DNA from: Bryum argenteum | Lineage: Eukaryota; Streptophyta; Bryopsida; Bryales; Bryaceae | Reading direction: 5' to 3' | Length of the DNA stretch: 64,000 nucleotides | NCBI GenBank assembly: GCA_037043015.1 | Contig: CM073328.1 | Location: forward strand, 5,319,409 to 5,383,408 | Shown here: one piece after another, positions 1 to 64,000 of the stretch | How the letters are laid out: every line of letters begins with the position of its first letter | How positions within the stretch are numbered: position 1 is the stretch's first letter | Made by a program: the position numbers and the translations under genes | Notes under the pieces: model-generated | What the model saw: the letters and a program-made list of their open reading frames with translations, nothing else | The model's database searches: none | What the model was told of the DNA's origin: nothing

Positions 1-834
1 AATTTCATTGCCACGTCGACTGCTTACTAGGTTCGGTAATTGTCTACCCTGCCTGGTATGAATGCAAAAGTTCGTACCACTGCGCTAACTGCGCGGGTAC
101 CAACATCGCACCTCCAGGTGCGAAGGGGGCATAAGAAGAGTTTGAAGTCTTGAAACTTTATGGGTAATAAATTTTTAAAAGAAAGAAAAAAGAAAATTGC
201 ATATGGCTAGAATGTAGTTGTTTGGACTTTGACTTACTATATTAAGCTTGTATGAAGTTCAAACCTTTCGCAAATGATAGATTTCAAATTTCCCAATACT
301 TTGAGAATATTCCCTCTCAAATTTGAAAACACTATGAGTTTGTTCAATTTGAAAACCCTGTAGTTTGTTCAATTTGTTTAATTTTGTTCTGGACGTGATC
401 TTATGATCTCGGGCACCACCTGTCGGATCTAATTATAAATTTAGCATAAAAAACAAGGACATCAAATTTATTAAAGTAGAAAACTCTTGACTTGCATCAA
501 AAGTGGGGAGCTTTTAGGGTAGAGTGATGAACCAAGGGCTTGGGAGCTTCAAGGGATAATACCTCTAAGTAATCCTAAACCACTTGGCCACATAGGGGCC
601 AAAGGGATCCACTTGAGCCCAAAGAGGTCACAATAACCCACTTGCAAAGGATGAAATCCAGACTTCATCCACGCCGCTCACGAAATTCATCCATCCGAAC
701 GAACCCCACAACGACACACCAAGCAAGCGAATCCTCGGAAAGGGAAGACCGCTTTATCGTCTCCTCCACCCCACCCACCCCAACCCCACCTCCAATTCCA
801 TTCCTTCAAAGACCGAATTGAATTGGTGCGCCAA
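1..834. other. Intergenic flank and upstream region of the first gene
   Basis: No coding region is supported here. Positions 210-345 carry a repeat fragment (TTAAGCTTGTATGAAGTT near 241) that recurs near 49585-49610, so it is dispersed repeat DNA. From about 690 the sequence turns C-rich (CTCCTCCACCCCACCCACCCC around 760-790), as expected for a plant 5' leader just upstream of the ATG at 863. I cannot place a TATA box or transcription start with confidence. Confidence 0.5.
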
Positions 835-844
835 TTAGGGTTAG
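835..844 (+). promoter_or_regulatory. Telo-box-like motif in the leader of the 863-3293 gene
   Basis: TTAGGGTTAG lies about 20 bases before the start codon. Short telomere-repeat motifs close to the transcription start are known in many plant genes for ribosomal and cell-cycle proteins. Here the function is inferred from sequence and position only. Confidence 0.35.
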
Positions 845-862
845 TAGAAGGGAGGGGGAGGG

Positions 863-3293
863 ATGGCAGCAGCGATTCATGGCGTGGTAGCAGTCGGGGA
901 GATGGCGGGGAAGGCCATGGAGTGGCGGAAAGAGCGAAGGAAGGCCAAGGAAGAAGCGCTCGAGTGGGACTGGGCCGAAGTGGAAAGCGATTTGGACCTC
1001 CAGCGGAAGGAAAACGCTCGCTTGAGGGCTACGATTCACTCGTACGAGCAGGCGTTTCTGCAATTGCATCCGAAATCGGTGCGGAACGCGAATTCCAAAG
1101 TCTCTGTCGATCGTCGCTCCATGGATGTGAGTGCCGCTCTCTCTCTCTCTCGCTTTCATTGGATATTGTTTGCCTTTGTTGGGGGAGTCTCTACGATTAT
1201 TTTCGAATATTTAGGTTTCGAGTTGATTATGGAATTCATCGTCAATTGCTTTCTGTTATTTTTGGACCTTGTTGGAAAAAGCTCCGCATTGGTTGGGGTT
1301 ATTACCTCGCTTTTGAGTATCTTGAGTGTACTTTAGACCTTCTTCTTTGAAATTCGCCTCTGTCGATCGCTCCTTTTTTTAATCGCCGTTGTGAATCATT
1401 TTGCATTGGTTAAGGGTGTCTCCTTGGTTTTGAATATGTTGAGTATACTCTACTCATTCATTCGTAGAGCTCACCTCAATTCCTCTGAGCAATCCGATCA
1501 CTTCATGGACGTCAGTGCTCCTTGCATTGGTTGGGGGGGGGGGGGGTGTCACCTCGCTTTTTTAGAGGTTTTAGGTTCCTGTTGAGTAAACTTTACTCCT
1601 CCCTTACCACTGTTTTTTTCTGGAAACATCACCTTTATCTCCTTCCGAATCAATTTCTCAAAAGCATGTGCATTGGTTGGGGGTACCAGATATTCAACCA
1701 ACTGAAGCTCCGAGTGGCATCACCAGCATTTCTAAGCAAGTTAGAGGCACTAGAACGAAACGGAGCGTCGACGTCCAAGGACACAACACTCTTAACAACC
1801 ACAGGTATCATATCATATCATCCATTATTCAAGAACATCAAAACCTTATACAGAAAGACTTATTATCGATGGTGTGTGCAGATGGGATGTACGTGAAGGC
1901 GGATGTGGATGATCCGAACTGGTGGCTATGGCTTTCCGAAAAAGACATGGACAGGGAAACGAGAGAGGTTCACGATGACCTCGGTACTGATGGCTATGTG
2001 CTCGTCAGTCAGGATGATATCGTTGATGGAATCGCCAGTTTCATAGCTCGCTACATCTCGTCAATCCCACAAGCCAAGGTCAGTACTACTATGGAGTCTC
2101 TCATTCTCATGTTGGAAGTACACTTGATGTGATTTTGAATGTTCCAAGTACAGTATATATGATTTTGAATGTCAAGCTCTACAGTGACATCCAAGACGTG
2201 CATATCTGAAATTCGTGAACAAAGGTTTTTTGAGCTCGATTTTAGGAATTTAACTGTACGATCTTGTTTAGAACTGTCTAATTAGTTCACCCACCAATTT
2301 TCATCAAATTTCACTGTACGGATCTTGAGGTAGATTGAGTCAAAGTTTCAGTTTTGACAAAAACAGCATATCTTATGAAGCAAATCGGTTATTGTTTTAG
2401 GGGTCAAGTAAGGAGTTTGTGTGTATTCTTTGTTAGTATGGGAAGTAGGACGTTTTACTGATATGTATTTGTTGTTTCCTCACCAGAATCTGACTCCAAA
2501 GGAGCTTCAACTAGGTAGTTTGCTTCCCCTTAACCCACTAAACATGTTCTCACATATTTACTTGTCATTTTAGTAAAGGTTTAGATTGTCTTGCGAGGTT
2601 TCGATCGTATCTTGAACATAATAGCATAAAAGGTTGTGATGGATTTTTAGGGTTGGTTGTAGCTTTCTTCTTCCATTTGTTTGCATTAGTTATTCGAAAC
2701 TCAGATCGGAGGTAAAGCATAGTAGGTCAACGATTTGTTCATATGGCCGATTTATGAGCGTGTTTTCTTTTCCACAGCGATGAAGCAAGCTTTTACTAAA
2801 GCAGAGTCGCAAGGAAGGCTGAAGTCATTGTGGCAGACTGGGAAGTACATCTACACGGCTGGTTCGTGGGGTGCTACCGCACTATCGTAAGTCTTTCACC
2901 GTTTTCTTTCAACAATCGAGTTAGTTGCAAAGTAACTCAAAATCACCCTGGCTTTTTGCAATCACTGATTTGGGCATAGTATCATCCCGTTATCAAGTTG
3001 AGTTGGGTGAAATAGTGGGGGATGAAAACTTTGGTTACTTTATGATTCACTCGATCGTTTAGCTATCATACTCTTGCACTCCTTGTTTTGAGTTGAGATT
3101 GCATTCCAAGCAATTGTATTAACTTGCTCTGAAGCATTTCTCTGTAATTAGCAGTCGAGGAAGGTCTTGTTTGAGATGTTGATAGAATGTTCGGTGTACG
3201 AAATGCAGGATTTACAGGCATCCGATGGTGATTCGGGCAGCTTCGATGGCAGTCTGGACGTCTTGCTGTCTCATTCTCAAGATTATAGCGTAA
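863..3293 (+). CDS. Conserved plant protein of unknown function, six exons, 265 aa
   Basis: Proposed exons are 863-1126, 1690-1804, 1882-2078, 2487-2514, 2778-2886 and 3209-3293. All introns are GT-AG and the phases join without a stop to give 265 aa. The N-terminus (residues about 20-75) is charged and coiled-coil-like. The middle has an acidic Trp-rich patch (DDPNWWLWLSEKDM) followed by GYVLVSQDDIVDGIASFIARYI, then the microexon NLTPKELQ. The C-terminus reads LWQTGKYIYTAGSWG and ends in a hydrophobic helix. From memory, this order matches a plant family whose members end with an IWHAGKxFYxLSTWG-like segment and which has no assigned reaction. Oddities are the 28-nt exon 4 and degenerate repeats inside intron 1. 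The ATG at 863 is chosen because it opens the exon-1 frame; an overlapping ORF at 823 does not join exon 2. Confidence is high for the gene and moderate for the second splice acceptor. Confidence 0.85.
1290..1690 (+). repeat. Degenerate tandem units inside intron 1 and at its 3' splice site
   Basis: The phrase GCATTGGTT(G/A)(G/A)GG recurs near 1286, 1402, 1524 and 1672. The first three copies are each followed by a similar CCTCGCTTTT/TTGAGTAxxCT stretch, so the intron looks built from decayed repeats of about 110-150 bp. The last unit runs directly into the acceptor used for exon 2. The unit at 1524 contains a G12 tract. Confidence 0.55.
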
Positions 3294-4000
3294 CAGTAAG
3301 AGGGCGTAACTAGTCTAGTGTTGGGTGTAAATAGGTGTACATAGACCGCATTGAAAAAGCAAAAAAAGGAAAAATTGATTTCGTCATTGAAAGGAAGGCT
3401 GGGTTTTGAGCCATGGTTTTCGAATTTTTACTTGTGGAGGTTTTAGGGTGCAGCAGGAGAACAATATCAATGGTTGTTTCTTCATGCGTTTTACATCAAG
3501 CATTTGTATTTGTCTCTTTTGTAAATTTCAGAATTGTTGTCCCAATTAGTTTAATGCATCATGTCTCCACCCTTTTATTCTCGGTCGTCTCTTTGTGCAC
3601 TACCGTATGCTCGGGTTGTTTAACTTCTTTAACCCTTAAAAGTCCCTTTGGGATAGTATGTACGATGTTGTATAATTAGGATTTGATACCAACAAGAAAC
3701 TCTAATCTGGAATTGTAATAGCTCACTAGAACCGCATTAATTCAAATGTCAACTTCTTCTTTGAACTCAAACCCATTAAAGGTGTGCATTCACTCCAAAT
3801 ACAACCAAAATACACCGTATTCTACTGGTCGCCACGGCATGCTCAGACCTTCAGGGGTTAACTTCATCTCTAGTAAGATTTGTGAGTGTGAACAAGATTG
3901 TAAAGAAGACTTGACAAGGCAAAAGTCAACCCCCACGAAGTGGACCGTAAGGTATGAATGCCTTTTTTGGTAAATTTAATGAATTCACTCTACTTGGAGT
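3294..4000 (+). other. 3' flank of the first gene
   Basis: No coding potential stands out. The stretch probably holds the 3' UTR and ordinary AT-rich flank. Short open frames here (for example 3413-3679) have no start context, no splice partners and no recognisable protein. Confidence 0.4.
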
Positions 4001-4019
4001 GGTGGAATGGATCACCGTA

Positions 4020-4225
4020 AATTAGTGCCGAGCTTTTCTGGGGGCACGAGAAGGGTAAAGAGCCCCCTAAATTATTGATGTATAGGCTTAAAATGCCAAG
4101 GAGTAGGTTCCGAGGGTAATTTGGGGCCACATGCCTCATTTTTGAATTCAAAATTATCATAATTGGTCGTCAGAGGTCCAAATTGAAAATTCCAGGGATC
4201 CCATTGGCTTATGCGGCTCGGAGGA
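4020..4225 (-). mobile_element. Decayed MITE, related to the copy near 43200
   Basis: The stretch AAATGCCAAGGAGTAGG followed by CGAGGGTAA-TTGGGG and TTTGAATTCAAAATTATCA matches the reverse complement of 43230-43350 closely. The copy at 43202-43399 has clear terminal inverted repeats; here the ends are too degraded to mark exactly. Confidence 0.5.
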
Positions 4226-6724
4226 CGCTGATAGCACTAGTTTACAGGTGCCCTAGTGGAATGAGTGGCTTCCTGTTTTTTAGTGATTGCCAAATAGAAA
4301 TGACAAAAAAAGGCGGCCTTTAGGTGTTCATACACTAGAGCAGACAATGTAATAGCTCCATCCATCAAGAAGCTTAAAATGATAAGGCCACTTGATTGTG
4401 AGGTGGAGGGAGTAGTATGGACAATCTATGAGATTGTTATGATAAATCAAAGAGATTATATGTGATTTATAATATATAGTCTATAGTATATATGGTTGAC
4501 CAATCACAACAATTGAAAAAGATCACATGAGGACAAAATCATTGTTTTTGTCATTTTTTGCATTCAACCCATAACACTTTAATGGTAAGAGTGTAAGGGA
4601 GAGTAATATGTAAGGGATGATTAAATGGAATCAGAAAAAGGAACAGGAGTTTGCCTTGAGGTGGAATAAGGACGACTGAAGACTTGCGATAGCAGAAGCA
4701 AAAACGGGTATGTGTATGGAGGGAGAACCAGAAGGAGTTCTGTTTAAGCCTTTGCAACATACTTGAGCAAAACAATTTTAACCCCTAAACGTTTCGATCC
4801 ATTGGGCCCGTTGGAGTAGGGTCCAAAAACGTAAAAAAATGTCAAGGTCAGTAAAATAATGTGAGGGCAGTAAATCTAAAATCCAACCGTAGGATCTTGA
4901 TCTCCATTGTCTAAAGATTGCATGGGCAAATATTTGTGCCATTTGGAGTTGAAATGGGGCTTCATCCACTTGATTGAAGGCGAAAAAAGGGAGCCCGAAA
5001 TGGAGGGGCAGTCACTAATTTTGGACTTTGGAGTGAAAGGTCGTATTACAAATTGCCCCGAAAGCAAAAATGGCAACTACAAATGGGTGAGGAATTAAGT
5101 AAAGAAGCTAATCCAAAAAAAAAAAAAAAAAACAAACATGCCTCTTTCCAATTGCACACAATCCTACTTGAAATGGAAGTCACTTGAGATTATTGTTTTT
5201 GGTGCTTGGTATTCCAAGGCTGCCTACACAAGCTCTTGTCCTCCGTGGACAAAAGATGATATAAGGTGGGCAGGCTTTTACAAAGAAAAGAACAGAAAGA
5301 TGAATTGAAAATAGCTTGCAAGGTCATAAACACCATGCCACATGTCCAGCATAATAATAACAAAGCCAAGCGCATGCAGTGTGTGCTTGTCAGAAGCTCG
5401 AGGCTCTACTGCCCCATTTCAATGCCTAACTGCCCCATTTCTATGCCCAAATGGCAAAATTTCATACCGAAATAGACAAAACTCCTCTCATGACAAAAAT
5501 GCAGCCCACTAAAATCGCTACTGTAAAATGTAGGAATGAGGTATGACAACGGGGGTAAACTACACCCATTTACCCTTGAGGGAAAAAAAACGGCGGATGA
5601 AAAACAGCGACGACGAGAAGACGGGAAGAATTTCAACATCCCTGCTTCATCCAGAATGTCGATTTTCGACATTCGGCCCGCTTAAGGGTTAAGTGAAACC
5701 AAACCCAGCTCAAGCTTGCCCGTAGCAAGTAGAAGCTCTCCCAAGGTACTCAAAGAGTTCTTTAAAGCTCCCGCACGCCTATGATGTATGTTCCACCAAG
5801 GTTACTCTTTGGTGACAAATGTCATAAACTTGTCTTGTCAAAATAATTTTGGAACACTAAATAAATTCAAACACCCAAGTAACTCTACAAAATACCCAAA
5901 TAGGCAAAAGATGAGAACATGGAACATGAGACAATGACAATGCAATAGCACAAGCAAAGAGCAACAAGAGGGGCACATTTCTTTTTGTATGGCCACTTGG
6001 CAGAACGGATTGTAGTGGACATGAAGTGCCAAGCCCGCCCACTACCATCCTTCAAATCTCCTTCGCTACCATTGCCGCTTTCCCTTCGAAACCACTTCAT
6101 CACTCCGACCTTTCCCTCTTCAACCACTCCACCCATCAACAACTCAAACTCAAAGTAACAATCCAACCCATGATGAGTTTCCTTAACATACTCTCGCTAT
6201 CTTCACTTACACTCTTCTTACATTCAGCTCCTTGTCATTCTTGCTTGAATTAGGTCAAACGCAATGTGGGAAGTGAAAATGCAAAACTTGCACTATCGCT
6301 TAAACAAAACAAAGCTGATTTAATCATGGGGAGCATGTTAAGTAGGGTTCCGAAAAGACAAAAGCTACATGTTTAGAAGAGAAGTGCGCCGAAAGGTACT
6401 TGTCACTGAACCATTCTTGAGCTGGACCGTCATTCAACAGTAAGAAGAAGAATGTCTCATTTGAAGACAGCTGATGCCAATGCAGGCTTTGAGCAATTCA
6501 AGTCCTAGAAAACAACATTCAATGAGCACGGCTTCTTCGAAATACTACATAGTCATTTCAGAGGGCCTGCCGGGGCACTCCATATCCAAACATACAAGCG
6601 TGCGAGCATGATGCCCCTGCCACCAGAGTGCTGAACAGGTGAGTGATCACATTCTTCTGCAATTCAATTGGTTTGAATTTGAGCCTTGTCGGTAAATGGA
6701 TGAGTGATTTACAGAGAGGAGACG
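4226..6724. other. AT-rich intergenic DNA with repeat fragments
   Basis: No gene is supported. An A-tract lies at about 5115-5132. Near 5640-5695 is the end of a dispersed family (CATCCAGAATGTCGATTTT then AAGGGTTAA) also seen near 25200, 29560 and 30505. The short frames here are not supported by conserved protein features or splice signals. The end near 6640-6724 is probably the leader of the next gene. Confidence 0.4.
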
Positions 6725-9700
6725 ATGGCGAAGGGAAGCATCGAACCCGTATTGAATGTGAAAAAGAAGAGTGTGAAACCTCGTGTGACGAAGAAGGATA
6801 CGAAGCCAGAGCAGGTGATTGTGAAGCAGAAGACGAAGAAGAAGCAGAGCATTCCTAAGAAGATTGTTCCCATTCCCAATCCGCTTGACAGGATCAAGCC
6901 GGCAGATCCACAAAAAGGTTCGACAACAAATTATATCTAATCTTTGACATTTGACCCGAGGATTTACAACTATCTATCTTTGCATTGTTCGTAGGGTGCT
7001 ATTTTGGTCTAGGTCAAGATAGTTGATCTACATGATTTTGTAAATCTTGGGATCGTATTCAACTAACGAGCCGATTATTTTTCGTAGTTCCTGTTAGCAA
7101 TGAAGAGTAATGTAACTAGGGATTATGGTTTTCTCGTTTGTGTTGTTGGGTTGATGTTGAATATTGATCCCTTCCTAGGCAAGAATCGTAGATATTAGAA
7201 AGTCCTTGTTGCGCTTAGTTGGGCAAGGCCTTTAGTTGCTGTGATTGCCTTACGCAATCTTTGTAGATTTGTGCATAAGTTTGCATGATGATGTTAAGGG
7301 TCTATCAAAGGCTCTGAGCGTTGCACTTGTGCATTTGGGAGGCAAATTGGTTGACAATGGATGATGAACTGATAATTCTTGTAATAGTTCAGAGAGGATT
7401 GTAGCTCAGCCGATTAAGAAGCAGCCCATCTGGACAAACTCTACACACATTGCACCGGTTAGTGCTCACCTATGTTCTAAGGCCTTGAGGAGAAGCTTGC
7501 TTTCTGGTTCAATAACTGTATGTGGCAAATTGTATTGAGCATGTTCTTTGTTGTTCAACTTGGTTCTATAGAATTTACGATTCATCAATCATTGATTCAT
7601 TTTATGTATATAAATGTGCAGATGCCTAAAAGGGACGTAGATTGGCCACATATTGGCCAGATGAAGTCACCTCGGTACATCCAATTTTCCCATTAAAACT
7701 CAAAGATAATTATCATCAATTTGCGTCTTTTTTAGTGTCAAATCTCAATCATTCAACTAGTGACTCTTATCACGAGTTTCATAACACTTAGAAGTTCCTC
7801 TTCTTTTGCTCACTTTCATCTACCATCTTATGGCTCCATCTGTTTACTATAGATAATAAATATAACAAATTTGAGGTTATGAGTATTGCTATAAAACAAA
7901 GAGGTATAATGATGTGATAGTCATGTGAACATGGTTTCAATTTTAACATAATCATGTGAAATGAGATTGATTGTACTATTCCGCGTCAAAAGCTTACCAT
8001 ACGGCAACTCACGTTTGCCGTAAGCTACATAATTCTCCCATCCCTATTCACTTTTTTACTTAACAAATCATTAATTTTTAGAATCTAAACTATTCAACTG
8101 CCCAATATTGTCATAAGGTACATACTTTACAAAAGTTTTGCTCACTTCCTACCCTTGCACTTACCATCTTTTTCCTTACTTTGTATTCTTATCAAAGTCA
8201 CATTTGAAGAGTAGCTTAAAATACCTTTTCGCACGTTTTTGCCACAATGTAGTTTCAGAAGCTACGTTTCAAGAAAAATGGGGTCAAATTCTACTGCATG
8301 ATTCATGCTAATATGATTTACAGTTGCTACTTGAGCTTGATATGTTGGGGATGGTGGGGGAAGTTCTCCAGCACCGGAAAGAAAGAAGGAAGCGGAGATG
8401 AAACGCTCCTTAGCAGCGGCAGCAGCAGAACCACCCCCACCGAAACCAACCATCAGCAGTCCGTCACGAGCACAGACAGTGTTGGTGGAGATGGCACAAA
8501 GCTCCACTTGTTTCGACATCCCACATCAACGTCTCCTGCACGGAGGTCTCTCGGCCCTTGCAGCTGAGCTTCCCAACTTGCCCTCACCTGCAAAAGAAAC
8601 AACAAGTGTTGCGGAGCACAAGAGCTTCAATGGAGAATGTAGTAGCAGTAGGAAGATGGAGGAGGTGGTACGAGAACATGGTGATGGTGAAAGTAGTACG
8701 AAGGAAGAGTTGCCTGATCGGCCGAAGGAAGAGGAGGTCGTGACTCGTGTTGTGTTCACAGAAGTGAGTGACTCCACCGAGCCGAGGTTCATCACCCCAA
8801 AGTTAATCACCCTCCAGTTCATTCCCCCCGCTTTTCTGCATTTTGCATCTCTTGCTTTTGAGTCAATCGTGAGCAAATTTCAAAGTATGTACTGATCATA
8901 CTCTTCATCGAAGAATGTTATGGTGAATGTTTGTATGTAGCAGTTGAACCTCTCTCTTCTGGAAAGTGTATCAGCTCAGTTTACTGATTTCCGACGACTT
9001 GGGGTTTGTTTCGAGTTGCAGAGTGATGGAGTTGTTTCAGGATTGGAGGCCTGGAGCACTCAGAATTGGTGTAAATGCCTTTACCCTCTCGATCGTACTC
9101 CTGCAATGTGATTATTATAAAGCTCGGTGATGTTTTGAGCACTGAAAAAGTAGTATTCATGTTGAGCATTTGCCGTGTTAAGTGTTCAGAAACCTCCGAG
9201 TGTAGATCGAAATCACTGGCTCGCCGTTGAGATTGAAAAGCAGCAGGATCGCCGCAAACTTGCTCAAAAACCAGGTGCCAAACACCGAGTCTTTTATCAC
9301 AAAACCAAGTTCCTCAAGGTTCACTTTTTAGATTAGAGTTCACTTTGGGCCGCCATTGCTGTCAATGTCCGTTGTCTTTTCTTCCAGCCACCAATTGCAC
9401 CACTTCCAATAGATTCTTCTACTTGCAAGAAAGTTTGCATGCTCTCATATTTAAAAACTTACGTGATGTTGTGACATTGGCAGCTAGAAAGAAGAAGCAA
9501 GTAAGTTACTTGGAAGGTGTTCGTGAGGATACTCCATTTCTCAGAGATCATTCACAAATGATACCGGATTTTCCAATTGAAGAGGTGATTTTCCCCAACA
9601 CAAAGTATGTGGTGTATGCTACAAATGTTTTAGAGAAAATGAGTAGTATAATTCTATTTTTATGGTCAAATTTTCCTTATTGAGACTTTTTGCAATCCGT

Positions 9701-10958
9701 AGTATTTTTTAATTTAAAGAAATGAAGAATGTCTATAGACTTTATAATGTCTCAATTTGATTTTTCTTATTGGCCGATATAATTTTTGAGGAGTAAGTAT
9801 GTTGCTTCTTCTCTTTCAAGTTCTTAGTAGTTGCCTCATACAAAGATGTAACATTTTTTAAGGTAAATTTAAGGTGAATGTATTCAAGTGGAAGTGCCAT
9901 GCTTATATTGTTTATTACAAGTATAAGCCTTTCGATTTTTGAACCAATGGTAGTAGAAGATTGTAAAAGAAATGTGATCTCTTAAAATTGCTTAGAAACA
10001 TTGCGTTATGATATATATTCTTGTTGAATGTTCAATGCTTTTGAATGTATTTATCTACATAATACAAGAGATGGGATCAAATTGTTGATCTAGTGTCAAT
10101 ATACTGTAGAGTGCTCGAGGATATGCGGACTTTTTGTATAGACCAGGAGCATCATGGTTGAATACAGGATCAACAACTACATCTTTGCGAAACTATGATT
10201 CACTCGAATCTAAGACAAGGCCTAGTAGTTGTGATCCTAGAAAAACGACGGTGGAAATCGTTTGCGCTCTCTCTTCTGTAAGTACTCAAAGATCTGCACA
10301 AGTTTTTCAAGCATAGTTTGTTCTTATTTTAATCATGTCCTAAATTGTCAATTGAATTCATTTTTGTAGAGTTGGCAACTAAGCATTGGGTATAGAAGGC
10401 ATGATTATATTTTATAGTGTCATAATTGATCGTTGTTTCTTAGTATCATTACAGGCAACTCAATTTACGTGGTTGTGGAATTCACTAAATATTATATCAT
10501 ATCCCTCTTCATTATCACATTCTGAGATTCAAGCTTCATACTCACATTATATACATATAATCATCTAATTGATTTTACTAGTAGAGCACTAAATTCGTAT
10601 TCTCTATTTTACTATACCTTCTAGAAACATTGTCTTAGATTCAAACATTATTATATTTAAATTAACATAGAAAATAGAAAATCAACATAACATATTTTAA
10701 TGATTTTTTCTACATAATTACATATATCATTGTCTTAAATATTAACTAGTTTGAGATTATGAGTACATCTTAGTGCCTATACATACAATTAAGGAGGTCC
10801 AAATGTGTTGTAATAAATTGTAGGCAAGTGCAAGGAGAGAGGTGTTGAGAAAACATATAACTGAACGAATTCGACAAGATCTTGTACGAAAGAAGTTGGT
10901 ACTCTCGCAAGAGCGTGTTGCTACTAAACATGCTTCACGTTCGTGCCGATGTTGTTAA
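6725..10958 (+). CDS. Unrecognised multi-exon gene; basic, proline-rich protein
   Basis: Proposed exons are 6725-6917, 7393-7457, 7622-7674, 8364-8763, 8941-9068, 9183-9318, then 9388-about 9440 and/or 9484-9584, 10110-10277 and 10824-10958. The N-terminus is very Lys-rich (VKKKSVKPRVTKKDTKPE), then comes KKQPIWTNSTHIAPMPKRD. A large Pro/Ala and acidic exon follows, then HWLAVEIEKQQDRRKL, GYADFLYRPGASWLNTG and a C-terminal basic helix (REVLRKHITERIRQDLVRKK) ending at TAA. Phases agree for exons 1-6 and for the last two. The join across 9318-9584 is ambiguous because the two candidate exons need different phases. The acceptor of the 8364 exon has a weak pyrimidine tract, and a second gene could start at the ATG at 8398. 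I do not recognise the family and assign no function. No signal peptide or membrane span is visible. Confidence 0.55.
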
Positions 10959-11510
10959 GAGCAAGAAAAACAAGTCTTACCCATTTCAACATAAAAGTAT
11001 AATGTTAACTCATTCGGAATGGTGACAACTTGATGTAAGGTTGTAGACAAGGTATTTGATCAATGAAAAAATTACAAACCATGTGATGATGAAAAAGTTT
11101 ATGAACATAAGTTAAACCTTGCGATCTAAGAGTAGAAAATTTAATATAATCATCATATGGAATCTATCAAGTCAATCAACACCCTTTCTTGAATCATCTC
11201 CGGATTTTTTAGTTCTTTTGAGTACCAGAATCACATTTTCAGAGATATATGTTTCAAAATATATCTCTTGCAATCTAGATTTTGATTCAATTCTAAGCAA
11301 ACTCGGTTATCACATACAATATGTCAAATCTAGCCAACTCTTAGAGCATGCTTTAGCTAATTATTGGTTGACAAATAAGGTAGATACACCCCAAAACTTA
11401 CGACTTTGTAATCAAGTGTTGTAACCACATACATACAATACTAGTCACCATAAAAAAAACATTGTTTAATACCATCAGAACAAAAAGTTTATTGTCAGTT
11501 AGAGAATATT
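10959..11510. other. 3' flank of the unrecognised gene
   Basis: AT-rich sequence without supported coding capacity, running from the stop at 10956-10958 to the first TTAA-type repeat. It probably contains the 3' UTR. Confidence 0.4.
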
Positions 11511-12433
11511 TTAGCCTCTAAAGGTCCAAGCGTTTTTTGGATCTCCAAACTCAAATAGTGCAATTTTGACCACCTTGTAGAGATTGATGTAAGGCTAAAA
11601 TTTTTATCAATTTTAAGGATCTTCAACAATAAGATCTCAAGAGAAACTACTATTTGATTTACCATGTCTAATATCAACCGTTGGAAATCCACCTTGTGAG
11701 ATCATAGCATTCACAATTGATTCAAACTTTTTTTGGGCATTGTCCAGAAGTGGTAGTCTACTTTGAGCAAAGGGAGACATGATGATTTTTGCTCCACACA
11801 TTTTCCTCATATTTTTTCCATGTAAATAACTAAGTTGAAAATGCCCATGCAAATCTCAGAGACTCGTTCCCCTTTTTGAGCTTGCAAGCAATTTCCTTTT
11901 CTGGAAGAAGGTATACAAACAACAATATGGAAAAGCAACCATCACGTTTGTTGTATTTCATTTAAAGAAAAAGTGAACGGTGAGTAGGTACCTTTATGAG
12001 TTTGTGATTTTTGGTGAATTTTTTCTCAAAAATTCCAAAATCTCAAAATTTGACAAATTTTCAAAGAAATAAGTTTTCAATGATTTTGACAAAATCTCAA
12101 AGATTGTTTTTGTACTTTTTTAGAGGCTGCCCTTGTAAAATTGGTTTACTTTTTGACTTGAGTTACTTTCAACCTGAAGTAGTGATTCAGTAATGAACTT
12201 TTTTTTAAAAAAAACTAATAAAAAATGACTAATCTTAAAACTGCCCTTTTTGGACTTGAAACCTAAAATTTCTAAATGAAGGTTCCAAACTTGAAATACA
12301 ACTTTGAAAATTTTACCACATACTCTTTGTAGTATAAGGAGCATCAAGTAAAAACCTTACTTTTAACCCATTCATCTAGGCTGCCCAAAATTGCAAAAAC
12401 TTGTTATGAGATTTACGGACCTTTAAGGGTTAA
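11511..12433. mobile_element. Long TTAA-type inverted-repeat element, decayed copy
   Basis: The left end reads TTAGCCTCTAAAGGTCC and the right end GGACCTTTAAGGGTTAA. Inside are the family blocks GAGGCTGCCCTTGTAAAATTGG (near 12122) and TAGTGATTCAGTAATGAAC (near 12179). The length of about 923 bp agrees with the copies at 27333 and 47096. No coding capacity remains. Confidence 0.65.
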
Positions 12434-13210
12434 TTGATTCTACTATAAGTATTTATTCCAAGCATTTATAACACACGACCCTTCACAATTAGGCGATAAA
12501 CATCATCATGGTTTCATTAGAGATAACTCTGCTGTGTCAGAAAAGCCATACTCAAAAAAAAATAGTTTCTCAAATATGTCAAATTTTTATGTTATAAAAG
12601 AATAAGAGCTGATTGTAGTGATTAGGGCAATAAATTAAGCAAAAGACTGCAAATTCAATGAATTCCTCACGATATCCGCAGCCATTACTCACTTGGGGAA
12701 ACGGACCCAACCTGAGTGGATTTAATTGCTAACCCACTTGACTCAATCCTTCTAAAATTTCATTCTTAACCCTAAATTAAGATTTGAAGTCTTTTATAAC
12801 TTAGAATAATCTGAAGAGGAGGAGGCATTGCATTAACTTTGGCAAAATTTAAGGTAGACCATGTTAAATACGTGTATTTAAGGATTATACTACAATGGGA
12901 AAGTTGGAATATGTGAATCAAATATTTTTCAATTATAAATACGAAAAAATGAAGAAGTTTCCATAATTTTTGATATTTTTTAAGCACTTATCAAAATAAA
13001 TAAAAAACTCATAAGTGACATGTACCACATTACCTAAAACCGTTCACATGCTCCATGTGCACATAAGGCACATTCTTCTACATGAAATCTAGAAAGTAGG
13101 CAAGAATTTAGAGTGGGTGGTGTAAGGAGATGCACGGATTTAGCATTGTCTACCTTACTGTGACTGAGATGAACTTCGAGATGCATGGACTCTGTTTGTG
13201 AACTTAACCC

Positions 13211-13557
13211 TTAGACGCACATGGGGTCTGAAATAAGCAGCCCAAAATTGGATCACAACATCTTTTGGACATGGGCATCATGAATAGTGCACTTTTTGAA
13301 CTTGGGCATCATGAATGAACCAATCAATGATGAGTTTGCAACCTCCTAAAAGGTCATGTACAACCCCAACCTACCTACCACAATCTTTTCAAAGCACAAA
13401 ATCACTCATACAAATTGTGATTCGAATTGTAAAATTTCACTTTTTGAATGCATCACAAAAAGGTGACCAATTTGACATCTAAAGTTGAGTACAATGAGAG
13501 CTATAGAGCAGATTCTATTGGAAAATGCCCCTCAGGATTGCTTGGCCGTTGAAGGAT
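13211..13557 (-). mobile_element. TIR element, ACGCCCA family (copy 1)
   Basis: This stretch is the reverse complement of about 23492-23843 over most of its length. Shared blocks include GGGCATCATGAATAGTGCAC, CCTACCTACCACAATC and TGCATCACAAAAAGGTGACC. The 13211 end (TTAGACGCACATGGGG) corresponds to the other copy's CCATGGGCGTTTAA end. It is non-coding and non-autonomous. Confidence 0.65.
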
Positions 13558-13979
13558 TCAACGTCATCATTTTTTGCACACCCATGTTGCAAAAACTTGT
13601 GTCGAAATGGTCCAACAAGCCTTCGTAAGATACGCATATGAGTATACTAAATTTGGTCATTGGTATACTCCGTGGTGTACTCAAAAATTATTAAATCCAA
13701 GTAAGGGCCCCTAATCGCTTAATGTTGTACCATCATGTTTATTTATACCAATCCGTTTGGTGATTGCAACATGAGTGGTTACTAGTAGGTGGATGAATCT
13801 CCTTGGACCTCGGAAGGCTACTAATGAGACTTGCCATGGGTTCAATTCTTGGGCCATGCGAAACCATGGCGCCACGTCGCGGAGGGGGTTAGGATTTTCT
13901 CCATATGGAGTGCTATGTCATTCCGTCACACACATGGAGTGTCTCATGTCGATATGGGCTTTCACTGGAGTATCTCATG

Positions 13980-13991
13980 TTACTACTGACC
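13980..13991 (+). repeat. Target-site duplication of the SINE at 13992
   Basis: TTACTACTGACC occurs here and again, identically, at 14357-14368, directly flanking the SINE. Confidence 0.9.
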
Positions 13992-14356
13992 AAGGCACCG
14001 CAAGCCTTGGCTTGGTGGTTGGGGCTCATGGCCCCCATTGAGGAGGTTGTGGGTTCCATTCCCCATGCCGGCGTGGTGCTCACCACTATAGTCCACCCAA
14101 CTATTGTGGGGGGTCCTTGGACCTTGTTGTATGGGTACCTCAAAGTCCTTTGGGGGGATACTATGTCAAGTATCCTCAAGGCACTAGTAACTAGGCTAGA
14201 AACTAGCGTAGTTATAGTGTCCACCCTCGAGAGGGGGAAGTAGTATTGTTCCAATTTCCCCTTGTCCGGTGGCCATCGGGATATTAGCATTACGAACGGA
14301 CACTTCATTCACGCCGGCCCCTTAGAAAGGGACCGGAGTTTCTATCTATCTATCTC
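13992..14356 (+). mobile_element. Full-length tRNA-derived SINE (copy A)
   Basis: A 365-bp element with a tRNA-like head: an A-box-like TGGCTTGGTGGTTGGGG and, about 35 bases on, a B-box-like GGGTTCCATTCCC. A tRNA-unrelated body follows, then a TCTATC-repeat tail instead of poly(A). It is flanked by a perfect 12-bp duplication. Copies A and 51179-51544 are nearly identical by eye, which suggests recent activity. RNA polymerase III transcription and mobilisation by a partner LINE are inferred from SINEs in general. The open frames crossing it are by-products of the SINE sequence, not genes. Confidence 0.92.
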
Positions 14357-14386
14357 TTACTACTGACCGAACATGGAAGCTCATAT

Positions 14387-14603
14387 TTTTTTGAGACTTG
14401 ACCGGAGCGCCATATGGCATTTTCTTCATTAACTCCTAACCGTCTTTGAGATTGGAAATGGGTTTTCATATGGCATTTTCTTCATTAACTCCTAACCGTC
14501 TTTGAGATTGGAAATGGGTTTTCGAGTACCTTATATAAAGAGGTTAAAAGTAATATTTTCGTCTAAGATTTGCCATGTGGCGCTCCGGTCAAGTCTCAAA
14601 AAA
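14387..14603. repeat. Inverted repeat, two arms of about 32 bp
   Basis: The left arm (14387-14418) contains GACTTGACCGGAGCGCCAT and the right arm (14572-14603) is its near-perfect inverse (ATGTGGCGCTCCGGTCAAGT). It could be a small foldback MITE, or an internal rearrangement of the TTAA-type element it overlaps. Confidence 0.75.
14411..14522 (+). repeat. Perfect 56-bp tandem duplication
   Basis: CATATGGCATTTTCTTCATT and the following 36 bases are repeated exactly once, at 14411-14466 and 14467-14522. The repeat sits inside a long inverted-repeat structure (see 14387-14603). Confidence 0.9.
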
Positions 14604-14724
14604 TTAAAGCAAGATGTATGCAGTAAAATTTGCAAAGCCAAGTTTGAATCAGAAAACCTTCGTCTATAGTTTTTAGGTTTCAAGTCTAAATAGGACATAT
14701 TTAAATAGTTTTTAAAAAAAAGTT

Positions 14725-14757
<33 letters not shown>

Positions 14758-15089
14758 ATTTATTTATTTATTTATTACCGAGATGTAAGTGACCCAAGTT
14801 AAGAGGTTTACAAATTTCAAAAGGGCAGCCTCCAAAATTATCAAAAACAATCTTTACAATGCCAAAAAAAATCGGCGACAAACTTTGGATTTATAATCCT
14901 TCAAATGGTAAACATATTTTTCGAACACTAATTAAGCATAATCCTAGGTACACGATCTTACGATTGGAAGTCCAAAGAAGAAGAAAAAAAGAATAGGCTC
15001 ACACATCCGGGACCGCATAGAGGTACGACATCACAGAATTGACGTTTCAAGCTCCCAGAAACACACAAGGATAGTTAGGGGTAAATAAT
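14435..15089. mobile_element. Long TTAA-type element, rearranged copy
   Basis: Family blocks appear in the expected order: AACTCCTAACCGTC, GGTTAAAAGTAATATTTT, GTAAAATTTGCAAA, AAGGGCAGCCTCCAAAATTATC, the internal module at 14880-14970 (reverse) and a right end reading AAGGATAGTTAGGGGTAA. A TA/TTTA microsatellite (14725-14776) sits in the middle. Confidence 0.6.
14725..14776. repeat. TA / TTTA microsatellite
   Basis: A run of TA dinucleotides grades into TATTTA units and then TTTA units. Confidence 0.9.
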
Positions 15090-15441
15090 GCCCATGACAT
15101 TTTACACAAGGCAGTGTACATTATGGTATACTCACCACTCTGCGTGTACTTGACCTTGCTCCCCTAGATCCATGTTTCCACTAGTGAGGGTGAACTTTGA
15201 AAGAGGTACGTCAAATCTTTGAAGGCTAGTTTTCACTGTACTCACTCTACACAATCTAGACTAAGCCATTCACAACAACTTCAAAAATTCACAACAAAGT
15301 CTCCAAGAGTTCCAAAATGTCCAATCTACTACTTACTTCACTCATGCACACATACTCTTTACACAACTAACTTGATTACAAATTTGGAACGAGGATTTTT
15401 GAGCCATTATCAAGAGGTTAATTACAAGGTTGAGAATTTGG

Positions 15442-15474
<33 letters not shown>
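15442..15474 (+). repeat. A33 homopolymer
   Basis: An uninterrupted run of about 33 adenines is followed by a pyrimidine-rich stretch. It could be the tail of a retrotransposed sequence, but no element body is recognised next to it. Confidence 0.85.
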
Positions 15475-15478
<4 letters not shown>

Positions 15479-15756
15479 TTCCTTTTTTCTTTTATTTTCT
15501 TTTTTGGGCCTGGCAAGTTTGGACACTTGGGACACATGGACACGTGTGGAAATTGGAGGTTGAGGTAGTGATGTGGCAATGTTGTGGTGTGATGGTTTTA
15601 ATTGAGATTCATGTGTCTGCAGGTTGGTTGTTGGTAATATCAGACACACATGGCACCCCAGCCTTTCTTGTGACAGTTTCATGTTCATTGCTGCCCGGCT
15701 GTTATCCCATATCTCATCCATGACTCACCGACTTTGTCCACTGCCCTATCTCGTTA

Positions 15757-16389
15757 TCCCTCCGTCTTAAAAAAAAAAAAAGAAGAAAAAAAAAAAAAAC
15801 ATCTTGATTTGCTAAACATGGATGATTTTTCTGCTTAGTTGGATATGGTTTGGATTACTCATTAATATCAAATCTTGGTATTATTGTGAGACTGGTGTTT
15901 GAACCGAATTATGGTGTTCTTTGAAGAGATGCTTTACATGGGGAGTCAATGTCAAGAAATCTCCAAGCCAATTCACTCACATTTTCAGCCCCATGGGTCA
16001 CTTGGAGAACACATTAAAAAGTGTGGGCCAATTCCCCCAATTGTAAAGCACTTGTAAAAGGAACAACAAGGCCATGGGGCCAATTTGTATTATTAGCTAC
16101 ATTCCATGCTTTTGATTTGTTTACATTAAAATGTTTTAGTGAAATAATGATTATGTGTTGAAATCAAGCAACTGCCTCTAGACCATTAATTGGCCTTCCA
16201 ATCTTGTATCTCCCAACTTATAAAGCACAGGTTGTGTCATAATTTGTCACAAAGTGACCTTTGACTTTCCATGTAAAGCCCCTCCGGTCAATTACAAGAA
16301 TTGGACCAATCACAAGAGAGGATTTGGCCATGAATTGGCCCCATCAATGGCTTAGACCCTCGTGTAAAGCAGCCTTGAGACGAAGGGAG
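15757..16389. mobile_element. Stowaway-like MITE, long version
   Basis: The left end reads TA-TCCCTCCGTCTTAA and the right end reads GAGACGAAGGGAG-TA. These are inverted CTCCCTCCGTC-type termini with TA at both outer edges, typical of Stowaway (Tc1/mariner) MITEs. The 633-bp interior is AT-rich, non-coding and contains poly(A) runs near the left end. It is longer than most Stowaway elements, so an internal insertion is possible. Confidence 0.6.
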
Positions 16390-16799
16390 TAATAATGGTC
16401 CGATTAAAAGTTTTGAAACCTTAGAGGTCATGTTTTACTCTCAAAATATCCTATATACAATGAAAGGTGATAATTGTAAATTTGTGGCCTATTTTGAAGT
16501 ATGTATAGTGGGTGGCTCAAAATCTACAAAGCATTGCAGATCACCCACTAGACCTATTGAAGAGGAGATACATTCTAGCTTCCATATTTGAATTTTAACG
16601 TAATAATGGTATACATTTTAGGTTGAGTGGTTTTGGGTACACATTCGGTTTCCCCTAACTTCCAAAATTCGAAACTAATTCACTAGTCATCCAAAATTTA
16701 TGATTCGAATAGGTCTAATGTGCAACATAGTTTGCACATCTTACAAAATTGATTCCTACTGCAACTCCTCATTTAGCATGCCAATTTGAAATTTGAGGC

Positions 16800-16995
16800 C
16801 ACTTACCATAATCATAAGATCACGTATCTAACTTGTATATGTTCATAATTCTTAGAGGAGAATCTCTCATCCTTTATGTGAATATGATGTTCAAAGTTGG
16901 AAAAAAAAAGAGTATTTTGCATTGTTGTAGGAAGGGGAAGTAGTATCTTGAGGGCATGAAGATCCATATTCTAACCCTTAAATGCTCAAGGAGGT
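16800..16995 (+). repeat. Fragment of TTAA-type element (module region)
   Basis: The sequence ATAAGATCACGTATCTAACT followed about 60 bases later by GATGTTCAAAGTTGG matches the internal module of the TTAA-type elements. Clear ends are missing. Confidence 0.45.
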
Positions 16996-17274
16996 CTTCA
17001 GCCTAAAAACACAACTTTTTTAGTAGTGAGCAATATAGTTCTCAACCATATAATCTTGTAATAAGCTTTTTCAAGTTCATGTGAGTCAAATTTGGAATCA
17101 CGAAACCTCATAGATTGCAGGACCAAGACATTTCTAAAGTGCACAAAAATAGGTGTACATAGCTTTCCCTATAGGTGCACGATATAGTGCTAATTAGAAC
17201 TAACTTATCAGAACCCTTGCCGAGCTAACTTATTTGCTATGGTCCGGAATGTATTGCCACAAAGGCACAAAGGA

Positions 17275-17540
17275 TTAACCCCTAACTTTCCTTGTTGCAA
17301 AACCGTCTAAGTCACAAAATTTCTTCCTCTATATCAAGCTCAAAAAAATCTCAATCTAAGCATCCTTTAAAAAATCGAACCGTAAGATCTCAAAGTTCAC
17401 TTGACATTCTTCTTACATACCAAATTTAAACCGTTCATTCTTCCTCGTTTGTGAGATTATAATGGTCAAAGTTGGTTGAGTTTTTCTCTTGCTGGAACCT
17501 CCAAAACCCGTTTCAGGTTTTAAGGAAAGTTAGGGGTTAA
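17275..17540 (+). mobile_element. Short TTAA-type MITE (266 bp)
   Basis: The left end is TTAACCCCTAACTTTCCTTG and the right end is AAGGAAAGTTAGGGGTTAA, so the termini are perfect inverses for about 18 bp. The interior carries the module ACCGTAAGATCTCAAAGTTC ... AAACCGTTCATTC ... GAGATTATAATGGTCAAAG. The copy at 50339-50606 is collinear throughout. No coding capacity. Confidence 0.88.
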
Positions 17541-18504
17541 TACATTGATTGGTTCACACACAAAAAGAAAAACATAAAAAAAAAAAAAAAAAAGGTGTGT
17601 TCATATCTTAACCCTTAATGATCCAAACAATCATAAAGTGGCAGCTTTGACATGTTGTTTTCACAAATACTGAAACTTTGACTCAATATATCTCAAGATC
17701 CACTTGTTGAAATACGTCAGAAATTGGCGAGCAAACAAATTAGGCAGCTATAAACAAGACCCTATGGTTGGATTTCTCAAAATCATATTCTTAAAAGTTG
17801 TCTACGGATCTCAGACATGTCGGCTGTAGAGAAGAGTTACATACGAGGAACCATATTAGTTTCCCAAAACGGTAGATTTCCTTACACTAAAAAAACCTTG
17901 ACATGTTTGTGTTTGAAAGCTTATTGTGAACAATCTACAAATCTAAACAAGGTTTCGTAAACTCGATGTCGTTCCCAACTCACCAAACTTCTGAGATGTT
18001 ATAAAAAATCCCCAAAAAAACTTGTTTTTTTAATACAGTTACAACTCCTCAAAATTTGGGATCAACTATAGAATGGTTGATTGGGCTCTTAGGAGTATGT
18101 CTACACATAGAACCTATAAAACTTGGAGGAGTGCATGAATTACATCCTAAATGACGACCAAGCTTACCGTGAATTCAAAATCTTACATGGCCTAGATCAA
18201 TGCCAAGTGCAATAGTCTGGTTTGCCAAGAATGCAAGATATTGTATAGAAATAGTCAATCCAAAAGAGTGATAAGTTTAACAATGGAGTGTACTTGTCTT
18301 TGCATGAGTGGCTTTGTTTGCAATAGAAAAAAGTGATAATATCACTTCGCACGTTTGCATCACCCTTGACTTGGGGGTGAATAGAATCAAATCTGACACT
18401 TGTATGTCGTAAGTGTGACTCAATGCCAAATAAAGAAGTTTAATAACGTGTGATTCTTTAGGTGCTAAAAAGCAAGTGTGTCTTCAACCAAAGCGGCTTA
18501 CCAA

Positions 18505-18760
18505 TTTATGGTGGAAGATGTTCAATAATGGTTCAATTTTTAGCTAGAGATGTTTATTATTTGTGTTTGGGGAATTTGTAGAACGATGGAGCAAGTGGAA
18601 TTGTTATTTTTGGACTCTTTAGCAATGAGTTGTGAATTTTTGAAATTGGAAATATGGGTGTTTCTAAAGTGACACTGTGTAATGTATGCAGTGAGTACAT
18701 GGTACTATGGTGTGAGAAAGTTGTTATGTACCTCTTAGTGGAGATTACTATAGCTTAATT
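18505..18760 (+). repeat. Decayed copy of the ATGGTA-TIR element
   Basis: It is collinear with 23190-23450 (GTTCAATAATGGTTCAATTT, TTTTTGGACTCTTTAGCAATGAG, GCAGTGAGTACATGGTACTA), but both termini are lost. Confidence 0.6.
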
Positions 18761-18967
18761 ATGGAACCTGGTGTGTTCTAGACTATGGTTCGGCAATTGG
18801 TAAGGAATTGGTAGTCATGATAAGTGTAAGATGAATGGGCATTGGTAGCAAAGTGGTTTGAGTACATGAGGTTTTTTACTGATTAGTACACCTTGTGTGG
18901 TGTTTCACATCCACCTTGGATGTGAAACTCCACATTGGGGGTGTACTCATGTAATATACTCAAGTCT

Positions 18968-19255
18968 AGAGTTGTTGATTAGTGCAATAAACGTTAATTG
19001 GAAACCAAAGCACTAAACGTCACACATCAGCACTAAGTTATATCACTTATTTCAAAAGATAAAAATAAATGTGAGAGTAAGAAAATTCCCCTGAAAAGGG
19101 AAGAATACATATAAATAAATTGATGCAATTGGTGGCTTCAAGAGAAAACAACAAGCAGTCATGGCAATGGTGGTCAAAATTGACCACTAATTGTGAAATT
19201 GTTGAGAAATAGTGTAATGGGTAAACTTTGTTATATAACACTAATCAACAACTCT
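18968..19255. mobile_element. TIR MITE with AGAGTTGTTGATTAGTG ends
   Basis: AGAGTTGTTGATTAGTG at the left is matched by its exact inverse CACTAATCAACAACTCT at the right, 288 bp overall. The interior is AT-rich and non-coding. A decayed relative lies at about 60355-60620 (shared CACTAAATGTCACACGTCA-like block and AATTAACAACTCTTGTGTAG end). Confidence 0.75.
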
Positions 19256-20813
19256 TATGTAGTAAGGACTTCATGCAAGTCTTCATACTAGCATTGGGAT
19301 CAATTTCTCCTATTTAAATTAAGGACGTAATCATCTAGTATGCATTGGTGTGCAAGCGCAGTGACATGGGTGATTTGATAATGATAAAACATCACATCGA
19401 ATTTGGATGAAAAGTAAATGCAATACATTCAAATCCAATCAATGCCTTAAGTTTAAAGAAAAATCACGCATTTATCATTTGATGGCATGGAATATTACAG
19501 ATATCTCGTTCCACCAAGCTTGGTAGAAATCTTAGTGAACATTGTAAGCATGCCAAACTTTCTTACTACCCAATTGTTGTTAAATTATTTTTTTTGTAGT
19601 TAGTTGGATTAGTGTTATTTACAAGTGCCGACATTTCCTCCACCCTCTATATAATACTGATATGCTAAACTCTTACATGAAAGCATGAATTACAACAAAG
19701 AGGTAGTCCGGTTGAGTGTGAGGCAACCTAGTTGCATGTCTCATAACATAAGCATCCGGAGGTGTCCAAGGGACTTCGATTCGAACCCCATGCACGTCCA
19801 CTCCGAGTTGCAGTTCCACGTGGCCATGTGGAAGAGGAGGAAAACTCTAGGTGTCCTAGCATGTGTGCAATTTATGCATTACCATCGCAACCTATACCAA
19901 AATACCAACTTTTCCAATGTATACAGTGGGACCACATGGTGTTCTCACCTTTGATACTTCAATGATACCCGAGGCAATTTACACCAAGTTGTCCTCAGTA
20001 CACGGTGATCTACTCACCACTTCACGTATACTACGACGTGTAAAATCTACTCCCCTCGATCCATTCTACACTACCAAGAGAACTCCATGGTATACAACGT
20101 TATTGAAGCACCAAAAAAAAACGTGTATACTTTCAAATATACATAATTACATATCGTTTTTTGTACTTACAAATACGCACAATCCAAAAAATTAAAAAAA
20201 AGTACAAAAAAATATGTATGCAAAAAGATCTCTAACACAAACACATCATGTTCCTTGTACTTCCGTAACCATGATGATGATGTATTGCAAACCATTTAAT
20301 AATTCACTCTCCATGTCTTCAACTTTAAAGAGCCCAAAAGTACTAGGATGTGTAACTCTATTATATCATATCGCTCCTTTTGTTGAGCAATGTGCATGAG
20401 TACAAAAAGCGTTTTGGTTTCTGGCATTTTCTGGAACAGTTTCGTCTGTTAAAGTTGATCAGAAACAGACTTTGCAAGTTTCGCAATCAATACTTTTCGC
20501 TTTGTTTTTGTGGTGCTTAACCTCTCCTCTGTCCGCACTCTGTTGGAGTACATTGGCTCCAAAGGAAACATGTTTGAACAAGTCAACATGTACTCTGACA
20601 TGTAAGGTAATTTGCGCAAAAATCTCTCGGATTTTAGCATGGCAAATGTGTAGTGAAGTTAGCCATGTGAGCAATTTGTGTGTATGAGCAAAAGACTGGA
20701 GATACTTGAATCATCAAATGTGGATTTTGTTGTGAATTTCTGAAGCTGGAGACTTGTAGGACAGATATTGAACAATCTAGAATACCTTGAAAATCAAACT
20801 TCAAAGTTATGAT
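19256..20813. other. Intergenic stretch without recognised features
   Basis: AT-rich sequence. The open frames at 19685-20195 and 20472-20687 have no recognisable domains, splice partners or coding bias. I see no gene here. Confidence 0.4.
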
Positions 20814-21044
20814 GGGTAAGGGCATGATATAGATACCCACTCCAAAATAGTGTGATTTTTTTTGAACTACTTTTTTGATAAAAAGCAATATCTAAAAAAT
20901 TATTCTAACCAAATGGTATTATAGGTGACATGGCTACAGTTGTATATATGGGGTTAAAAATATTCTGGCACATATATAATGAATTACACATAGGTCACAC
21001 ATAAGGAGACGCGTCTTAGTGGTACCCATATCATGCCCTTACCC
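20814..21044. mobile_element. TIR MITE with GGGTAAGGGCATGATAT ends (copy 1)
   Basis: The left terminus GGGTAAGGGCATGATATAG is inverted at the right as ATATCATGCCCTTACCC. It is 231 bp and non-coding. The related copy at 46247-46491 lies in the opposite orientation. The flanks share only a short TTATG, so the target duplication is not settled. Confidence 0.8.
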
Positions 21045-21647
21045 TTATGTACCTCCAAATTTCATCCTAGTAGGATCATGTTTGATAGTGCACCATTATC
21101 GAGCAAGTTACTTTTATCACCTGAGAAAACTTGTTGATAAAATGCTACAAAAAAAACTTTACCTGTTGTATGATTTTACAGATATGTAGTTTTAGTCTTT
21201 TGTGCCACAAGCAAAAAGCCTATCAATTACAATGGCTCTATGTGTGAGTTCCCATTGAAATGCACCCTCAAACATTTTTGTCATATCACCACTTTCATTA
21301 TATAAACATTCGTTTTTGATAGAATTTACAATTTTGTATGGACGAGAGTAGTGGATCTCATGTCATATTCTATTCGTGGCACGAGAAAGAAAAAAACGTT
21401 ACATTGGACCTTTTCAGGAAGCTAATGGAAGAGTAAAGAAGATACGTAAAAACAGTTGTAAGCGTCGACAAAGAAGCTGTAGGTTATGCATAAAGGTTGA
21501 GCCTATCCAAGGTGTGCTCTAATATTGCATTGATATGCCAATAACGCTACAACTATGTAGCGCCTTCAAAGCCCCTACAATATTGTTTTATAAGCATGCA
21601 TAATGGGTCATGAACGGGGTTTTTGACCATGTGATAGAGTCGGTTGT

Positions 21648-21697
21648 TGCGGTAAAAAGACTCTAATTGAGGTGCGGTAAAAAGACTCTAATTGAGG
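21648..21697 (+). repeat. Perfect 25-bp tandem duplication
   Basis: TGCGGTAAAAAGACTCTAAT plus five bases is repeated exactly twice in direct tandem. Confidence 0.9.
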
Positions 21698-22380
21698 AGA
21701 GATCCCTACTTTCACTTATAAGCTGCTATTGTAATTGTTTTTTGCTCTTAACCATGTAAAGGTCCTCTAAGCAACATATTATTTTTCAATTTGCATTGAA
21801 TGCCCTCCACCAACCATTTACAATTAGCCGAAGTGAACTAGTTGAGAATTATAAGGGCCTATCTGCGATATGACATAGGAACGGTTGGTCCAAGGGTGTT
21901 ATATCAAAACTTCATTAGGCTTTGCTTTGCGAAAAGCTTGTTACAAAGCACAAGCTTGCTTCACATCACAAGGTTGAGGATACCGTACCCTCGATTCATT
22001 CCTAAAAACTTCAATGGTTTTTCACAAGTGCCTCTCACTTTCTACTGGCTAAAAGCACCGCCACCCATGAGTTTAGAGACGTGATTTTTTAATCATTTTT
22101 TAATATCATATGCCCATCCCATCAATTGATTGGAAAAACCGGACGGCTAGCTCATTATCACCTGATGGAAATTATCCATTAGCCGATTGATTCTTAAAAA
22201 CACCGGCTAAAATTCGATGAAAATTTCAAGGAATTTTATATTCTCAGAATAAATTGAGACAATTGCCGAGATATTTTCACATAAAACCGGTTGGACAAGG
22301 GAACTGTAGGATATTAGTCAACAAGAATGAAATTATTTCCCGAGCCCTCATCCCATCCCCCTATTGAAGAGCTCCAACTA

Positions 22381-22692
22381 GTGCCCCAACCCCTGGCTTG
22401 GTGGTTGGGGCTCATGGCCCCCAATGAGGAGGTCATGGGTTTTATTCCCCATGCCGGTGTGGTCCCACCACCATAGTCCACCCAACTATGGTGTGGGATC
22501 CTTGGACCTTGTTGTATGGGTAGCTCAAAGCCCTTTGGGAAAATATTATGTCAAGTACCTTCATGACACTAGTAACTAGCTAGAAACTAGCGTAGTTATA
22601 GTGTCCACCCTTGAAAGGGATTATTAGCATTACAAACTGACACTTTATTCACAACGGCACCTCAAAAAGGGACCGAAGTTTCTATCTATCTG
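22381..22692 (+). mobile_element. tRNA-derived SINE, internally deleted copy
   Basis: The A-box region TGGCTTGGTGGTTGGGG is intact and the B box is degraded (GGGTTTTATTCCC). The body is collinear with the 13992 copy but lacks the segment between GTGTCCACCC-T and ATTAGCATTAC, about 50 bp. It ends in a short TCTATC tail. Target duplications are not clear, and the extra mismatches suggest an older insertion. Confidence 0.85.
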
Positions 22693-23167
22693 CTAGCAAC
22701 CTATCACCACAACTAGGCCACAAATCTGATGATATAGGCAAGCTAAAATGATTATTAATGGACTATTTTTAGAGGGGAGGGAATGCAGACAACCTGCAAC
22801 CTGGGAGGGGAGCCCTCACTTCCATTAAAGAGCAAATAGGGAAAAGCGGTGTTGTTTTTATATTCTTATAAAAAGAATGATAAAGAATGAGTGCATTGAT
22901 AAAGTGGTGATTGAGGGGGTTGATGGGGAAGCAGCAGCAGGGGTAGTGGAGCACTGCAGGTTTTCGGGGGAAGAGCCAAGCGTGATCACCCCAGTGAAGG
23001 GCTTCATTCCAAGTGCACGGTGCAATGAAGTAATGAAATCTGAATCCTAGATTTGCTTTTGCCTAATTGCGGTGGAGTTATGACAATGGGGACGCCACTT
23101 GCTCATCTCCCTCCCTCTTTTAGGGCATCACCACACTACCCTTTAACCCCGTAAATTTCATTAACCC

Positions 23168-23494
23168 TTATGGTATGGTGCTCTATAATGGCTCAATTTT
23201 CAGCACAAGAAATCTACAGGGATGTCACCAGTACAAGCAATTTTCGTGCATGAGGAAAACTAGTAGAAGAAAAGAGCAAGTGGAATCATCATTTTTGGAC
23301 TCTTCTACAATGAGTTATGAATTTTTGAAGTTGAAAGTATAGGTGTTCCTAAAATGGTGCCCTAAAAAGATACCCTATAATGTCTGCGGTGAGTACATGA
23401 TACTATTGTGTGGGGAATCTATTATGTACCTCTAACTCAAGATTACTAGGACTCCATTTTCCGCATTGCGCCATTTTTGGCACTGCTACCATAA
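23168..23494 (+). mobile_element. TIR element with TTATGGTA ends (copy 1)
   Basis: The left end TTATGGTATGGTGCTC and the right end TGGCACTGCTACCATAA form inverted TTATGGTA termini, 327 bp apart. The copy at 49074-49398 is collinear in reverse. Decayed copies lie at 18505-18760 and about 52350-52560. No coding sequence. Confidence 0.78.
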
Positions 23495-23843
23495 ACGCCC
23501 AAGGAAGTCCAAGGGGTTTTTTCCCAATAGAATAGTAGCTCTCATTGTACTCAACTTTTCACTTATATTTTGATGTCAAACTGGTCACCTTCTTGTGATG
23601 CATTCAAAAAGTGAAATTTTACAATTCAAATCACAATTTGTATGAGTGATTTTGGGCTTCGAAAGGATTGTGGTAGGTAGGTTGGGGTTGTACATAACCT
23701 CGCAAGACTGAGGTTGCAAGCTCATCATTGATTGGTTCATTCATGATGCCCAAGTTCAAAATGTGCACTATTCATGATGCCCAAGTCCAAAAGATGTTGT
23801 GATCTAATGTTGGGTTGCATGCTTCAAACCCCATGGGCGTTTA
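23492..23843 (+). mobile_element. TIR element, ACGCCCA family (copy 2)
   Basis: TAAACGCCCAAGG at the left is inverted as CCATGGGCGTTTA at the right, about 352 bp. It abuts the preceding TTATGGTA element and the following TTAA-type element, making a three-element cluster. Within it, the ATGCCCAA-TTCAAAA phrase near 23745 is repeated near 23776. Confidence 0.72.
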
Positions 23844-24077
23844 AGGTGTCAGTAGGTTCTCTCATGGAAAATATTGAACTGAATTTGATCATTATAATCT
23901 CACAAGCGGAGAAGAATCAACAGGCCAAATTCGGTATGAGAGAAGTTTGTGAAGTTAACTTTGAAATCCTACGGTTGGACTTCTCAATAATGCTTTTGAG
24001 TTTTTTTGCGCTTAAAGTGAAGGAAGGTCAAATTTTGTGAGTGAAGCAATTTTGCGAGAAGGATATTTAGGGGTTAA
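23841..24077 (-). mobile_element. Short TTAA-type MITE, decayed left end
   Basis: It is the reverse orientation of the 17275/50339 elements: AATCTCACAAGCGGAGAAG (near 23897), then the module as CCTACGGTTGGACTTC, then ATATTTAGGGGTTAA at the right end. The left terminus has diverged, and its TTAA coincides with the end of the neighbouring element. Confidence 0.65.
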
Positions 24078-24234
24078 AATGGAATTAAAAATATTTTTGT
24101 TTTTTGCATTTTTTTTCTTCCAAATGTTGATGACTAAGTGAAAATTTCTCTTTTTGAATTTAACCTATAAACATCTTGTGTTAGTTCTGGAAACATTAAA
24201 GATTCAAAAGTGTAATTAATGAAAACAAGGGTAC

Positions 24235-25254
24235 AAGTTATCAACCCCTAAAGGAGAGAAGAAGCTTGGATTGGGCCGATCTGTTCAACCATTGAATGGT
24301 TTAACTCATTCGTATAGAATGAAAAACACCCTCAAAAAAAATGTCATAAATGGAAACAAATGTAAGGTATTCAAATTTTAATTGTACATTCAATCTTGTA
24401 GTAAGCATGTCGAAGCCTGTGTTACACAAATTATGAGTCATGAGACTTGATAGATTGTGAGATCGTAACATATTATTGCATAAGAAAAATTTCAACATTT
24501 TCACTTTGAAGTAAAAATGCTACCAATAGACTTATTGCAATAAAAAAGCCACCTACTACAAAAAAAAAATATGAGTAAATTTTCTTTGCAATCATGAAAA
24601 TTGTCAAAAAAATTACAAAGGAAAAATAGTCCAAAAGTCAACCCTTTGCACTCGAATCTATGCCTCATCTTTGATACAGTTTTGATATTGTCAAGGTTTC
24701 TACCACATGAACTAGACTCAAATTGGAACCCATTCCAAAAACAAAGTCAAAATCCAATAGTGGGTGAAGGAGAGATAACTCTCCAAAAATCATCCATTTA
24801 TTCACTTTTTCCAGTATAGGAACATTATTGCAAATCTAATACCAAAGTTATTTGGATCAAAAATCTTCCGATTAGAAATTTGTTAGCCTTCATCTTGAGA
24901 TCATGATTCCCTAAAAACATTCATAAAAACATCTTTTTGATTTCCCATATTTTCCCAACAATGGTAAACATGCCCCATGTTTGAAAACTCAAAATCAAGA
25001 GCTACCTTCACTAAAATGGATGCCATTTATTCATAATTCATATTGTGGGTTTGACATTTAAATTACATCAACTAGAGTTGATTTGGGACCCACTCCAAAT
25101 AATTCATCCAAAATGGACTCTTGACTTGCTTTGAGATTCCACCAAAAACCATTAGTAAAAAATGAACCTTGGATGAAGTAGAATTGACTCTTCAAATTTT
25201 GAGCTTGTCATCTAGAATGTTAAATTTTGACATTCAACTCATTCAGGGGTTAAT
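24235..25254 (-). mobile_element. About 1-kb TTAA-ended element, second subfamily
   Basis: One end reads CAACCCCTAAAGG and the other CATTCAGGGGTTAA. The interior shares long blocks with 29230-30550, 51570-52340, 53080-53810 and 60820-61080, such as GTTATTTGGATCAAAAATCTTCCGA-type, CATGCCCCATGTTTGAAAAC-type and CATTCTAGATGA-type stretches. No coding capacity is visible, so it is a non-autonomous or long-dead element. Confidence 0.55.
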
Positions 25255-26240
25255 ATATATAAGTACCAGAAAGTAATTTACTTGTGGTAGTATGACAATC
25301 CATACATTTATATATTAGCAACTCAATCATTATTTATTTGTTCCAACATTTCAACTCTATTTCATTAATAAAAACATTTACAGGGTAAAATTAAATCTAA
25401 AAATAGCATTCATCATCATGATGGTGTTATGGTACCTATAAGGCTTTTGTTGCCTTGAGGATACAGGCGCAAATCCTACTTGTGAAATCACCACTTGTTG
25501 CAAACCCTTGCCTAGAGTTCTTTTGCATAAAAAAGAAGAAAAGAAAAAATCCATATACCAACAACATTTAACCAGAGTGTGGTTTTTACATATACTAGAG
25601 CACTCACTACACGCACCGTCCAAATTAATCCATTAAAAGAAACACTTGGACATGAACTCAAACAAGAGAGCCAAACACCAATTTAATAACAATAAGAAAA
25701 TAATATCAAATTGTTCACATTCTTAAAATCATCACGTACAAACATTTCAAAAAGAGGATGTTTGCACGAATATGATGTTATTCCACCATGAAAACCTATT
25801 TACGAATCCTTCACAAAAAAAAAGAAAAAGAGACGAGATGTGACATTTATTGGTTTTTTTAATGGAGAACTGAACCAAACCACAATGCATGCACTCCTCA
25901 TAGAAAGCTACACACTTGGTAAGAAGGTAGCTAAACAATACTTTGTTCCAAATCTTTTTCAAACTAAAGAAAGTTAGATGTCGCCATTTCAAATCATTTC
26001 AATGAATGATGAATTTAACTTCCATTAAAACACAAGCTTTCTTTGTTGAAACAACACATGTCGACTTCAATCTTTTTCATAAAATGATGAGTGTGATGTT
26101 GTCATTCCAAAACTTTATGTTAATGGACGCAACCTCCTCTAAAAAATTCAAGTATGTCTACCTCGATCCTTTTTTCTCGAGAAAAACAAAGTAGGTAAGA
26201 TGTGACTTCACCCCTTCAAAGAGAGGTATACCAAATGATC
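25255..26240. other. AT-rich intergenic stretch
   Basis: I see no supported gene or complete element here. Confidence 0.4.
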
Positions 26241-26243
26241 ATA

Positions 26244-26347
26244 CTCCCTCTGCCCCATTATAATTGCCCAGTAGGATTTCTCAAATCTACCTCAGAAAGA
26301 AGATTCAAGAGAACCTACTGGACAATTATAATGGAGAACAGAGGGAG
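26244..26347. mobile_element. Stowaway-like MITE, 104 bp
   Basis: The termini CTCCCTCTGCCCCATTATAA and TTATAATGGAGAACAGAGGG-AG are inverted, and TA flanks each side (26242-26243 and 26348-26349). CTCCCTCYGT-type ends with a TA duplication are the hallmark of plant Stowaway MITEs. It is too short to code. Confidence 0.85.
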
Positions 26348-26399
26348 TATGATGTCTACAAAAGCGAAATCAGCTCAAAATCGGCATGTCGATCGGGAA

Positions 26400-26680
26400 A
26401 AAAAAAAACATCCTCTCGTAATGTTTGCCGGGATCGGACGTTCCTACGAGCAGAAGTGCAAAAGAAGGGAGGGGTAATTGCACGGTGCGGTCCGGGAGAT
26501 TGGGGGGTCTGGCGGGCCAATGAGGTGCGACTCTTTTCGACCTGCAGACCCCGGTCGAGCGCTGACAAAGTGGCCCGAGCGGTTGGGGGTGTAGGCCCCC
26601 ACCAGCGGAGAAGTCCTATTCCGCGGGGCAAGTGAACTGCACTACATTACAAGGTAGCTCGCCCCTGCCCTGCCATGGAT
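26400..26680. other. Isolated GC-rich island, unassigned
   Basis: A strongly GC-rich block (densest at 26480-26640) in AT-rich surroundings. A phrase resembling a tRNA A box (GTGGCCCGAGCGGTTGGGGG, from about 26571) is present, but no B box follows. I recognise no snRNA, tRNA, SRP or RNase P/MRP signature. It may be a fragment of another SINE, an RNA gene or a CpG-rich insertion. Confidence 0.35.
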
Positions 26681-26877
26681 GGTACTTTTCCATGGACCAC
26701 TGGAAAATGATGGGAGCCTTGATTGGGTCCCCACATCATGCAACTTGGCCTGCATCAAATCCATCACATTTGCATGCATGTAACCTTCTTCATCAAGGCT
26801 GCTCAAGGTCCCTTTTACCCCCCACAATTTACTTTCTTTTTATGCGAGGTGAAAATATTGGAGTAATTATGGGTACG

Positions 26878-27332
26878 TAACCGTAGGATCTAGTACGGAA
26901 CATGTATTTGTACTCTCATATTCAGATTACTTACTGATTGTGAGATTGTAATGTTCAAAGTTGGAGAAGAAGAAGTTTTTTCGCCTTGTTGTAGAAAGGG
27001 TCGCTAGTTTTTTGAGGGCTGAAATAATCATTTTAGGCAAAGAATTTGATGTGTGGCTTCATATTCTTTTTTCTAGGTGAGTCAAGGACATGTCTAGCAA
27101 ACTTCAACGTTGCACTTGTTTAGGGGTGGAAAGCCCTGAGCAATTCTTTGTAATACATATGTACTTTTTGATGATGATTTGAGAGACTAAATTTATAAAA
27201 GTTCTTTATGCTAAAGGACCTCATTTTGCAACAAATTGCAAAGTCAAATTCCAATTTTTGAATCTTTTAAGGCAATTTTCAAGATGCAATCTTAGATACT
27301 CCGGCTTAGATTCAAATTTTTTTGAGTTTTTT
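26878..27332 (+). mobile_element. Left part of an older TTAA-type element, interrupted at 27333
   Basis: It contains AACCGTAGGATCT and GAGATTGTAATGTTCAAAGTTGG (module-like), then CAAAGTCAAATTCCAATTTTTGAATCTTTTAAG. The last stretch is collinear with the left arm of the 47096 element. It stops at the TTAA where the 27333-28269 element begins and appears to resume at 28270. Confidence 0.6.
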
Positions 27333-28269
27333 TTAACCCCTAAAAATCCAAGCGTTTCCTCGACCTCCAGAACCAAAAACTGCCATTTTTCACCTTCGTT
27401 GGGAAATGGGGAAGTGGAGAAACTTTTTTTCTGATTTTAGACTTTGAACCGTAAGATCTTGTATATAACTTGTATACAAAGGACTGATCAAAATTTCAAC
27501 CGTTGGATGTTTGTCATTTGTGAGATCATAACAATCAAAGTTTGTCCAACACTTTTTTTTGCCGCTGCGTGAGAGGCATTGTCTAAATGGTGCCAAGGGC
27601 AACTTGATGATTGTTACTCCAAACATTTTTCCCTCATTTTTTTTCATGTAGGTAATCAAGTTGGGTACGCTCATGCAAAATTTTAGAAACCAATTCCACT
27701 TTTTGACCTTAATGTAAATTATTCTATGAAAGAAGGTCTAAAAACAACAATACAGTAAAACAAGCACCACATATGATATATTTAGTTTGAGAAAAATATG
27801 GACGGTGAGTAGGTGCATTTATGAGAATGTGAATCTTGAAAGAAAAAAAATCTTGGAAAAATTCCAAAATCTCAAATTTTGGCAATTTTTGAAAGAAAAA
27901 TTTTTAAAATTATTGAAAATTGTGAAAATTGTTCTTGAAAGTTTTGGAGGCTGCCCTTGTAAAATTGGTAAACTTTTTGACTTTGAATACTTTGGAATTT
28001 GAATAGTAATTTGGTAATGAACATATTTCGAAAAAAAAATACTTTAAAAAAATTTATTTTAAACTGCCCGTTTTGGACTTGAAACCTAAAAGTTCTAGAT
28101 GAAGGTTATAAAATTAAAATTTGGCTTTGCAAATTTTACCACATACACATTACATTATGGGGATTATACAGTAAGAATCTTAGGCAAAAATATCAATTTA
28201 ATTGCTTAAAATGAGCTGCCCGAAATCTCAGAAAACCAAATCAGTTTTTCCTGGATTTTTAGGGGTTAA
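27333..28269 (+). mobile_element. Long TTAA-type element nested in an older relative
   Basis: TTAACCCCTAAAAATCCAAG starts the element and GATTTTTAGGGGTTAA ends it, 937 bp. It carries the module (ACCGTAAGATCT near 27450, AACCGTTGGATG near 27499, GAGATCATAACAATCAAAG near 27521) and the block GGAGGCTGCCCTTGTAAAATTGG (near 27945). The flanking DNA on both sides is a broken relative, which makes the TTAA target visible. Confidence 0.75.
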
Positions 28270-28970
28270 AAATATGTTCATAACCAAATCAATACTCAAG
28301 TTCAAAAGTCATCCAAGTCAAAAAGTTTGTCAATTCTATAAGGGCAGCCTCCAGAATTTAAGAAAACACTCTTCATAGTTTTTAGTAATTTTTGAATATT
28401 TCTTTCAAAATTTGTCTAATAATTTACATGTTGAGATTTTTCAATAAAAAATTCTCTTGAAGTTCACAAATTTATAAAGGCCCCTAATCACCGTTTACTT
28501 TTCTCTAGTTTAAAATTGTCGTTCCACAATATTTAGTTTGCCAATCTTGCACATCTAAGGCGATATTTGACCTCCATGCAGGAAACAATTTTAGTTTTTT
28601 CCTTAAGAACTTCGGGAAACCCTAAGGTTTTGCACGCACATACTTAGTTCAATTACCTACATGGGAAAAAAAAATGAGAAAAATGTTGTGGGTAACAATT
28701 ATCAACTTGCCCTTTGCACCATCGAGAACACACATCCTCTGGAATTCCAAAAAAAAACTTTCGCTGCAGCTTTGAGCATTATGATATCACAAATGATAAA
28801 CATCCAACGACCAATTCTTGGAACAATACTAAAAAGTAACGTAAAAAGTACAAAAAAATTATGGTTGGGAGTCTAAAAAAAGTACTGAAAAATTACATAC
28901 CCTCGGGAGTCCATAGAGGTTGAAAATTACAACTTTGAGGTTTCAAGCTCCCAAAAACAAAGAAAATGGA
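28270..28970. mobile_element. Right part of the interrupted older TTAA-type element
   Basis: It resumes with TGTTCATAACCAAATC-ATACTCAAGTTC, AGTCAAAAAGTTTGTCAATT and AAGGGCAGCCTCCAG, the central blocks of the family. It ends near GTTTCAAGCTCCCAAAAACA. Its own terminal repeat is lost or degraded. Confidence 0.55.
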
Positions 28971-29229
28971 ACTCAAAATCACATGATCTTGAAAGGAATG
29001 ATACTATTTTTATTTATTTGATGTAATAATGTATCAATATATTAATCAATTGACAATACATACACAAGCCAAAACAAATGCCAATATACAGCTTTTCATT
29101 CACTTTGTCTTTTATCAGACTTTTAAGTGGTCGCTCTTGGGTGTCTACCTGGCTATAAAGTTTCACTTCCACTTGTTGAATGGACGGCTCAATTTGCAGA
29201 TATTCTATTAACACTATTTCAAAAACACT

Positions 29230-30550
29230 CCTGTACTAAAAAAACTCATGAAAAATTAATCTTGGTTCAACTTATATCCTTGTACTGGTGAAAAATGTCA
29301 AATAATTTATAAAGGAAAAATAGCCCAAAACTAGACCCCTTGATTTCACATAATCGGCTTGCAATGATTAAGCATGCCAAATGTTTGAAAACCAAAACAC
29401 AAAACCTGCCTTTACTAAAATGCATGCCATTTAAGCATACTTTACTGTATGAGTGTGCTACTTTTACCACACAAAGCAGACTTGATTTGTGACCCAAATC
29501 AAGTGATTTCGTCAATAACAAAGTCTAGATGAAGAAGTTATGGCTTTTCAAGTTTATGCCCTTCATCCAGAATGTCGTTTTTCAACACTAGGGACATTGA
29601 TGGGTTAACCTCTGAACGTCCTTGGCTAACTTTAGCCAAAAAAAGCATTTTCAAACAAAGTGTCATGGATAAAAATGAATATAAGTAATTTATGTCTCAA
29701 CTATAAAATTTGTAATAGACTTGTTGTAGGTGATGTGGATAAAAATCTGGGTCGTAAATCCTTATAGATTGCAAAATCACAATGTATTGGTATGCAAAAT
29801 AAGCTACAAGATTTCATTGTTTTCACTTCAGAGTGGAGATTCTACCAACAAATCTACTACAATGAAAGTATTCCAATTAGAAAATTGTTCATCTTCATAT
29901 CAAAAATACTTGTACCAAAAATTCATGAAAAAATTTTCTTGGCTCAATTCCTTAGCCTTGCAATGGTGAAAAAGTGTCAAAGTGTTTTACAAAACGAAAC
30001 CCCTTGTACTAAGACAAATACCATATCTTCCTCACATCTTCAATCAAGAAATATTCTTACCATTAAAGCTTTACTTTAATTGAAATCCATCCTCGCAAAG
30101 AAAGTCGAAATACTAGAGTGGATGAAGGTGATATAGCTCCTCAAAAATCATTCATTTTTTCACTTTTCTCATGAGAAAAATATTATTGCAAATCTAATAC
30201 CAACCAATATCTAGATCAAAAATCTTACAACTACAAAGTTGAAAATTTCATCTTAAGATCATACTTATGCAAAACATATTTATGAAAAACTAAATTTTGA
30301 TTTCACAATAATGGCTTGCAATGGTAAAATATGCTTAATATAAACCCAAAAACAAAAGCCACCTTTACTAAAATTTATGCTATAATTCTGTAGTTGACTG
30401 CACGAGTCTAGAATTCTTATCACACAAAGTAGACTTAATTTATGACCCAACCCAAATCAGACTCCGCATGAAAATATTAGGGTTGTTCAAAGTTTAAGTG
30501 CTTCATTCAGAATGTCCTTTTTCTAGACTAGGGACATTCTGGAGTAAAAA
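29230..30550 (-). mobile_element. One or two decayed copies of the second TTAA-ended subfamily
   Basis: Two blocks, about 29230-29620 and 29700-30550, share collinear stretches with 24235-25254 in the same orientation (CATGCCAAATGTTTGAAAAC, CCAGAATGTC-TTTTTCxACACTAGGGACATT). GGGTTAACCTCTGAACG at 29609 may mark the junction between them. No coding capacity. Confidence 0.5.
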
Positions 30551-31918
30551 CTGATGTATGACAAACTCAATAAATTGTGAATTTTCTAGATCAACCAATT
30601 TATTTATGAACCAATCAATGAATAAATTATTTGAAAAATACAGCAATGAACCTCAGGAGCAAATTACTTGGTGAGTGTATTAATCTTTTTATTGATAAAA
30701 CTGAAATTCAAAACTTGGTTTCACTTGTGAAACTTTGCCAACTTATTTGAAATTGATAATCAACTAATCAAGAATTTCAGGAAAGAGATAATTGTTTCTA
30801 TTTCTAGTGACACCAAATAAGTATTTTATTTAATCAGAAGGCAAACAGTGAAAATGTTTTTCTTAAATTCCAATTGTGGGCGGCGTGAATATTGCTACTA
30901 ATTTCTAATTATCCTAAATTAGTGAGAGTGTTGTCAAATACTCAGAATGATTGCAATTATAATTAGTTTGTACGCCCATGTTTCAAGGAATTAAACTTAG
31001 AAGTGCAGTACTGAACTAAGATTTAGTGGCACAATACATGAATAATCAAATTTTAGTTTTAGATTGTGGGCTACCCATACAATCATGCAATTTGTATGCG
31101 GCAATATTGTTGTTTCATTTTCTAAATTTTGGGCTCTAGTTCGTACTAAAAATTAAGATTTAAATACTTAGGGTCCCATTACACTATGGACCACGAGCCA
31201 AGACTAAGAAAATTAGAATATTTACACGGTCGAGGCCATGATAAATCAAAAATGTATTTCTTGAGCGGTTTGGTCACTCTTGTAATGTAAAGTGGATTTG
31301 AAGCTGGATAAGTTCAAGCTCACTTTTCTAATATAAATCCTCATCATTCTCTATTTTGCCATCCTCTTTTCTCTTTAAATATTTGAACACTAGCCAATCA
31401 ATGATTTTTGAGCCTCATGGTCTCCTCGATTGTAGTGAAGATGAGATGTGACATCTATTGGTTTTTTATTATGTGGCTATATCTAATCCATGTATGTTAT
31501 GAACTTATTGTGTTGTTCCAAATTTCCTAGATTGTGAGGAAAATCTTTGCAGATGGTGTGGTAGCTCAAAGATGGATTATATATAGCCGCAAATGGAATT
31601 TGAGGTGGATTTTGAGATAGAAGTTGTCCCTTCCACTGTTTTATAAGAGACTATCATGAATGACTTGTCCCTAATGACACAAGAATGTTTGTTTAAATTG
31701 TGCCTCTATGGCATTGACATGATTAGGGTATGAAAACGATTGTCTCAACCTAGTTTCAAGACACTCCCTCTTGTTTGCCTTCACTACATAGTTTCAGCGC
31801 AAGCCTTTGCCGTATCTTTCATCCAAATATTAGAGCAGTTCCTCTTAAGTTTTATATATAAATTCTACAAGAGTTTCGCCGACTAGAAACAATAATGCAA
31901 AATGAAACAAAGATTAAC
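30551..31918. other. AT-rich intergenic stretch
   Basis: No supported gene or complete mobile element was seen. Confidence 0.4.
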
Positions 31919-31984
31919 AGCAGAGAATGGCAATGACATCAAGATTTTGAGAGCAGAGAATGGCAATGAGATCAAGATTTTGAA
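31919..31984 (+). repeat. 33-bp tandem duplication, near-perfect
   Basis: AGCAGAGAATGGCAATGACA and the following bases occur twice in direct tandem with a single clear difference (GACATC versus GAGATC). The minus-strand open frame here simply translates the repeat. Confidence 0.85.
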
Positions 31985-32612
31985 AACAAAGACGAGATGA
32001 AAGGAAAAAGATGAAATCAAAATGAAATAGCACGCCAAATTCAGTGGCTGAATGCCCACCAAATGTCAAGCGCAAGCCAACTTTCATAATGCTCCGGCCT
32101 TGCCACTTACGAACCATGACTATGGCAATGTGGCAACATATTGAGTCAAGACAAGGTTTGAATTGGGTGTCCATTTTTAACGTTCATGATGTCTCTTTCT
32201 GTATACTTGAAGCGCCTCAGCACCTTCTAATGACATGAAAAAATCATTGTATTTTATCATTTTCACCAAAATTTTATTAGCGTAGTAGGCTCTAGTATCA
32301 CTTAGTACACAAAAAGGTATTTTAAGGAAAAGTGACAATCAAAAATACTTAATTTGATGTCATTAAAGCATAAATTAAATAAACTTTTTTGCATCATTAG
32401 GGATATGTCATTCTAGAGAAAAATAAAATAAAATATGTCATTTCCACTGCAGTAGTGGTTCCTCCGTTGTAAGTTTGAACTCAAACTCCAAAGCGAGTTC
32501 TAGCTCATGGGCTTGCTTTTGAAACCCATAATTGTCTTGAGTTTCCCTTTGTGAGATAGTTGACTTGTCTTTTATCTTAGACAAGGGAGTACTTTCAACA
32601 CCACTCTTTATG
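31985..32612. other. Intergenic stretch
   Basis: No supported coding region. The frames at 32044-32238 and 32438-32677 lack recognisable features. Confidence 0.4.
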
Positions 32613-32626
32613 TCTATATTCATAGC

Positions 32627-32730
32627 CCCTTGTCCGGTGGCCATCGGGATATTAGCATTACGAAACGGACACTTCATTCAGGCCGGCCCCCTTAGAAAGG
32701 GACCGGAGTTTCTATCTATCTCTATCTATC
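32627..32730 (+). mobile_element. 5'-truncated SINE, 3' 104 bp only
   Basis: The body starts at CCCTTGTCCGGTGGCCATCG and continues to the TCTATC tail, matching the last third of the 13992 copy. TATATTCATAGC occurs just before (ending at 32626) and just after (from 32731), so the truncated copy has its own target duplication and is not the remnant of a deletion. Confidence 0.88.
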
Positions 32731-33512
32731 TATATTCATAGCTTTAATGACATCCTAGTAGATTAGAGCAGCATACATCAAAAACATAGTTAATACTGCA
32801 TATTACATATATTGAACAAGGTGACTACTGCCACAATTGCAACATGATAAAAGTACAAGAAATTGCATAACTCTCACAACTTGCTAAGTAGATTCCAATG
32901 AATGTAAACATATTAACCTAGGTTGATGTATGAATGCTCAATCTTCTGGTGCAACTAAACCACTATGGTATGGCTAGATGAAAATAACTAGTAATCAAAA
33001 TAATATAGAACTTATTTATGACTTGAGAAAACAAATCACAAAACACCTTCGTGAACATATTTAAATTGATTCATTCATACTTAAAAATTTTTTGCACACA
33101 ATTTTCTTCACAACTTTTACATTAGTACCATACCCTACACCACTTTTCACATAAAAAAAACTTTGACAAAGAGGGATCGAAATTAATAAGTGATGAAGGG
33201 GCACCTCCAAAACACCTCCAAAAATTGAACCAACCAAATTGGGCTAAGCCAACGTCAAATTAGCCGTCCAAACTGACACGCAACACTTTCATTTTCATCA
33301 TGGCACTATCATAGATTGAACTATCAGCCGCCACATCAATTTAGGATCACCTCAGGACCTCCACTTTCCTTCTAAAAAGTAACCCTATGACTTTCACAAA
33401 ACAAATCCTAGTCAAACGAGTGTTCCAAATGGCCTTCAAATCATTCAAACTAGATTAAAACCGCGTGTAGATTTTATGCCTTGAACCCCACAGACCCAAT
33501 AACAAGAATCAA

Positions 33513-33774
33513 GAATAGAATAGAAACTCTGGTCCCATTCTAAGGAGCCGACGTGAATGAAGTGTCCATTCGTAATGCTTTTAACCCGATGCCCACCGGA
33601 GAAGGGTAAATTGAAGCAATACTACTTCCCCCTTTCGACTCTATAACTACGCTAGTTTCTAGCTAGTTACTTCTTGCCTAAAAGATACTTGACACAGTAT
33701 CCCCCAAAGGTTTTTGAGTTACCCATACAACAAGGTCCAAAAACCCCACCATAGTTGAGTGGACTATGGTGGTG
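33513..33774 (-). mobile_element. 5'-truncated SINE, minus strand
   Basis: Read on the minus strand it begins at CCACCATAGTCCACTCAACTA, just downstream of the tRNA-like head, and runs through the SINE body to the GGGACCAGAGTTTCTATTCTA end. ATAACAAGAATCAA flanks it on both sides (33499-33512 and 33775-33788). It is more diverged than the full-length copies. Confidence 0.88.
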
Positions 33775-33788
33775 ATAACAAGAATCAA

Positions 33789-34210
33789 CATACTAAGTTT
33801 GGAGATTTGGTTACAGACTTCAACAACAAGTTGGCATCAAAATCAAAACAAGTATCTTGACCCAACGTTGGACTATCTGGGCAAAAGATTGAGGGGGGGG
33901 GGGGTGTCCGGGTCCAAAGCTCTACATCCATTGCTTAGATTTTCTCCACGACCTGATTTAGGTGGTAAGGGAATTTTTGGGGGATATGAAACAATGCTCT
34001 CAACAAAACAGCAACATCCGTGGCAGCAGTAAGTTAACAACAACAATAATAAGACGAGTCAGTGAGGAGGAGGAGGCAGAAAAACAAAATTTTTCAGACT
34101 GCCCGGACCGGGTGACTGACGCGGCCTGACGTCTAACCGCGGCTGACGCAAAGGCAATGCTGACATGGATGCCATGCCCGGATGCGGTACACAGTCAACG
34201 GTAGCCCAGT
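33789..34210. other. Proximal upstream region of the PHD gene locus
   Basis: Base composition shifts from AT-rich to GC-rich near 34080. A G12 tract lies at about 33893-33904. No coding sequence is supported. Confidence 0.4.
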
Positions 34211-35945
34211 GAGGCCGCCCCAACCACCACCCGCTCCCGGTCACCCGGCCCGACCCGACCCGTCTTCCCCCGAGCTGTCTCTCTCTCGTTGTTGCCCCCC
34301 CCCGCGCCCCCGCCCCCGCCCTTTCCTTCCTTCCTTCTTTCCCCCTCCCTCGATGCTTTTGTGACTCCGTCTGCTTGCTGTTATGGCCCTTCCTCCCCGA
34401 CCTCTCGTTTCTGTAGGAACCGCCAATTTTGCTTTTGTAGCACGAGTTTAGCGAGAACCTCGTTTCAGTGTGTGTGCGCGTTCAATGCCACTCGATTATC
34501 CCGGAGTCAGTGCGTGCATTGCGTTTTCCCCGCTGAGAGTTTTAAGAGAGCCTCGTTGTTTTTGAGCTCCAGCTCTTTTTTTTCTTTTTTTTCTTTTTTT
34601 TCTTTTTTTTTCCTCCTGCAGTGTGAGTGTGAGAGGTTGAGCCAGCCGATCGGCGTGTTACTTTCTTGAGATGGAGAGACGAAATTGAGACTAGCGTAAT
34701 TGCTGCTGAGAGGGAAATAATTGCTGCTGGCAGTGTAGATTTTGTTGTTGCCGGAGAATTTGTTTATCAACTTTAGACGAGAGAGTGTAGATGAGTTTCA
34801 ACGTTCAAGTCGTTCCGAAGTTTGCACCGTTTTTGGTGTCTATCTACTATATGCAAATTCCTACGGCTGCTACAAAGTACAGGAGTGGAGGTGATATTTT
34901 TCTGATCAGTTTGTGCTTAGTAGCGTAAAGAGGTCGTGGGAGTATCAGAAAGGTTGGCAGAAAGACTGCAGTAATAATCGGTGTCAGGCGAATGTTTGTC
35001 TACGGGAGCCGACTTGTAGTGTCTGAGACTGAGTCGTGGATCTGTCGCTGATTAGAGAGACGTTTACGGATGAGAAGATTACTGTTTACGATTCCGGATG
35101 CTTAGTCTTCTGACGTTCTACGTCTGCGAGTTTACCGTACGGTGCCACTTTCCGATGAATTGGAGAGTGACGATGAGTAATATCTGTGGTTGTATCTTTG
35201 TTATAATTGCGTAGTTCTTACACCTGCCTCCTGCCTTCACGTCGCTACGAGCTCTTGTTGCTCCCGACTGTACCCCACACCTTATGTACATTTCCCTTCG
35301 TTGCCAACTACTGCTATTGGATAGTGAACGTTCGCGTAGAACGAGGTAGGACTAAGGAGTGCCTTGCTATTTCTAGTTTCCAGCCGTTTCCAGTCTCGGT
35401 TGCGTATCAGCCGGCGAAAGTTTGAAGTCTTGGCCCTTATCTACAACCGGACGTTCTTTTTTTACCTTGTCTGAAGATTGGATACTGGACACGTACTTAA
35501 CTATATTTCGGAGACGTGAACTTGTAGAGTATTACGCTCCTCCTCATCTGCTGTTACTAGCAATTTCTTGTACAATCGCAGCAGTGTCTGCAGAAACTTC
35601 TGATGCAGTTCATTCACCAGTCTTTGGTCTGTAACCGTTCCTTCGAGCATTAGTTGGAATGTGGCTTTGTCAATTACAACCTGAACCAAACCAAGCCCGC
35701 GACCTGATCCATTGATATTATCGTTCCGCGTCCAAACAAATCTCTTGAAGTACTTTGGGCCATCGCAACCGACAACCACCTGCAAGTACATATTCCTCGC
35801 CTAGGTTGGACGTGTAATATAGGCAACAACAGTCGCTGCTGTGTCACGAGTATCGCCATGGATCAGCAGGACCATGGAAGCTGAAGCGTCGAAGTGTTTC
35901 TGTAGATGACCTGGTCGTTTAGTTTCTGCAAGCAAGCGAGCATGC
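34211..35945 (+). promoter_or_regulatory. Likely promoter and long 5' leader of the PHD-finger gene
   Basis: It begins with a C-rich and CT-rich block (CCCCCCCCCCGCGCCCCCG near 34286, CTGTCTCTCTCTCG before it) typical of plant transcription starts, and contains T8C repeats at about 34567-34615. The remainder has balanced composition with many short frames and no conserved protein. A leader intron is likely, but I cannot fix its ends. Two short upstream ORFs precede or overlap the main start: 35858-35884 and 35942-36007. Confidence 0.45.
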
Positions 35946-36007
35946 ATGGATTCTGCGAATGGCATGACGGTCGAATGCAGCATGTGTGGAGACGTGGGAT
36001 TTCCTGA
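35942..36007 (+). promoter_or_regulatory. Upstream ORF overlapping the PHD gene start
   Basis: An ATG four bases before the proposed start opens a 21-codon frame in another phase, ending at TGA 36005-36007. A scanning ribosome would meet it first, so it may lower translation of the main frame. Whether it is used is unknown. Confidence 0.45.
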
Positions 36008-38162
36008 CAAACTCCAGCAGTGTACAGCCTGTGTTCGCGTGCAGCACATGTACGTATCCTTAACCTCTAGAGGGGGCGTTTGTGTAATTAGTTACAGAGA
36101 CTGTACCAGCTTTACCATTGCTTTCGAAACTGTTGTCGGATCTCTTCACGACCGATTGGCCAGGCCGTGTCGTCTTCGCTAGTTCAGAAGACTTCCGCAG
36201 TTGTGTATGGTATCATCCTCATAGATTACGAGTCCAGAATAAAGGTAACAATGCCGTTCAGTTCTCGTCAACACCAGTTTACAGCAATGAGTTGCGTACA
36301 GTTGAGGGTCGCTGATGATTGATGGCGCTGATCACGATGCACAGTAGTTGTGTTTACAATTGAGACTTATCTCATGATTTTTTTGGTCATGAAGACTCCA
36401 TCGCTCATTGGTAGAGTTGCGTAGTAGTCATGACCCAGATCTGCTATCGTCCATACGGGGGGAGGGCATGGTAATAATATGTGCGAATTGGCTTGCGCTC
36501 GTTTGATTTCTCCTCATCTCCTCCCTTGAACGCACTAAAATATACCGGATCAGATTTTGAAGTCATTATTTCCTATGTATTAAAAAGTACCGAAGTTCAG
36601 GATGGTCAGGAATTGCGTCTCTTTTCTGAGTTTCAGTGATGGATTCAAGTTCAGAATCGTCTGCACATTCAATCTATCATGTTGGCGAGCAGCGTTGCTC
36701 TATCACTTTATTCACCTCGGAAGGTCAAGAGTGATTTGGTGTATTATCGTAGTTGTTGCAAGCTGTTCTGTAGGTATTAGTTATTTGCATGACTTTGTGT
36801 ATGTCGATGTCTTCAAGATCGATGACGACTTCATGAAAATACTCGTTACAGTACCAGGCTTTTGCTGGGTAGATCATTTTACAGCTTGAGCGTACAAAGT
36901 TGCGTCCCGTCCCTTTAGCTAGTCTTTCAGGAAGCTCAACCATAATGGATCACTTAGTCAATTTGACTTGACATTGTCTCGATCTGTCGAGCTTTGTCGT
37001 GTGAGTGCTGGGATGATATTGAACTTCATCAAGCTCGTTCAGATCTTCTCTAATAGTTAATTGTATTGAGTATTCGTCTGGAAGTTTAGTTGTAACCCGG
37101 TTTCGTCTGTAGATCGCAAGAGCATTGGTAGTCCCGTATTACGTTGACTGCACGTGGAAATGTTGCTGCTCACCTGGTTTGTGCTTGGATAGGTATTAAA
37201 CTGTAGTTGAACATGGGCTCACAAGGTTTCATGGTCACCTCTTGCAGATATTGTTCCGTATCGAAAGAAGGTCTCGATACCGGCAATTGGGTTTGCGATT
37301 GGTGCAGAGCAAAGATTGAGCGCAAAGCAAGACCTGAAAAACATGTCCCTCTTGATCTAAGGGATGCTACTCGAGAATTTTCGCGGTGTACATTAAAATC
37401 CCCAGATAATGGTCTTGAGTTCCTGATCAAGGCGGTACTGTCGACTAAAGAGGAATTTCCTCCAGTGTCTGCTGCGCCCAAAAGCACAGCGGAACGGAGT
37501 CCTACTGCGAATTGTGGATCTAACTGTTCTTCAAGTGTAGAGAGTGAGAAAGTGAGCTCTGGCGTGCGCTCTGCATCTTGTGGACTTGGTGATACAAGTT
37601 CAAATTTGCGTTCACAGCGCGTGGTTACAGATACAAGTATATCAGATGAGGAAGGCAGCATCGGAACTGTGCAGGTACTTTCCACGCTTCCCACAATCAC
37701 CAAAGCAACTGGAGGGTGCCATAGATAGCAATCAAGTTGCTCTTGAAAATTATGGACTGCTATTGAAAAGTCGGACATGTAGTGCGGCATGATCAATTTA
37801 CGTGTTAATTTAGTTCGTGTAGGTTTGGGGGCAGTCGTAGGTATCGAGAGCTTAAGTGGTTGATGCTTGCTTTCTCACTTATGCAGATGCAAACAACTAG
37901 TGCTGCTTGCGATATCAAGCGAAGTCCCAGCAGTCTTCGTTGCAGTGTTCGAGGAAGCAAGGGTCCGAAACAAAAGCAGTTGGATGTGAAGGCATTGAGG
38001 GCTCAGCTGTCGTTGCCATCAAAGCATATTGCACCTGCACCTTTGAAGAGGCTTTCTTCTTTGAAAGTCTTGTCGCGCTCGAACAACAATACCACAATGG
38101 TAGACGACCAACCAAGGGGTCTTGTGAGACGATACAAGTCACTGTCCGATTTTTGCTACTAA
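35946..38162 (+). CDS. Small PHD-type (C4HC3) zinc-finger protein, 268 aa
   Basis: Exons are 35946-36049, 37248-37674 and 37887-38162, all GT-AG with matching phases. Residues 11-54 form the finger. The ligands C11, C14, C26, C29, H34, C37, C51 and C54 are all present, with the phrases CSMCGDVGFPDKL, CTACVRVQH and WVCDWCRAK. From memory, plants have a small family with this finger (CGDVGFxDxL ... CDWC) and a C-terminal RRYKxL motif, seen here as RRYKSLSD near residue 259. Between them is a Ser-rich, probably disordered region. PHD fingers usually bind histone H3 tails, so a chromatin role is inferred, not shown. The 1198-bp intron 1 cuts the finger between H34 and C37. An alternative start is M7. 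Confidence 0.88.
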
Positions 38163-40158
38163 CCCGATCCCTCTGCACTGCTCAATACGTCAAGAGGACT
38201 CATTGCCGCTGATCCTTCATCAATGTTTTTCAACTCGGACGGGCTAGTTACGAATTGTTGGTCACTGAGGAGAAGGTTTGTAATACTATGCATACTCACG
38301 ATATCTGATGGTTTTACCAGAATTGAGGTGTTCCTTGGATGGGCCATCTTTTTTTGCTGTTGCTCTACTTAGTGCGCAGGCAGAGATTTTCCAGTTCTTC
38401 CAGATTTTCCAGTGTTTTCTTTCACTTGAAGCTCAAGAAACTGGGTGAATTACACGTACTTAGCGGGATGAAGTACTCTCATGCGCGGTTGGCACGCGTG
38501 GTTTTTTTATCTGCGGGCCAACACTGGAAAGGTTGCAGCCTGTGATGGTGCAGTTGTCATGCGTGCAATACCTCAAAGATCTCCCCGATTTTGAGCTCCT
38601 AGCACATTAGTTCACATCAGTTTTTATGATAGCTTGGAGCATTGTGATTCAGAGTCATTCGACTGGGCCGAATGGAAACACTTATTCATGTGAATTAGTG
38701 CATGGGGTTAGTTGCAGAAGATAGAGTGATATAGGCTGAAGTCGAGGGATTTGTTTGGACAAACAAAGGTGAATGCATTACGTACCCTGACTGTTTTAGG
38801 AGGCCCACAAGTGGCTAGTAATACTTGCGACACGGAACCATTTTTGTCCGTCAAGTCTGTTGACCTCTCATTTTCCAATGATATTTGATTGTAAATTTCC
38901 CTTTCCGGTTTTTCTCTCTTGAAAAATGATTACTCTGCGGCTCAGTATTATGTCATTGCAGAAGAACCGTTCTTCTATGAAACACCAAAAGGCAGACATT
39001 CTCCTGCAACTTTGAAACCACAGAAGGTACTGCAGTTCTTTGTCACTATTCCAACTCAACTCTGCAGGTCTTGGCCAAATCTACGTACACATATACCTCT
39101 GGTAATTATTCAAACAAACAACACATCTTGGTTACAAATTTCCTAGATCTCTTTCTTCTACTGCACTTTAACTTTACGATGCAAATCAATTTCATAGTAC
39201 TGTACATAGAGCATCTTACTATTCCTCGTTTACTGTACTATAATTGTATAGTACTGCGCAGGAAAGGATGAGGTCTGCAGATGATCACAAGGCTGTAGCC
39301 ACAAACAGCTTGACCCCACTGCAGACAACACTTTAGATATCATGAGTGAGGGCTACCCATCCCTGAGCTAGGTGTGACCCACCTTGCTTGAGGAATGAAT
39401 GACTTGCTAGCCATGGCATGTTTTACTTTTATAGCTTGCACACTTGAGGTAACTGAAGCTAACTCACCCAATTGCTTAAACTTCTAATTCATCTTGGAAA
39501 ACTTGCATGATTAGAAAGACCACATTCTCGCTCTTACACACATGACTTTTGTGGAAAAGATTGAATTATTAGAAACAAGAGGGGAGGCACTATCATGAAA
39601 TCAACACGCTTGATCAAGAGTACTGTAGTGAATCTGGACGCAAGTACATGCCTTCCCTATGGTTGGTGGCAGGAAGCTGAAATGGAAGCTGAAAGAGCCC
39701 TTTGGCCCCACCTAGGTAAACAAATTCCCACCTGTCACTCTCTTGTTCGTCCTGTACCATCGAACTACAAAATGCAGAATTCTACCACTCATCGGCCAAT
39801 CTCATCCATCCCTAGAACAGGATTCTGGTTCTCAATCCAGCCCTACTTCTTTTCCTCTCTGTGAGTCCGGCTAACTTTCCAGCTAGCCAAAGGCCACCTT
39901 TAAAAATATTATAATGTTCACTCATCAGCCTCTTGTTTGTCCACGTTGTCGGGATAATATCATTGTAGGGCAAAAGTGAAGCCCTGACGAAAGTACACTG
40001 ATCTTTTTCCAGCTCTTATTGGAGGTTAGAAAAGGAGAACAGTTGTACAGTATGAGGCAAAACGAAGTCCTTTTTATCTGTTCTTCTCCTTTTTGTTTCG
40101 TTTTCATTCTTGTAAACGAAACTTTACTTCATCCCAAAAGATGGGTTACATGGCCTCA
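38163..40158 (+). other. 3' flank of the PHD-finger gene
   Basis: The first part probably holds the 3' UTR. An exon-like stretch at about 38960-39026 (preceded by TCATTGCAG, followed by GTACTGCAG, encoding EEPFFYETPKGRHSP) has intact splice-like edges. I cannot attach it to any gene. The rest has no supported feature. Confidence 0.35.
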
Positions 40159-40161
40159 TCA

Positions 40162-40839
40162 CACTAGTAGAAAAGGGGTGCAACTACACCCAGATGTACA
40201 CCAAAAACACACCTAATTTGGGCTTTTCGAAATGGTGTAGTTGAGATTCATTTTGGTGTAATCCGGCACTTGACACTCTTATTTGCAGATTGTCTGACAC
40301 TCTTATTTGCAGTCTGTCTAGTGGGGGGTCCCATCATGTGGTGCGCATTTGTCTTCGAGGGTAAAAGAACATATTTTACTGGTCGCAGGAAGTGCAATTG
40401 TTTTGCATATTACTTGACTCCCATGTTTATTTTCATATAATTTACTCTCTTATTTATAGCATACCCGGGTGATTGAAGTGACATGGTCTGTTGAGGGCAA
40501 AGGGACTGTATGCGCTGCGACCATCATCAAATTCTGTGTGAGCACATGGTTGGGACTGAGTTTCTATACTAGATGAGTGGGAGATCCCCCCAATGCATAT
40601 GGGATTTTCTGCTTCTGAATCTTGGACTGCCAGTGGGACACACCCATGCCAGGTGGCTGCATTTGATGATGATTTGTTCACTGTTTACACCAAAAACTGC
40701 CTTCCACCATAAACACTGTTCACTGTTTGCACCAAAAAGTGCCTTCCACCAGTCAGAAATCACTTACTAAACATTATGAACACCAAAGTCTGTTTTCGGT
40801 GTAGTTGCCCGGTGTAGTTGCACCCCTTTTCTACTAGTG
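40162..40839. mobile_element. Non-autonomous CACTA (EnSpm-type) element, 678 bp
   Basis: It begins CACTAGTAGAAAAGGGGTGC and ends with the inverse GCACCCCTTTTCTACTAGTG. The 3-bp direct repeat TCA flanks it (40159-40161 and 40840-40842), as CACTA elements produce. Subterminal copies of GTGTAGTTG occur near both ends (inverted at 40181, direct at about 40236, 40799 and 40813), resembling the repeated transposase-binding sites of EnSpm. Two internal tandem pairs are present: TGACACTCTTATTTGCAG (40268 and 40291) and GTTCACTGTTT-CACCAAAAA (from about 40677). No transposase is encoded, so movement would need a partner elsewhere. Confidence 0.95.
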
Positions 40840-40842
40840 TCA

Positions 40843-41750
40843 GGTTTCTCAAAGGAGTACCATAACCAAGTGAATCTAGTTCCAATTTACAAATACTCCC
40901 AACTTGGGCATCATTGATATGGTAACACATGGTAATTCACATGATTCTCTTCTTTTTCTTACTTCTTCTTTTCCTTACTTTTTCACTGTGAAATAAAAGG
41001 GAATTTTCATTGCAGAAGTTTAAATACGAAGCCTCATCGGAAGGGTCCAGGGTCCAGGGTCCATGTCTGAGAGAATATAGTATTTTTTCTAGGTGCTAGG
41101 GAGCCTTTTACTGTCCGAGCTATAACGAACTTTTCACACATGTAACAGATCAGTGACGCACATGGCTTGTGACAGGACGACTTCAGGTTTGTACTTTATT
41201 ACTCCTGGGTCAAAAAGGAAGTTACCTGTGCTATCCCTGCTCTTTTCGAACATGCTAAGTTAACACACCCCTTCTGCGCATGCAACTCTGGCATCAACTG
41301 TACCGAAACAAGTGTTAAAATTGATTTTGTACAATCCTGAGGTTGTTTCTTGATCTCTAGATTGTGAGTTTTTATCTAGATGTGATATTATATGCAATTA
41401 TCATTTTATGTTGAAATCATCTTCATTCTAAAAGATTGCAATATTATTGATTGGAAACCACTCTCTAAAAAATGAGGAGAGCTTCTATTTTCCCCGAGTA
41501 TGAACTCCGAACATTACGAAACCTTTTAACGTAGAAGTAGGGAGAACAATAATCACATGGACACATGGGAGATTACTTAGAAGGACTTCAATTCACTCTA
41601 CTTCATTTTATATCTCCTGTCAACAATGTACATTATGCTACTACTGATCATTCGGTGTGTGTTTTTCTGTATGTATCAACAGAACTTGCTGCTGAAATCA
41701 CAACATAAAACTATTATACTTCACGGAAGGTAATACTACAAACTTCATGT
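40843..41750. other. Intergenic stretch
   Basis: No supported gene or complete mobile element is visible. GGGTCCA is repeated three times near 41045-41063. Confidence 0.4.
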
Positions 41751-41754
41751 TATT

Positions 41755-42120
41755 AACCCCTAAAGGACCAAGTGTGTTTTGAAGCCTTCGAAATCAAAAG
41801 TTGCAGTTTTTGACCACTTTGTGCAAGGTGAGGTATGCTGCAATTTTATTTTTTTTTACTTTTTTGGTATTTCCAATAGTAAGACCTTCAAAATTATTGC
41901 TTGGACTAACATCATGTCAAATCTTAACCATTGGGATTTTTTTAAAGTGTGAGATCATAACGTTCAAAGTGGATGTCTTGAGTTTTTTTTTGGAAATTTT
42001 GAAGCTTGTTCTTGTATATTTTGAAGGCAGTACTAGTGAAATTGGTAAGAGCTTGAACTTCGATTTTGAGCCATTCCACTCAGAGTATAAATGACATCTT
42101 TGATTTGCTACTATGTAAGT
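41755..42120 (+). mobile_element. TTAA-type element, left portion
   Basis: It starts TTAACCCCTAAAGGACCAAG. It keeps the module region (AATCTTAACCATTGGGAT, then GAGATCATAACGTTCAAAG) and the block GTGAAATTGGTAAGAGCTTGA. The right end is not recognisable. Confidence 0.6.
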
Positions 42121-43200
42121 TCTAAAGTGTGACCTTCTAAACTTACGACCCAATTTGAGTTCAATCTTCCCCTCAAATAGAGAAAGTCTAAAATATTCTT
42201 CAAGTTGGACTTTAATTCCCTCACACTTTCCTATTCGGTCAAGAGGAGTAAAATCGTTTCCTTCTTTTCTGTTTGTACGAAACCCCATTTCTACCGAAAC
42301 AAACTCAAATATATATTTTATTATCATTTTATTTTTTAAAAAATCACTCAATGTATAAAATAGAATTCACCTTGAAGTCGGTTCTACACAACGAATGCCA
42401 CGTGGATTAGCTTGTGGGAGCCGGCACCTTCTTTCTAATTTGGGCCCACTAAAAACAGCGCCCCCATTGTTGCTCGTTGTTATGAAGGGCCCATGAGACC
42501 CGTCCTCCCAATTCCACTATAGAAGCCCTTGAAAATTCATGGGCCACTATCAAGGGAAAATTATGAAGGGCCATTCACATGTCTTCCCTTCAAATCCAAA
42601 TTTAAATCCTCTGTTTGAGGGAATAGTGGGTCTCCATATTTGTATAACGGGTTCTAATTTTATTCCCCAAAGGCTTACCACCTTCCCTTGGCAAGCCCTT
42701 GAAATCTTACGGGCTACAGTGAAACCAATTACGGATTGGGTTGCATGGGAATGGTCTGCTTTTTGGGTCTCACAAGAAAATGGGCCCTAATTTTGTACTT
42801 GGATTGGAACTCTTGTTTGTAATTATAGATCAGTTCTCTAGATTAAATTGATCAATTAAATTTGGGGTGTAGGCATTCATTAATTTAGCCTTGTTACGTG
42901 GTCACTGCTCTTATTAGTAACCTAATCTCTCAATCATGTTAAGCGGTACACTCTGCCTTGGCAGGATATGCATTTTATAAGCGGTAGTTCGTTGTGTCAG
43001 GCTGGGGGTCCTTCTTTTGGGGGCCCCAATCTCCGCCATAGGCAACATAGTGGTCTTGTTTTGAGGGGAAAGCTTAACAATGGAGGTGATATTTGTTGTT
43101 AAATTTAGGTGGGGGAGAGTAGGAGACGCCAAGTTGATGAAGAAAGTCCAAATCCGTGTTTCGTTGTTTGCTTTTGGGGGACTGAAATTGAGGGGCAATG
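42121..43200. other. Intergenic stretch
   Basis: No supported coding region. The sequence is less AT-rich around 42400-42790, but frames there are short and unconserved to my eye. Confidence 0.35.
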
Positions 43201-43201
43201 G

Positions 43202-43399
43202 TTCGTGGCAGCTACCAAGGAGGCACCCTACAATTCGTGGGGACCTCCCAAGGCCGTTTTTGATAATTTTGAATTCAAATTTGAGGTCTGCGACCCCAAG
43301 TTACCCTCGAAAGCCTACTCCTTGGCATTTAATTTCTATGCATAAAAAAATTAGGGGGCTCATTACCCCTCCTCCATCCTCCTTGGTAGCTGCTACGAA
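43202..43399. mobile_element. TIR MITE, about 198 bp
   Basis: TTCGTGGCAGCTACCAAGG at the left is inverted as CCTTGGTAGCTGCTACGAA at the right. A related decayed copy lies at about 4020-4225. The open frames crossing it have no independent support. Confidence 0.72.
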
Positions 43400-43471
43400 T
43401 ACTTACCCGAAATTGAGATACTTTGAAGTCTGGTGGTAATTTTTGAAATGAGCATATTTTGGTTTCGTATA

Positions 43472-43472
<1 letters not shown>

Positions 43473-43512
<40 letters not shown>
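43473..43512 (+). repeat. A40 homopolymer
   Basis: An uninterrupted adenine run of about 40 bases. No retroelement body is recognised upstream. Confidence 0.85.
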
Positions 43513-43514
<2 letters not shown>

Positions 43515-44700
43515 TGAGTGGATAGAAGAACAACTCCAAACCTATTTGAGGTCCATCAGAATAAAGTTTTCGTTCCACCTATCTTTGAGAGAATAAGTAC
43601 TATTAGTTATAAAAATATGGTGGAATGGTTGAAAAAAATATTTCCCTTACACGAGAAGGTTAAGGGAACCTCTTGTGTTTTGAGTAGCACCACAAATTGT
43701 GCACTACGCTTATTTTCCATGGAGAAGATTCTAGCCTCCGAGCACATTTTCAAATGCACACCACATGTATGTGCATATGATGATAATGCACTTCAAGACT
43801 TCAATTCTAATACATTTTTTGTTTACTAAGATCTTCCATTTCAATATCATTTGGTTGCTTGAGAATTGCCCATCCACACAATTTTCTTCAATCGAAAATT
43901 TGCCACAAATTTCTCGCTTTAAAATTACTAAGTTCCTCAGGTGACTCCTCAAGTACTTGTTTGATTGAGAAGGCACGACAAGCCTTGGCATTGTGTTGAA
44001 ACTAAATGCCCTCAATCATAAGGTTGTTAGTTATATTTTCTATGCGAGCCAGGTGCCCACGACTAGAGTCCAGTATGCTATGGTATAGAAAGCTTGGACC
44101 TTGTTGTCTCACTTGTATGAGTGTGAGAAGATTCTTTTTAATTATAGACTTGTTGTGATAATACTCTTATTGATTCACTTTTTCACATGCATACTTCCAA
44201 AATAATGATATTATTTAGTCAAGAAGTTACAAATTAGCAAATTTGCATGGGCTTGTTAACAAAATTCTTTGTGCCCATTGTTGACCCAACAAGTTGGGCC
44301 CATTGTTGCTTAACCTTTACAAGAAAATTGAAGTTTCTTGGGCTTGGTCCGTGTAGAACATGATTTAATATCACCAATACGTGATTCACGATAGAACCTA
44401 TGTAGTTCAAGATAGAGCCTGCCCATGTCTATAATCTTCGTTTCACTAGTTTGTGGACTACCCGTCACGACCTTAGATAATATTTAAAGGTGACTCCAAA
44501 TGATGTTTGAGGTTTTATAGCCTCCGAACCTATGATCAATAATCAAAATGCACAAAACTAAGAACAAATCACTACATTTACTCACCAACATATGTCATTT
44601 TTTCCTCTTTCATTCTAGAACCTTGAAAGTCAAGATCAACATCTTGTATTATCTTCATTCTCAAGATTTTAAGATCTCCTTCAAATTCAATCACGCCCCC
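43513..44700. other. AT-rich intergenic stretch
   Basis: No supported gene or element was identified. Confidence 0.4.
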
Positions 44701-44769
44701 AGTTTATCATGCTTTCCGCAGTGGAAACAGGGCCACCACCACCAAGCGGAATATCCCATGCAAAAAGTA

Positions 44770-46560
44770 GGAACGGCGATCGAGCTACGCAACACTTCAA
44801 CCGGAATCTGCGGCGCATACAAGCCAGAAAGGCCGGGTCAACTTCGTAACGCCGCATTTCAATCGAACATGATACATCGATCGATCATCGAATCGAATCT
44901 ATGAATTGATTCACACACAGCTTGGACTATGTCGTGTCCGGACCTCCTTCAATCATTCATACTTCCTGATCATTTACATGTATATATAAATTCCTTACGT
45001 AGCACATGGGTATCGATCAATCATTCATGCATGCAAAATCATGCATGTCAGACCCAAAAACACCCTCAGTCTGATCATTTTGTATGCGACAATTTTCTTC
45101 GAGTGCCCGGGCATATCTATGTCTTCACAGAAGTAATTATGCAAGATTGGTATTTGGGAGGGAGGATACGAGACATGTTCGATCGAAGCTTGATGAAAAT
45201 CATTCACTGTTGACAGCCGTATCGATGTTAGTAACATCTAGGACCATGTCTTTTGTCTTTTGGCTACTGGTATATCGGAAGTGGTGTTCGATCGAAGCTA
45301 GCTGTGGACCCAGATACTTATATATTCCTCTCCAGGTCGTTCATCACAAGCCACTGATCGACTGACTGATCGACTTCGACACACATCCGGAGAATCGCCA
45401 TCATGGTTTCACTGACTTCTTACGTCGGTGGCACCCGATTGAACAGAACCTCATATTCGATTATGCTGGAAATCAAAGTGAATAAAAGGAAACTAGTTTG
45501 TAGCTTCTGGCAAGAGTGAACAGCTGAATGGACAATCAACCGATCTCAATCACCAACATGGTTTCACATCGGAAAGGCACAGAATCGAGGTTATTGCAAC
45601 CCGATCGATTGCAGTTAAGCTCGAGAAACTTGAATGTTGTGACATGGTTAACTGTTCGATGGCAATGCTGCTCAATTGCAATGCATCTTGATCGAACTTT
45701 GCAATGTCTCACCAGAAACTGCAGTTACCTCGATCGAACAATTAATCGAGCCGGGTAGTTTCAAATTGCAATCAACTTATTCATCCCTCTGTCAAAAGCT
45801 CTGAAAGTCACTTGAATGAATGTGCCATACCCACAAGCTTGTCAGTTTTCCGATGGCAATGGCTCATCTAATATTGAAATCTTTCAGCCTGCAATCATCT
45901 TAATCATCCATCTCACACAGATTCAGAAGCTCACGACACTTGAACGGATGTGACATAGCTACCTACATACTTTTCAGTTGTTCGATAGCAATGGCTATCA
46001 TATCAGAAACTGCAGTAATTAAGTGCATTACATCTAGATCAGTTGAACTCATGCATGCTAGCCAGCAACCGCACCATAGCTACTTTTCAAGTTGTCGGTG
46101 GTAGTGCCTTGATCATCTAGTGGCTTTTAGTATATACATAGTGACTATGTGTATAAATACAGAAAAGGCTACAGTACAGACATTTCAGTTGAATATCAGA
46201 AACTGCAGTAAGTTCGTAACATCGATCAATTGAACTCATACATAGGGGGCAAGGGTATGATATGGGTATCACTATGACGCCTTTTTTCCATTATGTGTGA
46301 TCTATGTCTAATTCATTAATATATATGTGCCAGGAATTTCTTTATTAAGCCCATGTATACAACTATAGCCATGTCACTTCTGATACCATATAGTTAGATT
46401 AATTTTTCAATGCTATTTTTTTTTTATCAAAAAGGTAGTTTCAAGAAAATCACACTATTTTTGGAGGGGTACCAATATCATCTTGTTACCCATCTAGCAG
46501 TTTCAGCTTGCAATCATCTCAATCATCCATTGAAAGCTCAAGGCACTTGATGAGGGTGGT
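44770..46560 (+). repeat. CGATCG-rich region with degenerate direct repeats
   Basis: The palindrome CGATCG occurs near 44777, 44880, 45181, 45290, 45602 and 45731, often inside TTCGATCGAAG- or CCTCGATCGAAC-like contexts. From 45600 a degenerate unit recurs (TTCGAT(G/A)GCAATGGCT, CAGAAACTGCAGTAA, CAATCATCTtAATCATCCAT), with copies near 45655, 45850, 45980, 46190 and 46505. A MITE (46247-46491) interrupts the series. No protein is recognised. Confidence 0.5.
46247..46491. mobile_element. TIR MITE with GGGCAAGGGTATGATATGGG ends (copy 2)
   Basis: It is the reverse-orientation relative of 20814-21044. Matching blocks are GTGTGATCTATGT-ATTCATTA, TATATGTGCCAGGAAT, CAACTATAGCCATGTCAC and AAAATCACACTATTTTTGGA. 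The right end reads ATATCATCTTGTTACCC. 245 bp, non-coding. Confidence 0.78.
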
Positions 46561-46627
46561 TTTCAAATGCTCATCTACTGAATTATTGTATATAGTGTGA
46601 GTATAATATAAAACTGTGAATAGAAGA

Positions 46628-46780
46628 TTAACCCCTACAATTCCTTGTGTGTTTTTTGGGAGTTTGAAACCTCAAAATTGCACTGTTCTACCTCTATGCA
46701 CTCCCCAGGTACAAATCAAACTTATTTTTTCCTTTTCTTGAACTTCCAACAAAGGTATCCTTTTCTTTCTTTTACTTACG
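46628..46780 (+). mobile_element. TTAA-type element, left end fragment
   Basis: It starts TTAACCCCTACAATTCCTTG and then TTTGAAACCTCAAAATTGCA, like the starts at 27333 and 41755. The remainder is degraded. Confidence 0.5.
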
Positions 46781-47095
46781 AGATTTTAACATTTAATTAT
46801 GGGATGCAAGAAGATGAGTATAGATTGATTGAATCATGTGACGCCGGAAGTGACTGACAGGAGGAGTGAGTACGGTACCTTGCCTGGCAATGCATGACAC
46901 TATCTACCCCTCATAATTTGATGGTAATGGCGTGATTTGAGTTTTTACTCATCGTGCGTACCCCCCATTTATGGATGTTACTTTCTTGTTGTTTTTCTTT
47001 AATCGATGGTCTTTGTCAGTGATCCAAAGTCAAATCTTTCCACCAGGGCTACTTTAGCAATATTAACTCTAATTTATGCATGTTACTTTTAGGGG

Positions 47096-47990
47096 TTAAC
47101 CCCTAACTTTCCTTGAAGCCCGAAACGGGCTTTTGCAATTCTGGGCAGCCTAGATGAAGGGGTTAAAAGTAATATTTTTGCCTAAAATTTTTATCGAGTC
47201 CTCCTTATACTACAAAGTGTATGTGGTAAAATTTGCAAATTCAAATTCCAACTTTCGAGTCTTCTAGGACGATCCTTGGGTTGCGAGCCGAGATGGGGCA
47301 GCTCAAAAAAGTGACTTTTTTGATTTTTTTTTTTTTGAAACATGATCATTACTAAATCACTACTCAAATTTCAAAGTGACTCAAGTCAAAAAGCTTACCA
47401 ATTTTACAAGGGCAGCCTCCAAAAAACTTTAGAACCAATCTTCGCAATACCCAAAAAAACTTGGGAGACAAACTTTGGATGTTATGATCTCTCAAATGGT
47501 AAACATCCAACGGTCGATTTTTTGAAGAGTAATCAGGCATATTCTTAGGTACAAGATCTTACGGTTGGAAGTTTTAAAAAAAGAATAGAAATCGGTTTAC
47601 ACCCCCACGAGTGCCTAGAGGTAGAGTTTTTTTGGGTATTGGGAAGATTGGTTTAAATTTTTTTTGGAGGCTGCCCTTGTAAAATTGGTAAACTTTTTGA
47701 CTTGAGTCACTTTGAAATTTGAGTAGTGATTTAGTAATGATCATGTTTCAAAAAAAAAAAATTCAAAAAAGTCACTTTTTTGAGCTGCCCCATCTCGGCT
47801 CGCAACCCAAGGATCGTCCTAGAAGACTCGAAAGTTGGAATTTGACTTTGAAAATTTTACCACATACACTTTGCAGTATAAGGAGGACTCGATAAAATTT
47901 TTAGGCAAAAATATTAATTTTAACCCCTTCATCTAGGTTGCCCGGAATTGCAAAAGCCCGTTTCGGGCTTCAAGGAAAGTTAGGGGTTAA
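47096..47990. mobile_element. Foldback-type TTAA element with arms of about 325 bp
   Basis: It begins TTAACCCCTAACTTTCCTTG and ends with the inverse. The two arms (47096 to about 47420 and about 47665 to 47990) are inverted copies differing at roughly ten positions by eye. The central spacer of about 240 bp carries the family module in reverse (CAACGGTCGATTTT near 47508, AGATCTTACGGTTGGAAG near 47553). TTAA lies at both outer edges. Short frames inside are not coding. The high arm identity suggests the youngest insertion of its group here, or arm homogenisation. Confidence 0.92.
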
Positions 47991-48130
47991 CTATGTTCTT
48001 AGTATTTTCTTCAGCTTAATTTAGAATCTTACTGCACATAAGTTTAAAACTCAATATCCACTTTTATCCTTGGACGATTTGCTTTCCGGTGCCTCTACCT
48101 CGCACAAACCATCCTTTCTCTTTTCTTTGT

Positions 48131-48379
48131 TTAACCCCTAAACTTTCCTGGAGTTTCCCCTAGGAGAAGATTTCAGCCAACTTTGACAATTGTAATCTCA
48201 CAAATGAGGAAGAATCATCAGTTCAAATCTGATATGTGAGAAGAATGTCAAGTTAATTTGAGATCTTACGGTTGAATCTTCTACATATTGTTGAGATTGA
48301 GATTTTCTTGAGCTTTATCTAAAAGAAGGTCACATTTTGAGACTTAGACAGTTTTGCATTAAGGAAATTTAGGGGTTAG
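48131..48379 (-). mobile_element. Short TTAA-type MITE (249 bp)
   Basis: It begins TTAACCCCTAAACTTTCCTG and ends AAATTTAGGGGTTAG. Read in reverse it is collinear with 17275-17540 and 50339-50606, including AGATCTTACGGTTGAATC, TTGTAATCTCACAAATGAGG and TCACATTTTGAGACTTAGAC. Confidence 0.82.
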
Positions 48380-48847
48380 ATTATCGTGAACCAATAAATT
48401 TTTTATTGATTAATTGTAACTTATACATGCCCTTCCTCTTTTTCTTTCATGATCTGAAAACCCATTCATTGAGAAAGATTAGGTGAGGCAACTTGAATGA
48501 GAAGCGGTTAGATCATGGATAGATAGCCTGACGCCAAGATTTGGGGTGTCAGCGCAATTACGCTTCTTTGGCAGCAATGAAAACCTCATGGGGCCACAAT
48601 CATACTTCAAATTGATATGGAACCCACTTTGATTATCATTATACCATTGTTCAATTCTTTACATAATTCTCTTCTTTTTTCCCAAGAAATAACATTTTTT
48701 AAATTCTTTTTATTTCCCTTCTTAACAATTTACTTTTATGTACAAGTGAGGCCGTGACTTTTAGTGCACAACATCAGTCACAAGACAACATAGATCCTGA
48801 TGCATTGGAAAGTACGTTTGTTACAATAAAAGTTACCAGACTGATGT

Positions 48848-49076
48848 AAGGTAGGAGTGGCGTAAACCGACCCGCCCCAAAAACCGTCTGAATTTCAGCT
48901 TTGCATACTTGGAATAGTGGTGTGAAATATTAATTATTTTTCGATAGTCTGCAAAGCTAGTGCAAATCTATCCCAAAAAAAAAGACATTTTTTGAGTAAT
49001 CCTACAATTTCTTATGAATATTTGAACCATGTTGTGCGGTTTTTGGGGTTGGACGGTTTTAGCCACTCCTACCTTA
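48848..49076. mobile_element. TIR element with AAGGTAGGAGTGGC ends
   Basis: AAGGTAGGAGTGGCGTAAACCG at the left is inverted as CGGTTTTAGCCACTCCTACCTT at the right, with an inner CCCCAAAAACCG / CGGTTTTTGGGG pair extending the arms. About 229 bp. Its right end overlaps the TTATGGTA terminus of the next element, so one inserted at the edge of the other. Confidence 0.85.
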
Positions 49077-49398
49077 TGGTAGCAGTGCCAAAATGGCGAA
49101 GTGCCGAAAATGGAGCCCTAGTAATCTTGAGTCAGAGGTACATAATAAATTCCCCACGTAATAGTATCATGTACTCACCGCAGACATTATAGGGTATCTT
49201 TTTAGGGCGCCATCTTAGGAACACCTATACTTTCAACTTCAAAAATTCATAACTCATTGTAGAAGAGTCCAAAAGTGATGATTCCACTTGCTCTATTCTT
49301 CTACTAGTTTTCCCCATGCACGAAAATTGCTTGTACTGGTGACATCCCTATAGATTTCTTGTGCTGAAGATTGAGCCATTATAGAGCACCATACCATA
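49074..49398 (-). mobile_element. TIR element with TTATGGTA ends (copy 2)
   Basis: It is collinear in reverse with 23168-23494 over the full length and differs at few positions by eye (GTACTCACCGCAGACATTAT, CTTGTACTGGTGACATCCCT). The ends read TTATGGTAGCAGTGCCA and GAGCACCATACCATA. Confidence 0.85.
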
Positions 49399-50335
49399 GC
49401 CTTGGTCAGAGATTTGTTGCTTCACTTTTTCTTTTAAGACATGTCATTCTTACATCACATTTGTTACTTTATTTCATGAATTTTGACATTTACCTTTCTA
49501 AGGTAAGGTAAGGTAATATGCTAAAGAAGAGTGCTTTAACATGCGCAAGGAATTGTCCTCTTTGACTTTGGTCGGCGTTTGGTTTTCTAAATTTAGCTTG
49601 TATGAAGTTGAGACCTTTTTAGGGTTGTAGAGTTTTTTTGTACCTTTCCGAAAAGCTCTTTTGTGTCTCGAGATTCCTCATACTTTAGGAGATATTCACA
49701 GTCAAAGTTTGAGAACACTATTTGGAAAACTGCCCAAAGTGTTGTATATGCTCACTTATTTTTAATGTTTGCCCAATTTGATTGTAGAAAATTCCAAAAT
49801 CCACTGAAAATTAGGATTTTACTATTTTTCAAGTTTTGTATTTTGTACGTATAATTAAGGGTTTAAGGCATGATCTCACCGATTGGATTTACAATCCAAT
49901 GATTCTTCACATGCAATCTTTATTGTTAAATTATGGGCTTTGTGGTTGAATTTCAACATGCCTCCATGTGAATCATCAAGTGTTTCTTTCGATATTATAG
50001 GTTGCAAGAGGGTAATATTTACAAAGGTATTTCCCTAGCTTAAATAGGAACAAGGATGTAAATAATTTCATACCAAATATGGTTTTTTTGGCCCTCGAAA
50101 AACTAGTTTTCCTTTCTCCAACTTTGAACATCATATTCTCGCAATTGGTAAGGAACTTGAATGTGAGCTTTGATATACATGTAAACATACAAGTTGAGTA
50201 GGGAATCCTGGGATTATACACCAAAAATACGTCAAAATTTGAAAACTTTCACCTTACACATCAAAAGTTGGTAGTTTTGGCAGTTCTGAGGCAAGTCAAA
50301 TTTAGGGGTTTAAATGGAATGGTACCAATACTGGA
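49399..50335. other. AT-rich intergenic stretch with repeat fragments
   Basis: GGTAA is tandemly repeated near 49500-49517. TTAGCTTGTATGAAGTT near 49591 matches position 241. No gene is supported. Confidence 0.4.
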
Positions 50336-50338
50336 GCT

Positions 50339-50606
50339 TTAACCCCTAAATTTCCTTGTTGCAAAACGGTCTAAGTCACAAAATTTGACCTTCCTTAAGA
50401 TTAAGCTCACAATATTTCAATCTAAGCATTATTTGAAGGATTTAACCGTAAGATCTCAAAGTTCACTTGACATTCTTCTTACATACCAAATTTGAACCGT
50501 TCATTCTTCCTCATTTGTGAGATTATAATGGTCAAAGTTGGCTGAATTTTTCTCCTGCGAGAACCTCCAAAACCCGTTTCGGGATTTAAGGAAAGTTAGG
50601 AGTTAA
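50339..50606 (+). mobile_element. Short TTAA-type MITE (268 bp)
   Basis: It starts TTAACCCCTAAATTTCCTTG and ends AAGGAAAGTTAGGAGTTAA. It is collinear along its length with 17275-17540 and keeps the internal module (ACCGTAAGATCTCAAAGTTC near 50446). Confidence 0.88.
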
Positions 50607-51165
50607 CCCTTAATTGTCACCGGTAACCAAATTGGTCACCAAGGTCATTGTTTTTGCTTTTGGGGTCCGACACAGTGGTATGGTGCAAATCTTGTCCAAA
50701 GGCACCCCTATTCTTTTGTTTTTCCGAATCCGATGCTCCTTCCCGATCGCCTTCTTGAGGTTTGTGTGATCCGCACGAAATACTAGGGGCCACGTGATCC
50801 CATAGTCAATGCTCTTTGACTTGGCCTTTCTTTTTATTGTTTTGACGATTTTTTTTCAAAATAATAAAAAATCTTGATCTTTATCCCTATACCATGCTCT
50901 ATGATGCCAATTTTCAGAAAAAATGACCCAAGGGGAGAAAAACCAAAAAAGCAATATGATATTTCTCACTCATGATCAGCAACCAAAACAATTTTTTCTC
51001 AACGGTGCCATTTTTTGAGATCTTACCCGATGTGATCGATCTTTTTTGCATTGGTCACATCACCAAGTTACCTTGATAACCACCGTTTCCGATTCTCTAA
51101 ATTGTTTTACCTTCAGTGCAGAAATAAGGCCAGAAGACAATGAGGTTGCATTTCTCTCCAATTTG
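50607..51165. other. Intergenic stretch
   Basis: No supported gene or element is visible. Confidence 0.4.
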
Positions 51166-51178
51166 TGGAAAACAAGGA

Positions 51179-51544
51179 GGCACCACAAGCCTTGGCTTGG
51201 TGGTTAGGGCTTGGGCCCCCAATGAGGAGGTCGTGGGTTCTATTCCCCATGCCGGCGTGGTGCTCACCACTATAGTCCACCCAACTATTGTGGGGGGTCC
51301 TTGGACCTTGTTGTATGGGTACCTCAAAGCCCTTTGGGGGGATACTATGTCAAGTATCTTCAAGGCACTAGTAACTAGGCTAGAAACTAGTGTAGTTATA
51401 GTGTCCACCCTCGAGAGGGGGAAGTAGTATTGTTCCAATTTCCCCTTGTCCGGTGGCCATCGGGATATTAGCATTACGAACGGACACTTCATTCACGCCG
51501 GCCCCCTTAGAAAGGGACCGGAGTTTCTATCATCATCATCTATC
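51179..51544 (+). mobile_element. Full-length tRNA-derived SINE (copy B)
   Basis: 366 bp, nearly identical to 13992-14356. It has the A-box-like TGGCTTGGTGGTTAGGG, the B-box-like GGGTTCTATTCCC and a tail of TATCATCATC then TATC. The perfect 13-bp duplication TGGAAAACAAGGA flanks it (51166-51178 and 51545-51557). The tail variant differs from copy A, so the tail is re-made or slips at insertion. Confidence 0.93.
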
Positions 51545-51572
51545 TGGAAAACAAGGATGTCAATTAAGGGTT

Positions 51573-51850
51573 AACCCTTAAAAATTATGTGTGTCTGAAG
51601 TCAACACAATGGAAAACAAGCTGAAACTTTGAAGAGCCATAACTTCTTCATCCAAATTTTGTTTCGGATGAAATCACTTGGTTTTGGTAGTAAATCAAGT
51701 CTTATTGTGAAATAAGAAATGTAGACCAATACAATGAATCTTTGATTGATGGCATTCATTTTAGTGAGGGCAACTTTTGCTTTTGGGTTCTCAAATATGA
51801 GGCATGTTTTACCATCGCAAGCCAATTTTGTAGAATAGATAATTGGTTTT

Positions 51851-51898
<48 letters not shown>

Positions 51899-52340
51899 GT
51901 TACATAATTATAAACCTGAAGTGAATTTCAACAACTTTCTAGTTGGAAGATATTTGATCCAACTACTCCTATTATTAGATATGCAATTATGTTACTACAA
52001 TGAAAAAAGTGAACAATGTATAATTAATGACGAGCTATATCTCCTTCGTCCACTGTTGAATTTCAACTTCGTCGATTGCGTTGAATTCCAATTTGAATCC
52101 AATTTTGTAGTAGAAACTTTAATTCCATCCATGAGGTGAGGAATACTTGATATGCATTCTAGTGTAAGTGTCTAGTTTTGGACTTTTTTTCCTTTGTAGA
52201 TCTTGGGGCAATTTTCACCATTGAAAGGCTATTATTACAACTAGGAATTTTTATTTTCACAAATTTTCTTGATACAACAATGTTATGAAGATGAAGGTGA
52301 ATCTCCACTCAAAGGCATGTAATAGCTTTGCAATTTAACG
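51573..52340 (+). mobile_element. Second TTAA-ended subfamily, decayed copy
   Basis: It starts TTAACCCTTAAAAATTATG and continues with AAGAGCCATAACTTCTTCAT, GGATGAAATCACTTGG and AAATATGAGGCATGTTTTACC, also found at 53100 and 60870 and in reverse at 25000-25250 and 29400-29600. A T46 tract (51852-51897) interrupts it. Confidence 0.55.
51852..51897 (+). repeat. T46 homopolymer
   Basis: An uninterrupted thymine run of about 46 bases inside a decayed element. On the minus strand it could be the poly(A) tail of an inserted retrotranscript, but no body is recognised on its left. Confidence 0.85.
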
Positions 52341-52349
52341 GTTCCATAT

Positions 52350-52560
52350 ACTAATGTTTACCATTATAGGATGTCAAATTAGGAAACCATTTTAGAAACA
52401 TCTATAGGTCTACCTTCAAAATTCCATAGCAAAGTGTAAAAAATTCTAAAAATGGACTTACTTACTTTTTCCATGCACAAAAATTTACTACAAATTTCCC
52501 AAGCTGAACTTTGAGCCATTATTGAGCACTCTCCCTTAGTACTTGGGAATTTAATATCTC
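52350..52560 (-). repeat. Decayed copy of the TTATGGTA-TIR element
   Basis: It is collinear with part of 49200-49390 (AGAAACATCTATAGG-TCTACCTTCAAAATTC, CCATGCACAAAAATT, TGAGCCATTATTGAGCAC). Termini are not recognisable. Confidence 0.5.
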
Positions 52561-53079
52561 AAGATTAGTTGACCGAAATCGCGATCCAATTGTGGCTTAC
52601 ACCTAAAAATAAATAAATAAACTCGCTTCGGCGACACCTCATGTACTGTGATTTGATCCACAGTGCCTAAGATTACGATACTACTCACATACACACAAAA
52701 CAAACTATTTGCCTTAAATAATACATTCCTTACCAATAATTAGTTTCAGGTAGATTTTGAGAGTAAATAACCATATACTGCAATTTGTGCACATTTTGAA
52801 TATTGTCTTCAAACTTTGATTCTGAATATGTTCTAAAGTATGAGAAATTTTGAAGCATGATATGACTTTTTGGAAAGGAAAAATCTACAACCTACAAGAG
52901 GTTTCACTTCAGCTAAACATAGTAAATTAAAGGCTGATCAAACCGTGAACTACCCGTTTAGGGCTCTTTTTAGCTATAGGGGTTAAGCAATTCAACTGTT
53001 ATATTACTTAAAGTCTAATCTTTCAAACATAGTCATACTACTCAAAAGAGGGTAATTTTCTTGAACATAGTCATACTAC

Positions 53080-53810
53080 TAAACTCTTAATTGGGCCGAA
53101 TGTCAAAAAGCAACAACTTTCAAGAGCCATAACTTCTTTATCCACAATCCGTTTTGGATGAATCTCTTGGGTTGAGTCTCAAATCAAGTCTAGTTTGTGT
53201 AGTAGATTTTTTAGACTTATACAATGATGTCAGACAGGAATGACATGTATTTTAATAAACGCAACTCTTAATCTTGAGATTTCAAACATGGGGCATGTAT
53301 TACCATTGTCAATCAATTATGGGAAATCGAGAAGATGTTTTCATGAATTTTTATATGTAGTCATGATCTTAAGATGAAGGCTATAAAGTTCTTAGTTGGA
53401 AGTTTTTTCTATCTTGAAAGAAAGTGCATAAATGGATGATATTTTAGGAGCTCTATTTCCTTTACATATCCTTGGATTTTGACTTTATTTTATGGGATGG
53501 ATTCCACCTAGAGTCTAGTTTTAGTAGTAGAAACCTTGACAAAATTAAGATAAGATTGAAGATAAGGCATTCTCTTTGTTGAATGCAAAGAATGGAGTTT
53601 TGGACTATTTATCCTTAGTAAAAATTTTGACAGTTTTCACCATTGCAAGGTCATTATTTGCACAAAAATATAATTCTCATGGATTTTTTTTTGTACAAAG
53701 GCGTTATTGAGATGAACATAAATATCTTTGTAGTTGATGCTTTCTTGATCGCAATAAGTATATTGGTAGCATTTTGACTTCAAAGTGAAAATGTTGAGAT
53801 TTTCTGATGT
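53080..53810 (+). mobile_element. Second TTAA-ended subfamily, decayed copy
   Basis: AATTGGGCCGAATGTCAAAA, AAGAGCCATAACTTCTTTAT and GGGGCATGTATTACCATTG match the reverse complement of 24235-25254 in order. No open frame of note. Confidence 0.5.
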
Positions 53811-54690
53811 TTTTTGAGTACCAACGTACCACCATAGCCCGTTCGTTCTTAAATAATTATGTTTTTAAAAAATAAAAAAAATTAAAAGTTACAAGCCAAG
53901 AGTATCCAAAAGTTGGGAAATTTATATAATAAAGAAAAAGAAAAAAAAGAATCTACTTCTGGCAGACGAACCCTATTTTTTCAAAAAAATAAATATTTGA
54001 TTGTTGAAGACCGGACCAACTGTGGTGGTATGGTAATGCATTACGATCTTGCAATCTATGAGGCCTCATGACTCAAAATTTGACCCACATGAGGTACAAT
54101 ATGTCTACTACAAGAATGTGCGGTTGAGATCTAAATACCTTATCTTCATTTCCAAATATGACACTTCTTTTGAGAATATGTTCTTTTTTCTATCAATGAG
54201 TCAAACCATTCATGGGTTAAAGAAAAACAATATTTTCACCATAATCTCCAAACTCTTTGATAAAAATTAAAAATTTACAACATTACCATATTGAATAGTA
54301 TAAACATAAATTTGTGTGGTAAGCTCGTAGATTTCTCAATATCCTACCATCATTGACTTTTAACTACCCACCACGACTTGAAGCGTTACTAAAGTCAAGT
54401 CCCACAAGACAAAAACCCATAAACCCCAAAAATACTCCCCCCCCTTACAAAGCGCATGACAAGCCATGTGCACTTCGCTGACCCAGCGCCACCAAACACT
54501 TCTTCACTCCCCGCCAACACCAGCCATCTCCAAATCCTCAATCACCCTCCCCAACAATCCACTTTCTTCTCAACAATCCCAGCGATCCATCACACTCCTG
54601 CATAGATCACATCACACACTTGAAGCAGTAACGAAGAATTGCAAAGCAGGCATTGCCAGATCCGTAACGTAATCCCGAAGCTTAAGCTCG
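53811..54690 (+). promoter_or_regulatory. Upstream region and C-rich leader of the aspartic protease gene
   Basis: From about 54440 the sequence becomes C-rich and CT/CA-rich (CTCCCCGCCAACACCAGCC, CAATCACCCTCCCCAACAAT), as in plant 5' leaders. No TATA box can be named with confidence. The first part (53811-54400) is AT-rich flank. Confidence 0.5.
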
Positions 54691-54732
54691 ATGGTAGCAA
54701 AGGATGGTGGCGAAGCTCAAAACTGGGGTTGA
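54691..54732 (+). promoter_or_regulatory. Upstream ORF overlapping the protease start
   Basis: An ATG 13 bases before the proposed start opens a 13-residue frame (MVAKDGGEAQNWG) that ends at 54732, inside the main coding region and out of phase. If used, it would divert ribosomes unless the ATG at 54704 or 54752 is reached by leaky scanning or re-initiation. Confidence 0.5.
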
Positions 54733-57700
54733 GCTCAATCATTTTAGGGCGATGGGGGGAGTTTTGATGGCTATGGTGTTGGTTTTAGTGTTAGGAGTTT
54801 CAGGTGTAGTAGCACAGCATCAGTTTGAATTGGTGCACGGGTACGGAGGCAGGGAGACGATGAAGTTGGAGACCATGAAGGTGCACGATCATCGTCGTCT
54901 TCGTCGTATGCTTCCCGAAGTTGTCACGTTTCCACTCACCGGCGACGACGATGTCTTCATCACTGCGTAAGTGAAATGTAGTTTTTGATCGATCTATCGA
55001 ATGGAATGTGGTTGCTTAACCTAATGTGGGTTGTTTGGTGATTTCGCAGGTTGTATTATACGAGAATCTCTTTGGGTACTCCGCCGCAGCAGTTTTATGT
55101 GCATGTTGATACGGGTAGCGATGTTGTGTGGGTGAATTGTGTCCCTTGTACCAGCTGTAAACGCTCCTCCAATGTTGCGGTATGTACTCAATCCTACCCT
55201 CTTTTTGACAAAATGCTCATCGATAACATTCCTCTCCTGAAAGTTTGAGTGTGCGAAGGCACTGGATTCAGCTAAACTTGATTGTTTGGAGTGAAAGTTC
55301 ATGCATCTTGTGATGATTTTGAATCTTGTACCAAATTCAGCTGAAATTTTGATAAGACGACTTCTGTCTCATTAGCAGAGTGAGGTGAAAGTATGAGGCG
55401 GGTCGATTAGTATTCCGTGCTTTTGTATTAGCAATAAGTGTAATGGAACCAGCTAGATTTTGTCACTTGCTTTCAGATTGAAGCACAAGGCAATGAGTAA
55501 GGTTGAACTAGGGTAAGGGTTTCTCGGAGATTTAGGTCTGCATACGATTAGGTCTCTGTTTGTTTCGAGCAACAGGGGATTCATCAGGAGGATGCATACT
55601 CAAGTCACATGAATAGGATGAAGCAGATGAAAAATTGTTATTGACCTCGGTAAGGTTTACGAAAGTTTTGTATTCAATTAGGTTGAAACTGTTCGAGGTG
55701 AAACTCTTGTTATGCAAGAGGCGAGATTAAAAAAAGACCGATCTAGTTTTGTAGCATCCTGTAGCAAAATCAGCAAGATTTTGTCACCCTGCTTTAAAAA
55801 CTCAAACAGAAAGCTCATGAACAGGAAGCGTCATTGAACCATGATGAAGTGTTACTGGAAATCCGTGTTCAATTAGGTCTCACCTGTTCGTTGCTCTGTT
55901 AGCTTCAAGCACCAAGGAGGCATTAATCAGGTTTTAGAGTATACTTAAGATTCCAGCAGGATGAAGCTTGTTGATTGAACTGGGGTGGGGTTTTATTGGA
56001 GCTTTGTGTCTAAATGGAATGTGACAATGGTATGTTTGGGTGTGCAGCTTCCGATCTCTATTTACGATCCTGCGAAATCCTCAACATCATCACGCATTCG
56101 TTGTGCCGACACACAATGCAGTGTGGCTTCCACCTCGGGACGCCCCGCATGCACGGCCGCGAACGCCAACGAGTGCCCCTACTCTACTCTCTATGGCGAT
56201 GGAAGCAGCACCAATGGGTACTTCGTGGACGATTTGTTTACTTTTAGCCAGGTTCCTAGTGGCAACTCTACTGCTACTAGCGGCTCCGCCACTCTCACCT
56301 TCGGGTCCGCTCCTTACCTCACCTTGATTGTGCCACTGGAATCATGTAGAGTGTGATTAGCTGTGCTTGTTTGTGTCAATCTTGCTCGATCTTTTGTCAG
56401 AAGCTAAAAGTAGTTTTCACTTCCTCTACTCTTTGTCGATCATATATCCAAAATTCTACTTTCTTCGATGTTCAGGTTCTCAATCTTGTCATTAGATACA
56501 TACTCTAGTGGTTTGCCTTCCTCTCTTTTTCCCCTTTTAGGTCTCAGTTGCTCAATTTTACTATCAGCTACGAACAGTAGTTTGTCTTCCTCTACCTATG
56601 CTCTACTTTGGCATCCACTTTCTTCCTTCTTTTCAGATTTTAGCTTTTCAACTTTTCCATAAGGTACATACTCATAGTAGTTCTCCTTCAGCATTCATCA
56701 TCTTTCCTTTCTTTTTAGCTCAAGCTATTCATCTGCTTAATCTTGCCATGAGCTATGTCTTCTATATTGCTTTGCCTTCCTCTGTGCCAGGATCCACCAT
56801 CTTTCCTGTTCCAGAATCCACCATCTTTTCTGTAATATACGGCCGATTCAACGAAGTGCAGGATCACAGTTTCAAACTCAATGCTCGTTTTCTTACCGTT
56901 GTGGCTCGTGGTTGCAGGTGTGGGAGCAATCAGACAGGGTCGTGGGCGACAGACGGGTTGATAGGATTCGGCCAAGCTCCAATCTCGGCACCCAGCCAGT
57001 TATCCGACCAGAGCGTGACAGTCAACATCTTCGCCCACTGCTTGCAAGGCGACAACAAAGGAAGCGGGTCTCTCGTCATCGGAGTCATTCGAGAGCCTGA
57101 CCTCGTCTACACTCCCATGGTCCCTAGACAGTAAGTCCCATCGTGCCAAGCAATCTTACCTTTACAATGCAGGATCACTTAACATTGCTTGCTTGGAGTC
57201 GGACAGGAAAATAGAGGATTCCAAAGTGAAGCATGAGTAGAGGAAGACAAACTACTATAGTATGTGCAGCTTATGACGAGATTGAGCAACTGAGATTTAC
57301 AAGGAAGAAAAGTGAGCAGACGGAGGCAAACCACTGGAGAGTATGTAGCTTATGGCAAGATTCAGGAGTGGAACAACTACGATTCAAGAATATGGAAGAT
57401 CTTAGAAGAGGAAAAGAGTAGAGGAAGGAAAATTACGTAGCTTATGGCAAGATTGCTGTGAGTGGGACAGGGCCATTGCAATGTAGGATCACTAAACATC
57501 GGCTTGCTGGGACTGGGGACAGGAACCATTACAATGTAGGATTACAAAACATAGCCGTGGAAGGGACGAACGTGACCTCAGCGGCGTCGTTCGATCTGTC
57601 AACGACCGGCGGTGTGATTTTCGACAGTGGCACCACGCTTACGTACTTGGTGCAGCCGGCTTACGAGGAGTTTATAACGGGAGTAGGTGCCTGTGTTGCT

Positions 57701-59115
57701 GCTGCTGTCTGCCTCTTTTGCACGTAAACTTTTCTATTTTCTTTGAATGATGCTGCTGCTGGTCTCTTTCTAACGGTACTAACTAAATGTTGCACTTTTA
57801 GTTCTGATGTTGACCGATTTTTGTTCAACATGATAATTGATGTGCTGGGGTTTGGTTGGTTTCAGGTGATTACAGCTGCACCAATCGCCCCCAGCTCCAT
57901 TCGCGACACCGAAGGCAACACTCAAACCTGTTTCATTTACTCTGGCGGGTAAGCATTCTACATGGAAGCATGTTTCGAGAACTGTAGATGATCTACCTGT
58001 CAGGCTTGATTCTTGGTTTGATTTTCTGCAGTATTCAGGGATATTTTCCTAATCTGACTCTCTACTTCGCTGGGGGAGCCGCAATGACGTTGAGTCCGAG
58101 TAATTACTTACACAAGCAGATTCTATCGGTAAGCATGCGTTGCGTATTTTCAACTCCCACTTTTGTTAACAAAAGTGTCTACATGCTTGTTACTTACTGA
58201 CAGAATTTGTCCCGCAGTCTGGCTTGTCGGCGTACTGCTTTAGTTGGCTCGAAAGCGTGAGCACTCCTGGATACCAGTCGTATACCATCTTTGGAGGTGA
58301 AGAAACCATAAATTCTCTGAACTTTTTTGGGATTTTTGCAATTGAGGTGATCTTGATTTCTTAGTGACTGTGGCAGATAATGTGCTGAAAGATAAGCTGA
58401 TCGTTTACGATAACGTCGACAAACGAATCGGATGGAAGAACTTTGACTGTAACACTCTCACCTCTAAACCCTTCTAAACCCAAAAGAGAAGAAGAACAAT
58501 ACCCTGGTTTTAAGCCATTGTAGATAGAGCGTCAATCTGGTTTGTGATTGGGTATAGAGTGTCAAATTTTGTTTGTGATTTTGTGCTCTTTGGTGAGACG
58601 AGGGAGTAGTAATCTTGCTTCTTTTGTAATTGGTGTGTAAGAGCCAAGGATACTTGTACAATCAAGCGATACTTTATAATCATGGTTGTAATTTGAGACT
58701 TGTTAAGCTTGTATAGAAAATGAGGAAAGGCCTATGCTTAGGTCAACATGAATAGAGCTTGATCCTAGGTAATTTCTAATCTCTTGTCTAAGTAGTCATT
58801 GGTTAGAGATGGCTAATATGTGTTATTGCAAGCCCTTTGAGGGCGGACTCCATTATGTTGGCTTTGGCTTAGGGATTGAACCCACAACCTCAATATGAAG
58901 TTTTTGTTTTGAGCTTGTTCTTATCTATGGCAGGTACAAAAGGCATATCAGTGAGCAGCACATCAACAAGTGTACCCGTGACAGTGCTTCCAAGTGAAGC
59001 TGGCCCTCCGGGAGCTTTTCGCGAGTCCAACAATGCGCATCCTATGGCCCATGCTTCCATCTCATGGTGGCTTACTATTTTGGCTATAGTGTTGATCACA
59101 CAAGGTTGGCGTTAG
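54704..59115 (+). CDS. Pepsin-like (A1) aspartic protease, GPI-anchored type, 511 aa
   Basis: Exons are 54704-54966, 55050-55179, 56048-56304, 56918-57130, 57523-57682, 57866-57948, 58032-58128, 58218-58296, 58377-58448 and 58934-59115; every phase agrees. A hydrophobic signal segment (residues about 17-37) is followed by a propeptide-like stretch. The first catalytic motif is DTGS at D108 (YVHVDTGSDVVWVNC) and the second is DSGT at D322 (GVIFDSGTTLTYL). Family landmarks include YYTRISLGTPPQ, CPYSTLYGDGSSTNGYFVDD, the FGCGSNQTGSW...DGLIGFGQ block formed across the exon 3-4 junction, and a C-terminal DKRIGWKNFDC. Exon 10 adds a Ser/Thr-rich linker and a hydrophobic tail (WWLTILAIVLITQGW), as in GPI-anchored plant proteases of this type. 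It likely acts in the secretory path or at the cell surface. An alternative start is the ATG at 54752. Several introns are short; intron 2 is 868 bp. Confidence 0.93.
58449..58933 (+). other. Retainable last intron of the protease gene
   Basis: If this intron stays in the mRNA, translation runs C-N-T-L-T-S-K-P-F and stops at TAA 58475-58477, giving a 460-aa protein without the hydrophobic tail. Splicing it instead completes the same Cys codon (T + GT) and adds the tail exon. The intron has standard GT and CAG edges. Confidence 0.6.
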
Positions 59116-60340
59116 TTGCATTGGCCATCTTCTTATTTATGATAATGGCTTGGTTGGCTTGTGAAAGTGGGTCACGTTTGGTTGTCTTGTTTGGATATCG
59201 TATGCAAATTCTATAATAAGTTGATGTTTGGCACCAATACGTTCTTTTCTATTTCTTTACTTTGACATCTACCATTCTTTATGATGTTGGGGCAGTGAAA
59301 GAAGAATAGGTCAATGTTGCAATTAAACTTGTATTGTATGCAAATCTCATTACCTTTTGACATTGGTTTTGACACTAGGTACATACTTCTGAAGGAAGGA
59401 GATGTTGTGTACACTAAAGTGAAGTGGAGAATATGTGTTGAAGTTTTAAGAGGAAGGTAATGCTTTGGCTATGATATAGCTAAGGTATCTCCTCAATTAT
59501 GAGCTATGGTAAATTTTATGTTCTTTGCATGGCAAGGTAGAAGTGTATGATTCAAGATGATTATACTCTTCCAAACCATTTTTCAGTAAATTTTCCTTTC
59601 ATTTTGGGGAACTTGATTGATCTTTGAGAGTCCTTGTATTCATTTGGTGGATAGTGGATATTGTCAAAAGCTTCTGATTTCCATGATATGAATAAAGTTT
59701 ATCCTTAGCCAATATTGTACAAGCAACAATTGTTATTGGAGTTATGTTGCTTTTTGAAATCTTGTTCTTTAAGAAAAACAATTTTTTCACCAACTTTTGA
59801 TAACAATTATATTTAATTGATGGGTAATTATTCTACTTCATGATATATTGGATTTTACTTACCATCTAATATGCTACCCTTTCAAGTACCTTTCTTGTAT
59901 TTCATATTCCCTCTTGGATATTCACACCATTTTTTAAGTTTAGCAACCATGTTAACTTTTGCAACAATTGGCAATTCGGTAAATATGGTAGTATCCCAAG
60001 CATCACTTTGTTTCATAAAGACTTGCATTTGTATGCCTATGGAAGGACTTATTTTGTATTATCACTTGTTTTTTGTAATATCACTCTTGTTCTATAATAT
60101 CACATTCTAATAATGTGGTATCACCTAGTTTCAAAATTTCTAGATTGAAACTCGAAATTAGACAGTTTTAATTGTGAGATATTACTATCACTTGTAAGAA
60201 TTGTGTCCTAAAATGTTGACTAGGCTTACGTGTCTCATATGACATAAGAGACTTACGTCCGAAATGACAGAGATACTGTATGTCATTTTGGATAAGAGTC
60301 TCTTATACACATAATTCTAATCAACATTTAATTGCACAAG
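59116..60340 (+). other. 3' flank of the protease gene
   Basis: AT-rich, without supported coding sequence. It probably includes the 3' UTR. Near 60205-60300 imperfect inverted repeats around AAGAGACTTACG and GTCTCTTATAC suggest a small decayed hairpin element. Confidence 0.4.
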
Positions 60341-60354
60341 AGTTACTTGCAAAC

Positions 60355-60620
60355 CGTAACACTAAATGTCACACGTCACCATAGTGTTACAACACTAGTT
60401 GGCAAACCATAGTACTAAATGTGAGAGCATGCAAACTTTCTTGCAAGAGAAGAATTGATTAAAAAACAGTGTAATTTGTCGCTTGAAAAAAAGACAGGAG
60501 ACATTGATTGTAATGGAGCCCTGAGTGATCGCTAATCCCAAGAGAGTTGAAAACTAGTGTTTCATACCAAAAGTTACTAGTAACCATAATCTCCATGTAA
60601 AACTAATTAACAACTCTTGT
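60355..60620. repeat. Decayed relative of the 18968-19255 MITE
   Basis: CACTAAATGTCACACGTCA-like and AATGTGAGAG blocks and the end AATTAACAACTCTTGTGTAG correspond in order to the 18968-19255 element. Confidence 0.5.
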
Positions 60621-60819
60621 GTAGTGCATTTAAAAAAAATGGAGCTATATTCAAGATGTGATGCATAAAGATAGACATTTTTAACTGTGAGATATTACTA
60701 TCGATTTTGAGAAACGCCTTCCAAAATGTTTTCATTCTTTTCAAAACTTAGGCGGTTTCAAAATTGGTTTTCCATGTCATACAAGTTTTGACAAATTCGA
60801 CTTTAACTCGTTGTGAGGC

Positions 60820-61080
60820 CTTAACACTTACTCGGGCCGAGTGTTGAAAATCAACATTTTGAATGATTGCACCAACTTTGAAAAGCCATAACTTCTTCAG
60901 CTAAAGTCCTTTCTGCATGAAATCACTTGCGTAGCGTCCCAAATCAAAAAGTCTAGTGTTAATGGTAGAAGCATTGACAAAATCTAAGATATATCGAAGA
61001 TAAGGCATATATTTGAGTGCAAAGGCTAAAGATTTGGACTATATTTTCTTTGTAGAATCTTTGGCAATAATCCCAAGAAA
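60820..61080 (+). repeat. Fragment of the second TTAA-ended subfamily
   Basis: TTAACACTTACTCGGGCCGA begins a stretch that continues with GTTGAAAATCAACATTTTGA and AAAAGCCATAACTTCTTCAG, matching the starts at 51573 and 53080. It fades out near 61080. Confidence 0.5.
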
Positions 61081-61710
61081 AAATTTAGAAGCAAAATAAA
61101 GTTACAAACTTCCAATAAAAAAATACATTGTAAACTAAGCAAAATGTAGAGTAGTCAATCATAGATGGTCTCTAAAGTGATTGTAATAATGCGAAATGAA
61201 ATTAGGAAATAGACTTGATATTTTATCATCATAGTGTAGTATACTCTGATGTGATTCCAACACAACTTAAGGATTCTCAAATCTCAAATCTAATCAGTTT
61301 TGAGTTCACAATGAATTGTCAAACTTTTCATGAAAACTCTCTCTAGGGGGGCACTGTTCTGTACAGTATTGTGAATGGGCCAGCATCAGATTCTTCCGTA
61401 TCTTGCTGTAGCTCCGACTGACTCCGTCTCCCTCCCCATCGTTGCCCATGATCTCCATGTGTCCTGCACCTAGCCTTGTGGCCCTAGTCTCCCCTGTCAG
61501 GGTTTCCTGAGCTCCACCGCAACATTGTGGTTGCAAGTTTCGTGCAGCTCTGAAGCGTTTGCTTTCTTTTCTGGATATCTCGTGCCGCTTCTGCCGATTT
61601 TCTTTCAAGGTGTTGTAGGGAGTGCTGTGTTCCGTGGAAGACGACGCGGAGCAGGATTGGTGCGCTGGAAGGCCGGGTGTGGGTTTTGAGGCGCTGAGGA
61701 AGACCCGCGT
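61081..61710. other. AT-rich flank passing into balanced-composition sequence
   Basis: From about 61340 the composition rises in GC (CTCCGTCTCCCTCCCCATCG, CTAGTCTCCCCTGTCAGGG), resembling a gene promoter or leader as at 34211-35945. No protein is recognised on either strand; the minus-strand frames at 61306-61846 lack conserved features. Confidence 0.4.
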
Positions 61711-62737
61711 TCACTGCTCTTGTGCTTTTCGGAGGTAAGTTCTCATCTTCCTTTGCAGTCGTTATTGTCGGTAACTTAGGTCTTTCACGATCTGTGACGG
61801 TAAGTGCTTGGTGACATCTGAGAGCAAGTTTTGGGTCTTCCATCACGAGCTTGAGTATTGCGTGTATAATGGATTTGTGCGCTTGGGGTTTGTGGAGTTG
61901 CTATCTGATGCTTTTGAGCATGACAGATGAATCTGGTAGCACCATCAGGAACTACGTAGCGAAGTTGTGTAGATGATAATGAACGCTCGATTACAGTGTC
62001 GACATGGATGGCCATCGCTAAATCGGTGATCAGCTCCCCGTGTCCATGTTGTTAAGAATTGCATCTTGGACATGGTCAGCAAAGCTTGAACTGTAGCTTT
62101 GAACATGTTGTGAATACTCGCATGTTGGAGAAGAGGATCAAAACATGAACAGGAGGTGTGGACAGATGCCGAGAGTATATGATAAGAGGCTTGTATCAAG
62201 CACTTGGCTCTTGTGAGTCATGTGCGTACAAGCTCAGCCAATATTCGTAGTGGCTATGGACGAGTAGCATGAAGGTGGGGATTATCTGATGGTACTGAAT
62301 CGAATCTACAAATCGGATACTGTATGTGGCAGGTTATGAAATCGAGCTGTTTTGAGACATACGAAGGCGTTCCTGAGGAACTCGGACTGTAGTGTGCTTG
62401 AAGGTACTGTACAGTCACTACGTTTGTATTGTCACAGCACAAACGCTTTGTGGAATGTTGTCGGTTGTCAGGGATTTCGGGTGAATGTGTTTTACTGAGG
62501 TTGTGTCAAGAGTTGTTAGAGGAAGTAGGAGGACGTTGTTTCACTTGAGCAAGCACAAAATAAGTTGCAAACCCCATCCGAAAATTCGAATTCTACTTGT
62601 GGTAGCATTTCTGAAATGGTCATCACTGGATGAGTAGAGCTGCAGCATGTCTTTCATGTTCTGAAGACTTGCTTGGTGGCCATGTTCAACAATAATTTTA
62701 CTTTACCTATGGCCCTGTTCTGAGTACTCGCATGTTG
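61711..62737 (+). repeat. Tandem duplication, unit 1
   Basis: A non-coding unit starting TCACTGCTCTTGTGCTTTTC and ending around GGCCCTGTTCTGAGTACTCG. It is collinear with 62769 to about 63795 at an offset of 1058 bp, with scattered substitutions and small indels. No conserved open frame is shared by the two units. Composition is balanced, unlike the AT-rich repeats elsewhere. Confidence 0.88.
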
Positions 62738-62768
62738 CACATCACAAATCGCAGGTGCGGAGAAAGGT

Positions 62769-63795
62769 TCACTGCTCTTGTGCTTTTCGGAGGTAAGTTA
62801 TCATCTTCCTTGGCAGTCTTTAATGTCGGTAACTTAGGTTTTTCACAATCTGTGTCGGTAAGTGCTTGGTGACATATGTGAGTAAGTTTTGGGTCTTCCA
62901 TCAGGAGCTTGAGTATTGCGTGTATAATGGAATTGTGCGCTTGGGGTTTGTGGATTTGCTATTTGATGCTTGTGAGCATGATAGATGAATCTTGTAGCAT
63001 CATCAGGAACTACGTAGCGAAGTTTTGTAGATGCCAATGAACGCTCGATTACAGTGTCTAAATGGATGGCCATCGCTAATTTGGTGATCATTGGAAGAGC
63101 TCCCCGTGTCCATGTTGTTAAGAATTGCATCTTGGACCTGGTCAGCAAAGCTTGATCCGTAGCTTTGGCTGTGTTCTGAACACTCGCATGTTGGAGAAGA
63201 GGATTCAAACATGAACAGGAGGTGTGGACAGATGCCGAGAGTATATGATAAGAGGCTCGTACCAAGCACTTGGCTCTTGTGAGTCATGTGCGTACAAGCT
63301 CAGCCAAAATTCGTAGTGGCTATGGACGAGTGGCAAGAAGGTGGGGAGTATCTGATGGTACTAATGAAATCTACGAATCGGGTACTGTATGTGGCAGGTT
63401 ATGGAATCGAGCTGATTTGAAACATACGAAGGCGTTACTTAGGAACTACGACTGTAGTGTGCTTGAAGGTACTGTACAGTCACTACGTTTGTATTGTCAC
63501 AGCACAAACGCTTTGTGGAATGTTGTCGGTTGTCAGGGATTTAGGGTGAATGTTTTACTGAGTGTGTGTCAAGAGTTGTTAGAGGAAGTAGGAGGACGTT
63601 GTTTCACTTGAGCAAGCACAAAATAAGTTGCAAACCCCATCCGAAAATTCGAATTCTACTTGTGGTAGCATTTCTGAAATGGTCATCACTCGATGAGTAT
63701 GGCTGCAGCATGTCCTTCATGTTCTGAATACTTGCTTGGTGGCCATGTTCAACAGTAATTTTACTGTAGCTATGGCCCTGTTATGATTACTCGTG
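62769..63795 (+). repeat. Tandem duplication, unit 2
   Basis: Second unit, beginning TCACTGCTCTTGTGCTTTTC and ending near GGCCCTGTTATGATTACTCG. Between the units lies about 31 bp not obviously shared. The frame at 63270-63611 is broken in unit 1, so it is not a supported gene. The remainder to 64000 has no recognised feature. Confidence 0.88.
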
Positions 63796-64000
63796 TTGTA
63801 GACCACGTATATGAGGTGCAAAGAAATGTCGAGATAGGATATGTCGAGATAGTATTCTTAGGAAACACTACGATGATCAAAAACATCATTTGGAGATGAT
63901 ATGTTGCTCGTCTACATGGGAGACCCTTTCTGCAAGATCAAATGAAGAGTACAGCAGCATGAGCTCTACATACTTGCGTTTATGACATGATTAAGATAAC

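Follow-up and report, generated by a model that had tools for sequence, protein, structure and literature searches.

A nested miniature transposon, very probably of the piggyBac type, in a land plant genome with many piggyBac transposase domains

The window, the whole 64,000-nucleotide stretch of DNA that was analysed, contains an element at 27333-28269 that lies inside an older relative of itself. The sequence TTAACCCCTAAAAATCCA begins at 27333 and its exact reverse complement finishes at 28269. The terminal inverted repeats are 14 bp long and perfect (CCCCTAAAAATCCA), with TTAA outside each, and the perfect inverted match reaches 21 nt if the flanking T/A bases are included. These are the termini given by the first-pass annotation. 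The motif TTAACCCC is found 20 times in the window, whereas 100 shuffles gave 2.36 on average and never more than 9. As the longest stop-free stretch in the majority sequence of 40 copies is 107 codons, we take the element to encode no transposase. The features of the window are as follows.

11511-12433, plus strand: uninterrupted relative, with TTAG before CCTCTAAAGGTCC at one end and TTAA after GGACCTTTAAGGG at the other (72-74% identity)
12205-12208: single TTAA at the site that corresponds to the insertion point in the older relative (joined-flank alignment to the relative at 11511)
17275-17540: TTAACCCC...GGGGTTAA miniature, 266 bp
27189-27332, minus strand: left part of the interrupted older relative, traced limit (joined-flank alignment)
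27333-27336: left copy of the target duplication, TTAA (flanking each end in 35 of 40 genome copies)
27337-28265, plus strand: non-autonomous element, very probably piggyBac-type, 929 bp without TTAA (39 other scored copies)
27337-27350, plus strand: left terminal inverted repeat CCCCTAAAAATCCA (100% complementary pair)
28252-28265, minus strand: right terminal inverted repeat (the same 100% complementary pair)
28266-28269: right copy of the target duplication, TTAA (read in the window)
28270-28979, minus strand: right part of the older relative, terminus decayed (homology to 28942/28955, end extrapolated by 24 bp)
47096-47990: 895-bp TTAACCCC...GGGGTTAA element whose long arms are near-symmetrical
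50603-51574: TTAACCCTTAAT-bounded pair, 972 bp, end bases matching at 12 of 14; a possible member only

Three further observations concern other repeats. The element at 47096-47990 is fold-back like, in that about 350 bp on each side match one same part of the element at 11511. Two 131-aa reading frames on the minus strand of the window, 13913-14308 and 51097-51492, lie 37 kb apart; they are near-identical over the first ~90 residues, then unlike, and are probably another dispersed repeat. Elsewhere in the genome there is a second miniature family of 267-268 bp with TTAACCCCTAAAGATCC-type ends and the same target (L026:842-1109, L026:8555-8821 and L014:1381-1648).

Homology of the older relative can be traced from about 27189 to 28942, and on the right side to 28955, some 24 bp before the expected end; its outer limits, 26878 and 28970, are approximate. 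A TTAACC end was sought on both sides of it in the window and none was visible. A short direct repeat at 26938-26962 hints that the left part includes a second, inverted arm. The right part resembles a 3' end found beside a transposase elsewhere in the genome (L056, 69% over 193 columns). When the two flanks were fused on one TTAA, they aligned to the relative at 11511 at 66% identity and gap-free at the junction; against the window element itself, the same fused flanks aligned at 65%, with a 3-base gap in an A-run by the junction. The first-pass annotation had proposed that one older relative was cut in two here and is uninterrupted in the element at 11511, and the gap-free alignment and the single TTAA at 12205-12208 uphold it.

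The genome from which the window comes (258.8 Mb, 25 contigs) was searched at the DNA level, and of 4,113 first-look candidates 40 were scored. In addition to the window copy, this gave 39 scored matches at 92-95% identity, all full length or nearly so except one that covers bases 1-877, and the 39 regions that contain them were read. The resulting flank table, which carries out the alignment suggested earlier, lists 40 copies: that of the window, 38 of the 39 that were read and a second copy in one of the regions (L019); the partial copy (L039) was excluded by a length cut. TTAA was present on both sides of 35 of these 40 copies, which are the best-scoring ones and therefore biased towards intact ends. 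The other five flank pairs were CTAG/CTAG, CTAG/CCAG, TTAG/TTAA, TTCA/TTTA and GTAA/TTAA. No longer shared flank was found among the 40 copies: the four bases beyond TTAA are mixed on each side. Divergence of the copies from their majority sequence has a median of 3.4%, and any two copies differ on average by 5.8%. A genome search for the exact end with TTAA gave 1,555 matches, and the reversed control pattern gave 0. Among 100 places listed for this end, 50 make 25 inward pairs with starts 902-925 bases apart, so it is likely that the genome contains several hundred two-ended copies.

Empty sites are less uniform. Nine further alignments that span the window junction show TTTG (3), TTGG (4) or TTAG (2) and none shows TTAA; among the relatives examined for this junction, only the one at 11511 has TTAA at the empty-site position. 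For three other copies (L009, L044 and L046) the junctions are gap-free against paralogs among the matches listed, and these paralogs carry CCAA, CAAA, CGAA, TCAA, CTAA and similar 4-mers, mostly not TTAA. Paralogs of two more copies (L028, TTGA; L030, TTAA) match at the junction with gaps close by, a paralog of L022 (CCAA) has a one-base gap adjoining the junction, and the match of L017 to the L030 junction retains TTAA. As these diverged paralogs are only ~65-80% identical, they are poor witnesses to the original 4-mer, which may have changed before or after the split. Empty sites that lack TTAA had been named earlier as grounds for rejecting the TTAA proposal. The relative at 11511 and the L017/L030 comparison keep TTAA; most diverged paralogs do not. 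The empty sites show that the duplication is four bases at most.

At a TTAA target, duplication of all four bases looks the same as duplication of TA with A...T inside the element, even given an empty site. Because the diverged paralogs are ambiguous on the 4-mer, the positive case for 4 bp is carried by matched variant targets, which we used to tell the two apart. The 4-mers that precede CCCCTAAAAATCC in the genome are TTAA (1,555), CTAA (12), CTAG (10) and TTAG (7); across the four end-count searches, the reversed control pattern gave one match in one search and 0 in the other three. If the two outer bases changed independently, 12x7/1555 = 0.05 CTAG ends would be expected, and the 10 observed are nearly 200-fold commoner. 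Six of these ten make up three facing CTAG/CTAG pairs, and a CTAA end and a TTAG end face each other at 932 bp, which is CTAA...CTAA on one strand.

C4:13615885-13616818: CTAG/CTAG pair, 934 bp (sequence also read, L013)
C9:389781-390704: CTAG/CTAG pair, 924 bp (coordinates only)
C2:5873616-5875297: CTAG/CTAG pair, 1,682 bp (coordinates only)
C7:4347418-4348349: CTAA/CTAA pair, 932 bp (coordinates only)

These pairs are 4-bp direct repeats of non-TTAA targets. Together with the empty site at 11511, they bear out the 4-bp TTAA duplication that the first-pass annotation had proposed, and the TTAA/TTAA flanks of 35 of the 40 copies agree with it. Occasional non-TTAA targets are also consistent with piggyBac. 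More generally, counting matched variant targets is a clean means to distinguish a 4-bp TTAA duplication from a TA duplication.

We then consider the source of transposase. In a Pfam scan of ten ORFs, one ORF in L023 gave a weak PF13843 match at its end (E 1.7e-4, just below the curated cut-off). Three of four pieces in its continuation, L050, matched the same profile (1.3e-13, 6.4e-7 and 0.0065); the fourth gave none. This transposase pseudogene (L023:7581-9265 and L050:3729-4884) is interrupted by ~1.9 kb of other sequence, and it is 79-80% identical to a copy on C4. Genome-wide, PF13843 gave 116 scored matches above the curated cut-off from 775 candidates, on C1-C11, with a best E of 7.4e-82; the same profile search gave no match in 14 control genomes. 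The matched stretch is free of stops in 93 of the 116, a fraction biased upward because the scored matches are the best-scoring part. Six matches score equally and are likely to be a recently multiplied transposase family. The features that bear transposases and are discussed below are as follows.

C1:24627430, C2:2426161, C2:9109846, C4:13758654, C8:13523609 and C9:4435876: set of six PF13843 matches at 258.4 bits, on five contigs, with open frames of 515-916 aa (sequence read for the C8 copy)
C4:18396030-18400979: 4,950-bp element that starts TTAACCCTTAAACGCCC and ends in its reverse complement (sequence read)
C1:23339974-23345172: 5,199-bp element with the exact end at 23339974 and the inverted end at 23345172 (coordinates only)
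L011:1909-3114, minus strand: PIF/Harbinger-type transposase ORF, 402 aa (Plant_tran, E 1.9e-83)

The genome thus contains DDD transposases of the DDE_Tnp_1_7 family (116 matches). In the one copy checked, L052, the ORF matches insect piggyBac (PDB 6x67, E 4.1e-31) and piggyBat (PDB 9c0f, E 5.2e-22), and piggyBac D268, D346, D447 and D450 align with its aspartates 194, 273, 386 and 389. The transposase domain of L052 lies within a 514-aa ORF. An overlapping 410-aa ORF without a Pfam match precedes it and may be the N-terminal part of the transposase. piggyBac transposases have a cysteine-rich domain at the C terminus; the L052 ORF has CxxC pairs at its end, where no Pfam zinc-finger match was obtained at E 0.01. 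The 831-aa ORF at C8:13523609 (L051) also matches 6x67 and 9c0f; an inverted TTAA pair was sought in the 5.2 kb read there and none was found.

The window element's own end stands beside some of these genes. We searched for TTAACCCCTAAAAATCCB, in which the next base is not A, so that the miniature itself was left out, and obtained 81 places. Six of them point inward and lie 1,378-2,010 bp past a transposase domain on its 3' side; 2,000 trials of random placement gave 0.12 such cases on average and never more than 2. One of the 81, at C4:13941790, points outward 1.8 kb from a transposase and was excluded from the support. Three of the six linked domains have an internal stop. Two of the six 3' ends were read (L055 and L056). 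As far as TTAA, their 302 aligned columns show 96% identity, and the 13 and 19 flanking bases beyond it are unlike, so the moved unit seems to end at TTAA. Against the window element, both are 75-78% identical over its bases 97-292. Among the best 40 copies of the L055 end, 7 follow a scored transposase on its 3' side (40 of 41 matches were used; a 110-base second piece was left out), and the other copies may be miniatures or may adjoin unscored genes, since scores were obtained for 116 of 775 candidates. For the six linked transposases, 5' ends were sought with two end patterns and neither matched: the left-end pattern TTAACCCCTAAAAATCCAHH gave 45 places, by eye none within 10 kb of a PF13843-scored transposase, and no element that was read has a transposase bounded by exact CCCCTAAAAATCC at each end.

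Both ends were found for a sister end type. TTAA followed by CCCTTAAACGCCC bounds the two ~5-kb elements listed above. The C4 element contains the top-scoring transposase, and its alignment with the L023/L050 paralog begins within one base of the element start; the C1 element surrounds the second-best transposase (C1:23341202-23342323). The sister end has 9 of 13 bases in common with the window element's end and occurs exactly 3,298 times; since many listed pairs are ~370 bp, it seems to be associated with miniatures as well. The search for a transposase with the same termini, proposed earlier, gave six domains with the exact end on the 3' side and two elements with the sister type at both ends (one by coordinates only); CCCCTAAAAATCC ends on the 5' side were not found with the patterns tried. 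A further candidate for a complete partner, at C1:14767585 with TTAACCCCTAAATTTCC 3.6 kb downstream, was rejected because that end belongs to a relative of the miniature (L054, 66% over 613 columns).

The ends also have the form expected of piggyBac, short inverted repeats that start CCC/CCY: CCCCTAAAAATCC in the window element and CCCTTAAACGCCC in the transposase-bearing elements. We are highly confident that the feature at 27333-28269 is a miniature non-autonomous piggyBac transposon (MITE) that inserted at TTAA within an older relative. Its assignment to the piggyBac superfamily, offered only as a hypothesis at first, is strongly supported by the TTAA target, the CCC ends, the PF13843 genes, and the same or sister ends beside transposases. 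Among other explanations, a Kolobok or Sola3 transposase may move these elements, the linked piggyBac genes being a coincidence in repeat-rich DNA. Both superfamilies target and duplicate TTAA, as seen here, but PF13843 transposases lie between matching ends in two elements and the exact end of the window element adjoins six transposase domains, and we consider this explanation very improbable. We searched genome-wide with the PF13843 profile, and a partner from another superfamily with these ends was not found. Slightly less probable again is a Tourist-like (PIF/Harbinger) miniature that duplicates 3 bp, TTA/TAA being the usual target of that superfamily. A Harbinger-type transposase is represented in the genome by the 402-aa ORF in L011, which has Plant_tran and DDE_Tnp_4 matches. 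However, a 3-bp target would make the ends unlike, and here they are symmetrical, CCCC...GGGG, each flanked by TTAA; the CTAG/CTAG and CTAA/CTAA pairs are at odds with TWA, and the same or sister ends adjoin piggyBac transposases. Least probable of all, and close to negligible, is a Stowaway-like (Tc1/mariner) miniature that duplicates the two bases TA, has the ends ACCCC...GGGGT and prefers tTAa: all-TTAA flanks would give identical filled and empty sequences under either duplication, so the window alone cannot separate them, but the matched CTAG/CTAG and CTAA/CTAA pairs contradict TA, as they require outer and inner bases to change jointly, CTAG is far above the prediction for independent change, and the linked transposases are of the piggyBac type.

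Based on these results, we propose a model for the piggyBac-type miniature. Full-length elements elsewhere in the genome would encode a piggyBac-type transposase. This enzyme most likely recognises the shared end CCCCTAAANNTCC and cuts next to TTAA. Reinsertion would then duplicate 4 bp at another TTAA, or in rare cases at CTAG or CTAA. We infer that the linked transposases moved the window element. By analogy, the movement may proceed by hairpin, traceless-excision chemistry, which is the chemistry of the insect piggyBac enzyme.

The host bears on how unusual such a system is. Both genome matches of a 5.8S pattern carry GAATTGCAGAATTC, and Rfam identifies them as 5.8S rRNA. Mosses presumably carry this variant, and we take the ITS2 after one of the two genes (L049) to be moss-like. 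The flowering-plant motif is given as GAATTGCAGAATCC in an excerpt of one paper (PMC5209741), and an excerpt of another reports the GAATTGCAGAATTC variant for fungi (PMC2965122). Genes of plant type lie close to the loci, among them one for an AP2-domain protein and one for a legume-lectin receptor kinase, and they argue against a fungal host. Of the contigs encountered, ten measure 16.8-44.1 Mb and C11 measures 7.0 Mb. An excerpt of a moss paper reports the smallest sex chromosomes for two Sphagnum and two Hypnales species and the largest for other mosses (PMC10619864), and C11, being small, would fit. The host is probably a moss. Judged from two rRNA copies, one of them aberrant, it is probably not a flowering plant. 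Thus, the caution in the first-pass annotation that the superfamily is not commonly reported from flowering plants probably does not apply, as both 5.8S copies have GAATTGCAGAATTC instead of the angiosperm GAATTGCAGAATCC. The aberrant copy (L048:1447-1650; C1 near 9060156) is a 5.8S gene in which ITS2 is absent and a run of N lies upstream; unlike it, L049 has a longer spacer after the 5.8S. The sequence directly after the L048 gene resembles, we assume, the start of 26S, and this copy is possibly an rRNA pseudogene.

piggyBac is generally regarded as an animal, fungal and protist superfamily. An excerpt of a plant review counts it among class II superfamilies (PMC10794571), and part of a repeat table for ferns includes it (PMC6890710). 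Among the matches listed, in a search mostly outside subscription journals, no title or abstract opening reported moss piggyBac transposons; in one moss paper, which has two matches for the word, the one displayed was 'piggybacking' (PMC10619864). The superfamily is known, and a radiation of such size in a land plant is unusual. We consider it an evenly balanced question whether this is a native, recently or still active land-plant piggyBac system, with several subfamilies, full-length transposase genes and miniature swarms, and with TTAA and rarely CTAG/CTAA as target. That reading is based on the 1,555 and 3,298 exact ends, the 93 of 116 stop-free domains and the six equal-scoring domains on five chromosomes. 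A land plant with abundant piggyBac families, both transposase-bearing and miniature, widens the documented range and raises the question of descent versus horizontal transfer. Such families are also a possible plant-native source of TTAA-inserting tools, the existing ones being derived from insects and bats.

Known systems share some of these properties. Plant Stowaway and Tourist MITEs are likewise small, AT-rich and high-copy with terminal inverted repeats, but their duplications are TA and TWA, whereas here 4 bp are duplicated and the linked transposase is different. Animal miniatures derived from piggyBac, such as MER75 and MER85, are likewise short and non-coding, with TTAA and CCC-type ends and a transposase supplied elsewhere; unlike them, the present element is 929 bp long and resides in a plant genome with many full-length transposase domains. 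In contrast to insect piggyBac (6x67) and bat piggyBat (9c0f), the present elements reside in a land plant, probably a moss. The two with both ends are ~5 kb, and the proteins have low sequence similarity to the solved ones. The ends of insect and bat piggyBac elements start with CCC. As in those elements, TTAA is duplicated here, the transposase is of the DDE_Tnp_1_7 family, and the catalytic aspartates are aligned in the copy checked.
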